NCBI GenBank assembly: GCA_004212975.1
Contig: SHBF01000003.1
Location: 1 to 59,802, forward strand
Origin: SAR86 cluster bacterium
Lineage (GTDB): Bacteria > Pseudomonadota > Gammaproteobacteria > Magnimaribacterales > D2472
DNA length: 59,802 nt
Reading direction: 5' to 3'
Shown: positions 1 through 59,802 of the stretch, piece after piece
Layout of the letters: every line of letters begins with the position of its first letter
Position numbering within the stretch: the first letter of the stretch is position 1
Position numbers and translations under genes: made by a program
Notes under the pieces: generated by a model
What the model was told of the DNA's origin: nothing
The model's database searches: none
The model's input: the letters and a program-made list of their open reading frames with translations, nothing else

Positions 1-2
1 CT

Positions 3-140
3 CAATTGATATTGCTTGATGATTCTGTTCAGGCACTCAATAACTACAGAAATCAACTAAATCAGGTGATATTAGAGATTCAAACACAGATATCGAGTGT
101 TCAAAATTCTCTAAACACCGATAAAGTTGTTCAAAATTAA
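3..140 (+). CDS. C-terminal end of a truncated CDS (5' end outside window), coiled-coil-like tail
   Basis: Open frame from the window edge to TAA at 138-140, translating QLILLDDSVQALNNYRNQLNQVILEIQTQISSVQNSLNTDKVVQN. Confidence 0.55.
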   Translation, partial: QLILLDDSVQALNNYRNQLNQVILEIQTQISSVQNSLNTDKVVQN

Positions 141-161
141 CAATTTATTTAATATATATGT

Positions 162-374
162 GTGAATAGGTTTGTTTTACAGGTTTTTTTGTTCCTTGCA
201 TTTATCCCTTTAGCTATTTTAGTCGGTTATGGAATTCTTGTGATTGCGCCAATTTTTTGCTGTTTTCTTGCAATTAATTCCTATAAATTTAACAATTATA
301 GAGAAATGTACATATGGATGGCATTTGGAGGTCTTTCTTTCATGCTTGCTTTGTATATGTTGGGAGTTTTATGA
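162..374 (+). CDS. small membrane protein (70 aa)
   Basis: ORF with two hydrophobic segments; its stop overlaps the next gene's ATG (ATGA at 371-374). Confidence 0.6.
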   Translation: MNRFVLQVFLFLAFIPLAILVGYGILVIAPIFCCFLAINSYKFNNYREMYIWMAFGGLSFMLALYMLGVL

Positions 375-769
375 GCGTTATAATTAAAGGATATTTACTT
401 ATAATTGGTGTTACTTCAATAGTAATGGGTTTATGGGCAATGTTTGGACCAGAATTTGTGTCTTGGTATCCTGCCTTTGATGGTGTAGAAAGATATACTC
501 CTTTGGCAAATTTTATCAGAACAATGTCTGGAGTTTTTGTTGCATCTGGCTATATTCTTGTCCGGTTTATTTTTTCCTCATCAAAAGTTCAACTTGGCAC
601 AGTTTTAATATACATGTGTGCATTCATGCTTCTAGGTAAAGCTTGTGGATTATATTACGAGGGATATCATTTTCATGATGTCATTGCATCAATTTTAGGT
701 GTACTTACTCTTATCGGTCTGACAATAGTCCACAGACAAAGAAAAAATTTACTTAATTACGATCTTTAA
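371..769 (+). CDS. DUF4345-like small integral membrane protein
   Basis: ORF 314..769 with preferred start at ATG 371 (ATGA coupling); four hydrophobic segments, DUF4345-like pattern. Confidence 0.6.
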   Translation: MSVIIKGYLLIIGVTSIVMGLWAMFGPEFVSWYPAFDGVERYTPLANFIRTMSGVFVASGYILVRFIFSSSKVQLGTVLIYMCAFMLLGKACGLYYEGYHFHDVIASILGVLTLIGLTIVHRQRKNLLNYDL

Positions 770-814
770 AAATTTTCCACTTAGACAATATAACTATATA
801 TAATGCATATGCCT

Positions 815-899
815 GGGGATGTGGTGGAACTGGTAGACACGCTTGGCTTAGAACCAAGTGCCGCAAGGCGTGGGGGTTCGACTCCCTCCATCCTTACCA
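815..899 (+). tRNA. tRNA-Leu(UAG)
   Basis: Acceptor GGGGATG/CATCCTT, D-arm TGGTGGAACTGGTAGACAC, anticodon loop CTTAGAA, long variable arm TGCCGCAAGGCG, T-loop TTCGACT, encoded CCA. Confidence 0.93.
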
Positions 900-1004
900 A
901 TTTTATATAAAAAATAGATACTTTTTTTATCAAATTACTAGTTAAATTGTATTTTACATATATACTCATTTAGGTATGTTAATTGTTAACTTACATAAAG
1001 AGCG

Positions 1005-1068
1005 GGGAGCAGCAGCATAGCTGGGGTGCTTTTTATTATTTGACCCAGCCTTTGCTGGGTTTTTTTTT
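1005..1068 (+). promoter_or_regulatory. TonB receptor leader with mutually exclusive hairpins (candidate attenuator)
   Basis: GCTGGG 1020-1025 can pair with CCCAGC 1044-1049, which otherwise pairs with GCTGGGT 1054-1060 of the terminator. Confidence 0.4.
1043..1068 (+). terminator. Rho-independent terminator-type hairpin
   Basis: ACCCAGC-CTTT-GCTGGGT followed by a run of T (1060-1068); ends 15 nt before the receptor ATG. Confidence 0.75.
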
Positions 1069-1083
1069 GAGAGGATATGAATT

Positions 1084-3447
1084 ATGAAAAACTTTAAAAC
1101 AATTTTGTGCACACTAATTTTGGCACCATTTATTTTGATTTCACAAGAAGTTGAAGAAGTCATAGTAACAGCAAACAAAAAAGCTGAGACTGTGCAAGAA
1201 ATACCTATGAATATATCTGTAATAACAGAATTAGCTATCGAGGAACGAGGTATAACTAACCCTGAAGACTACTTGAGATCTATTGCTGGTGTTTCAACTC
1301 CTGGTGGCTCAAATTACTATACTTTTAGGGGCTTAAACACATCTACCTCTCAAAGATCTTCAGGGACGTCATCTACATATATTGATGAAATTAATGGAAC
1401 TTTAATGGGATTATTTGATGTTGAAAGAATAGAGGTTCTTAGAGGGCCTCAAGGAACGCTTTACGGATCAAATGCAATCGGTGGAACTATAAGATACATA
1501 ACTAATAAACCAGATTCTAGCGCTGCATATGGGAAGATTAGACTGGGTTATGGTGACAAGGTTAAAGCAGGTGATCCTGAAACAAGCATTGAAATGATGT
1601 ACAACATGCCTTTAAGTGACAGCCTTGCTGTAAGAGCGGTATATTCTCAACTTGTATCACCTGGAATCTATAAAAATATACAAACTGGTAAAACAGTTGG
1701 TGAAGAGGATGATTCGCAACTTATGATCACTCTTGGTTTTAACGATGGAGGCAAACTTACAGGAAGTTTAAGGTACATTAATTTCAATAATAAAGCATTT
1801 GGTATTTTAGAGCCTGGTCAGAGCAAGCCTGGTAGTGCTGACGTATATGTTGAGGGATGTCCTCAAGCAACAGGCTGGTTTTATAATTTTGAAGGTGATC
1901 CAACTTGCTCACGTTTAGACGCAATATCCTCGTTTGCAGCTTCAGAGGGAGTAAGTGGAGTTCTTTCAAATTATGACCCTAAGTTTTCTCATGCCTTAGC
2001 TGCTGATGAATCTGAAGATATTACAAGAGAAATCATTGTAGCTAATCTAAAATATGATTTTGGCCTCTTTGATGCAAACCTAATTATTTCTGATAGAACG
2101 GTTACCGATGATTCGGTTACAGACTGGGCTAGAATTGACATGGATGATTACGTTCCAGCACCACTAATTGTAGATGGTGATGAATATTACGAAGAGACAA
2201 CAGAACTTAGATTAATCTCAAAGCCAGGAAAATTTGAGTGGACTATTGGATATTACAATTATAAGTTCAATGAAGAAGCTAACTCAATATCACAAACACA
2301 ATATGCAATGGATCAGGATTGGTTAGAGTATGTAATGCTTTATGCGGCTGGTTTGAGTCCTGGTGATTATGACGCAACAGCATATTGCCCTCCATTTTGT
2401 GAAGGTCATCTAGGTTATCCTTATTTTTATTATGGATCTTACACTGAATATAATGAACAAGAAGAAACATCTATGTATGGTCAATTTGACTATAACGTCA
2501 ATGATAAATTAACTCTAACATTAGGTATTAGAGATTATGAAATTGATGATGCATCTAAGTCTTACCAGTATGGCATATTTTTTATGGGTAGTACTGGGTG
2601 TGATGGTAATGATCCATCCGGTACTGACTGTTCGGAGTTATCAGGCTCAGAGTCTGACACTAGGATGAAATATGCAGCAAGTTATAGGGTTAATGAAGAT
2701 TTAACATTGTATGCAACTCAAGCAGCAGGTTACAGACCTGGAGGAAATCAGGCGCCACTTCCTCCATTCTGTAGTAGTGATGAAGCAGCTCAAGCTAATT
2801 TTTCAAGAAGATTTAATTCTGATGAAGCTGAAACTACTGAATTTGGTGTGAAAGCTAGAGGGGAAAATTATACTGCTAATGTTACTTATTTTGATGTTGA
2901 CTGGGATGGAATTATTATCCAAGTTACTCCTGGTTGTGGCTGGAGATATAATTTTAATGGCGGTAAAGCTGAAACCTCTGGTTGGGAATTTGATTTTACA
3001 TATGCAGTTAATGATTCTGTTTCTCTGGATTTTGCTGGAAGCTCAATGACTGCGGAAACATCAATTGATATTGTTTCACTTGGAGCATCTGCTGGTGACA
3101 GACTTCCAAATACAGTTGAAAAACAATGGAACCTTGGATTGGTATATGACACCTCAATAATGTCATATCCAACTTATGCAAGGCTTGATGTAAATTATTA
3201 TGGAGATAGTTTTAATACCTTTGCTGAAAATCCAAATTCAAGCTCTCCAGATTACACAAAGCTAAACTTTAATCTTGGATTAGATTTGAATGAAAATTCT
3301 AAATTACAACTATCTGTAGATAATCTTACAGACGAAAGAACTGAAGCATATGTCTATGCAGTGAATGACACATCCTGGAGACCAAGAAATTGGATGCAGT
3401 GGATACCTCCAAGAACTGTCAGCTTGAAATATTCTTTTAGTTTCTAA
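1084..3447 (+). CDS. TonB-dependent outer membrane receptor
   Basis: 787 aa; signal peptide, EEVIVTANKKAETVQEIPMNISVI plug start, VERIEVLRGPQGTLYGSNAIGGTIRYITNKP, C-terminal ..TVSLKYSFSF beta-strand. Confidence 0.95.
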   Translation: MKNFKTILCTLILAPFILISQEVEEVIVTANKKAETVQEIPMNISVITELAIEERGITNPEDYLRSIAGVSTPGGSNYYTFRGLNTSTSQRSSGTSSTYIDEINGTLMGLFDVERIEVLRGPQGTLYGSNAIGGTIRYITNKPDSSAAYGKIRLGYGDKVKAGDPETSIEMMYNMPLSDSLAVRAVYSQLVSPGIYKNIQTGKTVGEEDDSQLMITLGFNDGGKLTGSLRYINFNNKAFGILEPGQSKPGSADVYVEGCPQATGWFYNFEGDPTCSRLDAISSFAASEGVSGVLSNYDPKFSHALAADESEDITREIIVANLKYDFGLFDANLIISDRTVTDDSVTDWARIDMDDYVPAPLIVDGDEYYEETTELRLISKPGKFEWTIGYYNYKFNEEANSISQTQYAMDQDWLEYVMLYAAGLSPGDYDATAYCPPFCEGHLGYPYFYYGSYTEYNEQEETSMYGQFDYNVNDKLTLTLGIRDYEIDDASKSYQYGIFFMGSTGCDGNDPSGTDCSELSGSESDTRMKYAASYRVNEDLTLYATQAAGYRPGGNQAPLPPFCSSDEAAQANFSRRFNSDEAETTEFGVKARGENYTANVTYFDVDWDGIIIQVTPGCGWRYNFNGGKAETSGWEFDFTYAVNDSVSLDFAGSSMTAETSIDIVSLGASAGDRLPNTVEKQWNLGLVYDTSIMSYPTYARLDVNYYGDSFNTFAENPNSSSPDYTKLNFNLGLDLNENSKLQLSVDNLTDERTEAYVYAVNDTSWRPRNWMQWIPPRTVSLKYSFSF

Positions 3448-3455
3448 ATTTTAAT

Positions 3456-3482
3456 GGATGAAGAGATAATATCTCTTCATCC
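3456..3482. repeat. perfect inverted repeat / hairpin in TonB receptor-GH16 intergenic region
   Basis: GGATGAAGAGAT-AAT-ATCTCTTCATCC, 12-bp perfect arms with 3-nt loop, no following T-tract. Confidence 0.75.
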
Positions 3483-3543
3483 AACTTTAATTAGCTATAA
3501 AAATACTAATCTTGTATAGTTTTTTAAAATTAGGTAAAACTAT

Positions 3544-4524
3544 ATGAGAATTATTTTTATATATATTCTTACACTTTCTATCATTGTTTGTTCTGATGAC
3601 GAAGATATTGTCGAAACAAATATTGTTAATCTAAAAGAATACACTGTCGATAAAAGCTCATATTGCAAAGAAAGAGCTGAACCAAAAAATTTAATATGGT
3701 TCCAGAATTTTGATGAAAATTATCTATCTCCAGATGTTTGGAATTATTCAACTTCAAATGGTTTTTACGATGGAAAAGAATTTATTAGTGGTTGGGGCAA
3801 TGGAGAACTACAGTACTATACAAAGCCCAGAAAATTAGAAAGTAATAACAATACGTCTAAAAACCTTTTTATTGAAAATGGGTATTTAAAAATACAACCT
3901 ATATATAGAAAAGATAAATCACGAATCAGCAGCGGTGAAGATGCATATAACTTTACTTCAGCAAGAATTAACACCAAAAACCTTAAATCTTTTTCCTATC
4001 CATCAAAAATTTCAATATGCTTTAAGGTTCCAAAAGGAATTGGATTTTGGCCTGCATTTTGGTTGATGCCAAGTGAAGATATTAGATGGCCAGTTGGAGG
4101 AGAAATTGATATTTTAGAAAATAGAGGCAGAATATCTAATATTTCAAGCTCTGCTCTTCATTTTGGCAAACAATGGAATAAAAAATCTACGCTTGTGGGT
4201 GAAGCTTTAATTCCAAGGCAGGTTCGCTTCCAAGATAAATTTCATTCTATATCTTTGGTATGGAAGGAAAATGTCATTGCTTTTTATCTTGATAATTCTT
4301 CGGATCCATATTTCACTATAAATTCTGATCATCCAGAATTTCAAAAATATAAGTACCCATTCAATAGAGATTATTACATGATTTTAAACGTAGCGGTTGG
4401 AGGTAAATATGATGATTATTGGGTTGATTTTGATGCATTTTGCAATGATGAAGAGTGTTCAAATAAAGAAGATCCTGATAGTCATAGATTTATAATTGAT
4501 TGGATTGAATATGAGAGACTTTAA
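3544..4524 (+). CDS. glycoside hydrolase family 16 (beta-glucanase/laminarinase-like), probable lipoprotein
   Basis: Catalytic motif GGEIDILENRG (ExDxxE), GFWPAFWLMP, WGNGELQYYT; N-terminus with a Cys after a hydrophobic segment (LSIIVC). Confidence 0.88.
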   Translation: MRIIFIYILTLSIIVCSDDEDIVETNIVNLKEYTVDKSSYCKERAEPKNLIWFQNFDENYLSPDVWNYSTSNGFYDGKEFISGWGNGELQYYTKPRKLESNNNTSKNLFIENGYLKIQPIYRKDKSRISSGEDAYNFTSARINTKNLKSFSYPSKISICFKVPKGIGFWPAFWLMPSEDIRWPVGGEIDILENRGRISNISSSALHFGKQWNKKSTLVGEALIPRQVRFQDKFHSISLVWKENVIAFYLDNSSDPYFTINSDHPEFQKYKYPFNRDYYMILNVAVGGKYDDYWVDFDAFCNDEECSNKEDPDSHRFIIDWIEYERL

Positions 4525-4547
4525 AAATTATCAATTATAATTAGTGA

Positions 4548-5906
4548 ATGTCTAGGGGATTTATATTATCAGATGAAATTCTTGATCATAAGATCAATTC
4601 TCCTGCTTTTGAAGAAAAGCATAACTTTGATGCATCAGGTAAATTAAATGATTTAGAGCTCTTCACTAAAGGGCAACCCTTCAGTCTATATAAAGAACTT
4701 AGAGAAAATGCACCAATATATTTTCATGATCCTATGCCTATGGATCCTGAGCCTGGTTATTGGGTATTAACCAAATATGAAGATATAAAGTATGTATCAA
4801 TGAATCCAAAAATTTTTTCGTCGCAATATGCTACTGGCAATATGCTAACGCTAGGATCAGAAAAAAATAGACACCCTAAATTATTTAAATCAACTATAGA
4901 CCATATGTTAAATTTGGATGGAGAAATGCATCTTAATCTAAGAAAAGAGCATATGCCATTTTTTAAGCCTGGATACGTAGATGAATTAAAACAAAAAGTT
5001 TCTTTGAAAGTTACTGAGTTACTGGATCAAATTGCTCCAATGGGTGAGTGCAATCTTGTTAAAGAAGTATCTCAACAATTACCTATTTACACTCTCTCAG
5101 AAATACTTGGAATTCCGGATGAAGACAGACAAAAATTAGTCTCTTGGATGGAATTTCTTGAATTAGCTCAATACTTTACTTATGAAATGATAAAAGAGCA
5201 AAATGAGGGCAAGACAGATTCAACCCCAGATTCAGCGCTGATACATATGTTTAATGCAATGGTTGATGAAATGTTTGATTACGGAAGATTCATTCTTAAA
5301 AACAAAAGAAAGAATCCATCAAATGATCTTTTGAGTGCTATTGCTAATGCAAAAATAGAAGGTGAAGAGCTTTCTGATGAATTTCTTGATGGATCTTGGC
5401 TGTTAATAATTTTTGCAGGTAACGACACTACTAGAAATACAATGAGCGGCGGCATTAAACTTCTTCATGAGAATCAGCATCAAAAAGAGTTATTAATTAA
5501 TAATTATGACTTACTTCCAGGTTTTATTAATGAGACTGTAAGATGTGTTTCACCAGTAATTCATATGAGAAGAACATCTCTCATTGAAACAGAAATAGGT
5601 GGCCAAAAGATTGGTCCTCATGAAAAGATAGCATTATGGTATGGAGCCGCAAATAGAGATCCAGAAATTTTTGATAAACCTGATGAATTTAATATTCAAA
5701 GAGAAAATGCAGAAAAACATCTTGCTTTTGGTATAGGCAGGCATACATGCCTTGGTAAACCAATTGCTTTGATGCAATTGAATGAATTTTATTCACAATT
5801 TCTTAAGAGATTTCCGGATTTTGAAATGGATGGTGAATGGAAGGTGGCCCCAAATAATTTTGTTCACGCTATTCAAGAAATGCCAATTAAATTTACTAAA
5901 GAATGA
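4548..5906 (+). CDS. cytochrome P450
   Basis: I-helix AGNDTTRN, ExxR (ETVR), heme loop FGIGRHTCLGKPIA. Confidence 0.95.
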   Translation: MSRGFILSDEILDHKINSPAFEEKHNFDASGKLNDLELFTKGQPFSLYKELRENAPIYFHDPMPMDPEPGYWVLTKYEDIKYVSMNPKIFSSQYATGNMLTLGSEKNRHPKLFKSTIDHMLNLDGEMHLNLRKEHMPFFKPGYVDELKQKVSLKVTELLDQIAPMGECNLVKEVSQQLPIYTLSEILGIPDEDRQKLVSWMEFLELAQYFTYEMIKEQNEGKTDSTPDSALIHMFNAMVDEMFDYGRFILKNKRKNPSNDLLSAIANAKIEGEELSDEFLDGSWLLIIFAGNDTTRNTMSGGIKLLHENQHQKELLINNYDLLPGFINETVRCVSPVIHMRRTSLIETEIGGQKIGPHEKIALWYGAANRDPEIFDKPDEFNIQRENAEKHLAFGIGRHTCLGKPIALMQLNEFYSQFLKRFPDFEMDGEWKVAPNNFVHAIQEMPIKFTKE

Positions 5907-7177
5907 TAATACCTTATAGATTTAAAGTAGTTTTTTTATCATTCTTAGCTGTTTTTATTTGTTATATAGATAGAGTTAATATTTCTGTTGCAATCATTCC
6001 TATGCAAGAGCAGTTTGGATGGTCTGAATCGCAGGTTGGTATTATTTTGGGATCATTTTATTTCGGATATATGATCACAATGATTCTTGGTGGATATTTA
6101 GCTGATAAATATGGCGGTAAAAAGGTTCTTGGATTTGCACTACTAATTTGGTCATTATTTACAATCATTACTCCTTTTTTTGCTTACCAAGGATTGTGGT
6201 GGTTAATATTAATTAGAATTCTAATGGGTCTAGGAGAAGGGGTTACTTTTCCTTCATGGCATGCAATATATGCTAGATGGATACCATTTCAAGAAAGAAC
6301 AAGATCAATAGGTTTTACTAATAGTGGTATAGCTGCCGGGACACTATTTGGATTTGCAGTTGCAGCATTGATAATTGCAAATTACTCTTGGGAATGGGTC
6401 TTTTATTTATTTGGATTACTAGGATTTTTTTGGTATTTTTTCTGGAATAGAATAGTTACATCTTTTCCAGAGGATAATAAGCTTCTTTCAGATGAGGAAT
6501 TACATTATATAAAGACTCAAGCACCTTCTAAAGAATCTGCTCCAACAATTCCGCTTTTAAAACTTATAAGAAATGCTCCTTTTATGGCAATAGCAGTTGC
6601 AACATTTTGTAATAATTGGTCTTTATATACATTTCTTTCTTACTTACCAAAATATGTTAATGCTCCCGTTGCCCAAGGTGGAATGGGAATAGACTTAGGA
6701 TCAAATGTATTTATTTATTCAATACTTATACCAAGTTTTGTTGCAATTTTTTCTTTGATATTGGGAGGCTTTTTAGCTGATGGTTTAATCAAAAGGGGAT
6801 ATGGCTTACTCAACATAAGAAAAAGTGTAAATTCAATAGGTTTTTTTGGTTCGGCATTACTGTTATACCTAATATCGTTGGAGGATTCTCTTATAAATCT
6901 TGTCATATTATTGAGCCTAATTAATGTATGTTCTGGCATATGTGCAGGCGGTTTTGGAGTTAATCATGCTGATCTAGGCCCTAAATATACTGGTTCATTG
7001 GTAGGAATCGCAGGAAGTATTGGAATGCTTGCAGCAATTATGAGCCCAATAGCTGCAGGATATATTCTTGAAATAACTAACTCTTGGAATTCTATATTTT
7101 ATGTCTGTACATTTGTACTTATATTCGGCGGGACCTTTTATTTGCTTTTTGCAAGTGTTGAAAAACAATTCGATTAA
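5903..7177 (+). CDS. MFS transporter (anion:cation symporter type)
   Basis: ~12 TM; YIDRVNISVAIIPMQEQFGWSESQVGIILGSFYFGYM, GGYLADKYGGKK; start overlaps P450 stop. Confidence 0.88.
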   Translation: MIIPYRFKVVFLSFLAVFICYIDRVNISVAIIPMQEQFGWSESQVGIILGSFYFGYMITMILGGYLADKYGGKKVLGFALLIWSLFTIITPFFAYQGLWWLILIRILMGLGEGVTFPSWHAIYARWIPFQERTRSIGFTNSGIAAGTLFGFAVAALIIANYSWEWVFYLFGLLGFFWYFFWNRIVTSFPEDNKLLSDEELHYIKTQAPSKESAPTIPLLKLIRNAPFMAIAVATFCNNWSLYTFLSYLPKYVNAPVAQGGMGIDLGSNVFIYSILIPSFVAIFSLILGGFLADGLIKRGYGLLNIRKSVNSIGFFGSALLLYLISLEDSLINLVILLSLINVCSGICAGGFGVNHADLGPKYTGSLVGIAGSIGMLAAIMSPIAAGYILEITNSWNSIFYVCTFVLIFGGTFYLLFASVEKQFD

Positions 7178-7677
7178 TTTCTAACCATATTTTGGAAAAA
7201 ATCAAATATTTCCTGACTTGATCTATCTCTAGCAGTTCTCCATTCTGTAGTATTTGAGTTATTTATTACATTTTTGTTTTTATCAAAGACCAAAACTCTT
7301 GGAATCCCCTCAGCAGAAGCAATTCCAAATTCCTCCATTAAATTCATATTTATTTCATATCTAAGAACGTCTATATAAAGAACATTAAATTTTTCATTAA
7401 TATGTTTTTCAATTTTAGGAATATTCATTGTTCCAGAGAATATCCTACAATCCGGGCACCAATTTGCTCCAAAAATAAGTATTGGTTGTTTTCCGTCTTT
7501 AATTGATTTATCAATAAAGTTATCCAGGAATTCAACACTATAAATTTCTCCATTGTAGGGCAACGGAAGTGGTGTAGTTAATTTGTCATCTTCATCAAGC
7601 ATAATATTTCCATTAATATTAATACAAATTAAAAAAAAGTATGAAATATTAATATATTTGATTACACTCTTTAACAT
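7174..7677 (-). CDS. thioredoxin-like protein (CPDC motif)
   Basis: ILIFGANWCPDCRIFSGTM ... GIPRVLVFDKNKN. Confidence 0.82.
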   Translation of the reverse strand: MLKSVIKYINISYFFLICININGNIMLDEDDKLTTPLPLPYNGEIYSVEFLDNFIDKSIKDGKQPILIFGANWCPDCRIFSGTMNIPKIEKHINEKFNVLYIDVLRYEINMNLMEEFGIASAEGIPRVLVFDKNKNVINNSNTTEWRTARDRSSQEIFDFFQNMVRN

Positions 7678-7714
7678 ATTATTTATTTTATTTTAAAAAG
7701 ATGGAGAAAAAAAG

Positions 7715-8128
7715 TTGATCTGGATTATTAGATTGTACCTGTTATTCATGGCATTTATATATACCCTGATTGGAGCTTGGGCAATATTAGATCCCTTACT
7801 TGGCGCTCTAGAACTGGGCTATCCAAGTTTTTTAAATGCTGTAGGTCTCTCAATAACATCTCCATTAGGATATTCTGAAATAGCTGGATTATATGGTGGT
7901 TTAAACTTATGTTTGGGCATTATGTGTCTAGTGGGTATTTTTAAAAGAGACATAGGCATTTTCTCAATTAAATTTGTAACCTTTCTAGTTGGATCAATTG
8001 CATTTGGTAGAGTAATTTTTTCTATGCTTCCAACAACCCCTGGCTTCTATAATCCTTACTTTGTTTTTGAAGTCATCGCTTTTTTTGTTGGAATAACGCT
8101 GTTATATCTTCAAAAGAAATTAAATTAA
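7715..8128 (+). CDS. DUF4345-like membrane protein, TTG start
   Basis: Four hydrophobic helices; purine-rich GGAGAAAAAAAG directly before TTG. Confidence 0.6.
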   Translation: MIWIIRLYLLFMAFIYTLIGAWAILDPLLGALELGYPSFLNAVGLSITSPLGYSEIAGLYGGLNLCLGIMCLVGIFKRDIGIFSIKFVTFLVGSIAFGRVIFSMLPTTPGFYNPYFVFEVIAFFVGITLLYLQKKLN

Positions 8129-9067
8129 ATTACTCAAACTTAATAAATATAAAACATAACTACTCACAAATAATATACCGACTAGGCGAATCGCATTTAC
8201 TGAAAATACTTTGTTTGAATAAAATAGTACTACCAACATAAAAACAATTGTTGCTGAGAACATTATTGTGAAGTCCCTGCTTAATAGAACTTGATCTAGC
8301 TGAACGCTTGAAAAAAAACCAATAATTGGAACAACTAATGTAATGTTTAACACATTTGATCCAATAACATTTCCAACTACCATGTCAGTTTTCTTTTTTA
8401 AAACCGCGCTTATTGTAGCTGCTAATTCTGGAAGGCTTGTTCCAATAGCAATGATAGTTAATCCAATAATCAATTCTGAAATATTTAACAAAATAGCAAT
8501 TTTTTCTGCATAAATGACTGCATATCTTGAACCAAAGATTAATGAAATTAATCCTATGGTCAAAAAAATTAAAGTAATTGAATTATTTTTATCTTGTTGT
8601 TCATCAATTAATGTTTGACTATCTCTATTTGTATTTATTACATACAAAAAATAACAAAAGCTTAATAACAAAAGGACTCCATCAAATTTTGAGACGTTTA
8701 AATCAATTAATACGTATCCAAGAATTAATGCTGAAACTAAAAAAGGCATTAGCTGAATTATTGGTGTTTTTTTTGGTAAAAAAGAAATACCTATACATGA
8801 AACACCAAATATTAGTGCAATGTTAGATATGTTTGATCCAACAACTGCGCCCATAGCAATGCTTTCACTTTTATTTAAAACAGAAGAAATTCCTACGAAT
8901 ATTTCAGGAGCGGAAGTGCCCAATGCAACTATAGTCAATCCTATTGTTAATTCACTAACTCCAATCTTCTTTGCAATTAAAGATGAGTTATCTACAAATT
9001 TGTCTGCACCCCAAATTAATACAGCCAATGAAGCAACTAAACCTAGGAAGTTGATTAGGAAATCCAT
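8120..9067 (-). CDS. calcium/sodium antiporter (CaCA family, YrbG-like)
   Basis: Duplicated alpha repeats: GLTIVALGTSAPEIFVGI...GSNISNI and GLTIIAIGTSLPELAATI...GSNVLNI. Confidence 0.92.
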   Translation of the reverse strand: MDFLINFLGLVASLAVLIWGADKFVDNSSLIAKKIGVSELTIGLTIVALGTSAPEIFVGISSVLNKSESIAMGAVVGSNISNIALIFGVSCIGISFLPKKTPIIQLMPFLVSALILGYVLIDLNVSKFDGVLLLLSFCYFLYVINTNRDSQTLIDEQQDKNNSITLIFLTIGLISLIFGSRYAVIYAEKIAILLNISELIIGLTIIAIGTSLPELAATISAVLKKKTDMVVGNVIGSNVLNITLVVPIIGFFSSVQLDQVLLSRDFTIMFSATIVFMLVVLFYSNKVFSVNAIRLVGILFVSSYVLYLLSLSNLI

Positions 9068-9155
9068 AATTTATTTTACCTTAGTTATTAATGGAGATTA
9101 TGTTTCGTTCCCAAAAATACAATATAATTTAGTTTCAAATTTATAGAGAATACAA

Positions 9156-9953
9156 ATGGAAATCACAAGTTTATTTAACATATCTGGAAAAGTTGCTGTT
9201 GTTACAGGCGGTTCAAGAGGAATTGGAGAAATGATAACTGCTGGCTTTTTGGCGAATGGGGTAAAAGTTTATATTTCAGCAAGAAAAGCTCCAGCTTTGA
9301 TTGAAAAGGCTAGAGAATTGTCTGAAAAATATAATCAAGAATGTATACCAGTTCCATGTGACTTAAGTTCAATGGATGGTATTGATGAGTTTGTTAATCA
9401 GATTACTGAAAAGGAAGATGCCATTGATTTTTTAGTTAATAATGCAGGAGCTGCATGGGGCGAACCTCTAGAAAGTTTCTCTGAAAAAGGCTGGGATAAG
9501 GTCATGGATCTAAATGTGAAGTCTATTTTTTTCTTAACACAGAAATTTAAAAACTTATTATCTAAAAATGCTAGTGATGATGATCCGTCAAGAGTAATTA
9601 ATATAGGCTCTATCGATGGATTAAATGTTCCATCAATGGAAACATATCCTTATGGAGCATCAAAGGCTGCAGTTCATCATTTGACAAGAGTTTTGGCTGC
9701 AAAATTAGTTCAAGAAAATATTTTGGTTAATGCTATTGCTCCTGGACCTTATCCAAGTGACATGCTCGGTCCTGCTGTAGGTTATGATTATTCTGAAATA
9801 GCAAAAAGAAATCCAAGAAAAAGAGTTGGAACTCCAGAAGACATGGCAGGATTGGCAATTTTCTTATGTTCTCGAGCTGGAGCATATACTGTTGGTGAGA
9901 CCATAACATCTGATGGCGGAATAGTTAAAACCGCCAATCATGATCTTAGCTAG
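9156..9953 (+). CDS. SDR family oxidoreductase
   Basis: TGGSRGIG, NNAG, YGASKAAV active-site motif. Confidence 0.93.
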   Translation: MEITSLFNISGKVAVVTGGSRGIGEMITAGFLANGVKVYISARKAPALIEKARELSEKYNQECIPVPCDLSSMDGIDEFVNQITEKEDAIDFLVNNAGAAWGEPLESFSEKGWDKVMDLNVKSIFFLTQKFKNLLSKNASDDDPSRVINIGSIDGLNVPSMETYPYGASKAAVHHLTRVLAAKLVQENILVNAIAPGPYPSDMLGPAVGYDYSEIAKRNPRKRVGTPEDMAGLAIFLCSRAGAYTVGETITSDGGIVKTANHDLS

Positions 9954-9954
9954 A

Positions 9955-10857
9955 TTATCTTTGAGCGTCTTTGAAAGCCCTTATAATAAGATCTTTCATC
10001 CAAATGTGACCACCATCACCTTCATCGCTTTTATGCCAAATTAAGAAATACTCCATTGAAGGTATTTCGATTGGAATTTCAAAGAAAGGAAGATTATTTC
10101 TTTTTGCAAAACTTCGTGTTCCCATTAATACTAAATCTGTTGATTGAATTATTGTAGGAGCGATTAAAAAGTGCTGACATCTCAGAGCTACCTTTCTTCT
10201 ATAACCAATTTTATCAAGCTCAACGTCAATTAAATGAAGACCTCTTTTTCTTCCAGAGACATGAAGATGTTTTTGTTCAAGTATATCGTTTACGCTTGGA
10301 CTTTTAATTTTTGATAAATCATGTCCTTCTCTATGCATAACAACAAAATCATCCTCAAAAACTTTCTCAGAATTGATTTCATCAGATCTTGGAATTATTG
10401 GATCTACAACAAAATCTAAATTATTTGTTGAAAGTGCATGAACCTGATCACTTCTTGGATACGCATAACTTCCAACAGAAATATTTGGAGCTTCCTTGTA
10501 AATTTCACTCATAATAAATGGAAGAACTCTTCCTTCAGAAACGTCACCTAGTGATAATTTAAAATTTCTTTTTGTTGAATTTGCATCAAAAGTATCGGGC
10601 TCATTGACACTTTGTTGTATTAAAGTCAAAGCACTTTGGACATCTTGAATCATGTTTTCAGTTTTCTGAGTAGGTACCATTCCAGAACCAGTTCTTACGA
10701 ATAGGTCGTCATTGAACTTTTCTCTCAGTCTTGATAAAGCATTACTAACAGCAGGCTGTGTAATTCCAACGACTTCAGCAGCCTTAGTGAGACTGCCTTC
10801 TGTATAGATAGCATTAAGGATTACAAAAAGGTTTAAATCAAAAGAACTTATTTTCAT
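9955..10857 (-). CDS. LysR family transcriptional regulator
   Basis: N-terminal HTH: FVILNAIYTEGSLTKAAEVVGITQPAVSNALSRLREKFNDDLFVRTGSGMVPT. Confidence 0.93.
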   Translation of the reverse strand: MKISSFDLNLFVILNAIYTEGSLTKAAEVVGITQPAVSNALSRLREKFNDDLFVRTGSGMVPTQKTENMIQDVQSALTLIQQSVNEPDTFDANSTKRNFKLSLGDVSEGRVLPFIMSEIYKEAPNISVGSYAYPRSDQVHALSTNNLDFVVDPIIPRSDEINSEKVFEDDFVVMHREGHDLSKIKSPSVNDILEQKHLHVSGRKRGLHLIDVELDKIGYRRKVALRCQHFLIAPTIIQSTDLVLMGTRSFAKRNNLPFFEIPIEIPSMEYFLIWHKSDEGDGGHIWMKDLIIRAFKDAQR

Positions 10858-10910
10858 TTTATTGCCTTAAATAAATATTTAGATCATATAGATTTGTAAG
10901 TAACATAAAG

Positions 10911-10959
10911 CTATTATAAGTATGAATTACTCTAGTACTATTCATAGTATTTATAATAG
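10911..10959. promoter_or_regulatory. large imperfect dyad in LysR/acyl-CoA dehydrogenase divergent region (candidate operator)
   Basis: CTATTATAAGTATGAAT (10911-10927) versus reverse complement of ATTCATAGTATTTATAATAG (10940-10959); nested TACTAT-TC-ATAGTA. Confidence 0.5.
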
Positions 10960-10995
10960 TAACAAAATTTTTGATATAAAGGGAGATTTAACCTC

Positions 10996-12213
10996 ATGAT
11001 GCCTGAATTAAGACCTGAAGCAGTTGAATTAGTTGAAAAAGTAAAAGATTTTATTGACTCTGAGGTTAGACCAAAAGAGCACGTATTTCATGAGCAAATT
11101 AACGTTGGCAAAGATAGATGGAGCAGTTATCCATCAGTTATTGATGAGTTAAAGGAAAAAGCAAGAGCCAATGGTCTTTGGAACCTTTTTTTACCAGAGA
11201 GTGAATTTGGAGCAGGTCTATCCAATTATGAATATGCTCATCTTGCAGAAGAAATGGGAAAATCCCATATCGCTTCTGAGGCTATGAATTGTAGCGCACC
11301 CGATACAGGAAACATGGAAGTTATTGCAAGATATGGAAATGAGCAACATCAAGATCAGTGGCTTAAACCATTACTTGATGGTGAGATAAGATCTGCCTTT
11401 AGCATGACAGAGCCAGGAACAGCTTCATCTGATGCTACAAATATGCAAGCAACAGCAGTTTTGGATGGAGACGAATATGTAATAAATGGTGAGAAGTGGT
11501 GGACATCAGGAGCTGGGGATCCAAGATGTAAAATTCTCATATTTATGTGTGTAACTAATCCTGATAATCCAAAACATCAAAGACATTCAATGATACTTGT
11601 TCCAATGGAAACTGAGGGTGTAGAAATTATTAAAATGATGCATGTATTTGGCTATGACGATGCACCTCATGGGCATGCACATATGAAATTTACCAATGTG
11701 AGAGTACCTAAGGAAAATCTTTTACTTGGTGAAGGAAGAGGATTTGAGATAGCACAAGGACGTTTAGGGCCAGGACGTATTCATCATTGTATGAGAGCGA
11801 TTGGTGCAGGTGAGGTTGCAATAGAATTAATGTGTAAAAGGGGTATGGATCCAAATAAAGTAGCATTTGGTAAAAACTTAGCACAACTTGGAGCAAATTT
11901 TGATTACATAGCTGAGTCAAGAATTGAACTTAATGCTGCAAGATTCTTAACATTGGATGCCGCAGTTAAAATGGATACAGTTGGAAATAAAATTGCGGCA
12001 AGTGAGATTGCTCAAATTAAAGTATATGCACCCAACGTAGCGCTTAAGATTATTGATAGAGCAATTCAAATTCATGGCGGAGAAGGTGTTTCTCAATATA
12101 CTCCGCTCGCATCTATGTATGCTCATATGAGAACACTCAGACTCGCTGATGGTCCTGATGAAGTTCATAGAAGAGCGGTTGCAAGATATGAGCTCGGTAA
12201 ATATATGAGTTAA
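10996..12213 (+). CDS. acyl-CoA dehydrogenase family protein
   Basis: [79 protein letters not shown]. Confidence 0.95.
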
Positions 12214-12217
12214 AGAA

Positions 12218-13615
12218 TTGTCTCGCAATTTAATATTTTACGATACTGAAACAACTGGAATTCATAAAGATTTTAGTCAAATAATACAATGTGGCTCAAT
12301 TTTTACTGATAACGCATTAAAAGTTATAGACGAACAGAATATTGGTAGCAAACCTTTGCCTTGGATTATCCCTCAACCTAAAGCAATGCTTACTAATAAA
12401 AAGATTAATTCCTTCTCATCCAATATTTCTCATTATCAAATGATGAAAGATATCCAACATCAATGGAAAGAGTGGTGTATAGATTTACCATCAATATTTG
12501 TAACATACAACGGGCATGCTTTTGATGAAGAGCTCATCAGAAGGCAGTTTTGGTGCAATCTATTAGAGCCATATATTACAAATACAAATCAAAATGGAAG
12601 ACTTGATTTAATGCTGATGATTCATAATGTAGCTGCATTTTTTTCAGATGAAATCTCAATTCCCTTATTTGAAGATGGGCCTGCTTTTAGTATTAAGTTG
12701 GAACATTTAGCAAATGAACATGGTATTGATGTCAGTGATGCTCATGATGCAATTTCAGACTGCAAATTTATGATTGGGTTATGCAAAGTTATTAAAGATA
12801 AGATACCTGAAGTTTTTGATTCATTTTTGAATATTTCAACAAAAGAGGGTATTAAAAATCTTTTATACTCTGATGAATTCCTTGCTCTTGGTGAGGTCTA
12901 CAGGCGCCATCCTTTCAAGTATCCTGTTGTAATTTGTGGTGCAGATAACTCTAGACCTAATGATATTTGTTTCTTTGATTTAAGTTTTGATCCAGATGAA
13001 ATTATTGATCTAGACTTCACAGAAATTAATAAGATGATTCAATCTGGAGGAAGAGACTTACCTTTAAAAAAATATAAAATTAACAAAACTATTCCAATAT
13101 GTTCAAGCAAACATCTTACAAAAAATAATCACTTTGATATAACTCATGAAGAGCTTCAAAGACGAGCGGATATAGTCAAGTCTAATCAAGATTTCTTCAC
13201 ACAAGTTTCTCAGGCTATGGAGGATAGAATTATGAATTTTCCAGAACCGGATTATGTTGAAGGAACAATATATTCTGGTGGTTTTCCTTCATATAGAGAT
13301 CAAGATCTGATGAAAGAATTTCACCATACTGATAACCTTGAACAACTTATTAAAATCTCAAGAAATTTCGAAGATGAGAGGTTCCGTCTTTTAGCCGAAA
13401 GAATTATATGTAATAAATATCAAGCAGGTATTCCTGATGATATTAAAACAAGATTTGATGATTTAATTCATGAAAGAGTTTATACAGATGGAAAATGGGG
13501 CTCTGTTGATAAGGCGCTCAATGACATTGAAAAACTTTTAGATGAAAGAAACAGTAAAGAAGATAAAGCCATTCTCCTTGCAACAAAAGAACAACTGCTA
13601 TCAATGCAAAAGTAA
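12218..13615 (+). CDS. sbcB: exodeoxyribonuclease I, TTG start
   Basis: FYDTETTGIHKDFSQIIQCGSI exonuclease motif, HDAISDCKFMIGLC, full-length SbcB-like C-terminus. Confidence 0.92.
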   Translation: MSRNLIFYDTETTGIHKDFSQIIQCGSIFTDNALKVIDEQNIGSKPLPWIIPQPKAMLTNKKINSFSSNISHYQMMKDIQHQWKEWCIDLPSIFVTYNGHAFDEELIRRQFWCNLLEPYITNTNQNGRLDLMLMIHNVAAFFSDEISIPLFEDGPAFSIKLEHLANEHGIDVSDAHDAISDCKFMIGLCKVIKDKIPEVFDSFLNISTKEGIKNLLYSDEFLALGEVYRRHPFKYPVVICGADNSRPNDICFFDLSFDPDEIIDLDFTEINKMIQSGGRDLPLKKYKINKTIPICSSKHLTKNNHFDITHEELQRRADIVKSNQDFFTQVSQAMEDRIMNFPEPDYVEGTIYSGGFPSYRDQDLMKEFHHTDNLEQLIKISRNFEDERFRLLAERIICNKYQAGIPDDIKTRFDDLIHERVYTDGKWGSVDKALNDIEKLLDERNSKEDKAILLATKEQLLSMQK

Positions 13616-13617
13616 AA

Positions 13618-14343
13618 ATGAAAATATATTTGTGGATCATATTAATAATTTCTTTTGATATAAAATCTGATATATCTATTAAAGAGCTTGATTTAAAAGA
13701 GGTATTTAAGAGCGGAAGAAGTTTGATTTCTCTTGATAATGGTTTGCACTATCTTGAGGAAGAATTAGACATACAAAACACACTTTTTATTGGTGTCCAT
13801 GGTAGCGATAGTGAGGGGTATGAATGGATATATCCATTAATAACATTAGACAGCAAGCAAAATTTAATGAGCTTCTTTCGTTACAACGATAATTTGTGCC
13901 CAAATAGAGCTTATGAAATTCTTTTTAGTGAAATTAATAGTTTATTAGATCAAAATAAAAACATTGATAAGGTAGTTTTAATGGGTCACAGTTATGGTGC
14001 AATGATCATAGCAATGTTTTCAGAGACATGGATTAATGAGGTACCATTGACCTTGCATGCAGTGGCAGGGCCTTTAACCGGGCCTATACCGTCTGAGTTT
14101 AGATTAGGTCTTTTTAACAAGATTTGTAATTATTCTGCACCTAAATTTACTAGAGATAATGTTAATCTCTTTCAGTGGAGAACAATTAAAGAATTGGATG
14201 GCGCATTTAATAATCTAGATTATGATCCTCAAATTATAGAAGTTGAAGGAAGCACAGTAACAAGATTACCTAAAACCTATAACGGAAGAAGACTTGGTCA
14301 TAACTGGTCGATAAGTTGGGTTGCGGATCAAATTAAAAAATAA
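13618..14343 (+). CDS. alpha/beta-hydrolase-like secreted protein
   Basis: Nucleophile elbow VVLMGHSYGAMIIAMF; N-terminal hydrophobic segment. Confidence 0.6.
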   Translation: MKIYLWIILIISFDIKSDISIKELDLKEVFKSGRSLISLDNGLHYLEEELDIQNTLFIGVHGSDSEGYEWIYPLITLDSKQNLMSFFRYNDNLCPNRAYEILFSEINSLLDQNKNIDKVVLMGHSYGAMIIAMFSETWINEVPLTLHAVAGPLTGPIPSEFRLGLFNKICNYSAPKFTRDNVNLFQWRTIKELDGAFNNLDYDPQIIEVEGSTVTRLPKTYNGRRLGHNWSISWVADQIKK

Positions 14344-14349
14344 CTAAGT

Positions 14350-14426
14350 TGGTGGGCGAGGAGAGATTCGAACTCCCGACTTCCTGCGTGTCGAGCAGAC
14401 ACTCTAACCAACTGAGTTACTCGCCC
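14350..14426 (-). tRNA. tRNA-Val(GAC), with C at position 33
   Basis: Reverse strand GGGCGAG..CTCGCCC-A-CCA, D-arm ACTC/GAGT, anticodon arm TCTGC-TCGACAC-GCAGG, T-loop TTCGAAT. Confidence 0.88.
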
Positions 14427-14468
14427 ATAAAGAGGAGTAATTTTACACAAAAAATTTATTAAATAATA

Positions 14469-14924
14469 TTAATTAATTTTTGCAAGATATTCATCAAGTC
14501 TTGTTTGATTCATTACAAATGTAGACTTAAATTGTACTGCAACATTTTTAGCAGTTTCTATATTTGAATTATCATCACCTACTTGTATTACACCAACCAT
14601 AGCCATCATTGCATGAGGCGTACATTGATATCCATAAACACCAGGAATTTCAAAGGTTACTGAAATATCTCTACTTAATTGTCCGTTCCAAGGTGAAGCA
14701 CCAGATGGAATCATACCAGGTATAGATGCAGAATTATGAGCAGCATCAGCAGACTCAAATGTAACGGTATCACCAACATTAATTTTTAAAAATGCAGGCT
14801 CAAAAACCATTACACCAGTAGCGCCTTGATTAAGCATCTTAACAGTATGAGTTTCTGAATATAGATCCAAACATGCAAAAGAAATTATTAAAGAAAGGAT
14901 TAAGTTTTTTGATATAATACTCAT
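14469..14924 (-). CDS. pseudoazurin-like blue copper protein
   Basis: Signal peptide; copper ligands in DAAHNS and YGYQCTPHAMMAMVGVIQVG. Confidence 0.92.
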   Translation of the reverse strand: MSIISKNLILSLIISFACLDLYSETHTVKMLNQGATGVMVFEPAFLKINVGDTVTFESADAAHNSASIPGMIPSGASPWNGQLSRDISVTFEIPGVYGYQCTPHAMMAMVGVIQVGDDNSNIETAKNVAVQFKSTFVMNQTRLDEYLAKIN

Positions 14925-15043
14925 GACATTATTATATTTATTTATAATTAAATATCAATATAATTTATATTATTAATCATTTGCTTTAAATATAAAAATC
15001 ATTATATTAAATATATATTTTCTATATTTTTTAAACATTTACT

Positions 15044-16249
15044 ATGAAATTAATCAATCACATTAGGTCTTTTTTAGTATTAGTACTGTTATCTCCTTTT
15101 GCATTAAATGTATTAGCAGATTATTTTCCAAATAAAGAAAATTGGGATATTTCATCACCTGAAGCAGAGGGTGTAAATCCCAATAAAATTGATAAATTAA
15201 TGGATTTATCATTTTCAGATGATGCAACTCAAGCAGTTGTTGTTATTAAAAATGGCAAAATAATTTCAGAAAAATATGCTGATGGATATGATCTTGATTC
15301 TCATGGTACATCTTGGTCAATGGCTAAAAGCTATTATGCTGCGTTAATTGGAATTTCGCTTGATCGAGGTGAGATTAATAGTCTTGATGATAAAGTTTCA
15401 GATTATCTAGATTATTTTGATGACGAGAGGTCAGATATCACTTTAAGAGATCTTCTCGATATGTCTAGTGGTCTTGATTTTCCAACCCACGAGCATGAAA
15501 AAATGTTTTTTCAAGTAGACCATCTTCAATATGCAAAAAAAGTTGGTGTTGAAAAAGATGCTGGTGAAAAATTTGAATATAACAATGTCAATTCGATGCT
15601 ATTAGGTGATATTTTATTTCAAGCAACTGGTAAAAAAGCTGATGAACTTTTTGAAGAAAGAATCTTAGAACCTCTAGGTATAGGTGACTATAAGTTATGG
15701 AAAGACGAAAAAGGAAATGTGATGACATATTGTTGCGTGGATATGTCACCAAGAGATTATTCTAAGTTAGGTTTATTATTTGCTCGAGACGGTAAGTGGA
15801 ATGACGAACAAATTGTGTCCAAAGAATTTGTAGATGAAACTTTTCAGGTGGTATGGGAGACACCAAGCAGATTTACAGATTATAAACGTTACTACTCTCT
15901 GCACTGGTGGGTCTCAAAGTATGATGAGGAATCAAAAATATTTAATACCAGTGGAAAGTTCGGACAGTATACTTTTGTAGACAGAGAAAATGATATTGTT
16001 GTAACAAGAATCTCTAAATATGAAGAACAAGACAATGGTTCTACTCAGAAGTGGGGCATAATGAAATATCTTAGATGGGCAGGCATAGATAATGCTATTG
16101 CTATTGGCAGGATGTTGATAGCTTCAGGAACTATAGAGTCTGGATCAGATGTGATTACTCCTTTCACAGATGAGGAGGGAGAATCTTACGAATTCTATGT
16201 AAAATATCCTGAAATTATTGATTCAATTGCTGATTTAAGTCGTAACTAA
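15044..16249 (+). CDS. serine hydrolase (beta-lactamase/esterase family)
   Basis: SxxK motif SMAKS, Y-x-N motif EYNNVNSMLLGDI, signal peptide. Confidence 0.9.
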   Translation: MKLINHIRSFLVLVLLSPFALNVLADYFPNKENWDISSPEAEGVNPNKIDKLMDLSFSDDATQAVVVIKNGKIISEKYADGYDLDSHGTSWSMAKSYYAALIGISLDRGEINSLDDKVSDYLDYFDDERSDITLRDLLDMSSGLDFPTHEHEKMFFQVDHLQYAKKVGVEKDAGEKFEYNNVNSMLLGDILFQATGKKADELFEERILEPLGIGDYKLWKDEKGNVMTYCCVDMSPRDYSKLGLLFARDGKWNDEQIVSKEFVDETFQVVWETPSRFTDYKRYYSLHWWVSKYDEESKIFNTSGKFGQYTFVDRENDIVVTRISKYEEQDNGSTQKWGIMKYLRWAGIDNAIAIGRMLIASGTIESGSDVITPFTDEEGESYEFYVKYPEIIDSIADLSRN

Positions 16250-16430
16250 TATTTAATTCATCAGCTTTGTTTGTAAAACTATTAATGTCTTTTTTCCATT
16301 CTTCAAGATAATATCCATCATTACCTTGTTTATTTAGATACCTAAGAAAAATTCTTCCAGTTTCATCTTGATAGCCTGCTTGAAATGGATCTCCAGTTGC
16401 GCTATTTAATCTTTTATATCTATCATCCAT
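16215..16430 (-). CDS. small conserved-looking hypothetical protein (71 aa)
   Basis: Intact ORF just downstream of the SLC13 gene on the same strand; overlaps serine hydrolase 3' end by 35 nt. Confidence 0.5.
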   Translation of the reverse strand: MDDRYKRLNSATGDPFQAGYQDETGRIFLRYLNKQGNDGYYLEEWKKDINSFTNKADELNISYDLNQQLNQ

Positions 16431-16433
16431 TTA

Positions 16434-18200
16434 TCAAGTCCATACAAACAATATCATTGGTATAGACGCCAATATTATTAAAATATCCATAGGTAAGCCC
16501 ATACGCCAGTAATCAGTAAATTTATAATTACCTGGACCCATTACAACAGTATTACATTGATGTCCTATTGGAGTTAAAAATGCACAACTTGCCCCAACTG
16601 CGACGACCATTAAAAAAGGCTCAATGGCATACCCCAATTCTAGTGCTATTCCAGTTGATATTGGAGCCATAATAACAGCTGTTGCTGCATTATTGATAAT
16701 ATCGGTTGTTACCATGGTAACAATTAAGATAATGAGGAGTATCCAAAATAAACTCAGGCTTGATGCATATGTGGATATTGAAGTTGCAATTAAGCTACTC
16801 ACTCCTGTTGTTTGAAGCGCAGTTCCGATTGGTATCATTGCTGCTAACATAACAATTATTGGCCAATCTATTTTTCTGTAAAAATCACTGTCAATAATTT
16901 TAATTCTTGCAAAAGCTAAAACACACAATAAAAATGCTGGTGCCGCACTTAAATAGTTGAATGAGACTAAAAAGATTGATAACAAAAAGAATAACAGCCC
17001 CTTAACAAGCCTACTTCTACTTGGTATTGTTTGAAGTTCTCTTTGTCTTAGGGGCATTAAACCTAAATGTTTAATTTTATTAGAGACATCTTCTTCAGCG
17101 AGATCTCTTACTCCTAGTAGCAATACATCACCAGCTCTAAATTGTTCTCTTGTAAGTCTGGTTCTATATTTTGAACCCTTTCTCCATAGTCCAAGAAGAT
17201 TTAACTCTTCAAAAGCGAGCTTTTGAAAAAAATCATACTTTCTTCCAATCAATCTAGAACTGGGAGTGATCATGACTTCAATTTCTTCAAGATCATCTTC
17301 GTCAAATGAATGAAGTTCTTTGGGAATGGAAAAATCAAAAATATCTAGAATATTTGCAAGATCATCGGGAGGGGTCTTAATGACCAATATTTGTCCTGCT
17401 TTAATTCTCATATTATTTTGAACTTTCTTGATTGATCCATTTTCAGATACTATTCCGAGGATTTCTGTATCCTCTCCAGCTTGTGTTTTAAATGAATATA
17501 AAGTCATACCAATTGAAGAGCTTTTTTCATTTACGAGCACCTCAAATAAGTACCCTTTAAGATCAATTAAATGTTGAGTTGAAGGCATCTCTTTTCTTAA
17601 AAAAATCAACCTATTCCCAATAAAAGCAATGAAAAGAACGCAAATAATTGTTACTACAAGACCAACATACGAAAAATCGAAGAAATTAAACCCAGAGCTT
17701 GATATAGATGCCTTGTATTCAGATATTATTATATTTGGGGGAGTTCCAATTGCGGTATTCATTCCACCTAAAATGCAAGCGAAGGCTAAGGGCATTAGGT
17801 ACTTAGAGGGATGCCATTCCATCTTTTGACATATATTAAGTGTTATGGGTAAGAGAATTGCTAAAGCACCTATATTATTTATAAATGATGACAAAACAGC
17901 TGCTATTAATAGGAGAGAAACCATAAATTGGATCTCTGTAAACTCCCTACCTCCAACAAGCTTACCTACAAGACCTGCTATACCTGAATTACTTAAACCT
18001 TGACTAATTATAAGAACAAGTGCGACGGTAATAACAGCAGGATGAGCAAATCCAGCAAAAGCCTCACTGGAAGGTATTATTTCAAGAACTACTAAAACAA
18101 ATAATGCACCAACCGCTAGCGCATCATATCTAATTTTTCCCCATATAAATAAACACAGAAGAGCTATCAAAGTTGAGGATAATATGATTTGATCGTTCAT
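16434..18200 (-). CDS. SLC13/DASS family permease with RCK-C (TrkA-C) domains
   Basis: Multi-TM with NNAATAVIMAPI and NNIGALAILLPI; central soluble domains with ..RAGDVLLLGV. Confidence 0.9.
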   Translation of the reverse strand: MNDQIILSSTLIALLCLFIWGKIRYDALAVGALFVLVVLEIIPSSEAFAGFAHPAVITVALVLIISQGLSNSGIAGLVGKLVGGREFTEIQFMVSLLLIAAVLSSFINNIGALAILLPITLNICQKMEWHPSKYLMPLAFACILGGMNTAIGTPPNIIISEYKASISSSGFNFFDFSYVGLVVTIICVLFIAFIGNRLIFLRKEMPSTQHLIDLKGYLFEVLVNEKSSSIGMTLYSFKTQAGEDTEILGIVSENGSIKKVQNNMRIKAGQILVIKTPPDDLANILDIFDFSIPKELHSFDEDDLEEIEVMITPSSRLIGRKYDFFQKLAFEELNLLGLWRKGSKYRTRLTREQFRAGDVLLLGVRDLAEEDVSNKIKHLGLMPLRQRELQTIPSRSRLVKGLLFFLLSIFLVSFNYLSAAPAFLLCVLAFARIKIIDSDFYRKIDWPIIVMLAAMIPIGTALQTTGVSSLIATSISTYASSLSLFWILLIILIVTMVTTDIINNAATAVIMAPISTGIALELGYAIEPFLMVVAVGASCAFLTPIGHQCNTVVMGPGNYKFTDYWRMGLPMDILIILASIPMILFVWT

Positions 18201-18212
18201 AATTCATCAATG

Positions 18213-19298
18213 TTATTTTGGCATGGATTCAACATACAGAGAAGTTGAAGGATAGGCAAATTCAGATTTGTTGCTCTTTACAATTTTCATTATATTGAAG
18301 ATCAGGTTTTCTTTTACTTCGTTAAATGCAGCAAATCCCATTGGATCAGCATAAGCCACAATCATTAAATCAATAGAACTACCACCCAATTCAACAATTC
18401 TTACAACAGGATCCAAATCGCCTTCTGAAGTAAAGTCATTACTCTTAGTTATGTAATCTTTTATTTCATTTCTTATCGATTCAAGTTGTTCAACACTTGT
18501 TGAGTAAATTAGATTAATTTTCCAATTGATTCTTCTATTAATCATTTCACCATGGTTAATTACTTTAACGTCAGATAAATCTTTATTAGGTATAACCATT
18601 GGCGCAGTATCAAAAGTTCTAATGACAGTTGATCTAAAGCCAATACTTTCTACAATTCCATGAAGCTGTCCACTTACCTCAATTCTGTCACCTGGCTGAA
18701 ATCTATGTTCACCAATTATTAATATTCCTGAGATTAGATTTTTGAAGAAATCTTGTGCGCCTAATGCTACTGCTACAGAAAATAATCCCAAACCAGCAAT
18801 CAGTGGACCAATTTGAATACCAAATATATCTAATATTATTGCTGCTCCAATTACCCAGACAATAAATTTTGAAGTTCTTTCAAGCCACATTTGCATTGAT
18901 GCTGTAAGCCATGAGCTTGTAGATAGGGCAGCGAAAATTGGTTTTACACTATTTGCTAGAGCGCTGAAAATAGTAAAAATGACAAAGGCCTTTACTATAT
19001 TTGTTGCTATGTCACCAATTAAACCTGACAGAGGTAATATTAAAGTGCAAATGTATAAAGCGATTGTGATAGGCACTAATCCAATTGGCCTTCTTAATGC
19101 ATTAAGGATTTCATCATCTATCTTTGATTTTGTTTTACTGGCTAGTCTTTCAAGAGAATTTAGAATTATTGAAATAATAAAACCCCTAAAAAGAAATGCA
19201 GTTAAGATAACTAACAAAGAAGAAATTATTGAGCCTAGATCAATACCTAAGAACCCTTTATTCCAGACTTCAGAGATAAGATTTATAAAATTTTCCAT
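18213..19298 (-). CDS. mechanosensitive ion channel (MscS family)
   Basis: GLGLFSVAVALGAQDFFKNLISGILIIGEHRFQPGDRIEVSGQLHGIVESIGFRSTVIRTFD. Confidence 0.93.
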   Translation of the reverse strand: MENFINLISEVWNKGFLGIDLGSIISSLLVILTAFLFRGFIISIILNSLERLASKTKSKIDDEILNALRRPIGLVPITIALYICTLILPLSGLIGDIATNIVKAFVIFTIFSALANSVKPIFAALSTSSWLTASMQMWLERTSKFIVWVIGAAIILDIFGIQIGPLIAGLGLFSVAVALGAQDFFKNLISGILIIGEHRFQPGDRIEVSGQLHGIVESIGFRSTVIRTFDTAPMVIPNKDLSDVKVINHGEMINRRINWKINLIYSTSVEQLESIRNEIKDYITKSNDFTSEGDLDPVVRIVELGGSSIDLMIVAYADPMGFAAFNEVKENLIFNIMKIVKSNKSEFAYPSTSLYVESMPK

Positions 19299-19343
19299 AT
19301 TGTTATTTTATTTTCATTTTATAAATTTAGGCAAAATTATTAG

Positions 19344-20045
19344 TCATCTTGCAGCTTTATCTTTTATAAAATAAGGTAAATATATTAAGTAAAAAACTGC
19401 AATTGCAAGTGGCGTTGTAACTAACAAATGCAATGGCGGTTCTGGAAATACATCCATTAGTGAAGCACCATCTGGTTTAGCCATCAAATACCAAAAATTT
19501 GCAGGATCACCTAACATCAAATTAATCACATAGACTATTGGCAATAATATAAAAGCAGTAATTGCTGACACTTTTAATATATCTTTTGCATAAGGTCTAT
19601 TTCCAAGAGAAACTGTTGCATACATTATTCCAACAATAATCATTCCATGACCAATCATAAAAAATATGTAATCTAAATCATGATGACTTACATCTGGAGT
19701 AAGAATTGCCATAGATGCTCCACCCAGGCCCCAAAAAAATGCACACAGATATAGAATCCTTGGCCCACCCAATAAAAACCAAATTAGAAATATTTCAGAA
19801 AGATCACACATATGTAGTGGAATTGTTTCTCTCCAATCATATGGATTTGCTAACAAATAAAGATCTTTATATGGTGAAATAATGACATGTGCAGCTATTA
19901 TTCCTGCGATTATTTTGCTCATAAGTGATTTATCACTTTCAGATTTATTTTTATAGACCTTTGGTAAAAATACTGAAACTATAATCACTGAAAATATAGT
20001 TATTAGGTGAACTGTGCCAAATATTTGAAAAGGTGTACCAAACAT
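19344..20045 (-). CDS. TIGR02206/YwaF family membrane protein
   Basis: HLITIFSVI, ETIPLHMCDLSEIF, TPDVSHHDLDYIFFMIGHGMII. Confidence 0.8.
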   Translation of the reverse strand: MFGTPFQIFGTVHLITIFSVIIVSVFLPKVYKNKSESDKSLMSKIIAGIIAAHVIISPYKDLYLLANPYDWRETIPLHMCDLSEIFLIWFLLGGPRILYLCAFFWGLGGASMAILTPDVSHHDLDYIFFMIGHGMIIVGIMYATVSLGNRPYAKDILKVSAITAFILLPIVYVINLMLGDPANFWYLMAKPDGASLMDVFPEPPLHLLVTTPLAIAVFYLIYLPYFIKDKAAR

Positions 20046-20087
20046 ATTATTCCCTATTAAATTTATAAATTCGAATTATATTATTAT

Positions 20088-22067
20088 TTAAGAGTTGTTG
20101 AAACTTTCTAGTAAAATTTGTTCTGTTAAAATTGCAGGTAAAATTTTCGACTCGCTCATTCCAGGTTTCCAAAAAATATACAACGGAACACCATTTCTAT
20201 TATAGGATTCAAGAGTTTTTAAAATTTCATCATTTTTGTTAGTCCAATCAGCAACAATGTATTGGATGTTATTTTCATAAATGTATTCTTTAACATTTGG
20301 TCTTGATAAGGCAATTTTGTCATTTGTTTGGCAAGTTATGCACCACGCAGCCGTAAAATTAATTAAATAAGCTTGATTTATGTCTTTATATTTATTTTCT
20401 ATATTTTTATTCCATTGAACATAATCGTAACTCTCAAGTTTTAAGGCATTTGTAGATTGTATTTCGTTTGAAGGAATATCCCTAAATTGAAAGAAAATTA
20501 CAAAAGCTGCAATAACAAAAATAACTAATTTATAGCTAGATTTCTTAAGTTTTGTAGCAATCCATATTAACAAGGAGATCATTAGAATCGTCATTAAAAG
20601 AAAAATCACTTCTTTTGAAGATGTTTGAACGCTAAATACCCATATTAACCATATTGACGTCGCAAACATGGGAAATGCAAAAAATTCTTTCAAAGCAACC
20701 GTCCAATTACCTGGTTTAGGTAGATAATTTATTAAACTTGGTAAGGCTGATAATACAAAATAAGGAAATGCAAAACCTAGACCTAGTGCAGAAAATACTG
20801 GTAATGTAATTCCAGAGGGTTGAATTAATGCATAACCAAGTGCTGCACCCATAAATGGTGCTGTGCATGGTGAGGCAACAATAACAGCTAAAATACCTGT
20901 AGAAAAGGAACCTAGTAAACTTCCGTTGGTTCCTATGCTACCAAGTCTAGTTAATGATGAGCCTATGTTTATATCGCTTAGAAGCACTAAACCAATTACA
21001 AACATTAATAAACTTAGTAATCCAACAATAAGTGGTGACTGTAATTGAAATCCCCAGCCTAAATATAAGCCAGCTTGTTTTAGCAAAATCATTGCAAATC
21101 CAATAAGAAGAAATGAAATCATCACTCCAGCACAAAATGATAAGGAATGAGCTCTAATTTTTGATGGAGATTGATTACTCATTGAAACAAAACTTAGAAC
21201 TTTTAATGAAATTATTGGAAAAACGCATGGCATTAAATTTAAAATTAGGCCACCTACAAATGCAAAAATTAAAGCTTGTAAAAACGAAATACTAAGAGAG
21301 TTTTCAGTAGTATTTTCAATTTCAGTATCAATTATATAACTCTCGTTATCATTAATAGTTAATACTCCAGATAAATACTCAAAAGATTTAAGATCATCTA
21401 ATTTTTTTATCTTAAGCAGATAAATATTTTCTTCTTTAATGAGCTTTTGATCTGAAGAATGTTCAATAATTTCTTGATTATCGATAAAAAATGTTGCGGA
21501 ACTAACATCGAAAGGCCAAGAAAACCTTATATTTATGAACTCACTATCTAGTGATGCCCTCACTGGAAGTATCTGAGATGGAACTTTTAAAAACCAATCA
21601 TACAGTTCAGCATCATTTTTAATTTCATTAAGATTTGTTTTAATTAATGCTTTTTCTGGAACACAAATGTCATCACATATTAAAAAATCTATATTTGCCT
21701 CAATAAATGAATTCTGATCGTTATAGTTATTAATCTCATAGGGAAAAATTACAAAATTCTTATACCCATATGTCATTAGTGGTTCATATGGAATTAAAAT
21801 TGGAGTTGGCCAATATAAATCGCTTATTGCAATATTTTCATCATGAGACCATTTAACTTTTATTGGGCCTCCTGAATCACCAGGATTTTTCCAATAAGTA
21901 TGCCAATTCTCTTGCATATCCATTCTAATACCAATAAGAGTTTGGCTTTTACCTTCTTTTACATTTTCAAACTTTACCAACGAGACATTTGCATGACCAG
22001 TATCAACGGTCACTGCATCTGTAGCTAAGCAAAAAAATAGTAGAAAGGATATTTTAAGAAATTTCAT
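20088..22067 (-). CDS. dsbD: DsbD-like protein-disulfide reductase (thiol:disulfide interchange)
   Basis: N-terminal DsbD-type domain, CcdA-like TM domain with PCVFP and PCTAPFMGAALG, C-terminal thioredoxin AAWCITCQTN; start chosen at MKFLKISFLLFF (ORF track extends to 22112). Confidence 0.88.
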   Translation of the reverse strand: MKFLKISFLLFFCLATDAVTVDTGHANVSLVKFENVKEGKSQTLIGIRMDMQENWHTYWKNPGDSGGPIKVKWSHDENIAISDLYWPTPILIPYEPLMTYGYKNFVIFPYEINNYNDQNSFIEANIDFLICDDICVPEKALIKTNLNEIKNDAELYDWFLKVPSQILPVRASLDSEFINIRFSWPFDVSSATFFIDNQEIIEHSSDQKLIKEENIYLLKIKKLDDLKSFEYLSGVLTINDNESYIIDTEIENTTENSLSISFLQALIFAFVGGLILNLMPCVFPIISLKVLSFVSMSNQSPSKIRAHSLSFCAGVMISFLLIGFAMILLKQAGLYLGWGFQLQSPLIVGLLSLLMFVIGLVLLSDINIGSSLTRLGSIGTNGSLLGSFSTGILAVIVASPCTAPFMGAALGYALIQPSGITLPVFSALGLGFAFPYFVLSALPSLINYLPKPGNWTVALKEFFAFPMFATSIWLIWVFSVQTSSKEVIFLLMTILMISLLIWIATKLKKSSYKLVIFVIAAFVIFFQFRDIPSNEIQSTNALKLESYDYVQWNKNIENKYKDINQAYLINFTAAWCITCQTNDKIALSRPNVKEYIYENNIQYIVADWTNKNDEILKTLESYNRNGVPLYIFWKPGMSESKILPAILTEQILLESFNNS

Positions 22068-22095
22068 AAAATGTAATTTTATCCTATTTAACATT

Positions 22096-22116
22096 TGGGG
22101 TGCATTATGCACCCCA
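22096..22116. terminator. GC-rich perfect hairpin between Hsp20 and dsbD
   Basis: TGGGGTGCA-TTA-TGCACCCCA with no strong T-tract. Confidence 0.5.
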
Positions 22117-22132
22117 TTTCACATTATATGAG

Positions 22133-22585
22133 TTATTTACTTGAGATTCTTTTTGGTGATTTAATCTCAATCATCCTAGGTTTCTTTTCATCAGGAATAA
22201 TTTTCTCAAGACTAATAGTTAATAAACCATTAACTAATTCTGCGCCTTTAACAACAACATCCTCAGAAAGGGTAAATTGCTGTTTAAATGCTCTCTGAGC
22301 AATTCCTTGATATACAACCTTATTCTCACCATTTACAACCTCAGTGGTTGGCCCATCGTAACTTACTGAAAGAACTCCTTCAGCAAGCTCTATTTGGATA
22401 TCATCTTTTGACAATCCAGCTACAGCAATCTCTATGGCAAAATAATTACCTTCCTTGCTAATGTTATATGGTGGATAGCTTGATGATCTATCATTAGACT
22501 CAGAGAGTCTTTGTAATCTATCAAACAAAGGTTCGAACCCTAGTACACGTGTTGTGAAAAATGGGTCTGTAAAGTTAAGTATCAT
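22133..22585 (-). CDS. Hsp20 family small heat shock protein
   Basis: IbpA-like FEPLFDRLQRLSES, YPPYNI, VAGLSKDDIQIELAEGVLSV; start at ATG 22585 preceded by GGAGGA. Confidence 0.93.
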   Translation of the reverse strand: MILNFTDPFFTTRVLGFEPLFDRLQRLSESNDRSSSYPPYNISKEGNYFAIEIAVAGLSKDDIQIELAEGVLSVSYDGPTTEVVNGENKVVYQGIAQRAFKQQFTLSEDVVVKGAELVNGLLTISLEKIIPDEKKPRMIEIKSPKRISSK

Positions 22586-22675
22586 AATAGTCCTCCTTAA
22601 AAGCGACTTTATAAACGTGCATCTAATAAAAGCATACACATGTTAATGCGAAGATCCGTCATGGCATCTTCATCA
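22586..22675 (-). promoter_or_regulatory. candidate ROSE-like RNA thermometer in Hsp20 5' UTR
   Basis: 3' hairpin AGUC(G)CUU-UUAAG-GAGGACU (22589-22608) occludes the SD and contains UCGCU opposite AGGA; upstream hairpin GAAGAU(G)CC-AUGAC-GGAUCUUC (22650-22671). Confidence 0.6.
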
Positions 22676-22681
22676 TTTTAT

Positions 22682-22709
22682 ATTTATAGCCATTATTAGG
22701 TTTTTCAAC
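22682..22709 (-). promoter_or_regulatory. sigma32-like promoter for Hsp20 gene
   Basis: Minus strand GTTGAAA-N13-CTATAAAT, resembling CTTGAAA-N13-CCCCATNT at the -35 but weaker at -10. Confidence 0.45.
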
Positions 22710-22779
22710 CTTTATTTTTTTTTAATTTTAAAATATCCTTATATCAGAACTTTTTTAAAAATCAAATGTCAAAATTATT

Positions 22780-23184
22780 ATGAAAACCAAATTTATTTTG
22801 CTTACACTTATATTTTCTTTTTCTGCAATTTTTAATGCAAAAGAAACATTACCGTCTATTGAACAAGGTCAAACATGGTATCTAGAATCAATAAGCAATA
22901 AACTGAATCCTTCAACAAGCAAGGTTTTGTATTACTTTTCTAGTGATGCATATAACACCTATCAGGCAAGAATATTTTCAGATTGGGATAGGTTTTCTAT
23001 TATAGATTCAAGAAACTTAGTTAGATTAAATAAAGGCGACAGAATTGAAATTTTAAATTCCAAACATTTTGAAAAAATATACGAAGTTAAGTTATTAGAC
23101 GGTTTTGAAAAAAATAGAAAATACTATGTTATAAAAGATGATCTTATAAGACACTATAAATTATCTAAAGGTGAAGATTCATGA
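22780..23184 (+). CDS. hypothetical secreted protein
   Basis: Signal peptide MKTKFILLTLIFSFSAIFNA; ATGA overlap with next gene. Confidence 0.65.
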   Translation: MKTKFILLTLIFSFSAIFNAKETLPSIEQGQTWYLESISNKLNPSTSKVLYYFSSDAYNTYQARIFSDWDRFSIIDSRNLVRLNKGDRIEILNSKHFEKIYEVKLLDGFEKNRKYYVIKDDLIRHYKLSKGEDS

Positions 23185-23636
23185 AAAATTTTTCATTAAT
23201 AGCGCTTATTTTCGTCATATCATCATGTGTAAATAATTCATTGCAGCCAGACATTGTTTCAAGATCAGATGCCCAAAAACAACAATATGTTGTTTTTGGT
23301 ACAGTTAGAGATATTTCAATGGTAACAATTGAAGGTGATAGAGAAGTTGGTGCTGCTGCAGGAGCAGCTATTGGAGCAACTGTTGGCAAAAATACAACAG
23401 ATTCAGAACCAGAATCTGATATTGCTGCAGTTGTAGGAGGCTTGGTAGGTTCAGCTATTGGATCTGAGATTGGTTCAGCAGTAACAAAGAAAGATGGAGT
23501 TGAATTATTGATAGAGACCGAATCTGGTACCTTTGTTTCCATTATTCAAGAGGTTGGTAATTTTTCATATAATACTGGTCAAAAAGTAAGAATCATAAAA
23601 AGAAATGGAAAATCAAGAGTTGTTCCTTTTGAATAA
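23181..23636 (+). CDS. glycine-zipper outer membrane lipoprotein (SlyB/Pcp-like)
   Basis: Lipobox ISSC; GAAAGAAIGATVGKN... AAVVGGLVGSAIGSEIGSAV. Confidence 0.82.
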   Translation: MKNFSLIALIFVISSCVNNSLQPDIVSRSDAQKQQYVVFGTVRDISMVTIEGDREVGAAAGAAIGATVGKNTTDSEPESDIAAVVGGLVGSAIGSEIGSAVTKKDGVELLIETESGTFVSIIQEVGNFSYNTGQKVRIIKRNGKSRVVPFE

Positions 23637-24088
23637 TGTCAGATGATCTATTCAATACCATATATAACAAATCTCTAGATTTATTATCGAGAAGAGAACA
23701 CTCATTCAAAGAAATTAAAGAAAAGCTATCTGCGCGTTTTGAAAATAAAGAAATAATAGAATCTGTTATTGAAAAACTTAGTGATAATAACTTAGTAAAT
23801 AATACACGATATGCCGAAGCCTATGTATCGGCTAGAAAAAGAAAAGGATTTGGGCCTAAAAAGATTGCTTTTGAATTGTCATCAAAAGGTGTTGATGAAT
23901 CAGTAACAAATAGCGTAATTATTGAAGAGGGCGATTGGGAATCGGCTGCTAAATTAGCTTTTTCAAAAAAATTCAAAGATGGTCCAAGTCCTGATATCAA
24001 AGAAAAATTAAAACAAAAAAGTTTTTTACAAAATAGAGGTTTTAGATTTAAAGAAATCGAATCAGTTTTTGGTAATGACATGTTATGA
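23636..24088 (+). CDS. recX: regulatory protein RecX
   Basis: LLSRREHSFKEIKEKLSARF, ARYAEAYVSARKRKGFGPKKIAFELSSKGV-type pattern. Confidence 0.88.
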   Translation: MSDDLFNTIYNKSLDLLSRREHSFKEIKEKLSARFENKEIIESVIEKLSDNNLVNNTRYAEAYVSARKRKGFGPKKIAFELSSKGVDESVTNSVIIEEGDWESAAKLAFSKKFKDGPSPDIKEKLKQKSFLQNRGFRFKEIESVFGNDML

Positions 24089-24097
24089 TTCAATGCT

Positions 24098-25678
24098 ATG
24101 TCTTATGAGGTTTTAGCTAGAAAATATAGACCATCATGCTTTGAAGAAGTTATTGGTCAAGAGCATGTCGTGAAGGCTTTGATAAACAGTATTGAGTCTG
24201 AAAAAATTCACCAAGCATTTATATTTTCAGGTACAAGGGGAGTTGGTAAGACTACTATTGCGAGAATTTTAGCAAAATGTTTAAACTGTGAGAGTAGCAC
24301 CAAACCAACATCAGTACCGTGTAATAAATGTTCTAATACTATTGAAATAACTGCCGGTAGAAGCGTTGACTTTCTAGAAATTGATGCTGCATCTAACACT
24401 CAAGTTGAGAAAATAAGGGACTTAATAGAAACAGTTGAATATAAACCCGCTAAAGGTAGGTATAAGATTTTTCTCATCGATGAAGTTCATATGCTTTCAA
24501 CTGCCAGTTTCAATGCGCTTTTAAAGACCTTAGAAGAACCACCGCCTCATGTTGTATTTATTTTTGCAACTACCAATCCAGAAAAAATTCCAAAGACAGT
24601 TCAATCAAGGTGTTTGCAGCTAAATCTTAAAACAGTTAATGAAGAAATGCTGAACAACCACATAAATCAGATATTAAAAAAAGAAGAAATCAAACATGAT
24701 GATAAGAGTACTGAATTAATATCAAAATCTGCAAATGGATCCGTAAGAGATGCTTTGACAATTCTTGATCAAGCAATAGCGCATGGTAATGGCGAGCTTA
24801 ATAGCAATGAAGTAAAAAAACTGTTGGGAACAATTGATGATTCACTTATATTTGAGCTCCTAGAGGGTGTAGTCGATGGAGATGGTAAGAAAGTTTTTGA
24901 TAAGCTTGCTGAAATTGAACAGTTATTACCAGAATATGATGTTATTCTTCGAGATTTGATAAGCATTCTTCATCAAGTTTCACTTGAACAGGTTCTAAAT
25001 AATTCAGAAAGTGAAAATATAAAACGCATATCAAAGAAAATTGATAAAGAGTTTTGTCAACTTTTATACGAAATTGGCATGAATTCTTTTACTAGATTTT
25101 CTGTACATCCAAGTCCAAAAGAATGCCTTGAAATTTGTTTATTAAGAATGCTTACATTTAATCCTCTTCAGAAACTTTCAGAAAATAACCAGAACTCTAA
25201 TCCAGGTAATGCAGAAAAAAAAAGTCTCAAAAAAGTTGATGAAGAAATAAAAAGAGATAACAGTCCTTCGTCTGCAGAATCAAGCAAAAAAAAGTTCCTT
25301 AACAATAATGAAGATTGGGTGAAATTATTTAACTCTCTAGAATTAAGCCCCTTTGCAAGAAATTATTTTGGAAATATGTCGTTACTTTTGCACAACGATG
25401 AAGGCATGATTTTAAAAGCAGATATAAATTTAGGTGAAGTCCCAGAGAATATTATGTCGGAATTTAAAATTACCGTGGAAAGTATATTTTTAAATAAAAT
25501 TAATATTAAAATTGAGAAAGGAGATGTAATTAATTCTCCAATACAATTAAATGAAAGTAAAATAGAAGAAGAAGAAAACTTGGCAAAAGATCAAATTAGC
25601 AAAGACAAAGAAATACAAGATTTCGTTGAAAAATTTAATGGAAAGATAAAACCAGAAACCATTAAACCCTCAAAGTAG
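24098..25678 (+). CDS. dnaX: DNA polymerase III subunit tau (gamma/tau)
   Basis: VLARKYRPSCFEEVIGQEHVVKALINSI, GTRGVGKTTIARILAKCLNC, zinc-site cysteines, LIDEVHMLS, SRCLQLNLK. Confidence 0.96.
   Translation: MSYEVLARKYRPSCFEEVIGQEHVVKALINSIESEKIHQAFIFSGTRGVGKTTIARILAKCLNCESSTKPTSVPCNKCSNTIEITAGRSVDFLEIDAASNTQVEKIRDLIETVEYKPAKGRYKIFLIDEVHMLSTASFNALLKTLEEPPPHVVFIFATTNPEKIPKTVQSRCLQLNLKTVNEEMLNNHINQILKKEEIKHDDKSTELISKSANGSVRDALTILDQAIAHGNGELNSNEVKKLLGTIDDSLIFELLEGVVDGDGKKVFDKLAEIEQLLPEYDVILRDLISILHQVSLEQVLNNSESENIKRISKKIDKEFCQLLYEIGMNSFTRFSVHPSPKECLEICLLRMLTFNPLQKLSENNQNSNPGNAEKKSLKKVDEEIKRDNSPSSAESSKKKFLNNNEDWVKLFNSLELSPFARNYFGNMSLLLHNDEGMILKADINLGEVPENIMSEFKITVESIFLNKINIKIEKGDVINSPIQLNESKIEEEENLAKDQISKDKEIQDFVEKFNGKIKPETIKPSK
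25215..25294 (+). other. candidate dnaX frameshift/slippage sites (A9 at 25215-25223; in-frame A AAA AAG at 25288-25294)
   Basis: Both give a stop soon after a -1 shift: KSQKS-TGA (25237-25239) and VP-TAA (25300-25302). Confidence 0.5.
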
Positions 25679-25681
25679 AAA

Positions 25682-26278
25682 ATGAACCAAGATCTATTAA
25701 ATGAACTCATAAATGCATTGACAATCCTACCTGGAGTTGGCAAAAAATCTGCTCAAAGAATGTCATTATATTTACTTGATAGGAATAAAGATGGCGCTAG
25801 TATATTAGCAAATACTCTATCTGATGCCATCGAAAGTATCCAAAGATGCTCAAATTGCAGAATGCTTACATCTAATAATTTATGTGGAGTTTGCTCCGAC
25901 TCAACAAGAGACAAAAACAGCATTTGTGTTGTTGAGAGCCCATCTGATGTATTAGCTATTGAATCAACTGGTGGCTTCAGAGGCAGATATTTTGTTTTAT
26001 TAGGAAGGCTTTCGCCAATTGATGGTATTGGACCTGAAGATTTGGGTATTGATGACCTCTTAAACATTACTAATAATGATGAAGTAAAAGAAGTAATCCT
26101 TGCAACTAGTAGCACTGTAGAAGGTGATGCAACAGCAATATTTATAAAAGATCATATTAAAAATGCTAAGGTTTCAAGAATTTCTTATGGTATTCCAATT
26201 GGAGGAGAGCTAGAGTATGTTGATGGAACTACAATTGCTCGGGCAATAGAGGGAAGGATACAAATAGATGTCGATTAA
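25682..26278 (+). CDS. recR: recombination protein RecR
   Basis: [18 protein letters not shown]4 zinc motif [16 protein letters not shown], Toprim [12 protein letters not shown]. Confidence 0.96.
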
Positions 26279-26837
26279 ATCAGATAAATGGATTCAAAAA
26301 ATGTCACAAGAGCACAATATGATTGATCCATTTTCAAAAAATCAAGTAAGGCTTGATAGTAATGGCAATAAACTAATTTCTTACGGTGTGTCTAGTTATG
26401 GATATGACGTCAGATGCTCAAATGAATTTAAAGTTTTTACAAACATTCATTCTGCTATAGTCGATCCCAAGTCATTTGATGAAAAAAGTTTTGTTGACAT
26501 TAATTCAGATGTTTGTGTTATACCTCCAAACTCTTTTGCATTAGCCAGAACCGTTGAGTATTTTAAAATTCCCAGGAATATTCTCACTGTATGTTTAGGA
26601 AAATCAACATATGCAAGATGTGGAATTATTGTAAACGTAACTCCACTTGAACCTGAATGGGAGGGTCATGTTACTCTTGAGTTCTCAAATACAACCAATC
26701 TTCCTGCAAAAATTTATGCCGGAGAGGGAGTTGCTCAAATGCTGTTTTTTGAATCAGATGAAGAGTGTGAGATAAGTTACAAAGATCGTGATGGAAAATA
26801 TCAAGGACAAACTGGGGTTACTTTACCCAAGACTTAA
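26268..26837 (+). CDS. dcd: dCTP deaminase
   Basis: [46 protein letters not shown]. Confidence 0.96.
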
Positions 26838-27509
26838 AACCTCTAGAAGCTTTAATGTATTTGTCCTTTCAGGACTAGTATCAATTATTTTAATGAACAT
26901 GTATTCGAGCTCTTCAGCAAGATAATAAGTTACCTTTCTATCGCTATTTAATCTTGATCTTTCAAGTATTACGCATTTTATTGTTTCTTCATTGAAGATA
27001 CATTCCTCAAGTCCAACAACATTAAATTCGTAAGATTTCGATCCTCCTTCTTCCATGTCAACAATATTAATTTTGAAATTTTTTAGACCATGTTTTACGT
27101 TTGTTCTTATCATAATTTGAACATTCAAAGGATCATATACTAAATCATTTTTCAAAGATGCAACCCACTTGTTTATGCCTTCAGAGCGAACCTCCATAGT
27201 CTCATAATCAAAATTTAAGTACTGATCTCTATCTAGAAATTTTGGTCTGATTTTTATTTCATACGAATCTGAAATAACTTCGCTATTTTTAATTTCAAAC
27301 TTAGACAAAAAAAATAAACTTGCAAAAAGATTTGATGCTTTGAATCTCATTTCAAAGCCATTTTCAGTTTTATAGAATTCTCTTATTCCAGAGATTGATA
27401 TTTCTTCTGATTCAAAATTATATTTTGCAGAATAGGGAGGTATTTCAGACGAAACCACATTGATTGATAAAAAAATTATCAACAAAAAATTTATAACTTT
27501 ATATTTCAT
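26823..27509 (-). CDS. DUF3108 domain-containing protein
   Basis: Signal peptide; [35 protein letters not shown]; position next to purN. Confidence 0.75.
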
Positions 27510-28155
27510 AACATCTTTTAATTAGCTTGTGGTTGTGTAAATTAATATTACGATATTTAACTTCGTTATTATCTAGATAAATATTTTCATTGCAAATCTC
27601 ATTGATAATTTCTGGTAGCAATAAGTGTTCAATCCTATGAATACGTTTAATTATATTTTCCAAAGTTTCACCTTTACTTATATCTATAAACCCTTGAGCA
27701 ATTAATGGACCAGCATCTAATTCAGCTGAAACATAATGTATTGAAATACCATGATGAGTATCTTTATTTTCAAGAACTTTTTCATGAGTATGTAATCCTG
27801 GATACATAGGAAGAAGAGAAGGGTGAAGATTGATCATTTTATTGGAAAATTTAGATGTAATTTTAGTACCAAGTATTCTCATGAAACCTGCCAAAACAAT
27901 TAAATCTGGACTTAGCGTATCTAAGCAATCTTCTAATGAATTTTCAAAATCAATTCTTGATGAAAACTTTTTATGATCAATAATCGTTGATGGAATATTA
28001 AACTTTGATGCCCTGGTTAGCCCATAAGCATCAGGATTATTAGAAATTACCTGAATAACTCTCCCATTAATCTTTTTGGCAGCGCATGATTCTATGATTG
28101 CTTCTAAGTTAGAACCACTGCCTGATATAAAGACTACGATTTTTTTCATTTTCAT
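27499..28155 (-). CDS. purN: phosphoribosylglycinamide formyltransferase
   Basis: VFISGSGSNLEAI, LAGFMRIL, NLHPSLLPMYPGLHTHEK, GISIHYVSAELDAGPLIAQ. Confidence 0.95.
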   Translation of the reverse strand: MKMKKIVVFISGSGSNLEAIIESCAAKKINGRVIQVISNNPDAYGLTRASKFNIPSTIIDHKKFSSRIDFENSLEDCLDTLSPDLIVLAGFMRILGTKITSKFSNKMINLHPSLLPMYPGLHTHEKVLENKDTHHGISIHYVSAELDAGPLIAQGFIDISKGETLENIIKRIHRIEHLLLPEIINEICNENIYLDNNEVKYRNINLHNHKLIKRCYEI

Positions 28156-28158
28156 TAT

Positions 28159-29190
28159 TTAGACAAATATTACAGAAGATTCTTCCTTTTTATTTTTGAC
28201 TCTTCCAATGACGAAACTATTCATTTTTAATGCTTTTATTCTCGAAGAAATATTTAACTCTTCGTCTTCATCAACAAAAAGCACCATGCCTATTCCACAA
28301 TTAAATATTCTATACATATCATCATCAGAAATATTTCCATTTTCTTGTAACCATTTAAAAATATTTGGCATTTCCCACGAGTCAGTGTCTATTTCTACGC
28401 AGAGATTATCTGATATGGATCTTGGTAGATTTTCTGTGAGCCCACCTCCCGTAATATGTGAAAGAGAATTAATCTTATAATTTGAAATTAAATCCATAAT
28501 CAATTTGGGATAAAGCAAGGTTGGCTCAAGACATCTTTTAGCTATTATATTTTTTTCTTCTTCATTTACCTTAGATTCTTTAATGATCTTTCTTATTAAA
28601 GAAAATCCATTTGAATGTGGGCCACTTGATTCTATTCCTATTAAGACATTACCGCACATGACATTATCATTTTTAAGTATCTTATCTTTGCTAACGCATC
28701 CAACTGAGAATCCAGCAAGATCGAAATTATTATCAATATAATGACCAGGCATCTCAGCAGTTTCACCGCCTAAAAGAGCACAGTCAGATTTGATGCATGC
28801 ATCTGCAATACTTTTTACAATGGTAGTAGCTTCATTAACATCTAGCTTTGAAGATGCATAATAATCCAAAAAAAATAGAGGCTTTGCACCGCACACAATT
28901 AAATCATTAACACACATGGCTACAAGATCTTGACCAATGCCTGATAAATCATTGTACTGCTGAGCAAGCGAAACTTTTGTTCCAACTCCATCTGTACATG
29001 CAACTAAAACTGGATTCTTAATATCTTTATCTAGCTCGTACATTCCTGCAAAGCCTCCAATATTATCTAAGACATTCTTATTATGAGAGGCGGCAACACT
29101 CTTTTTAATTTTATCAACTAAGCTGTTACCAGCATCAATATCAACTCCAGCTAATTTGTATGGATCATTTTCTATAATTTCTTTTGTCAT
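28159..29190 (-). CDS. purM: phosphoribosylformylglycinamidine cyclo-ligase
   Basis: YKLAGVDIDAGNSLVDKIK, ACTDGVGTKVSLA, GGETAEMPGHY, HITGGGLTENLPR. Confidence 0.97.
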   Translation of the reverse strand: MTKEIIENDPYKLAGVDIDAGNSLVDKIKKSVAASHNKNVLDNIGGFAGMYELDKDIKNPVLVACTDGVGTKVSLAQQYNDLSGIGQDLVAMCVNDLIVCGAKPLFFLDYYASSKLDVNEATTIVKSIADACIKSDCALLGGETAEMPGHYIDNNFDLAGFSVGCVSKDKILKNDNVMCGNVLIGIESSGPHSNGFSLIRKIIKESKVNEEEKNIIAKRCLEPTLLYPKLIMDLISNYKINSLSHITGGGLTENLPRSISDNLCVEIDTDSWEMPNIFKWLQENGNISDDDMYRIFNCGIGMVLFVDEDEELNISSRIKALKMNSFVIGRVKNKKEESSVIFV

Positions 29191-29217
29191 TTAAAATACC
29201 TTCATATACTAAAAAAT

Positions 29218-30237
29218 ATGAGATTTTTAAAACATACTTTATTAAGCCTTATTATCTTTTCTAATACATGCTTTGGAAAGGAGTTTGACAAACTTTTTGT
29301 AGTTTTAGAACCAATTGATACCGTATCGCAAATTGAGAAATCAATTAATAATTCATTTAATACTATGATTTATAGATTAAGCGGCAGTGATTCTCCTTCA
29401 AATATATGGAAAATCATTAATGCAGGTAATGCACGAAAAAATTTTATAAAAAGTTATTCTTTAAAGAATATTAATAACAAAAGTTATCTAGAAGTAAATT
29501 TTGAGAAAGATTTGTTGATTGAAGTTTTTAATAGGCTTTCTATTCCAATTTTAAGCAATTCTAGGCCTATTGTATTATTTCTTATTGAAATCGATTCTGG
29601 GACAGAAGAACCTTATTATTTAACAAATTCTCAAAACAATTCTTTTTTAGATGAGTCTTTAAAAGACTATTTAAAATATGAATCAACTTCAAGAGGAATT
29701 TTTCTTGAACTCCCCGAGCCAGATTTGATTGATTTCAATCAATTAAGAAACTATGAAAGACTAATTAATTATGAGGATATTATTAACGATAAATATATTT
29801 TTGATGAATTAATTAAAATCAATGTATCTAAAACGGGTATTGATGAATGGTCAATCAGCGGTGATATAAATATGACCGTGGGTGATAAAGATTTTATTAG
29901 TCTTTTTATAGAAAAATTTAAAGAACATACTAATTCTATAATTAATAAAATACTCAAGAAAAATCTTATAAATACTTCAAAAAAAGGAGTGATTAATATT
30001 TCTGTTTCAAATATTAATTCTTTTCAAGATTATGAAAAATCTCGGAAGGTTCTAGAGAATCTAGTGGGATTAAGAGACATAGACATCAGTAGATTTCATA
30101 TAGATACTATTTTTTATAGATTGGATATATTTGGGGACTTTGATTCAATTGTAAAAGAAATATCTGAAAATAATTTTCTTGAGATTATTAGTCAATATAA
30201 AGATAAATCTGAGATAAATATGAATTTCGTTAAATGA
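29218..30237 (+). CDS. DUF2066 domain-containing protein
   Basis: Signal peptide; position between purM and the CDP-alcohol phosphatidyltransferase/hda pair, overall fold pattern. Confidence 0.65.
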   Translation: MRFLKHTLLSLIIFSNTCFGKEFDKLFVVLEPIDTVSQIEKSINNSFNTMIYRLSGSDSPSNIWKIINAGNARKNFIKSYSLKNINNKSYLEVNFEKDLLIEVFNRLSIPILSNSRPIVLFLIEIDSGTEEPYYLTNSQNNSFLDESLKDYLKYESTSRGIFLELPEPDLIDFNQLRNYERLINYEDIINDKYIFDELIKINVSKTGIDEWSISGDINMTVGDKDFISLFIEKFKEHTNSIINKILKKNLINTSKKGVINISVSNINSFQDYEKSRKVLENLVGLRDIDISRFHIDTIFYRLDIFGDFDSIVKEISENNFLEIISQYKDKSEINMNFVK

Positions 30238-30785
30238 AAAAGTATTTTATATTCATTCCCAACTTACTTACTCTTGTAAGAATAGCTTTAGTTTATCCAA
30301 TCTTAAATAATATTTATTTAGGAAATTTTGAAATTAGTATTATATATTTTGTTGTTGCCTCAATTACAGATGGTTTAGATGGTTTCATTGCTAGAAAAAT
30401 GAATTGGCAAACTGAGCTTGGTACTCTTTTAGATCCGGTCGCAGATAAAATTCTTCTGTCGGGGTGTATTTTTATTCTCTGGCTTAATCAATATATTCCT
30501 TTCTATATCTTTGTAATTTTTTTTAGCAGAGATGTTGCTATCCTTTTGGGAGCTGCTATAAGAATGACAATTATTGAATCTGATACACCAACACCAAATT
30601 TTCTAGGGAAGTTAACAACTACTTTACAAATAATCTATATTGCAATTATTTTCCTTAAAGAAATTATTGAGTTACATTTTAAATTGCTTCCTCTTGATGT
30701 GTTTATAATTCTTATAACTATCCTGAGTTTAGTTGTATACACTTATAATTGGGTTCGAGATCTAAGTACCTATCATAATGAATAA
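30234..30785 (+). CDS. CDP-alcohol phosphatidyltransferase (PgsA-like)
   Basis: IPNLLTLVRIALVYP, DGLDGFIARKMNWQTELGTLLDPVADKIL (DGxxAR-type motif). Confidence 0.9.
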   Translation: MKKYFIFIPNLLTLVRIALVYPILNNIYLGNFEISIIYFVVASITDGLDGFIARKMNWQTELGTLLDPVADKILLSGCIFILWLNQYIPFYIFVIFFSRDVAILLGAAIRMTIIESDTPTPNFLGKLTTTLQIIYIAIIFLKEIIELHFKLLPLDVFIILITILSLVVYTYNWVRDLSTYHNE

Positions 30786-31455
30786 GCCACAGCAATTAAC
30801 ATTTCCTTGGAGCAAACATAATAAATTCACATTTAATGACTTTTTCTTTGATTCACCCAATGAAGAGATAAAATTAGCTTTGAAAAATAATGAGGATCTT
30901 TTTTTGTATGGAGCTAAAGATTCAGGCAAATCATTTTTACTTCAATCCACATGTAATTATTATGCATCAAATAATAAATCTTCTGTTTATATACCAATTT
31001 CTGAAGCAATTAAGCATGGAACAGGTTTCATAGATTCATTGGAGGGATTGGACCTTATATGTCTTGACGATATTGATTTAATTGCATCAAATCAAGAGTG
31101 GGAGTTTGGAATATTTAATCTCATAAATAATTGTCTTACATTGGATTGTCGACTAATTTTTTCTTCTAGCATTAACCCATCATCAATAAAATTTGATTTA
31201 GATGACTTGATATCAAGAATAAGAAAAATCGATCATATTGAACTTTATTCTATTAATGATTCAAGCTTGCCTGAAGCTATAAAATTTGTATCTAAGCTAA
31301 GGTCAATTAATCTGGGAGATAAAGAAATTAATTATCTTGTTACATATACTAAAAGAAATATGTCAGATCTAGTAGAAATTATCAACAAACTAGATCAGCT
31401 TTCTATGGAGTTAAAAAGAAAAATAACAATACCATTAATTAAAGAAATTATTTAG
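30778..31455 (+). CDS. hda: DnaA regulatory inactivator Hda
   Basis: QLTFPWSKHNKFTFNDF, LYGAKDSGKSFLLQ, LDLICLDDIDLIASNQEWEFGIFNLIN. Confidence 0.9.
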   Translation: MNKPQQLTFPWSKHNKFTFNDFFFDSPNEEIKLALKNNEDLFLYGAKDSGKSFLLQSTCNYYASNNKSSVYIPISEAIKHGTGFIDSLEGLDLICLDDIDLIASNQEWEFGIFNLINNCLTLDCRLIFSSSINPSSIKFDLDDLISRIRKIDHIELYSINDSSLPEAIKFVSKLRSINLGDKEINYLVTYTKRNMSDLVEIINKLDQLSMELKRKITIPLIKEII

Positions 31456-33286
31456 TATTAAAATATTCACACTCAAAGCAAAAAGATATCATATCAACAT
31501 CTTTGTCTTCGTTTATAAAATCGTATTGGTTGTTCAATAAATCTAAAACTTGTTTTGATTTAGTGCCTAAGTTAAATTCAATATCGAGATTATCAAGAAA
31601 TACATTAATAAAAACTTCAAATGTATCTAATTCTTTTAAATATCTCACAACTTTGTAGTTATCAATATCGGCCATTGCTGATGCAGATTCTATTGCATCA
31701 TCTAAGTCTCCAATTTTATCAATTAAGCCTAATTGTAAGGCTTTTTTACCAGACCATATTCTTCCCTTAGCAATAGCATGAACCTCTTCATATCGCATAT
31801 TTCTATTTGCAGAGACTTTATTTACAAATTTATCGTATATATCATCAACTGAAGCTTGTATTCCAAGTGTAACGTTTTCAGGCATTTTAAATCTTGGATC
31901 CCAATTGGCAGCATCTGTTGAACTAACTCCATCAACTTGAATTCCTACCCAGTCATATAAGTTTTCAATAGTTGTAAGTACACCATAAACTCCAATTGAG
32001 CCAGTCAAAGTTTCCTCTTTAGCCCATATTTCATCAGATAGTGTTGTTACCCATACTCCACCTGATGCAGCAATATCTCCCATTGAGCTCACTATTGGTC
32101 TGTTAGTATCTTTAAATTCATTTAGTGCATTTGTAATTAATTCGCTTGGATAAACTCCGCCACCAGGACTATTTACTTGAAGAACAAGAGCTTTAACATT
32201 ATCATCCTTTATTGCTTTTCTGATATTTTTAACAATTGTATCTGAGCCTGCAATACCGTAAATAGATTCACCAGTAGATATAGCACCTTCAATGTTAATA
32301 ACTGCAATTTTATTATTGGAATCATTTTCTTCAGATTCAATAGTAGATAAATAGTCATATATTGATATTGAGTCAGGCAATTTATTTACGTCATTATCTT
32401 TATTTGGATATTCATCAAAGAACCAATGTCTTAATTCCTCAACTGTAAAAACCTTATCAACTAATCCTTTATTAAGAGCAATTTGGGAAACTTCTGGCTC
32501 TTCTAGTGCCAATTCCCAAAAAGAGTCACCATAATTTTGAATTGTTCCAGTATCAAGATTTCTTCCACTTTCCATTAAATCTGTCATTTTTTTCCAAAGA
32601 GGGCTAGCAAACTCATTCCATTGAGTTTTATCTTCCTCAGACATAGTGTTTCTTGTGAAATTCTCTGGACCAGTTTTCCATTCTCCAGCGATAAATACAT
32701 GTTGGTTTAGTTTAATATTTTTATAAAGATCTTTTACGTACTCTCTTTTTCTTGAAAAACCAAAGGAAGATACTTGACCATATTTATTCAATATAATTTC
32801 ATTTGCTTGTGAACTTATTAAAAAAGCATTGTTTCCAAAATTTTGACCATAAGCTATTACTCTTTTGCCTTTGTCTTTAATATTTTTAACCGCATTGGCA
32901 ATTTCAAATGCTGATGCATAATACATTCCAAGCTCAGATACGTTAATGTAAATTGCAGCAAGGTTTTTATCATCAGCTGCATTTTCTAAAACTTTAATGA
33001 GATCTTCTAATTCATGCTGTTGTATATCTGTTGAACCTAAAAGAAGAGTATCAAGAGATGTGGATGAATTTGAAGAACTATCTACTACTACTCCAACAGG
33101 TTTAAACCATAATATTTTATCTTGTGTTGAAATGCTCTCTTCTTCAGAAAAAAACGAACCGATTCCGCCTATCAGTGAAAACGTAATCAGTATTAGCACA
33201 ACTATGGTAAATAAATTAACAATAATCTTTCTTGATAATGTTAAAAATTTATCTGCTGTTGACCATACTGATTGAACTTTACTCAT
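31448..33286 (-). CDS. sppA: signal peptide peptidase SppA (67K type)
   Basis: LQVNSPGGGVYPSELI, SMGDIAASGGVWVTTLSDEIWAKEETLTGSIGV, duplicated S49 domains. Confidence 0.94.
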   Translation of the reverse strand: MSKVQSVWSTADKFLTLSRKIIVNLFTIVVLILITFSLIGGIGSFFSEEESISTQDKILWFKPVGVVVDSSSNSSTSLDTLLLGSTDIQQHELEDLIKVLENAADDKNLAAIYINVSELGMYYASAFEIANAVKNIKDKGKRVIAYGQNFGNNAFLISSQANEIILNKYGQVSSFGFSRKREYVKDLYKNIKLNQHVFIAGEWKTGPENFTRNTMSEEDKTQWNEFASPLWKKMTDLMESGRNLDTGTIQNYGDSFWELALEEPEVSQIALNKGLVDKVFTVEELRHWFFDEYPNKDNDVNKLPDSISIYDYLSTIESEENDSNNKIAVINIEGAISTGESIYGIAGSDTIVKNIRKAIKDDNVKALVLQVNSPGGGVYPSELITNALNEFKDTNRPIVSSMGDIAASGGVWVTTLSDEIWAKEETLTGSIGVYGVLTTIENLYDWVGIQVDGVSSTDAANWDPRFKMPENVTLGIQASVDDIYDKFVNKVSANRNMRYEEVHAIAKGRIWSGKKALQLGLIDKIGDLDDAIESASAMADIDNYKVVRYLKELDTFEVFINVFLDNLDIEFNLGTKSKQVLDLLNNQYDFINEDKDVDMISFCFECEYFNTK

Positions 33287-33345
33287 TCATTACTCCAAAA
33301 AAAGACTATGATGATATGACATATATAGGACTAAGTAAACGCATT

Positions 33346-33678
33346 TTAGTTCATATTATTAATGATTCTTGGTCCATACATGATACTAATAAATAATGAG
33401 GATATAAAAAATAATTCAAGAATGTCTAACCAGTATGCCGATGTTCCAAAAACTCTCAATGAGCTCAATAGAAAGTATATGATCAACAAAAAACAAAACC
33501 ATTGATAGGCTTTAATTACTAATTTATTTATAAACATGTAAAAAATAAATATAGGTAGCGCCCAAAAGATATACATAAATATATCTATTCTTTCTTGAAT
33601 AACATTGATAAATTTTGAAATAAATAAACACATAAATAGTAAATTTGTGAGAAGTTTGTAATTGGCGATACTAATCAT
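33346..33678 (-). CDS. DUF2069 domain-containing membrane protein
   Basis: Small four-TM protein adjacent to wrbA. Confidence 0.7.
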   Translation of the reverse strand: MISIANYKLLTNLLFMCLFISKFINVIQERIDIFMYIFWALPIFIFYMFINKLVIKAYQWFCFLLIIYFLLSSLRVFGTSAYWLDILELFFISSLFISIMYGPRIINNMN

Positions 33679-34267
33679 TAAATTTCATTACTAATTTGCC
33701 AAGCCTCGATCCAGTTTTTTTTGCAATCTCATATTCATCTTTGGTTAAATCACTTGAGGAATTAAAACTTTCAACATGAGAGGGGCCGTAAGGTGTTCCT
33801 CCTGACTTTGTTTTATTTAGTTCGCCAATAGAATAGGGCGTTCCAGCTACGACCATTCCATGATGTAACATGAAAGTAATTAAACTAAAAAGAGTCGTTT
33901 CTTGACCACCGTGCATAGAACTTGTAGATGTAAATACTATGCCTGGTTTATTTTCTAAAGCATTTGTTGCCCACAAATCACCTGTAGAGTCTAAAAAATA
34001 TTTTAACGGAGATGAAATTGAACCAAACCTTGTTGGAGAACCTAAAGCAAGACCGCTGCAATTAATTAAATCATCCTTAGTACAGTAAATTTCACCAGAT
34101 TCTGGAATATCGCTTTCAAATTTTTCAACATTTGATGATATTTTGGGAACTGTTCTTAGGCGAACATCTAAACCAATATCCTCAACACCATCAGCAATAG
34201 CATGCGCTAAATTTTTAACTGATCCAGATGCAGAATAAAATAATACTAATAAAAAATTCTTTTCCAT
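33671..34267 (-). CDS. wrbA: NAD(P)H:quinone oxidoreductase / flavodoxin-like WrbA
   Basis: FYSASGSVKNLAHAIADGV, GSPTRFGSISSPLKYFLDST, SSMHGGQETTL; start chosen at MEKNFLLV (ORF extends to 34324). Confidence 0.88.
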   Translation of the reverse strand: MEKNFLLVLFYSASGSVKNLAHAIADGVEDIGLDVRLRTVPKISSNVEKFESDIPESGEIYCTKDDLINCSGLALGSPTRFGSISSPLKYFLDSTGDLWATNALENKPGIVFTSTSSMHGGQETTLFSLITFMLHHGMVVAGTPYSIGELNKTKSGGTPYGPSHVESFNSSSDLTKDEYEIAKKTGSRLGKLVMKFND

Positions 34268-34303
34268 GTTTACATTTAAAGTTTTAATTATATTATGTAC
34301 GCG

Positions 34304-34756
34304 ATGAAGTCTAAAATTATACAACTTTTCTGTTTGTTACTACTTTTTGCTTGTCAAAAGAATGACATTGAAGTATTTAACGGATCAAATATTAATCTTA
34401 CCAAGCTAGAGGGTAGCTGGGTTGTAATAAATTATTGGGCTGACTGGTGTGCACCTTGCATAAAAGAAATACCAGAACTTAATAAGTTTGCGCATGAAAA
34501 TAAAGATATATTTGTATTCACTTTTAACTTTGATCAACTCGATCAAGAAGATCTAGCACCAATTGCAAAAAAATTTAATATAGAAGTTCCCTCGTTGGTG
34601 ACTCACCCTCGAGATATATGGGGTATTCAAACCCCCCCAGCAGTTCCAGCTACTTTTTTCATAAATCCTAATGGCGAATTATCACTTTCATTATTTAGAC
34701 CACAAACAAAAGATGCGCTCAACGACATCTTGTTGGAATTAAAGCAGGCTTTCTAA
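34304..34756 (+). CDS. TlpA-like thioredoxin-fold lipoprotein
   Basis: INYWADWCAPCIKEIPELN, cis-Pro AVPATFFINPNG, lipobox LLFAC; start at MKSK. Confidence 0.85.
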   Translation: MKSKIIQLFCLLLLFACQKNDIEVFNGSNINLTKLEGSWVVINYWADWCAPCIKEIPELNKFAHENKDIFVFTFNFDQLDQEDLAPIAKKFNIEVPSLVTHPRDIWGIQTPPAVPATFFINPNGELSLSLFRPQTKDALNDILLELKQAF

Positions 34757-35524
34757 AAAGTTATCCTGAATAATTGATTCTGGATTGATCCTTTCTTTAT
34801 TTAAATACACTGTCCAATGTAAATGGGGTCCTGTAACTCTTCCAGTTGATCCAACTTCTCCAATTTTTTGTCCCTTTTCAATTAATTCATTTTCATCAAC
34901 AAGTACTGACGATAAATGACTGTATGAACTTATTAGACCAAATCCATGGTCTATTATTATGTAATTTCCCGCATAAAAGAAATCACCAACTAAAATTACT
35001 TTACCTCTTGAAGGAGATACAATTTTTGTTCCCTCAGCTGCAGCAATATCCAAAGACAGGTGAGGAGATCTAGGTTCATCATTGATGTATCTCTTTTTAC
35101 CATATCTGCTTGAGATAATACCCTCAACAGGATTCATAAAATTTAAATCAGGCACTAAAAATTTTGAATAGTTATTGAGTGCTTTTTGGATAATTTTAGA
35201 TTCTTTGTAAGTCCTATCAGAATCTTCTTTACTTAGATTGACCATAGAATTGTTTTCAATAGTAATTCTAGATTCACCAAAATCTTTTTGATTAATATTT
35301 ATTTTTTCACCATCTACATATATTGAATCATTTTGTTTTTCAAATGGCAGTGGTATCAATTTATAAAGAGTTTCATTAATTTCGACTGTTAAATATTTAT
35401 CAAGATCATTACTTGAAGCTTTTATAGCAATTATTTCGCCAGGATCACCAAATCTCTCCGCATTAATGAAAAAAGAAATTAAACATATGTAGCAAAGAGA
35501 AGAATTTTTAATCTTATTTCTCAT
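34739..35524 (-). CDS. M23 family metallopeptidase
   Basis: GIISSRYGKKRYINDEPRSPHLSLDIAA, IIIDHGFGLISSYSHLS, GRVTGPHLHWTVYLN. Confidence 0.92.
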   Translation of the reverse strand: MRNKIKNSSLCYICLISFFINAERFGDPGEIIAIKASSNDLDKYLTVEINETLYKLIPLPFEKQNDSIYVDGEKININQKDFGESRITIENNSMVNLSKEDSDRTYKESKIIQKALNNYSKFLVPDLNFMNPVEGIISSRYGKKRYINDEPRSPHLSLDIAAAEGTKIVSPSRGKVILVGDFFYAGNYIIIDHGFGLISSYSHLSSVLVDENELIEKGQKIGEVGSTGRVTGPHLHWTVYLNKERINPESIIQDNFLESLL

Positions 35525-36878
35525 TTTTTATTACTTCAACATCAAGTGAGCCTCTATTTAATCTAGTTTTTAAAATCTCTCCTTTGGTGACATCTGAAAA
35601 AGACTTTATTGCTTCACCTTTCTTATTAGTAACGATCGCATATCCTCTATCTAATATTGATAGTGGACTGAGTATTTCTATATTTTTAAGCAATTTATCA
35701 ATTAAATTTTTATTTAGCATTATCTTTTCATTGATATTTCTGTGTAGTCTCTCATTAGCTTGAATTAATTTATTTTTAATAAGATCTAATTTTCTAATTG
35801 GATTGTTAAAACTAATCTGAGAATCAATATTTTGAATTTGATTCTTTTTATCATTAATGATTGATTTTTGTTGTTTTTGTATTCTTAAATCCAGATTGTC
35901 TAAATATTGATTTTTTTCTCTTAATAAGGACAAAGGATCTTTTAATTTTGATCGATTAAAATCAAGATTTCGTCTTAAGTCTTCGATAAAAGTTTTTATA
36001 TTTTTATTTATTCTTAATTTAAATTCATCTAATTTATCTGAAACTTTAAAATTAAATTCAGTGACAAGCTCTGCAGATGCTGTCGGAGTAGGAACTCGTA
36101 TATCGCAAACAAAGTCACAAATAGTAAAATCAATCTCATGGCCAACTCCAGATATGGTTGGAATTGGATATGAAAAAATTTCTCTAGCTAAATCTTCATT
36201 ATTAAAGCACCAAAGATCTTCTATTGAACCTCCGCCTCTTGCAAGAATGACAACATCAATTTTGTTATTAGGATTTTTCTCGTTGTGCAAAATTATTCTA
36301 TTAAGTGCATTGATGATACTGACGTGGGCATTGTCGCCCTGAACAACGGCATCACTTAATGAAATTTTAGAGTTTGGTGCTCTTCTTTTAACAGTTGAAA
36401 TAATATCTTGAAATGCAGCAGTCGATGATGAGGTTACAATCCCAATGTGATTAGGTGATTGAGGTATATCTACTTTATTATTCAAACTAAATAATCCCTC
36501 GTTTTCTAATTTATTCTTAAGCTTTTCAAATTGTTGCATTAGATTTCCTGCACCCGCAGGCTCTATAGTTTTTACTATTAACTGATAGTCACCTCGCGGA
36601 GCATAAATACTTACTTGACCCTTGAGCACACACTGGTCTCCATTTTCAGGTGAAAAATTTAATTTCATATTTTGATTTTTGAACATTGCACATCTTATTG
36701 CTCCTTCCTCATCCTTTAGTGTGAAGTAGATATGTCCTGAACTAGGTCTTGAAAGATTTGATATTTCACCAACAACAGATACATTGTTGAAGTTATTTTC
36801 TAATAGATATTTTGCAGATTTATTTAGTTCGCCTACTGAGATAATTTCATCATTCTGCACTACAATGTTACTAGTCAT
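35514..36878 (-). CDS. xseA: exodeoxyribonuclease VII large subunit
   Basis: SVGELNKSAKYLLENNF, NLSRPSSGHIYFTLKDE, ILARGGGSIEDLWCFNNEDLAR, SGVGHEIDFTICDFV. Confidence 0.96.
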   Translation of the reverse strand: MTSNIVVQNDEIISVGELNKSAKYLLENNFNNVSVVGEISNLSRPSSGHIYFTLKDEEGAIRCAMFKNQNMKLNFSPENGDQCVLKGQVSIYAPRGDYQLIVKTIEPAGAGNLMQQFEKLKNKLENEGLFSLNNKVDIPQSPNHIGIVTSSSTAAFQDIISTVKRRAPNSKISLSDAVVQGDNAHVSIINALNRIILHNEKNPNNKIDVVILARGGGSIEDLWCFNNEDLAREIFSYPIPTISGVGHEIDFTICDFVCDIRVPTPTASAELVTEFNFKVSDKLDEFKLRINKNIKTFIEDLRRNLDFNRSKLKDPLSLLREKNQYLDNLDLRIQKQQKSIINDKKNQIQNIDSQISFNNPIRKLDLIKNKLIQANERLHRNINEKIMLNKNLIDKLLKNIEILSPLSILDRGYAIVTNKKGEAIKSFSDVTKGEILKTRLNRGSLDVEVIKNEK

Positions 36879-36895
36879 ATTGAAAGTATAACTTT

Positions 36896-37792
36896 ATGAA
36901 AACTAATTTTCAGCGAACAAATCACTTTCTTATCCTCACACTTGGAGCTGTACTAATTGGCTTTGCACCAATTTTTGTTAAGTGGAGCATGTTGTCTTCA
37001 TCAGCAATTAGCTTTTATAGAATGTTGCTTGCTATACCTTTTTTATTCTTATTAAACTTAAGATTAAATAAAAAATTTAAGTTCACTGTAAATGATAGTA
37101 AAACAATTTTTTTTGCTGCATTAGCATCTTTAGCATTTACAACTGACTTAACTCTTTGGCATTACAGCATGAATATAACATCTGTATCCAATGCAACTAT
37201 TATAGTTAATTCTTCTCCTGTCTTTGTGGCCATACTTGGTTATATATTTTTTAGGGAAAAATTATCAAGGAGTTTTGTTGTATCTTTCCTGATTACTTAT
37301 ATTGGAATACTGGGGTTAATTTATTTTTCAAATAATTATGCTACTGGGAGAGTTGTTGGTGACATACTCTGTTTAATTGCGGCTTTTTTTTATGGAGTGT
37401 ATTTATTAATAATTGCAAAATTAGGTAAAGAAAATTCCCTAAATATAATTTTTTACACAACATTATTTTGTTGTTTATTTTCAATAATCCCAATGCTTAT
37501 TCAAGGTGGAAATATAATACCGTCGACTTCATTTGAATGGATAAACTTATTATTACTTGCAGTTTTATGTCAATTTGGAGGTCAATACTTAATTACTCAT
37601 GGAATTGGAAAAATATCTGCCTCTGAAGGATCTGTAGGACTTTTAATGCAACCCATTACAGCAACTATTTTAGCTGCATTTATATTTGGAGAAATTCTAA
37701 ATATTACACAAATAATATTTATACTTGTAGCACTTTTTGGCATCTATTTAGCAAGAATCAATCTAACTGGAAATCAACAAAAACAAACCTAA
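36896..37792 (+). CDS. EamA/DMT family transporter
   Basis: ~10 TM with two EamA halves; GAVLIGFAPIFVKWS, LLMQPITATILAAFIFGEIL. Confidence 0.9.
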   Translation: MKTNFQRTNHFLILTLGAVLIGFAPIFVKWSMLSSSAISFYRMLLAIPFLFLLNLRLNKKFKFTVNDSKTIFFAALASLAFTTDLTLWHYSMNITSVSNATIIVNSSPVFVAILGYIFFREKLSRSFVVSFLITYIGILGLIYFSNNYATGRVVGDILCLIAAFFYGVYLLIIAKLGKENSLNIIFYTTLFCCLFSIIPMLIQGGNIIPSTSFEWINLLLLAVLCQFGGQYLITHGIGKISASEGSVGLLMQPITATILAAFIFGEILNITQIIFILVALFGIYLARINLTGNQQKQT

Positions 37793-37859
37793 CAAATAAT
37801 GTTATTTTTTTTCTAATAATAGTATTATTAGCACCCTTAATTGTTAATTAAGAAGGTTA

Positions 37860-37936
37860 GGGTGATTAGCTCAGTTTGGTAGAGCATCTCGTTTACACCG
37901 AGAGGGTCGGCAGTTCGAACCTGTCATCACCCACCA
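37860..37936 (+). tRNA. tRNA-Val(UAC)
   Basis: GGGTGAT..ATCACCC-A-CCA, anticodon arm TCTCG-TTTACAC-CGAGA. Confidence 0.95.
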
Positions 37937-37983
37937 TTAAGGTTGAACTTTTATTAATAACATATAAGATGCAACCTTTATGT

Positions 37984-38058
37984 GGTCCGGTAGTTAAACG
38001 GTTATAATTCCGCCCTGTCACGGCGGCGTTCGGGGTTCGATTCCCCGTCGGACCGCCA
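37984..38058 (+). tRNA. tRNA-Asp(GUC)
   Basis: GGTCCGG..TCGGACC-G-CCA, anticodon arm CCGCC-CTGTCAC-GGCGG. Confidence 0.95.
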
Positions 38059-38069
38059 ATGAATTTATT

Positions 38070-38477
38070 ATGGATACTTTAATCATAAGTCTTTTAATAC
38101 TTTGCTACTCCCTAGTACTTGGAATCATTTTTGCACAAGTACTTCTTACAGCTCCAGTGGTATTTAAGGTACTGGATGACCAAAATGCATCTAAATTCTT
38201 GAGAAAAATTTTTCCTCGCTACTACTTACTACTTTTATTAATTACCTTACTTGCTTTATTAATATCCTATTTATTTTTTGAAATATTTGATGTTTATATA
38301 GCAATTGTGGCTGTATTTTTCTCTTTTTTTGGATACATAATTATTCCACTCACAAATAGTGCTAGAGATAGAGGCTGGAATAACCTTTTTAAATGGTTAC
38401 ATAATCTAAGTGTATTTAATACAGTGGTAATAATGGCTATAGCCATAGTGCAAATATTTAGAGCAACTACTCTATAA
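38070..38477 (+). CDS. DUF4149-like membrane protein
   Basis: Four-TM ORF, KLLRKIFPRYY-like motif (FLRKIFPRYYLLL). Confidence 0.6.
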   Translation: MDTLIISLLILCYSLVLGIIFAQVLLTAPVVFKVLDDQNASKFLRKIFPRYYLLLLLITLLALLISYLFFEIFDVYIAIVAVFFSFFGYIIIPLTNSARDRGWNNLFKWLHNLSVFNTVVIMAIAIVQIFRATTL

Positions 38478-38480
38478 GTC

Positions 38481-39491
38481 ATGGAAAATTCCAAAAGTGT
38501 TGCAGTTCTCGGAGGAGGAAGTTTTGGGACGGTTCTAGCAAATTTAGCAGCATCAAATGGATACAACGTTTCATTGTGGGTAAGGGACTCTGAACAAGCT
38601 TTAAGAATAAATTCGGAGGGAGCTAACACCACATATCATCCTGAATTAAAATTATCTAAAAATATAATTGCATCTGATAACTTAAAAGAGGTTTTAAATA
38701 ACATATCTATAATTTTTATTGCGACACCAAGTATTGTGTTCGAGCAAATTGTAATGAGAGTTTCTGATCATATAGATGAAAAACCATATTTAGTTTCATG
38801 TACAAAAGGTATCCTTGATGATCCATTTAGACCATTATCAGATATTATTTCATCAAAACTCAATAATACTATTGGTGTTTTGAGTGGCCCAAACCTAGCA
38901 AAAGAAATAGCGGATGAAAAAATAGCAGGTACAGTCATAGCAAGTCCAGATGAAAGTTTAATAAATATAGTTAAATCAGTTTTGTCTTCTGAAACTTTTA
39001 AAATATATTCAAGTAAAGATATGCAAGGAGTTGAAATGGCTGGCGCATTAAAAAACATTTATGCAGTAATATGCGGAATGGCTGAATCACTAAAAGTTGG
39101 CGAAAATGCTATTGGACTAATACTAACTCGTAGCATGGCTGAGATGAGTCGCTTTGCTGTTGCAAAAGGTGCAAATCCGATAACATTTTTAGGATTATCG
39201 GGAATGGGTGATTTAGTTGCAACATGCATGTCAACTTTATCAAGGAATTATCAACTTGGTTTTAATATTGGATCTGGCATGTCTTTATCAAAGGCAAAGG
39301 AAAGCGTTGGTCAAGTTGCTGAGGGAGTAAGAACTCTTGAAGTTGTTTTAAAAGAATCATCAAAATTGAATATTAAAATGCCACTAGTCGAATCTATGTA
39401 TAATATAATTTACAATAATGCTTCACCAAACACACTAATTGATGATTTAATTAATAATCCGAATGAGGTTGATGTAGAATTTAATTACTGA
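38481..39491 (+). CDS. gpsA: NAD(P)-dependent glycerol-3-phosphate dehydrogenase
   Basis: VLGGGSFGTVLANLAA, SGPNLAKEIA, GALKNIYAVICGMAE, GLSGMGDLVATCMSTLSRN. Confidence 0.96.
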   Translation: MENSKSVAVLGGGSFGTVLANLAASNGYNVSLWVRDSEQALRINSEGANTTYHPELKLSKNIIASDNLKEVLNNISIIFIATPSIVFEQIVMRVSDHIDEKPYLVSCTKGILDDPFRPLSDIISSKLNNTIGVLSGPNLAKEIADEKIAGTVIASPDESLINIVKSVLSSETFKIYSSKDMQGVEMAGALKNIYAVICGMAESLKVGENAIGLILTRSMAEMSRFAVAKGANPITFLGLSGMGDLVATCMSTLSRNYQLGFNIGSGMSLSKAKESVGQVAEGVRTLEVVLKESSKLNIKMPLVESMYNIIYNNASPNTLIDDLINNPNEVDVEFNY

Positions 39492-39493
39492 GT

Positions 39494-39826
39494 ATGGAAA
39501 ATATTAACAAAGACGAAATTTTAAAATCAAGTAAGTGGATTAGATTCATTTTTATGGTTCTATATGCGTTTGCATTAAATTTTGTTTTACCAATATGTAT
39601 TGGGCTTGCATTTATTCAGTTTTTATTTGTTCTTTTTACATCAAAAGTAAATCTATCAATAGCTAAGGTAAATTCTTATGTTATTGAGTTTTTTGAAGAT
39701 TCTTTATCATTCTTATTGTTTCAAACTGAAGAAAAACCTTTTCCTTTTAAAAACAATTCAGCAGAAGAGGTTGTAATTGAAGCGGAAGAAATAGAGGACT
39801 CGTCCTCAAAACAAGAAACTGATTAA
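39494..39826 (+). CDS. DUF4389 domain-containing protein
   Basis: ORF with two TMs, ..[14 protein letters not shown] tail. Confidence 0.7.
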
Positions 39827-40665
39827 TTAGACGCTGTTCTCTCAGCTGATTGAAGCGTTTGAAGAATCAACGTATTAATTGTCATTGGTCCTACTCCTCC
39901 AGGCACTGGTGTATATGCGCTTGCAATTTTTTCAATATTATCAAGATCAATATCTCCGCATTTTTCTGGATGGTAACCAGCATCGATAACAATCGCATCT
40001 TTTTTAATCCAATCAGATTTTATAAATTTAGGTATTCCAACAGCCCCAACTATTAAATCTGCATTTTTAATTATTAAATCTAGATTTCTAGTTCTTGAAT
40101 GACATATTGTCACTGTAGCATTCATATTTAAAAGCATCATTGCCATTGGCTTGCCCAAAATTGGACTCCTACCAACAACGACAGCATTTAAGCCTTCTAT
40201 TTTAATATTATGATGATTAATTAATCTCATAATTCCAGCAGGTGTACATGAGCCATAAGCATCAAGCCCCATTGACATGTTTCCAAAGCCCAGGCAGGTA
40301 ACTCCATCTACATCTTTATTAATATCTATTTCATCAAAACACAATCTTTCATCAATTTGAGATGGAACTGGATGTTGAAGCAAAATGCCATGAACATTCA
40401 CATCATTATTTAAACTTCTAATTTTTTCTAAAAGTTCTTCAGTAGTTGTATCTTCAGATAATTCAACAGCTATAGATTTTATACCTACTCTCGCACAGGT
40501 ATTTCTTTTCATTTTCACATAGGTTTCAGAAGCCGGATCATTACCAACAAGAATAGTTGCTAAAGTTGGCTTTATATTTTTTGATGACAATTCTTGAACC
40601 TTCTTCTTTATAGATTCTTCAGAAATTCTTGATAGCTCTTTACCGTCTAATATTATTGCAGACAT
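39823..40665 (-). CDS. folD: bifunctional methylenetetrahydrofolate dehydrogenase/cyclohydrolase
   Basis: [68 protein letters not shown]. Confidence 0.97.
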
Positions 40666-40744
40666 AATGTTATTATCTCATTAATTGATATTTATGCCCA
40701 TGAAGATTGCTTATTTATTATATTAACTTTAATATTTGCATCCT

Positions 40745-40821
40745 CGGGGTATAGCGCAGTCTGGTAGCGCACTCGCTTTGGGAGCGAGTGGTCGTAAGTT
40801 CGAATCTTACTACCCCGACCA
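40745..40821 (+). tRNA. tRNA-Pro(UGG)
   Basis: CGGGGTA..TACCCCG-A-CCA, anticodon arm CTCGC-TTTGGGA-GCGAG. Confidence 0.95.
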
Positions 40822-40822
40822 A

Positions 40823-40899
<77 letters not shown>

Positions 40900-40909
40900 T
40901 TTTTTTGAT

Positions 40910-41842
40910 ATGTATAAAATTGCTACTTTATATAAATTTTCGAGGATTCAAAATCCACTAAAAACTCATAAAGACATCTGTTCAAATTTAAAAGAACTTA
41001 ACATTAAAGGAACAATTCTTGTTGGTGAGGAGGGTCTCAATGGAACGATTTGTGCGACTAGTGAAAAAAAATTAAGTAAAGCAATTAAGTATTTACAAAG
41101 TATAGATGGCTTTGATGCTTTGGATGTAAAGTATTCTTCATCAGAAAAAAATCCCTTTGTAAGAATGAAAGTTAAATTAAAAAAAGAAATTGTAACAATT
41201 GGAGATAATTCAATAGATCCAACAGAAGAGGTTGGTGAATATGTTGACCCAAATAACTGGAACAAATTAATTGATGATAAAAACACAATTTTAATTGATA
41301 CAAGAAATAACTATGAATATTCAATAGGGACTTTTAAAAACTCTATAAATCCTCATACAAATAAATTTAGAGAATTTCCAAAATGGATAAAAAAACAAAA
41401 GTTTTCCAATAAGGACAAAGAATCAAAAAATATAGCTATGTTTTGCACTGGTGGAATTAGATGTGAAAAAGCTTCTTCGTTGATGAAAAATCAAGGGTTT
41501 AAGAATGTTTACCATCTCAAAGGGGGAATATTGAAATATTTTGAATTAGTCCCTGAAGAGCAAAGCAAATGGCAGGGAGAGTGTTTTGTATTTGATGATA
41601 GAGTTTCTGTAAAACATGACTTATCTGAGGGAACATATGATATGTGTCATGGATGCAGAATGCCAATTACTGAAAAAGATAAAACTTCTAAAAAATATAT
41701 CAAAGGTGTATCTTGTTTAAAGTGTTTTGATAAAACAACTGAAGAACAAAAATCGAGATACATGAGCAGACAAAAACAAGTAGACTTGGCAAAAAAAAGA
41801 AATCAGCGACATATTGGACCTAAAGAGGAGGTATTTAATTAA
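40910..41842 (+). CDS. trhO: rhodanese-domain tRNA uridine(34) hydroxylase TrhO (YceA-like)
   Basis: GTILVGEEGLNGTI, rhodanese MFCTGGIRCEKASSLM, CHGCRMPI; start at MYKIATLYKF (ORF track starts inside tRNA-Arg). Confidence 0.92.
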   Translation: MYKIATLYKFSRIQNPLKTHKDICSNLKELNIKGTILVGEEGLNGTICATSEKKLSKAIKYLQSIDGFDALDVKYSSSEKNPFVRMKVKLKKEIVTIGDNSIDPTEEVGEYVDPNNWNKLIDDKNTILIDTRNNYEYSIGTFKNSINPHTNKFREFPKWIKKQKFSNKDKESKNIAMFCTGGIRCEKASSLMKNQGFKNVYHLKGGILKYFELVPEEQSKWQGECFVFDDRVSVKHDLSEGTYDMCHGCRMPITEKDKTSKKYIKGVSCLKCFDKTTEEQKSRYMSRQKQVDLAKKRNQRHIGPKEEVFN

Positions 41843-41847
41843 TTATT

Positions 41848-42489
41848 ATGGAATATCCAATTTTATATTCATTTATTAGATGTCCATATGCAATGAGAGC
41901 AAGAATGGCATTAAAACTGACTAATACAAAATGCGAAATAAGAGAAGTGAGGCTAAACAATAAGCCTAAGCAAATGATAGACAAATCTCCCAAAGGAACC
42001 GTCCCAGTGTTAGTCCTTCAGAAAGAAGTAATTGATGAGAGTAATGACATAATTGAATGGGCTCTCAGCTCAAACAATATATTTGATGGAAATATAGATC
42101 ATGATCAAATAGATTTAACAAACAATTTAATTGAACTTTTTGATTCTAAATTTAAATATAATCTTGACAGATATAAGTACGCGACTAGATATAAAAATAT
42201 TGATAAAGACAAACACAAGATAGAGTGTTTAGATATTTTAATTAATTTAGAAAATGTAATCTCAAACGACGGATGGATTCTTGGGAGCAAAATTAATAAA
42301 TTAGACATATCAATCCTGCCTTTTATTCGACAGTTTAGAATTGCAGACATTGAATGGTTTGATAAGCAAAATAAAATTAAAGGAATCCAAAAAATTTTAT
42401 TTAATTTCCTTGATTCAAACCTATTCAAAGAAGTAATGTACAAATATGATGTATGGGAAGAAAATGCTGAACCACAATTTTTTCCTTAA
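41848..42489 (+). CDS. glutathione S-transferase-like protein
   Basis: N-terminal thioredoxin-fold YSFIRCPYAMRARMALKL, PKGTVPVLVLQKEVIDESNDIIEW. Confidence 0.85.
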   Translation: MEYPILYSFIRCPYAMRARMALKLTNTKCEIREVRLNNKPKQMIDKSPKGTVPVLVLQKEVIDESNDIIEWALSSNNIFDGNIDHDQIDLTNNLIELFDSKFKYNLDRYKYATRYKNIDKDKHKIECLDILINLENVISNDGWILGSKINKLDISILPFIRQFRIADIEWFDKQNKIKGIQKILFNFLDSNLFKEVMYKYDVWEENAEPQFFP

Positions 42490-42543
42490 AAGAAATCAAA
42501 AAATAGATAATAATTTTATTTAAACTATAATACCGAATCTTGT

Positions 42544-42621
42544 GGCGGGCGTAGCTCAGTTGGTTAGAGCGCTGGATTGTGGCTCCGGAGGCCGTGGGTT
42601 CGAACCCCATCGCTCGCCCCA
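42544..42621 (+). tRNA. tRNA-His(GUG)
   Basis: G-1 paired to C73, GCGGGCG..CGCTCGC, anticodon arm CTGGA-TTGTGGC-TCCGG, encoded CCA. Confidence 0.95.
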
Positions 42622-42638
42622 GTTTTGAGAGAAAAATA

Positions 42639-43934
42639 ATGAAAGTAAGTATTAAAAAATTAAAAGATCTTGAAAGGAAGATTTTAGTTACAATTCCAGT
42701 TAATGAATATGAATTAAAATTTTCTACAAAATTAAAAAACATTAGAACTAAAGCTAAAGTTGATGGATTTAGGAAGGGCAATGTGCCAAATGAAGTTTTA
42801 GAACAGAAGTATGGAGCTTCTATGCATAATGAAGTTATTAACGAACTTATTCAAGAGACATATCCAAAAGCAATATCAGAAAATAACATAAGACCTGCAT
42901 CATCACCTCAGATTTCAATTGATTCTGAAGATCCAAAAAAACCTTTATCTTATAGTGCAATTATAGAAGTATTTCCTGAAATTAAACCCAAGCTATCAAG
43001 GTGGACAAATTATGAAGAGTTTGAAATCGAGGTTGAGGAGAATGACATAAATCTTGCAATAGATGATATCAAAAAGAGATATGGAGATTGGAATGATGTG
43101 CAAAGAGAGGCAAGATTAGATGATCAGGTTGTAATTGATTTCATAGGAAAAATTGATGGTAAAGAATTTGAAGGTAATACTGCAAATGACTTTAAGTTAG
43201 TATTAGGAAGCAAATCAATGATTCCAGGATTTGAAGATAGCATTATTGGGAAAAAACCATCTAAGTTTTCAATAGAATGTACCTTTCCTGAAGACTATTT
43301 CAAAAAAGATTTAGCAGGCGTTAAGGCTGAATTTGAAATTAATCTTAAAGATGTTCAAGAAATGAAAGAGGCAAATATTGATAAAGATCTTTTTGATAAA
43401 CTTCAAATGGAAATTAAAGACAAATCAGAATTCAAGAATGAAATCACATCTCGAATGAAAAATGAGGTTGCAACTCAAGAGAAAGAACTTACTAAAGAGT
43501 CAATGTATGAAACACTGTTAAAAACAAATAACTTTAAAATTCCTAATGCTACAGTTAATCAACAAGCAGATTTGATGCGCAAAGATGCGTTGATGAGAAT
43601 TGGACATAGCGAAGATAATGCTGGCGATGATCTTTTTCCTATTGAGAGCTTTATGGAAAAAGCTGAAAAAAGAGTAAAACTTGACTTACTATTTGCTGAG
43701 TTAGTTAATCACTTTGATATTAAAGTAGAAAAACAGAATATTGATGATTTTATAGATAAGGAGTCAAAAAGATATAAGGATCCTGAACAATATAAAAAAT
43801 GGATAACTGGTCAACCGCAGCAATTAGAGCAATTTAAAATGATTGTGTTAGAAAAACAATTAGTTGAAAAATTAGAAAATGTTCTTAAATCAAAGAAGAA
43901 AGTGATAAAATTTTCAGAATTAGCAAATAGATAA
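42639..43934 (+). CDS. tig: trigger factor
   Basis: Starts MKVSIKKLKDLERKILVTIP; VDGFRKGNVPNEVLEQKYG, DQVVIDFIGKIDGKEFEGN. Confidence 0.94.
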   Translation: MKVSIKKLKDLERKILVTIPVNEYELKFSTKLKNIRTKAKVDGFRKGNVPNEVLEQKYGASMHNEVINELIQETYPKAISENNIRPASSPQISIDSEDPKKPLSYSAIIEVFPEIKPKLSRWTNYEEFEIEVEENDINLAIDDIKKRYGDWNDVQREARLDDQVVIDFIGKIDGKEFEGNTANDFKLVLGSKSMIPGFEDSIIGKKPSKFSIECTFPEDYFKKDLAGVKAEFEINLKDVQEMKEANIDKDLFDKLQMEIKDKSEFKNEITSRMKNEVATQEKELTKESMYETLLKTNNFKIPNATVNQQADLMRKDALMRIGHSEDNAGDDLFPIESFMEKAEKRVKLDLLFAELVNHFDIKVEKQNIDDFIDKESKRYKDPEQYKKWITGQPQQLEQFKMIVLEKQLVEKLENVLKSKKKVIKFSELANR

Positions 43935-43940
43935 TTTTAT

Positions 43941-44540
43941 ATGGAAGATATTAAATCAGCGCTTATACCAATGGTAATTGAACAGACTCCTAGAGGTGAG
44001 AGGTCGTTTGATATTTATTCACGTCTTTTAAAAGAAAGAGTTATATTTCTATCTGGGCCTATTGATGACTACATCTCTAATTTGGTTGTTGCTCAATTAT
44101 TATTTTTGGAGTCAGAGAATCCAGAAAAAGATATATCCATATACATTAATTCACCCGGTGGAAGTATCTCTGCAGGACTTGCAATATATGACACCATGCA
44201 ATTTGTTTCTCCATCAATCTCTACGATGTGCATTGGACAGGCTGCAAGCATGGGAGCATTGTTGCTAGCAGGAGGCGACAATAAAAAGAGGTTTGCTTTA
44301 CCTAATTCAAGAATAATGATTCACCAACCTTTGGGCGGATTTCAAGGTCAAGCATCTGACTTTGAAATTCATGCAAAGGAAATTTTGCATATGAAAAAAA
44401 TAGTTAATGAAATATTAGCAAAACATACTGGTCAAACTATAAAGAAAATTGAAAAAGATACTGACAGAGATAATTTCCTAGATGCAAATTCTGCAAAAGC
44501 ATATGGTATTGTTGATAAAATATTAGAGGAAAGAAAATAA
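43941..44540 (+). CDS. clpP: ATP-dependent Clp protease proteolytic subunit
   Basis: [41 protein letters not shown]. Confidence 0.97.
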
Positions 44541-44544
44541 TACA

Positions 44545-45801
44545 ATGAGTAACGAAGCACAAACTGATAAATTGAATTGCTCTTTCTGTGGAAAGGTTCA
44601 AGATGAGGTAAAAAAATTAATTGCTGGACCTAGTGTTTATATTTGTAATGAATGTGTAGATCTTTGTAATGACATCATTGAAGAAGAGATTAAAAATGAT
44701 GAAGAGTCACCATATGATCAATCTTTATCACCTCTTGAAATATACAATCAACTTGATGAGTACGTTATTGGTCAAGAAAAAGCAAAAAAGGTTTTATCAG
44801 TAGCTGTTTATAATCATTATAAGAGGCTTAGAAAAGGAAAATCTAAAGACAATGTTGAGCTTCAAAAAAGTAATGTCCTACTTCTAGGGCCAACAGGAAG
44901 TGGAAAAACATTATTAGCTCAAACTTTAGCAAAAATACTTAATGTTCCGTTCACTATTGCAGATGCTACTACATTGACTGAAGCTGGTTATGTTGGCGAG
45001 GACGTTGAAAATATTATTCAAAAACTACTTCAAAAAGCTGACTACGATCCTGAAAAAGCTGAGTTAGGAATTGTTTACATAGATGAGATAGATAAAATTG
45101 CACGAAAATCCGATAATCCATCTATTACAAGAGATGTTTCAGGGGAAGGTGTTCAGCAAGCTCTTCTTAAGTTAATAGAAGGAACTGTGGCATCAATTCC
45201 TCCCCAAGGTGGAAGAAAACATCCACAGCAAGAGTTTATTCAAATCAACACATCTAATATTCTATTTATTTGTGGTGGAGCTTTTTCTGGACTAAACAAA
45301 GTTATAGAGCAAAGAACAAATAAAACAGGTATTGGTTTTAGTGCTGATGTAGACACTCAATCAAATGTAAGCAAGATAGGAAAAAACATTGATGATCTTG
45401 AGCCAGCGGATCTTGTTAAATATGGCCTAATTCCAGAATTTGTTGGAAGGTTGCCAGTAATATCTAATCTTCATGAACTTGATGAAGATGCTCTTGTAAG
45501 AATTCTTAAAGAGCCTAAAAATGCTTTGGTTAATCAGTATAGCCATTTATTTGAAATTGATGATGTTGAATTATCATTCCGAGATGAAGCACTTAAAGAA
45601 ATTGCAAAACAAGCTATTAAAAGAAAAACAGGTGCAAGAGGACTTCGGTCAATTATGGAAGATATATTAATGGATACTATGTTTGATCTTCCTAATGTTG
45701 ACTTGGAGAAAGTTATTATTGACGAAAAAGCAGTTATTAATAGATCTGAACCTATAAAATTATTAAAAACTAAATCAAAAAAAACCTCATCAGGTAATTG
45801 A
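44545..45801 (+). CDS. clpX: ATP-dependent Clp protease ATP-binding subunit ClpX
   Basis: Zn finger [50 protein letters not shown]. Confidence 0.98.
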
Positions 45802-45824
45802 TATTTACCTAATTATCCCTATAT
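45797..45824 (+). promoter_or_regulatory. sigma32-like promoter for lon overlapping the clpX stop codon
   Basis: ATTGATA-N13-CCCTATAT; the -10 ends 7 nt before lon ATG. Confidence 0.45.
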
Positions 45825-45831
45825 TTAATCT

Positions 45832-48228
45832 ATGAGTAAGATTAAATCCGATTTGCCTTTAATACCCCTTAGAGATGTTGTAGTTTTTCCTGGAATAGTG
45901 ACAACACTTTTTGTTGGAAGGGCAAAGTCTGTAGAAGCTTTAAATATTGCTATGAATTCCAACAAGAAATTGGTATTAGTAAGTCAAAAAGATGCAGGCA
46001 ATGAAGACCCTAAAGTTGAAGATATTTATCAGTATGCTTCCATAAGTAACTTATTACAGCTAATCAAACTACCTGATGGCACTATGAAAGTTTTAGTAGA
46101 AGGCTTTAAAAGGTGTTCTATTGATAAGATTATTGAAAAAGATTCATATACTATTGCAAGAGTTACTGAAGAGGATGATCTTCCTTTAAAAGAAAATGAT
46201 TCTAAGAATTTAGTTAGATTAATTAAAGCAAAATTCGAAGACTACATTAGTGTTACAAAAAGAATTCCTCCTGAAATAGTTTCAACAGTAGATTCATTAG
46301 ATGAGTTATCAAGATTAATGGATACAATTACTGGACACCTTCCAATTGAAACCTCAAAGAAACAAGAAATTCTAGAAACAGTTGATCTTAAAGAAAGAGC
46401 TGAAAAAGTTTTAACTTTTATAGAATCACAGCTAGATGTAGTAGATGTTGAAAAAAAGGTTCGAGATAGAGTCAAAAAGCAAATGGAAAAATCACAAAGA
46501 GAATACTATCTCAATGAGCAAATTAAAGCTGCACAAAAAGAGCTCGGTGAAATAGGTGAAGAGGGTGATGAACTAGAGAATCTTGAGAAAAAAATTTACG
46601 AAGTAGGTATGACAAAAGAAGCCTTAAAAAAAGCAAAGAGTGAACTCGCAAAATTTAAACATATGGCACCTTCTTCAGCTGAGGCTTCAGTTGTAAGAAC
46701 TTATCTCGATTGTCTTGTGGATGTACCATGGAAAAAGAAGTCTAAGGTTAAAACTGATATAAAAGCTTCGATGGAAATTCTTGAAGAAGACCACTATGGT
46801 CTTGAAGAGGTAAAAGAAAGGATCGTAGAGTATTTAGCTGTTCAAAAAAGAGTTAAGTCAATGAAAGCTCCTGTATTATGTCTTGTTGGCCCTCCAGGCG
46901 TAGGTAAAACATCTTTAGGTGAGTCTATTGCTAGGGCTACTAATAGAAAGTTTGTAAGAATGTCACTTGGTGGTGTAAGAGATGAGTCTGAGATTAGGGG
47001 GCATAGAAGAACTTATATAGGTTCAATGCCTGGAAAAATTATTCAAAAACTTTCAAAAATAGGTGTAAAAAATCCATTATTTCTTTTAGATGAAATTGAT
47101 AAAATTGGCATGGATCATAGAGGGGACCCTGCATCTGCATTGTTGGAAGTTCTTGATCCTGAACAAAATAATACTTTTAGTGATCACTATCTTGAGGTTG
47201 ACTATGACTTGTCAGAAGTTATGTTTGTTTGTACGGCCAATAGCTTGAACATTCCAACACCTCTTTTAGATAGAATGGAAATTATCAGAATTCCTGGTTA
47301 CATAGAAGATGAAAAAATCAATATTGCAGAAAAGTATTTATTGCCTAAGCAAATGAAACGAAACGGATTGAAAGATGAAGAAATTAAATTAAACAAAAAT
47401 GTGATTCTTTCATTGATTAGATACTATACTCGGGAGGCTGGTGTTAGAGGTCTTGAAAGACAAATAGCAAGAATTTTGAGAAAGATCGTTAAGGAAAGAT
47501 TGGTAGATAGTTCGACTAAACAAAAACCTACGTCTATTTCATCTAAAAATCTTGAAAAATACTCTGGGGTTAAGAAATTCAAATATGGAGTTGCAGAAAA
47601 AGATAATGCTGTGGGACAAGTAACTGGTCTAGCTTGGACTGAAGTAGGGGGCGAACTTTTAACGATTGAAGCCTCAAATATTGATGGTAAAGGAAGAGTT
47701 ATTAAAACTGGTTCTTTGGGTGATGTAATGCAGGAATCAATACAAGCAGCACTTACAGTAGTTCGTTCAAGAGCAGAATCTCTTGGAATTCAACCAAATT
47801 TTTATGAGAAATATGATGTGCACATTCATGTGCCGGAGGGAGCAACTCCAAAAGATGGTCCAAGTGCTGGTGGTGCAATGGCCATCTCTTTAATTTCAAT
47901 CTTTACAGGTATTCCGGTTAGAGCAGATACTGCAATGACAGGAGAAATAACATTAAGAGGCCAAATATTAAAAATTGGTGGATTAAAAGAAAAATTACTT
48001 GCTGCTAAAAGAGGTGGAATTAAAAATGTAATTATACCTAAGGAGAATGAACCTGATCTTCAAGAAATTCCTAAACAAATTACCAAATCACTTAACATCA
48101 TTCCAGTAGAATGGATTGATGAAGTTATTTCAGCAGCTTTAGTTGAGGAGCCAACTCCTAATAATAAAAAAATTAAGAGTCAAAAGTCTAAAACTTCTAG
48201 AAAATCTGAAAGTAAACAAGCTCACTAA
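45832..48228 (+). CDS. lon: ATP-dependent protease Lon
   Basis: LPLIPLRDVVVFPGIV, GPPGVGKTSLGESIARAT, PKDGPSAGGAMAISL (catalytic S), K dyad region. Confidence 0.98.
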   Translation: MSKIKSDLPLIPLRDVVVFPGIVTTLFVGRAKSVEALNIAMNSNKKLVLVSQKDAGNEDPKVEDIYQYASISNLLQLIKLPDGTMKVLVEGFKRCSIDKIIEKDSYTIARVTEEDDLPLKENDSKNLVRLIKAKFEDYISVTKRIPPEIVSTVDSLDELSRLMDTITGHLPIETSKKQEILETVDLKERAEKVLTFIESQLDVVDVEKKVRDRVKKQMEKSQREYYLNEQIKAAQKELGEIGEEGDELENLEKKIYEVGMTKEALKKAKSELAKFKHMAPSSAEASVVRTYLDCLVDVPWKKKSKVKTDIKASMEILEEDHYGLEEVKERIVEYLAVQKRVKSMKAPVLCLVGPPGVGKTSLGESIARATNRKFVRMSLGGVRDESEIRGHRRTYIGSMPGKIIQKLSKIGVKNPLFLLDEIDKIGMDHRGDPASALLEVLDPEQNNTFSDHYLEVDYDLSEVMFVCTANSLNIPTPLLDRMEIIRIPGYIEDEKINIAEKYLLPKQMKRNGLKDEEIKLNKNVILSLIRYYTREAGVRGLERQIARILRKIVKERLVDSSTKQKPTSISSKNLEKYSGVKKFKYGVAEKDNAVGQVTGLAWTEVGGELLTIEASNIDGKGRVIKTGSLGDVMQESIQAALTVVRSRAESLGIQPNFYEKYDVHIHVPEGATPKDGPSAGGAMAISLISIFTGIPVRADTAMTGEITLRGQILKIGGLKEKLLAAKRGGIKNVIIPKENEPDLQEIPKQITKSLNIIPVEWIDEVISAALVEEPTPNNKKIKSQKSKTSRKSESKQAH

Positions 48229-48316
48229 AACCCTTTATTTACTTGACTTTTAGCTGTAAAAAGCTTTTCATAGAGATGTATTTATTAAATAAATTTACAC
48301 AGAGGAGTACATAAAT

Positions 48317-48595
48317 ATGAATAAATCAGATTTAGTTGATGCAGTTGCAGGAAGTGCAGATATGTCAAAAGCTGAAGCAGGTCGAGCTGTTGATGCTGTT
48401 TTAGATGGAATATCAGGTGCTTTAGGCAAAGGGGATTCAGTGGCGCTTGTAGGTTTTGGAACATTTTCGGTAAGACATAGAGCTGCTAGAGAAGGAAGAA
48501 ATCCACAAACTGGTGCTGCAATGCACATTCCAGCATCTAAAGTCCCAGGCTTTAAAGCAGGTAAAGGTTTAAAAGATATGGTAAAAAATAGTTAA
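48317..48595 (+). CDS. hupB: DNA-binding protein HU
   Basis: [52 protein letters not shown]. Confidence 0.95.
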
Positions 48596-48610
48596 AAAAT
48601 TTTTTACTTT

Positions 48611-48638
48611 AAAAAGGGTGCTTATGCACCCTTTTTTT
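48611..48638 (+). terminator. Rho-independent terminator after hupB
   Basis: AAAAAGGGTGC-TTAT-GCACCCTTTTTTT. Confidence 0.9.
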
Positions 48639-48657
48639 ATTCTATAATATCGGCACT

Positions 48658-50532
48658 ATGATGGACTCACTAAGAAATTTTTTATCAGGACCAGGAGGCA
48701 TAGTTGTAATACTGTTACTTGGTCTTCCCTTTGTTTTTTTAGGAACAGGTTCCCTTGGATCAGGATTTTCAGGATCTTTTGGAAGTATTAATGGCGAAGA
48801 TGTTACTGAAACAGACGTTGCTTTGGCCTCTAGTTCCGCAGTTCAAAGGTTTCAAAGCATTTATGGTGAAGATTTTGACTTTAATATGTTGGATGAGGAT
48901 TTTAAAAATCAAAGTATTAAACAAGAACTAATACTACAAAAAGTTTTATTAGCAGAAGCGAGATCATTAGGATTTATTAATGATTCAACAAGAAACGAAA
49001 CTAAAAAGGCGATTATTCAAAGTCCCATTTTTCAAATCGATGGAATTTTTGACGAAGGGGTATATGAAGCTCAAGTTAACTCTAATGGCTTTACAAAAGA
49101 AGGTTATATAGATGTAATGACAGATTTTACTGCATCAGATCTATATAGAGGCTCTCTTAATACTGTGAGCTTCATAACACAAAAAGAGTTGCAAGATTTA
49201 GCAGAATTATTTGAAAAATCGTCTGATTTAAATTTTATAAAAATTGATTTCGCTGGTCTTGAAGACAAAATCACTAATACTTCATCAGAACTATTAGATT
49301 ATTATAATGAGAACGAAATACTTTTTTATTCTGATGAACAAAGAAGTTTTGAATATATTACATTATTACAATCTGATTATGCAGACTCAGTTCAAGTTCC
49401 CAATGATTACCTCACTAATTCATATAATCAATATTTAATAAATTTTGAAAATAGCGCACAAATTAGAATATCTCATATCATGATTGAAAAGGTTAATTAT
49501 GACTCAAGAGATGACGCTTTGGCTTCAATTGAAAATGTGCAAAATCTCTTAAATGAGGGCAATGAGTTTTCTAGCGTTGCTAAAAATTACAGTGAGGATA
49601 TTGTTACCAAAGATGTTGGTGGCGATTTGGAGTATTTTGAAAAAGATATTTTTCCACCTCAATTTGATGAAGCATTATCAAATCTGGAGTTAAATGAAAT
49701 TAGTGGCATAGTAGAACTCGATGAAACTTTTCATATCTTAAAAGTTACTGAAAAAACATTTCAAGAGCCAATGACAGAAGATGAGCTTAAAGAAAACCTC
49801 ATAAATGAACTAATTGAAACTGAATCTTTTGCATTAATGCAAGACGATTTAGATGAAACTGAAAATTTAATTATAGAAAACAGTTCGCTTAAAGATATTT
49901 CTGAAGTTCTTAATAAAAAAATTAATCGTACAAATCTTTATTCAACTCTTACTTATGAGTTTGATTTAACAGATCCTGAAATTAAAGATTATCTATTTTC
50001 TTCAGAAGCTAATATTGATAAACCTTATGCAATTGAGTTATCTGATAGAGTAATAATTATGTCAGTAAATATGATTAAAGAGCCTGAACTTCAGAATTAT
50101 GATTCTGTGGAAGTTGAAGTGAACAAAAAGCTCTCTAATCTCAAAGCAATAGAAAAAATTAGTCTATTAAGTGATGAATTAAATTTAATTGAAAATTTAG
50201 ACGATAAACAAAAATTTATTGACACATACACTTATGTTACGGAGGAATCTTTCGTAGGTGTTAAAAGAAATTCTTCACTAATGCCAAGAGAAGTTTTAAC
50301 AGAAGTATTTAATAATAAAAGTGGTTCTGAGATTACAGTCACTGCAAGCAACGGAGATAAATATATAATTGATATTAATAAATTTAATCTTCCAGATGAT
50401 TCAGAAATCGATGATATATTAAATGAATATACTTCCTTTAGTGAGAATGTATTAATTACAAAAATGTCTCAAATAATTAATGAAGATGTTTTTGATAAAG
50501 CAAGAGTAAATTTGAGCAATTTAGCTTTGTAA
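48658..50532 (+). CDS. ppiD: peptidylprolyl isomerase / periplasmic folding chaperone PpiD-like
   Basis: N-terminal TM anchor, SurA-N-like region, parvulin domain IRISHIMIEK..VAKNYSEDIVTKDVGGDLEYF; downstream of hupB. Confidence 0.88.
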   Translation: MMDSLRNFLSGPGGIVVILLLGLPFVFLGTGSLGSGFSGSFGSINGEDVTETDVALASSSAVQRFQSIYGEDFDFNMLDEDFKNQSIKQELILQKVLLAEARSLGFINDSTRNETKKAIIQSPIFQIDGIFDEGVYEAQVNSNGFTKEGYIDVMTDFTASDLYRGSLNTVSFITQKELQDLAELFEKSSDLNFIKIDFAGLEDKITNTSSELLDYYNENEILFYSDEQRSFEYITLLQSDYADSVQVPNDYLTNSYNQYLINFENSAQIRISHIMIEKVNYDSRDDALASIENVQNLLNEGNEFSSVAKNYSEDIVTKDVGGDLEYFEKDIFPPQFDEALSNLELNEISGIVELDETFHILKVTEKTFQEPMTEDELKENLINELIETESFALMQDDLDETENLIIENSSLKDISEVLNKKINRTNLYSTLTYEFDLTDPEIKDYLFSSEANIDKPYAIELSDRVIIMSVNMIKEPELQNYDSVEVEVNKKLSNLKAIEKISLLSDELNLIENLDDKQKFIDTYTYVTEESFVGVKRNSSLMPREVLTEVFNNKSGSEITVTASNGDKYIIDINKFNLPDDSEIDDILNEYTSFSENVLITKMSQIINEDVFDKARVNLSNLAL

Positions 50533-50542
50533 GGATTTTATT

Positions 50543-52162
50543 ATGACTAAAAAAATAAACATACTGTCAATAACCTTAATATTTTTAATTGGGTGTTCAG
50601 AAAATATCTCACCAGTTGATTCAGGTCTAGAACAACAAATATATCATCATGGAAATGGTTCTGAGCCTCAAGGAATAGATCCGCACATTGTCACTGGTGT
50701 TCCTGAACATCATATCCTTATAAGCTTGTGCGAAGGCCTAACTATTCCAAATCCTAATCCTACAGGTTCTGACGGATATATTCCTGGAACTGCAGAATCA
50801 TGGACTGTCAGTGATGATGGAAAGGAATATATTTTTAAATTAAACAAAAATGCAAAATGGTCAAACGGTGATCCTGTTACCGCTGATGATTTTGTTTGGT
50901 CATGGAAAAGAATTCTAACTGCTAGTCTTGGCTCGCAATATCCTGACATGCTTTATTATTTAGTAGGTGCCTATGAGTATCATAATGGAGAAATAGATAA
51001 TTTTGACGAAGTAGGCGTAAAGGCGCTTGACTCACAAACACTAAAGGTTAATTTAAAAAATCCAACACCTTTCTTCATTGGTCTTTTAAGTCATTACAGT
51101 ACCTGGCCTGTTCACAAAGAAACTGTTTTAAAGCATGGCGATATTGATGATAGGAACGGAGAATGGACAAGACCAGGCAACTTTGTATGCAACGGCCCTT
51201 TTCAACTTAAAACATGGGAGCTTAATAATAGGATTGTTGTTGAAAAGAATCCTCATTACTATGACGCATCTATGGTACGTCTTAATGAAATTCACTATTA
51301 TCCGGTTTCAAATGTAATGACAGAAGACAGAATGTTTAGGGCTGGACAATTACATTTGACTTCAAGTATGCCAACTCAAAAATGCCCAATTTATATAGAA
51401 GAAAAAAATCCAAATTTAAAGATTGATCCATACATGGGAACATATTTTTATAGGATTAATACTGAAAATGAGACACTAAGTGATGTAAGAGTAAGAAAAG
51501 CATTAGCATATTCAATTGATAGACAACTTTTAGTTGATAAGGTAACACAGTGCGGTCAAATTCCTGCATATTCTTTTACGCCTCCAGGTTCAAATGGTTA
51601 TCAACCATCAACTGAAATACCATATGATCCTGTTCTAGCAAAACAATTATTAGCTGAGGCTGGATACTCTTCAGATAAGCCATTTCCTAAATTAGAAATT
51701 CTTTTTAACACTAATGAGGGTCACCGAAAGGTTGCCTTAGCAATTCAGCAAATGTGGCAAAATGAACTCGGTATTGAAGTGGAACTTGTTAATCAAGATT
51801 GGAAAGTCTATTTAAGTAGGGAAATGGTAGGAGATTTCCAAATATCAAGAGCTGGCTGGATAGGAGATTATGAAGATCCAAATACTTTCCTAGATTTAAT
51901 GAGGCCAAACAGGGGAAATAATAAAACTGGTTGGGAGAATATGGATTTTGATGCATTGGTTGAAGAGGCAAATACAATTAATAATCAAGACAAAAGATAT
52001 GAGTTGCTTAATGAAGCAGAGAAAATATTAATTGATAATATGCCAATAATTCCTCTCTATACGTATGTAAGGGTTTATCAATTATCTCCAGACGTTAAGG
52101 GATTTAATCCACATATTCTTGATCACCATCATCCTAAATTTATTTATTTAGAAAGAGATTAA
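50543..52162 (+). CDS. peptide ABC transporter substrate-binding protein (OppA-like lipoprotein)
   Basis: Lipobox LIGC; GSEPQGIDPHIVTGVPEHHI, WSNGDPVTADDFVWSWKRIL, DVRVRKALAYSIDR. Confidence 0.94.
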   Translation: MTKKINILSITLIFLIGCSENISPVDSGLEQQIYHHGNGSEPQGIDPHIVTGVPEHHILISLCEGLTIPNPNPTGSDGYIPGTAESWTVSDDGKEYIFKLNKNAKWSNGDPVTADDFVWSWKRILTASLGSQYPDMLYYLVGAYEYHNGEIDNFDEVGVKALDSQTLKVNLKNPTPFFIGLLSHYSTWPVHKETVLKHGDIDDRNGEWTRPGNFVCNGPFQLKTWELNNRIVVEKNPHYYDASMVRLNEIHYYPVSNVMTEDRMFRAGQLHLTSSMPTQKCPIYIEEKNPNLKIDPYMGTYFYRINTENETLSDVRVRKALAYSIDRQLLVDKVTQCGQIPAYSFTPPGSNGYQPSTEIPYDPVLAKQLLAEAGYSSDKPFPKLEILFNTNEGHRKVALAIQQMWQNELGIEVELVNQDWKVYLSREMVGDFQISRAGWIGDYEDPNTFLDLMRPNRGNNKTGWENMDFDALVEEANTINNQDKRYELLNEAEKILIDNMPIIPLYTYVRVYQLSPDVKGFNPHILDHHHPKFIYLERD

Positions 52163-52168
52163 TTTCGC

Positions 52169-53092
52169 ATGATAGCGATTTTCTTTAGAAGAATTTTAGT
52201 TGCAATTCCTGTTTTGTTAGCAGTCGCTAGCATAACTTTTTTCTTAATAAAGATTGCCCCTGGTGGTCCATTTGATGCAGATAAGGCTGTCTCGCCTCAA
52301 GTACTTAAAAATTTAAATGAGGCATATAATTTAGATGCATCTAATTGGGAGCAGTATGTTGATTATATGTCTGGTTTACTGAGAGGCGATTTAGGACCAT
52401 CTTTTAGGTTTCCAGGACGTTCTGTATCTGAGATGATTGCAACTGGATTGCCGGTAACATTTGAGTTAGCTTTTTATGCAATTTTAATTGCTCTTGTTAT
52501 GGGTATATTTTCTGGAGTTTTAGCTGCCTTAAAAAGAAATACTTTTCTTGATTTTATTCCAATGGCAGTAGCAATGATTGGAATATGTGTCCCAACTTTT
52601 CTTATGGGGCCTTTATTAGTTCTTATATTTGGAATAAATCTTGAGATACTTCCAGTTTCAGGTTGGGGGCAATTACCTGGCGATAAAATTTTGCCATCGT
52701 TAACCTTGGGATTTGCCTATGCTGCATATATTGCCCGATTAAGCAGAGGCGGCATGCTAGAAGTTCTTAACCAAGATTTCATAAGAACTGCTAGAGCAAA
52801 AGGGCTAACTGAAAGAATGGTTGTTATTAAGCATGCAATGCAAGGTGGATTAATTCCTGTTGTTTCTTTTCTTGGACCAGCAATTGCAGGGCTACTTGCA
52901 GGATCATTTGTAGTTGAAACCATTTTTCAAATACCAGGACTTGGAAGATTTTATGTTGAAGCTGCTTTCAATAGAGATTACACAATGATTTTGGGGACAA
53001 CAATATTTTTCTCTGCAATGATTGTATTTTTTAACTTGATGTCTGACTTAGCGGCACTTTGGTTAAATCCTAGATCTAGAGATGTATCATGA
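52169..53092 (+). CDS. oligopeptide ABC transporter permease (OppB-like)
   Basis: IKIAPGGPFD, FIRTARAKGLTERMVVIKHAM EAA-type loop. Confidence 0.94.
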   Translation: MIAIFFRRILVAIPVLLAVASITFFLIKIAPGGPFDADKAVSPQVLKNLNEAYNLDASNWEQYVDYMSGLLRGDLGPSFRFPGRSVSEMIATGLPVTFELAFYAILIALVMGIFSGVLAALKRNTFLDFIPMAVAMIGICVPTFLMGPLLVLIFGINLEILPVSGWGQLPGDKILPSLTLGFAYAAYIARLSRGGMLEVLNQDFIRTARAKGLTERMVVIKHAMQGGLIPVVSFLGPAIAGLLAGSFVVETIFQIPGLGRFYVEAAFNRDYTMILGTTIFFSAMIVFFNLMSDLAALWLNPRSRDVS

Positions 53093-53937
53093 ATAATTCT
53101 TTATGGTCTGACGCTTTATATAGACTCTCTAGAAATAGAGCAGCAATGTTTGGTGGATTTATTTTAATTTTACTAATAATTTGTGCTGTTCTTGCACCAT
53201 GGATTGCTCCTTATTCTTATTCATATCAAAATCTAAGTTTGGGTGCTAGTCCGCCTTCAGCAGACCATTTACTAGGAACTGATGTTTTAGGTAGAGATCT
53301 GTTGAGTAGGATACTTTATGGAGCAAGAATTTCATTGTTGGTTGGTTTTGTTGCTACAGGAGTAGCTTTAATTATAGGAGTTTCATGGGGAATTATTGCA
53401 GGATATATTGGCGGAAGAGTTGATTCAATTATGATGAGGATCGTGGATATCTTATACGGACTCCCATTCATAATTTTTATAATTTTGTTAATGGTAATTT
53501 TTGGTAGAAATTTATGGTTGTTATTTGGTGCAATTGGAGCCGTAGAGTGGCTTACAATGGCAAGGATTGTTAGAGGACAAGTTATAGGATTAAAAAATCA
53601 AGAATTTGTAATGGCAGCAAAAGGTATGGGCGTGTCTAATATATCAATGTTTAGAAGACATTTACTTCCAAATATACTCGGACCAATAGCGGTTTATGCA
53701 ACATTAACAATCCCACAAGTAATGCTCTTGGAAGGTTTTTTGAGTTTTCTTGGATTAGGTATACAACCACCTATGAGTAGTTGGGGAACCTTAATCAAAG
53801 ATGGAGTTGAATCTATGGAAGAATTTAGTTGGCTGCTTATTTATCCAGGGATAACATTTACCATTACTTTATTTGCTTTAAATTTCTTTGGCGATGGCCT
53901 TAGAGACGCTCTCGATCCAAAAACATCTGATAACTAA
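53089..53937 (+). CDS. oligopeptide ABC transporter permease (OppC-like)
   Basis: HLLGTDVLGRDLLSRILYGARISL, EFVMAAKGMGVSNISMFRRHLLPN, GDGLRDALDPK. Confidence 0.95.
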   Translation: MNNSLWSDALYRLSRNRAAMFGGFILILLIICAVLAPWIAPYSYSYQNLSLGASPPSADHLLGTDVLGRDLLSRILYGARISLLVGFVATGVALIIGVSWGIIAGYIGGRVDSIMMRIVDILYGLPFIIFIILLMVIFGRNLWLLFGAIGAVEWLTMARIVRGQVIGLKNQEFVMAAKGMGVSNISMFRRHLLPNILGPIAVYATLTIPQVMLLEGFLSFLGLGIQPPMSSWGTLIKDGVESMEEFSWLLIYPGITFTITLFALNFFGDGLRDALDPKTSDN

Positions 53938-55406
53938 AAAGCTCGAATAGCAATCTTAATAATTTGACCTGGCATTAAAGTTGATTCATTCAAACTATTA
54001 ATCTCCTCTATACTTTTTATTGTGACATCAAATAATTCAGATATTTTGTATAGATTGTCACCTTGTTTCACTGAGTAAAGAATTGTTCTTTTTTTTGATT
54101 CAATATTCCTATGAATATTTTTATTTCCAATTGAAAGTTGTTGTCCTAGTTGAAGATATTCATCTTCATTGAGTGAATTCATTCTGGCAAGATCACGAAC
54201 ATCTAAATTATATTTTTTTGCTATTCCCCATAAAGTATCTCCCTCAGAAACAATATACATTTCATATGGTATGAAACTATTTGACTTGCTTTTTCCCAAT
54301 GGTATCAACAAAGTATCATTTATTGACAAAAGATTATTATCTAAATAATTTATCTCCTTAATAATTTTAACTTCGGTGTCGTATTTAACTGATAAGTCCC
54401 AAAGGTTGTCTCCTCTTTTAACTATATGAGAAATCCAATTGATATCATTAATTTTATTAAAGGGATTTGTTTCACTAGTAAATAAGAAGTACTTATCTTT
54501 AGGAATATAAAAAATACTTTCATCTTTTGGAGCGGATGCCCATTTGGTGTATCCAGCATTTAGTTTATACAAAAGCTCAGGTTTGATATCTAGAAATTCA
54601 CTAAGGGCTAATATTTCTACTTGACCAGAGATATTTACTTTTTCTACAACTGAATCATATGGTATGTTTGGCATCTTTACGCCATATTTTTCTGAATTAA
54701 GAATTAATTCTCTTAGAGCTATATATTTAGGAACATAATTTTTTGTTTGAGAGGGAAGATTGAGTGACCAAAAATCTATATCCTCTCCAAGTCTTTTGTT
54801 TTGATTAATTCTTCTATCAACTAGAGATGGACCAGCATTATATGAAGCAATTGTAAGATATATGTCTTTGTTAAATCTTTCATACAAATATTTCAAATAT
54901 CCAACAGCTGCTTCAGTTGATTTATATGGGTCATGTCTATCCTCATACCACCATGACTTATTGAGCTCATAAAGCCTTCCTGTTCTTGGCATAAATTGCC
55001 AAATACCAACAGCACCTGATGATGAGATTGAAAAAGGATCATAGTTACTTTCTATATATGGAAGAATCGCTAATTCTACTGGCAAATTATTTTTTTCTAA
55101 TTCATTTACAACAAAATATAAAAAGTAATATGAATCGTTCAAGTACTCTTCAAATTTATCAAGATCTTTTAAGTGCATATTCATATATGACAAGATCTGA
55201 TTATCAATTACTAAATTATCGTATGAGTTGTTATTATCTTGGATATAAGTCCAGATATTTTTATCTTCATCATTGTTATAAACAGAATTTTCAAAAGAAT
55301 CTAAATTTTTCTCTTTTGCAGTTGTTTCTAATTTATTAATTTCAACTTGCTGACATCCAACAAGAAAAAACAACAAAAAGAATGTCCTTAGAAATTGTCT
55401 TTCCAT
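53934..55406 (-). CDS. mltD: membrane-bound lytic transglycosylase MltD-like with C-terminal LysM repeats
   Basis: SLT motifs LPYIESNYDPFSISSSGAVGIWQFMPRTGR, SYNAGPSLVDRRI; LysM segments VKRGDNLWDLS, VSEGDTLWGIAKKYN, VKQGDNLYKISELF. Confidence 0.93.
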   Translation of the reverse strand: MERQFLRTFFLLFFLVGCQQVEINKLETTAKEKNLDSFENSVYNNDEDKNIWTYIQDNNNSYDNLVIDNQILSYMNMHLKDLDKFEEYLNDSYYFLYFVVNELEKNNLPVELAILPYIESNYDPFSISSSGAVGIWQFMPRTGRLYELNKSWWYEDRHDPYKSTEAAVGYLKYLYERFNKDIYLTIASYNAGPSLVDRRINQNKRLGEDIDFWSLNLPSQTKNYVPKYIALRELILNSEKYGVKMPNIPYDSVVEKVNISGQVEILALSEFLDIKPELLYKLNAGYTKWASAPKDESIFYIPKDKYFLFTSETNPFNKINDINWISHIVKRGDNLWDLSVKYDTEVKIIKEINYLDNNLLSINDTLLIPLGKSKSNSFIPYEMYIVSEGDTLWGIAKKYNLDVRDLARMNSLNEDEYLQLGQQLSIGNKNIHRNIESKKRTILYSVKQGDNLYKISELFDVTIKSIEEINSLNESTLMPGQIIKIAIRAF

Positions 55407-56155
55407 TTTCTCAAAGCAGTAAATATTTGTAATTCATCATCTATGATATCGAATTTCTCAATAACTTTATTTTTTATATCAATATCATGACATCTTAAAA
55501 ATGGATTTAATTTAAGTTCTTTATTTAAATTAGTTGGTAAAGAGGGAACATCTGAAGAAATTAACTTTTCAATATTATTATATTCATTTTCAAGATCTTT
55601 ATTATCTTTATCAACTTCCAGTGCAAATTTTAAATTTGAAAGAGTGTATTCATGACCACAAAAAACTTTTGTTTCTTTTGGATATTTTGAAATTTTCTTT
55701 AATGACATAAACATCTGTTCAAATGTACCTTCAAAAACACGACCGCAACCACCAGCAAACAAAGTATCTCCACAAAAAAGTATTGGATCTTCATTATTAG
55801 ATGAGTAAAAGGCAAGATGATCCAAGGTATGACCTGGAATCTCAATAACCTCAAAATTAATACCTATAAGCGAAAACTTATCAGATTCATTAACTATATT
55901 GTTGATTCCTTCAATTTTTTCAGGTCCATATACTTCAAGATTCATCTTATTGGTTAGATCAAGAAGCCCATTAGTATGATCGTAATGATGATGAGTTATT
56001 AAAACTCCTTTCAAATCAATCTCATTAGTATCAATAAGATTAAGAATTTCTGTTGATTCTCCTGGATCAACAACTATTGACCCTTCATTAGTTGATACTA
56101 ACCAAATATAATTATCTGTATATGCTTTTATCGGCTCTACACTTAACATATGCAA
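55388..56155 (-). CDS. gloB: hydroxyacylglutathione hydrolase (glyoxalase II)
   Basis: LITHHHYDHTNG, IPGHTLDHLAFYS, CGDTLFAGGCGRVFEG, CGHEYTLSNLKFAL. Confidence 0.96.
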   Translation of the reverse strand: MHMLSVEPIKAYTDNYIWLVSTNEGSIVVDPGESTEILNLIDTNEIDLKGVLITHHHYDHTNGLLDLTNKMNLEVYGPEKIEGINNIVNESDKFSLIGINFEVIEIPGHTLDHLAFYSSNNEDPILFCGDTLFAGGCGRVFEGTFEQMFMSLKKISKYPKETKVFCGHEYTLSNLKFALEVDKDNKDLENEYNNIEKLISSDVPSLPTNLNKELKLNPFLRCHDIDIKNKVIEKFDIIDDELQIFTALRKWKDNF

Positions 56156-56171
56156 ATTCTAGTTTAAATTT

Positions 56172-56603
56172 ATGAAAACAGTAAATATTTATACAGATGG
56201 TGCGTGCAGAGGAAATCCTGGAGATGGGGGATGGGGAGTGCTTATTGAATATGAAAATATTTCAAAAGAATATTTTGGTGGTGAAAAAAATACAACTAAT
56301 AATAAAATGGAGTTAAAGGCTGCTATTCATGGTTTAAGTGTCTTAAAAGAATCTTGCGACGTAAATATTACTACTGATTCTAAATATGTAATGGATGGAA
56401 TTACTTCCTGGATAGAAAATTGGAAAAAAAATAACTGGAAAAATGCATCAAAAAAAGATGTTAAAAATAAAGATCTTTGGATTGAATTGGATAAATTAAC
56501 AACCAAACACAATGTAAAATGGAATTGGGTAAAAGGTCATTCTGGTCATGAAAAAAACGAAATAGCAGACGCACTTGCTAATAAAGGAATAGATAATTTA
56601 TAA
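56172..56603 (+). CDS. rnhA: ribonuclease HI
   Basis: IYTDGACRGNPGDGGWGVLI, NNKMELKAAIHGL, WNWVKGHSGHEKNEIADALA. Confidence 0.97.
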   Translation: MKTVNIYTDGACRGNPGDGGWGVLIEYENISKEYFGGEKNTTNNKMELKAAIHGLSVLKESCDVNITTDSKYVMDGITSWIENWKKNNWKNASKKDVKNKDLWIELDKLTTKHNVKWNWVKGHSGHEKNEIADALANKGIDNL

Positions 56604-56605
56604 AG

Positions 56606-57325
56606 ATGGCAAAAAAATACATCGTTTTAGACACTGAAACTACTGGGCTTGAGGTACAGCAAGGCCATCGTGTTATTGAAATTGGAGCTGTTCTTTTAAA
56701 TGACCGAAAAAAATCAGAAGAACATTTTCACAGTTACTTAAATCCTTCAAGATTAATTGATGAAGAGGCATCAAAAGTCCATGGTATTACTAATTCTGAT
56801 CTAGAAGATAAACCTTTTTTTGATGAAATTGCTGAAGAGTTTATAAATTTTATTGAAGGCTCAACTCTCGTTATACACAATGCTCCTTTTGATCTTGGAT
56901 TTTTAAATAATGAATTACAGCTTGCCTCGTCTAATTATCCTTTCATTGAAGAAATATGCGATGTAGAAGACTCATTAATGATTGCAAGAGATAAATTCCC
57001 AGGACAAAGAAATTCACTAGATGCTTTAGCAGGCAGATATAACGTATCTGGTTATGATAGGACATTTCATGGTGCTTTACTTGATGCAAACATTTTGGCA
57101 GATGTTTATATGCAGCTAACTGGTGGACAAAGTAAATTTGAATTTATATCAAATGGAAACACTTTATCTGAGCAAAATAAAGGCTCCGAAAATCTTATTA
57201 TTAACAAAATTGATGACTTGCCTTCAATTAGTGCCTCAAAATCAGATCTCAAAGAGCATGAAAAAAGAATTAGTGAAATTGAAAAAAAATATTCTAATAA
57301 AACAATATGGAGAAGTTTTAAATGA
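56606..57325 (+). CDS. dnaQ: DNA polymerase III epsilon subunit
   Basis: IVLDTETTGLEVQQGHRVIEIGAV, VIHNAPFDLGFLNNEL, HGALLDANILADVYMQLTGGQ. Confidence 0.95.
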   Translation: MAKKYIVLDTETTGLEVQQGHRVIEIGAVLLNDRKKSEEHFHSYLNPSRLIDEEASKVHGITNSDLEDKPFFDEIAEEFINFIEGSTLVIHNAPFDLGFLNNELQLASSNYPFIEEICDVEDSLMIARDKFPGQRNSLDALAGRYNVSGYDRTFHGALLDANILADVYMQLTGGQSKFEFISNGNTLSEQNKGSENLIINKIDDLPSISASKSDLKEHEKRISEIEKKYSNKTIWRSFK

Positions 57326-58710
57326 AAGCTATCGTTACAAGATTTGCACCAAGCCCAACCGGCACTCTCCACATTGGAGGCGTAAGGACCGCATTATTTA
57401 ATTATGTGTATGCAAAACAAAATAATGGAAAATTTTTAATAAGGATTGAAGATACTGATACTGAAAGATCCACTAAAGAATATGAAAAAAATATACTTGA
57501 TAATCTCAGATCTATTGGACTTAAGCCTGATGAAGATCCAATCAATCAATCTGAAAGAAATGAGATATATTTGAAAGCTGCTGAAAAAATATTGCAGTCT
57601 GGCAACGCATATTGGTGTGATTGCTCTCATGAAGAACTTGAAGAAATGAGGAAGGCACAAATTGCAGCTGGGGAAAAACCAATGTATGACGGTAGAAGTA
57701 GAAATCTTAGATTAGAACGATCTAATAAGACTGTTTTAAGATTAGCAACTCCTGAAGACGGTGAGATTGTTGTAAATGATTTAATAAGAGGAAAAATTAA
57801 ATTTAACAACAATGAATTAGATGATCTAATATTGCTCAGAAGCGATGGCTCTCCAACATATCATTTATGCAATGTTGTTGATGATTACGAGCAAAAAGTC
57901 ACTACAGTTATAAGAGGAGAAGATCATATAAGTAACACTCCGAGACAAATTCATATTCAAAATGCATTAGGTTATCCAGAATTAGAGTATGCTCATTTAC
58001 CTCTGGTACTTGGAACTGATAAAAAAAGACTATCTAAAAGAAATGCTGCTACAAGTTTAGAAGAATATCGTGACAAAGGATATCTTGATTCAGCCATCTT
58101 GAATACTTTAGCCAGACTAGGATGGTCTCAGGGTGAAAATGATGTTTTTTATATGAATGATCTTATAAAAGAATTTAATATAAAAGATGTCCAGAAAGCA
58201 GGAGCAATTTTTGATATTACTAAGTTAGATTGGTTGAATTCACAACATCTTGCAAATTTGTCCATTGAAAGTTTTAAAGAACAATTACAACCATTCTTAC
58301 AACAATTGGATATTGATATTGAGGATCATGAAAATTCTAACAAACTAATTGAGGCTATGAGAACTTGTGATAATACATTTTCAGGAATAGCAAAATCATT
58401 GATACCTTACTATAAAGATATTATAGAATACGACGAAAAAGCAATTGAAAAGTTTATTAATGATAAAAACATACTAATTGAATTAAGAGATTTGCTAAAC
58501 AAAATAGATAATTGGAGTCAAGAGGTTATTGATAGCGTTTTAAAAGAGTATCAATTGAAAAATGAACTTAGTGTGCCTGCAGTAAATCAACCAATTAGAA
58601 TTTCATTAACAGGTTCAACAAAATCGCCCGGATTAGGGCTAACTTTGAGTATTTTTACAAAAAATAGAGCTATAGAGAGGATAAATAAGCTTTTAGATAA
58701 ACTTTCGTGA
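57322..58710 (+). CDS. gltX: glutamate--tRNA ligase
   Basis: RFAPSPTGTLHIGGVRTALFNY (HIGH), KKRLSKRNAA (KMSKS-like). Confidence 0.97.
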   Translation: MKAIVTRFAPSPTGTLHIGGVRTALFNYVYAKQNNGKFLIRIEDTDTERSTKEYEKNILDNLRSIGLKPDEDPINQSERNEIYLKAAEKILQSGNAYWCDCSHEELEEMRKAQIAAGEKPMYDGRSRNLRLERSNKTVLRLATPEDGEIVVNDLIRGKIKFNNNELDDLILLRSDGSPTYHLCNVVDDYEQKVTTVIRGEDHISNTPRQIHIQNALGYPELEYAHLPLVLGTDKKRLSKRNAATSLEEYRDKGYLDSAILNTLARLGWSQGENDVFYMNDLIKEFNIKDVQKAGAIFDITKLDWLNSQHLANLSIESFKEQLQPFLQQLDIDIEDHENSNKLIEAMRTCDNTFSGIAKSLIPYYKDIIEYDEKAIEKFINDKNILIELRDLLNKIDNWSQEVIDSVLKEYQLKNELSVPAVNQPIRISLTGSTKSPGLGLTLSIFTKNRAIERINKLLDKLS

Positions 58711-58753
58711 ATAAATATTAATTTTTTTTATATCTAAATAATATTAACTATAG

Positions 58754-58783
58754 TAGACAGATAAAGTAGCAAATGCCTATAAT
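58754..58783 (+). promoter_or_regulatory. sigma70-like promoter for TonB receptor
   Basis: TAGACA-N18-TATAAT, start codon 34 nt downstream of the -10. Confidence 0.55.
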
Positions 58784-58817
58784 ATTCTTTCAAAACGCGT
58801 TTTTTAAAGGGGATACT

Positions 58818-59802
58818 ATGAAAAACTTAAAATATATTTTTTCTTTAGCATTACTTATACCTGTTGCAGTAATTGCACAGGATACATCTAATTCAGATGT
58901 AGAAGAGGTTGTAGTCGTTGGTTCTCAGATCAAAGGAGCTTCTATAACTGATGCGCTTCCTGTGACTGTGCTATCCGCAGATGACATCGAAGCTTTGGGC
59001 GTAAGTGATGGTGATGAGTTGGTTGAAAATCTAGTTGAGCAAGGCCTTAACTTTTTTAATGAGCAGGAGCAAGCCTCAGGTGGTGTTAATGCCAGTAGGG
59101 GTGACTCAGGTGCATACAACTTAAGAAATATGGGTGTTGGTAATACATTAACACTTCTAAATGGACGAAGAATGGTGAACAATGCTGGATATCAAACCGA
59201 GTTCATTGGTGGTGACTTTGTCCCAACAGTTACAGTTAACACAAATCTAATTCCAACAAATGGTTTAGATAGATTAGAAATTTTAAGAGATGGCGCTTCA
59301 GCTATTTATGGTGCTGATGCTGTTGCTGGTGTGGTAAATAATGTTCTTCAAACAGATTATGAGGGATCAAGTCTATCTGTAAGAGTAACTGGTTATGAAC
59401 ATTTTGATGCAACAAATACAGATTTAAGTTATAAATTCGGTACTTCTCTAAATGGCGGAGCAACAAATATTTCATTATTTGCTAGTTACAGAGATCGAGG
59501 TCGAATTAAAGCAAGTGAGGATGAGCGGTGGTATAGCCAAGATTACAGAAGATACCTTTCAGAGGACGATCCTTTTTATGTAAACGCATTAAGAAATACA
59601 AGTGCTTATGGCTGGTTCCAACTTGATTTACCAGGAAGAGGTGTTGGTCAAAGTTGGCATGCATCTAATGATGGTGAAACGGCCCTTGCTGATGCAACAG
59701 ATCCTAGGGGTGGGGCACTTTTATGTGCGCTTCCTGGAGCAGTCCTTACAGGATTTGGAACATGTATGTTTGACAACAGACTTGGATCTAATAGATCAAA
59801 TC
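58818..59802 (+). CDS. TonB-dependent receptor, N-terminal part (runs off window)
   Basis: MKNLKYIFSLALLIPVAVIAQ signal peptide, EEVVVVGSQIKGASITDALPVTVLSADDIEALG, LDRLEILRDGASAIYGADAVAGVVNNVLQ; open to the window end. Confidence 0.93.
   Translation, partial: MKNLKYIFSLALLIPVAVIAQDTSNSDVEEVVVVGSQIKGASITDALPVTVLSADDIEALGVSDGDELVENLVEQGLNFFNEQEQASGGVNASRGDSGAYNLRNMGVGNTLTLLNGRRMVNNAGYQTEFIGGDFVPTVTVNTNLIPTNGLDRLEILRDGASAIYGADAVAGVVNNVLQTDYEGSSLSVRVTGYEHFDATNTDLSYKFGTSLNGGATNISLFASYRDRGRIKASEDERWYSQDYRRYLSEDDPFYVNALRNTSAYGWFQLDLPGRGVGQSWHASNDGETALADATDPRGGALLCALPGAVLTGFGTCMFDNRLGSNRSN

Follow-up and report, generated by a model that had tools for sequence, protein, structure and literature searches.

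What governs a TonB-dependent receptor gene whose start codon lies immediately behind an intrinsic transcription terminator? The question is raised by a locus in a 59,802-nucleotide stretch of DNA from a SAR86 cluster bacterium, hereafter the window. SAR86 is among the commonest bacterial groups of the surface ocean and, to our knowledge, few of the substrates of its TonB-dependent receptors have been identified. The original prediction, made from the letters of the window, described a riboswitch-like leader in which the substrate of the receptor might control its own uptake by premature termination. Here, we report a comparison of this leader with its homologues, according to which it is very probably a ribosome-mediated transcription attenuator of the trp/his type that senses charged tRNA-Arg and has passed to an uptake receptor in bacteria predicted to be auxotrophic for arginine.

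Results

The leader and its surroundings in the window comprise the following features.

815–899, + strand: tRNA-Leu(TAG), the left syntenic marker
939–966, + strand: putative leader promoter, with a weak -35 box TAGTTA (939–944), a 16-nt spacer and the -10 box TATACT (961–966)
976–1020, + strand: predicted leader peptide ORF of 14 codons, MLIVNLHKERGAAA, with the stop codon TAG at 1018–1020; open in frame in 50/50 homologues
1003–1005, + strand: CGG (Arg), the candidate control codon and the tenth codon of the leader; present in 50/50 leaders
1008–1030, + strand: pre-emptor (1:2) hairpin, predicted from the folding of 22 representatives to hold the antiterminator strand in ribosome-free RNA
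1020–1025, + strand: putative antiterminator strand GCTGGG, overlapping the leader stop codon and complementary to CCCAGC at 1044–1049
1043–1068, + strand: intrinsic terminator ACCCAGC-CTTT-GCTGGGT with U-run, recognised from sequence, folding and a compensated change in relatives
1069–1075, + strand: Shine-Dalgarno-like GAGAGGA of the receptor gene, from sequence
1084–3447, + strand: TonB-dependent receptor of 787 amino acids (Pfam Plug, TonB_dep_Rec), the putatively regulated gene
5903–7177, + strand: MFS transporter, the right syntenic marker, located behind argH at loci that retain the arginine operon

Direct reading of the sequence confirmed the terminator, the antiterminator pairing and the third hairpin of the original prediction, and folding shows the hairpins. 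The terminator consists of ACCCAGC (1043–1049) and GCTGGGT (1054–1060), forming a 7-bp stem around the loop CTTT (1050–1053), and the third hairpin pairs AGCA (1008–1011) with TGCT (1027–1030) and CAGC (1013–1016) with GCTG (1020–1023). The tail of nine T described earlier is a real U-run extending to 1068, but eight T follow the stem and nine are reached only by counting the paired T1060. The receptor ATG at 1084 had rightly been judged too close to the terminator for a separate promoter: the Shine-Dalgarno-like sequence fills 1069–1075 and the gap leaves no room for one. Overlooked in the earlier sequence-only reading was the leader ORF, whose codons are ATG TTA ATT GTT AAC TTA CAT AAA GAG CGG GGA GCA GCA GCA TAG. 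The -10 box ends 9 nt before its start codon, from which 93 nt lead to the end of the U-run. The locus accordingly has an intrinsic terminator before its first structural gene and, upstream of that terminator, a short leader ORF predicted to be translatable.

Folding of 1000–1070 yielded both hairpins at -22.8 kcal/mol, with z = -1.6 against shuffled sequences, so that the single sequence is not decisive; nor is the ACCCAGC/GCTGGGT stem specific, as it also ends other, leader-less transcripts in these genomes (L112–L121). The case for an attenuator therefore rests on comparison. With its four-nucleotide loop (ACCCAGC-N4-GCTGGGT) and U-run, this stem is a recurrent, ordinary SAR86 terminator, found also at a second site in the genome of the window (C32), and the covariance-model matches weaker than about 1e-4 that were inspected were ordinary terminators sharing it.

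Searching 203 genomes of the order, first with the leader DNA and then with a covariance model, recovered 50 genuine orthologous leaders in SAR86 (L062–L111). Their frames span 13–16 codons, and ATG and GTG starts as well as TAG and TAA stops interchange while the frame stays open. Among 22 divergent representatives (<80% identical), an open in-frame start six or more codons ahead of CGG would arise with a probability of about 0.12 per leader when the upstream sequence is shuffled, or about 10^-20.7 over all 22. The CGG codon is kept in 50/50 leaders, 15 nt from the stop codon in 48 of them and 12 nt in two, and GCTGG starts 2 nt after the first stop base in 45/50 and 3–6 nt after it in the other five. 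TATACT lies 6–9 nt before the start codon in 41/50, and the leader peptide is therefore likely to be leaderless. The -35 box TTTACA, weak in the window, was found in 32/50, mainly of the arginine-operon type. The codon-position test, a weak one here, found almost no third-position excess in the leader peptide (0.159/0.168/0.184), as expected if its predicted translation matters only for the control codons.

CGG is the rarest Arg codon of the window, with 5 occurrences among 17,837 codons of its ORFs. The 22 representative leaders contain 22 CGG codons where 0.08 would be expected, and 19 other Arg codons where the expectation is 9.2 (P = 0.003). Most leaders preceding a receptor hold a single Arg codon, while those preceding an arginine operon usually hold two, AGA being added beside CGG. 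The control codons (invariant CGG, extra AGA or CGA) match the amino acid made by the arginine operon found at 28 loci. No tRNA-Arg(CCG) was found among the 33 tRNA genes of the near-complete relative G016, whose tRNA-Arg anticodons are TCT, TCG and ACG; CGG is thus probably read by one wobbling tRNA species, which would make it a sensitive control codon.

The gene behind the leader is of two kinds. At 28 of the 50 loci it encodes N-acetylornithine carbamoyltransferase (in G070, equivalog NF003384 at 537 bits) and opens an arginine operon, argF'-argG-argBA-argC-argH, in which argG, acetylglutamate kinase, argC and argH follow; argG is present in 27/28 of these genomes, the exception being G036, a draft split into about 150 contigs. 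At 21 loci, all of the genus of the window, it is a TonB-dependent receptor 67–100% identical to that of the window, and all 21 orthologues of this genus (E <= 1e-150) lie directly behind the leader. The remaining leader (L079, G064:C2 at about 271965–272058) has neither downstream. Its ORF and promoter are the same as those of G074, a genome of another genus, and unrelated sequence begins just before the expected carbamoyltransferase ATG; this locus may be what is left after operon loss, or the product of a transfer or of mis-binning of the contig.

Both types share their flanks, with tRNA-Leu on the left and the MFS transporter, a thioredoxin-like protein and further genes on the right, so that one and the same position, behind an orthologous leader, is taken by the arginine operon in some genomes and by the receptor in others. 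In a tree of 26 MFS genes, distant or truncated ones falling below the similarity filter, the receptor type forms one clade (support 97/96) beside G005, which keeps the operon and is the one operon-bearing genome of the genus in the tree. This arrangement indicates a single replacement of operon by receptor. Receptor orthologues also occur without the attenuator, upstream of the leader in G083 and after tRNA-Leu without a leader in G037 (L167), and the attenuator thus appears to be an acquired regulator of the receptor. Upstream of the receptor orthologue at L142/L167 (G037 C5, AAA168-P09) lies a frame of 14 codons, MNKLLVFFMRFIIY, the tenth of which is CGG; it has no terminator, overlaps a good TTGCTT-17-TATAAT promoter and is possibly due to chance. 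Two further genomes of the genus, G032 (L139) and G020 (L141), have a P450 or GH16 gene directly after tRNA-Leu and neither leader nor receptor at the site.

Neither argG nor the arginine-operon carbamoyltransferase was found in the 21 receptor-type genomes, which contain at most one carbamoyltransferase-family gene each, matching the aspartate enzyme in length and score, and only distant argC-like matches. This absence was judged from the 21 genomes jointly, since most are incomplete, and the lineage is predicted to be auxotrophic for arginine. The ArgR C-terminal domain was not found in 61 genomes of the family, while control genomes were positive in 8/14 cases. In genus g9, which possesses argG and a gene resembling acetylornithine carbamoyltransferase, no leader was recognised at the inspected loci (L122–L126, L135, L136), and no ArgR was found.

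Folding with the expected ribosome footprint masked fits a switch between the pairings. Before the 3' arm of the terminator exists, its 5' arm pairs upstream with a mean probability of 0.89 for a ribosome at CGG, 0.14 for one at the stop codon and 0.54 for none. In naked RNA the ORF region takes up the GCTGG strand with a mean pairing probability of 0.84, against 0.54 for shuffled ORFs, and exceeds the shuffled mean in 22/22 representatives. At equilibrium, however, the terminator mostly prevails, even with a stalled ribosome (mean probability 0.78 versus 1.00), and the antiterminator of the window has only 6 bp; the modelled switch must therefore be kinetic and may be modest. The comparison of orthologues called for by the original prediction gave a divided answer: the terminator stem carries a compensated C-G to U-A change in two relatives and is the only helix supported by RNAalifold, whereas covariation of the antiterminator is weak (7.03 versus 6.92 pairs, a value reached in 35/2000 shuffles). 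Geometry and kinetic folding fit exclusive pairing, while equilibrium folding speaks for the terminator and covariation is weak. The three pairings themselves are kept among the homologues, in keeping with the attenuation logic first read from them.

Discussion

The arrangement might be taken for something other than a leader peptide attenuator. A metabolite-binding riboswitch for arginine, ornithine or the receptor ligand, acting directly on the terminator, would account for a terminator, an alternative pairing and conserved CGGG and UAGCUGG before a biosynthesis operon and an uptake gene alike. What is conserved corresponds base for base to the Arg codon, stop codon and antiterminator strand; the remaining positions of the supposed aptamer vary, and a frame kept open in 50/50 leaders while start and stop codons interchange is unexpected for an aptamer. 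Rfam held no family for the leader at gathering or relaxed thresholds, the window leader and six other leader loci having no match at gathering score, which bears out that no known riboswitch class is involved; a candidate P1/P2 aptamer (L003, L019, L022) was dropped, as its conserved bases were codons, its pairing registers varied and alifold supported the terminator alone. We consider a riboswitch highly unlikely. The conserved element that had been called riboswitch-like is a predicted translatable leader peptide whose invariant Arg codon has the position of the control codons in trp and his attenuators, and the same leader precedes the arginine operon in other SAR86 bacteria. A separate small RNA gene of the RyhB/PrrF kind, ending at the terminator, is very unlikely: a promoter-like box of its own, a transcript of about 95 nt with a poly-U terminator and synteny with tRNA-Leu despite different downstream genes are in its favour, but it would not explain why a coding frame containing a rare Arg codon precedes arginine genes, and in neither downstream class does the distance from terminator to ATG leave room for another promoter. 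The RyhB match (RF00057) reached 26.8 bits against a gathering score of 55 bits, and the sub-threshold RyhB and PrrF matches were rejected as similarity of a terminator plus U-run.

That the hairpin merely ends the tRNA-Leu transcript, the case named in the original prediction as speaking against regulation, might be suspected from a tRNA-Leu end only 143 nt upstream and from a stem that is a plain terminator elsewhere. Such a role is extremely improbable, because whole genes stand between tRNA-Leu and the leader in several genomes (G034, G083 and others) and because it gives no account of why the ORF, the control codon and the antiterminator strand are conserved. A leader peptide responding to something other than arginine, namely slow translation at the rare CGG or a ribosome-binding antibiotic, could draw on the rarity of this codon and the lack of a matching tRNA in G016, and on the K-x-R or R-x-R of some leaders, an Arg-Leu-Arg motif being known from antibiotic-induced leader peptides (PMC8632094). 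Set against this are leaders free of such motifs, e.g. MKKLFILNIRGITL, ancestral targets that are arginine biosynthesis genes, and the AGA that operon leaders usually add to CGG, which together make a non-arginine signal highly improbable.

For the trp/his-type attenuator sensing charged tRNA-Arg, we infer the ribosome positions and the response to arginine from the observed leader anatomy, conservation, synteny and gene loss. Transcription would start at or near the leader start codon, judging from the -10 box, and a ribosome would translate the 14-codon peptide. With ample Arg-tRNA it would get to the UAG and cover GCUGGG (1020–1025), so that the terminator (1043–1068) forms and the receptor is off. 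With Arg-tRNA scarce it would stall at CGG (1003–1005), about 15 nt upstream of GCUGGG, opening the hairpin at 1008–1030 and freeing GCUGGG to catch CCCAGC (1044–1049) before the 3' arm of the terminator is made, and transcription would read through. If no translation took place, the hairpin would keep GCUGGG and termination would result. Premature termination ahead of the receptor, as first proposed, is supported, but the signal is probably arginine supply and not the ligand as such. Ancestrally, the leader would have governed the arginine operon, which was lost in one clade of genus g1, where the TonB-dependent receptor came to lie behind it.

Like the trp, his and leu attenuators of enterobacteria, the SAR86 leader combines a short peptide carrying codons for the amino acid under control with a stop codon on the antiterminator strand, an intrinsic terminator and three hairpins predicted to exclude one another. 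It differs from them in that the amino acid is arginine, usually with one or two control codons, in being very compact and probably leaderless, and, in the receptor clade, in having an outer-membrane receptor and not biosynthesis as its putative target. Enterobacterial leuL likewise uses a rare control codon, CUA. T-box RNA binds uncharged tRNA directly and without translation. In arginine T-boxes (named in PMC1262725), tRNA charging similarly governs arginine genes via leader RNA; neither the window nor six other leader loci matched a T-box or any non-tRNA Rfam family. In the leader orf34 of Salmonella speF, also an upstream ORF with Arg codons as arginine sensor, consecutive Arg codons pause the ribosome at low arginine and downstream expression rises; unlike the SAR86 leader, it involves Rho, RBS sequestering and RNase G, has no intrinsic terminator and targets ornithine decarboxylase (PMC6386406). 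Leaderless poly-cysteine short ORFs of mycobacteria act as amino-acid-responsive attenuators (Canestrari et al. 2020, cited in PMC9094748); they too are short, leaderless and regulatory, but they carry runs of cysteine codons and belong to actinobacteria, where a conserved terminator hairpin was not found (PMC1262725). A leader peptide also precedes carA of Pseudomonas aeruginosa (PMC4997734). Within the literature searched, most subscription journals lying outside it, we found no arginine operon under an arginine attenuator that uses an intrinsic terminator, no such attenuator on a TonB-dependent receptor and no reuse of an attenuator on an uptake gene after pathway loss.

The protein families of the receptor are generic, and its role in obtaining arginine or arginine-containing compounds is one we infer from its regulation alone. 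That the attenuator outlived the lost operon and captured a receptor importing arginine or arginine-containing peptides, switched on under arginine starvation, is possible and is put forward tentatively. GH16 glycosidase and cytochrome P450 genes lie close behind the receptor in the window (3544–5906) and may be co-transcribed with it; in G034 and G005 a GH16 gene lies upstream of the leader instead. Given the GH16 gene after the receptor in the window, a polysaccharide is also possible as substrate.

The locus would represent a trp-type attenuator for arginine biosynthesis in bacteria where ArgR was not found, and its reuse on an uptake gene after loss of the pathway it once served. The predicted regulatory link to charged tRNA-Arg gives one SAR86 receptor a testable substrate hypothesis. 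If this is true, a regulatory element that outlived its pathway would report the substrate of an orphan outer-membrane receptor.
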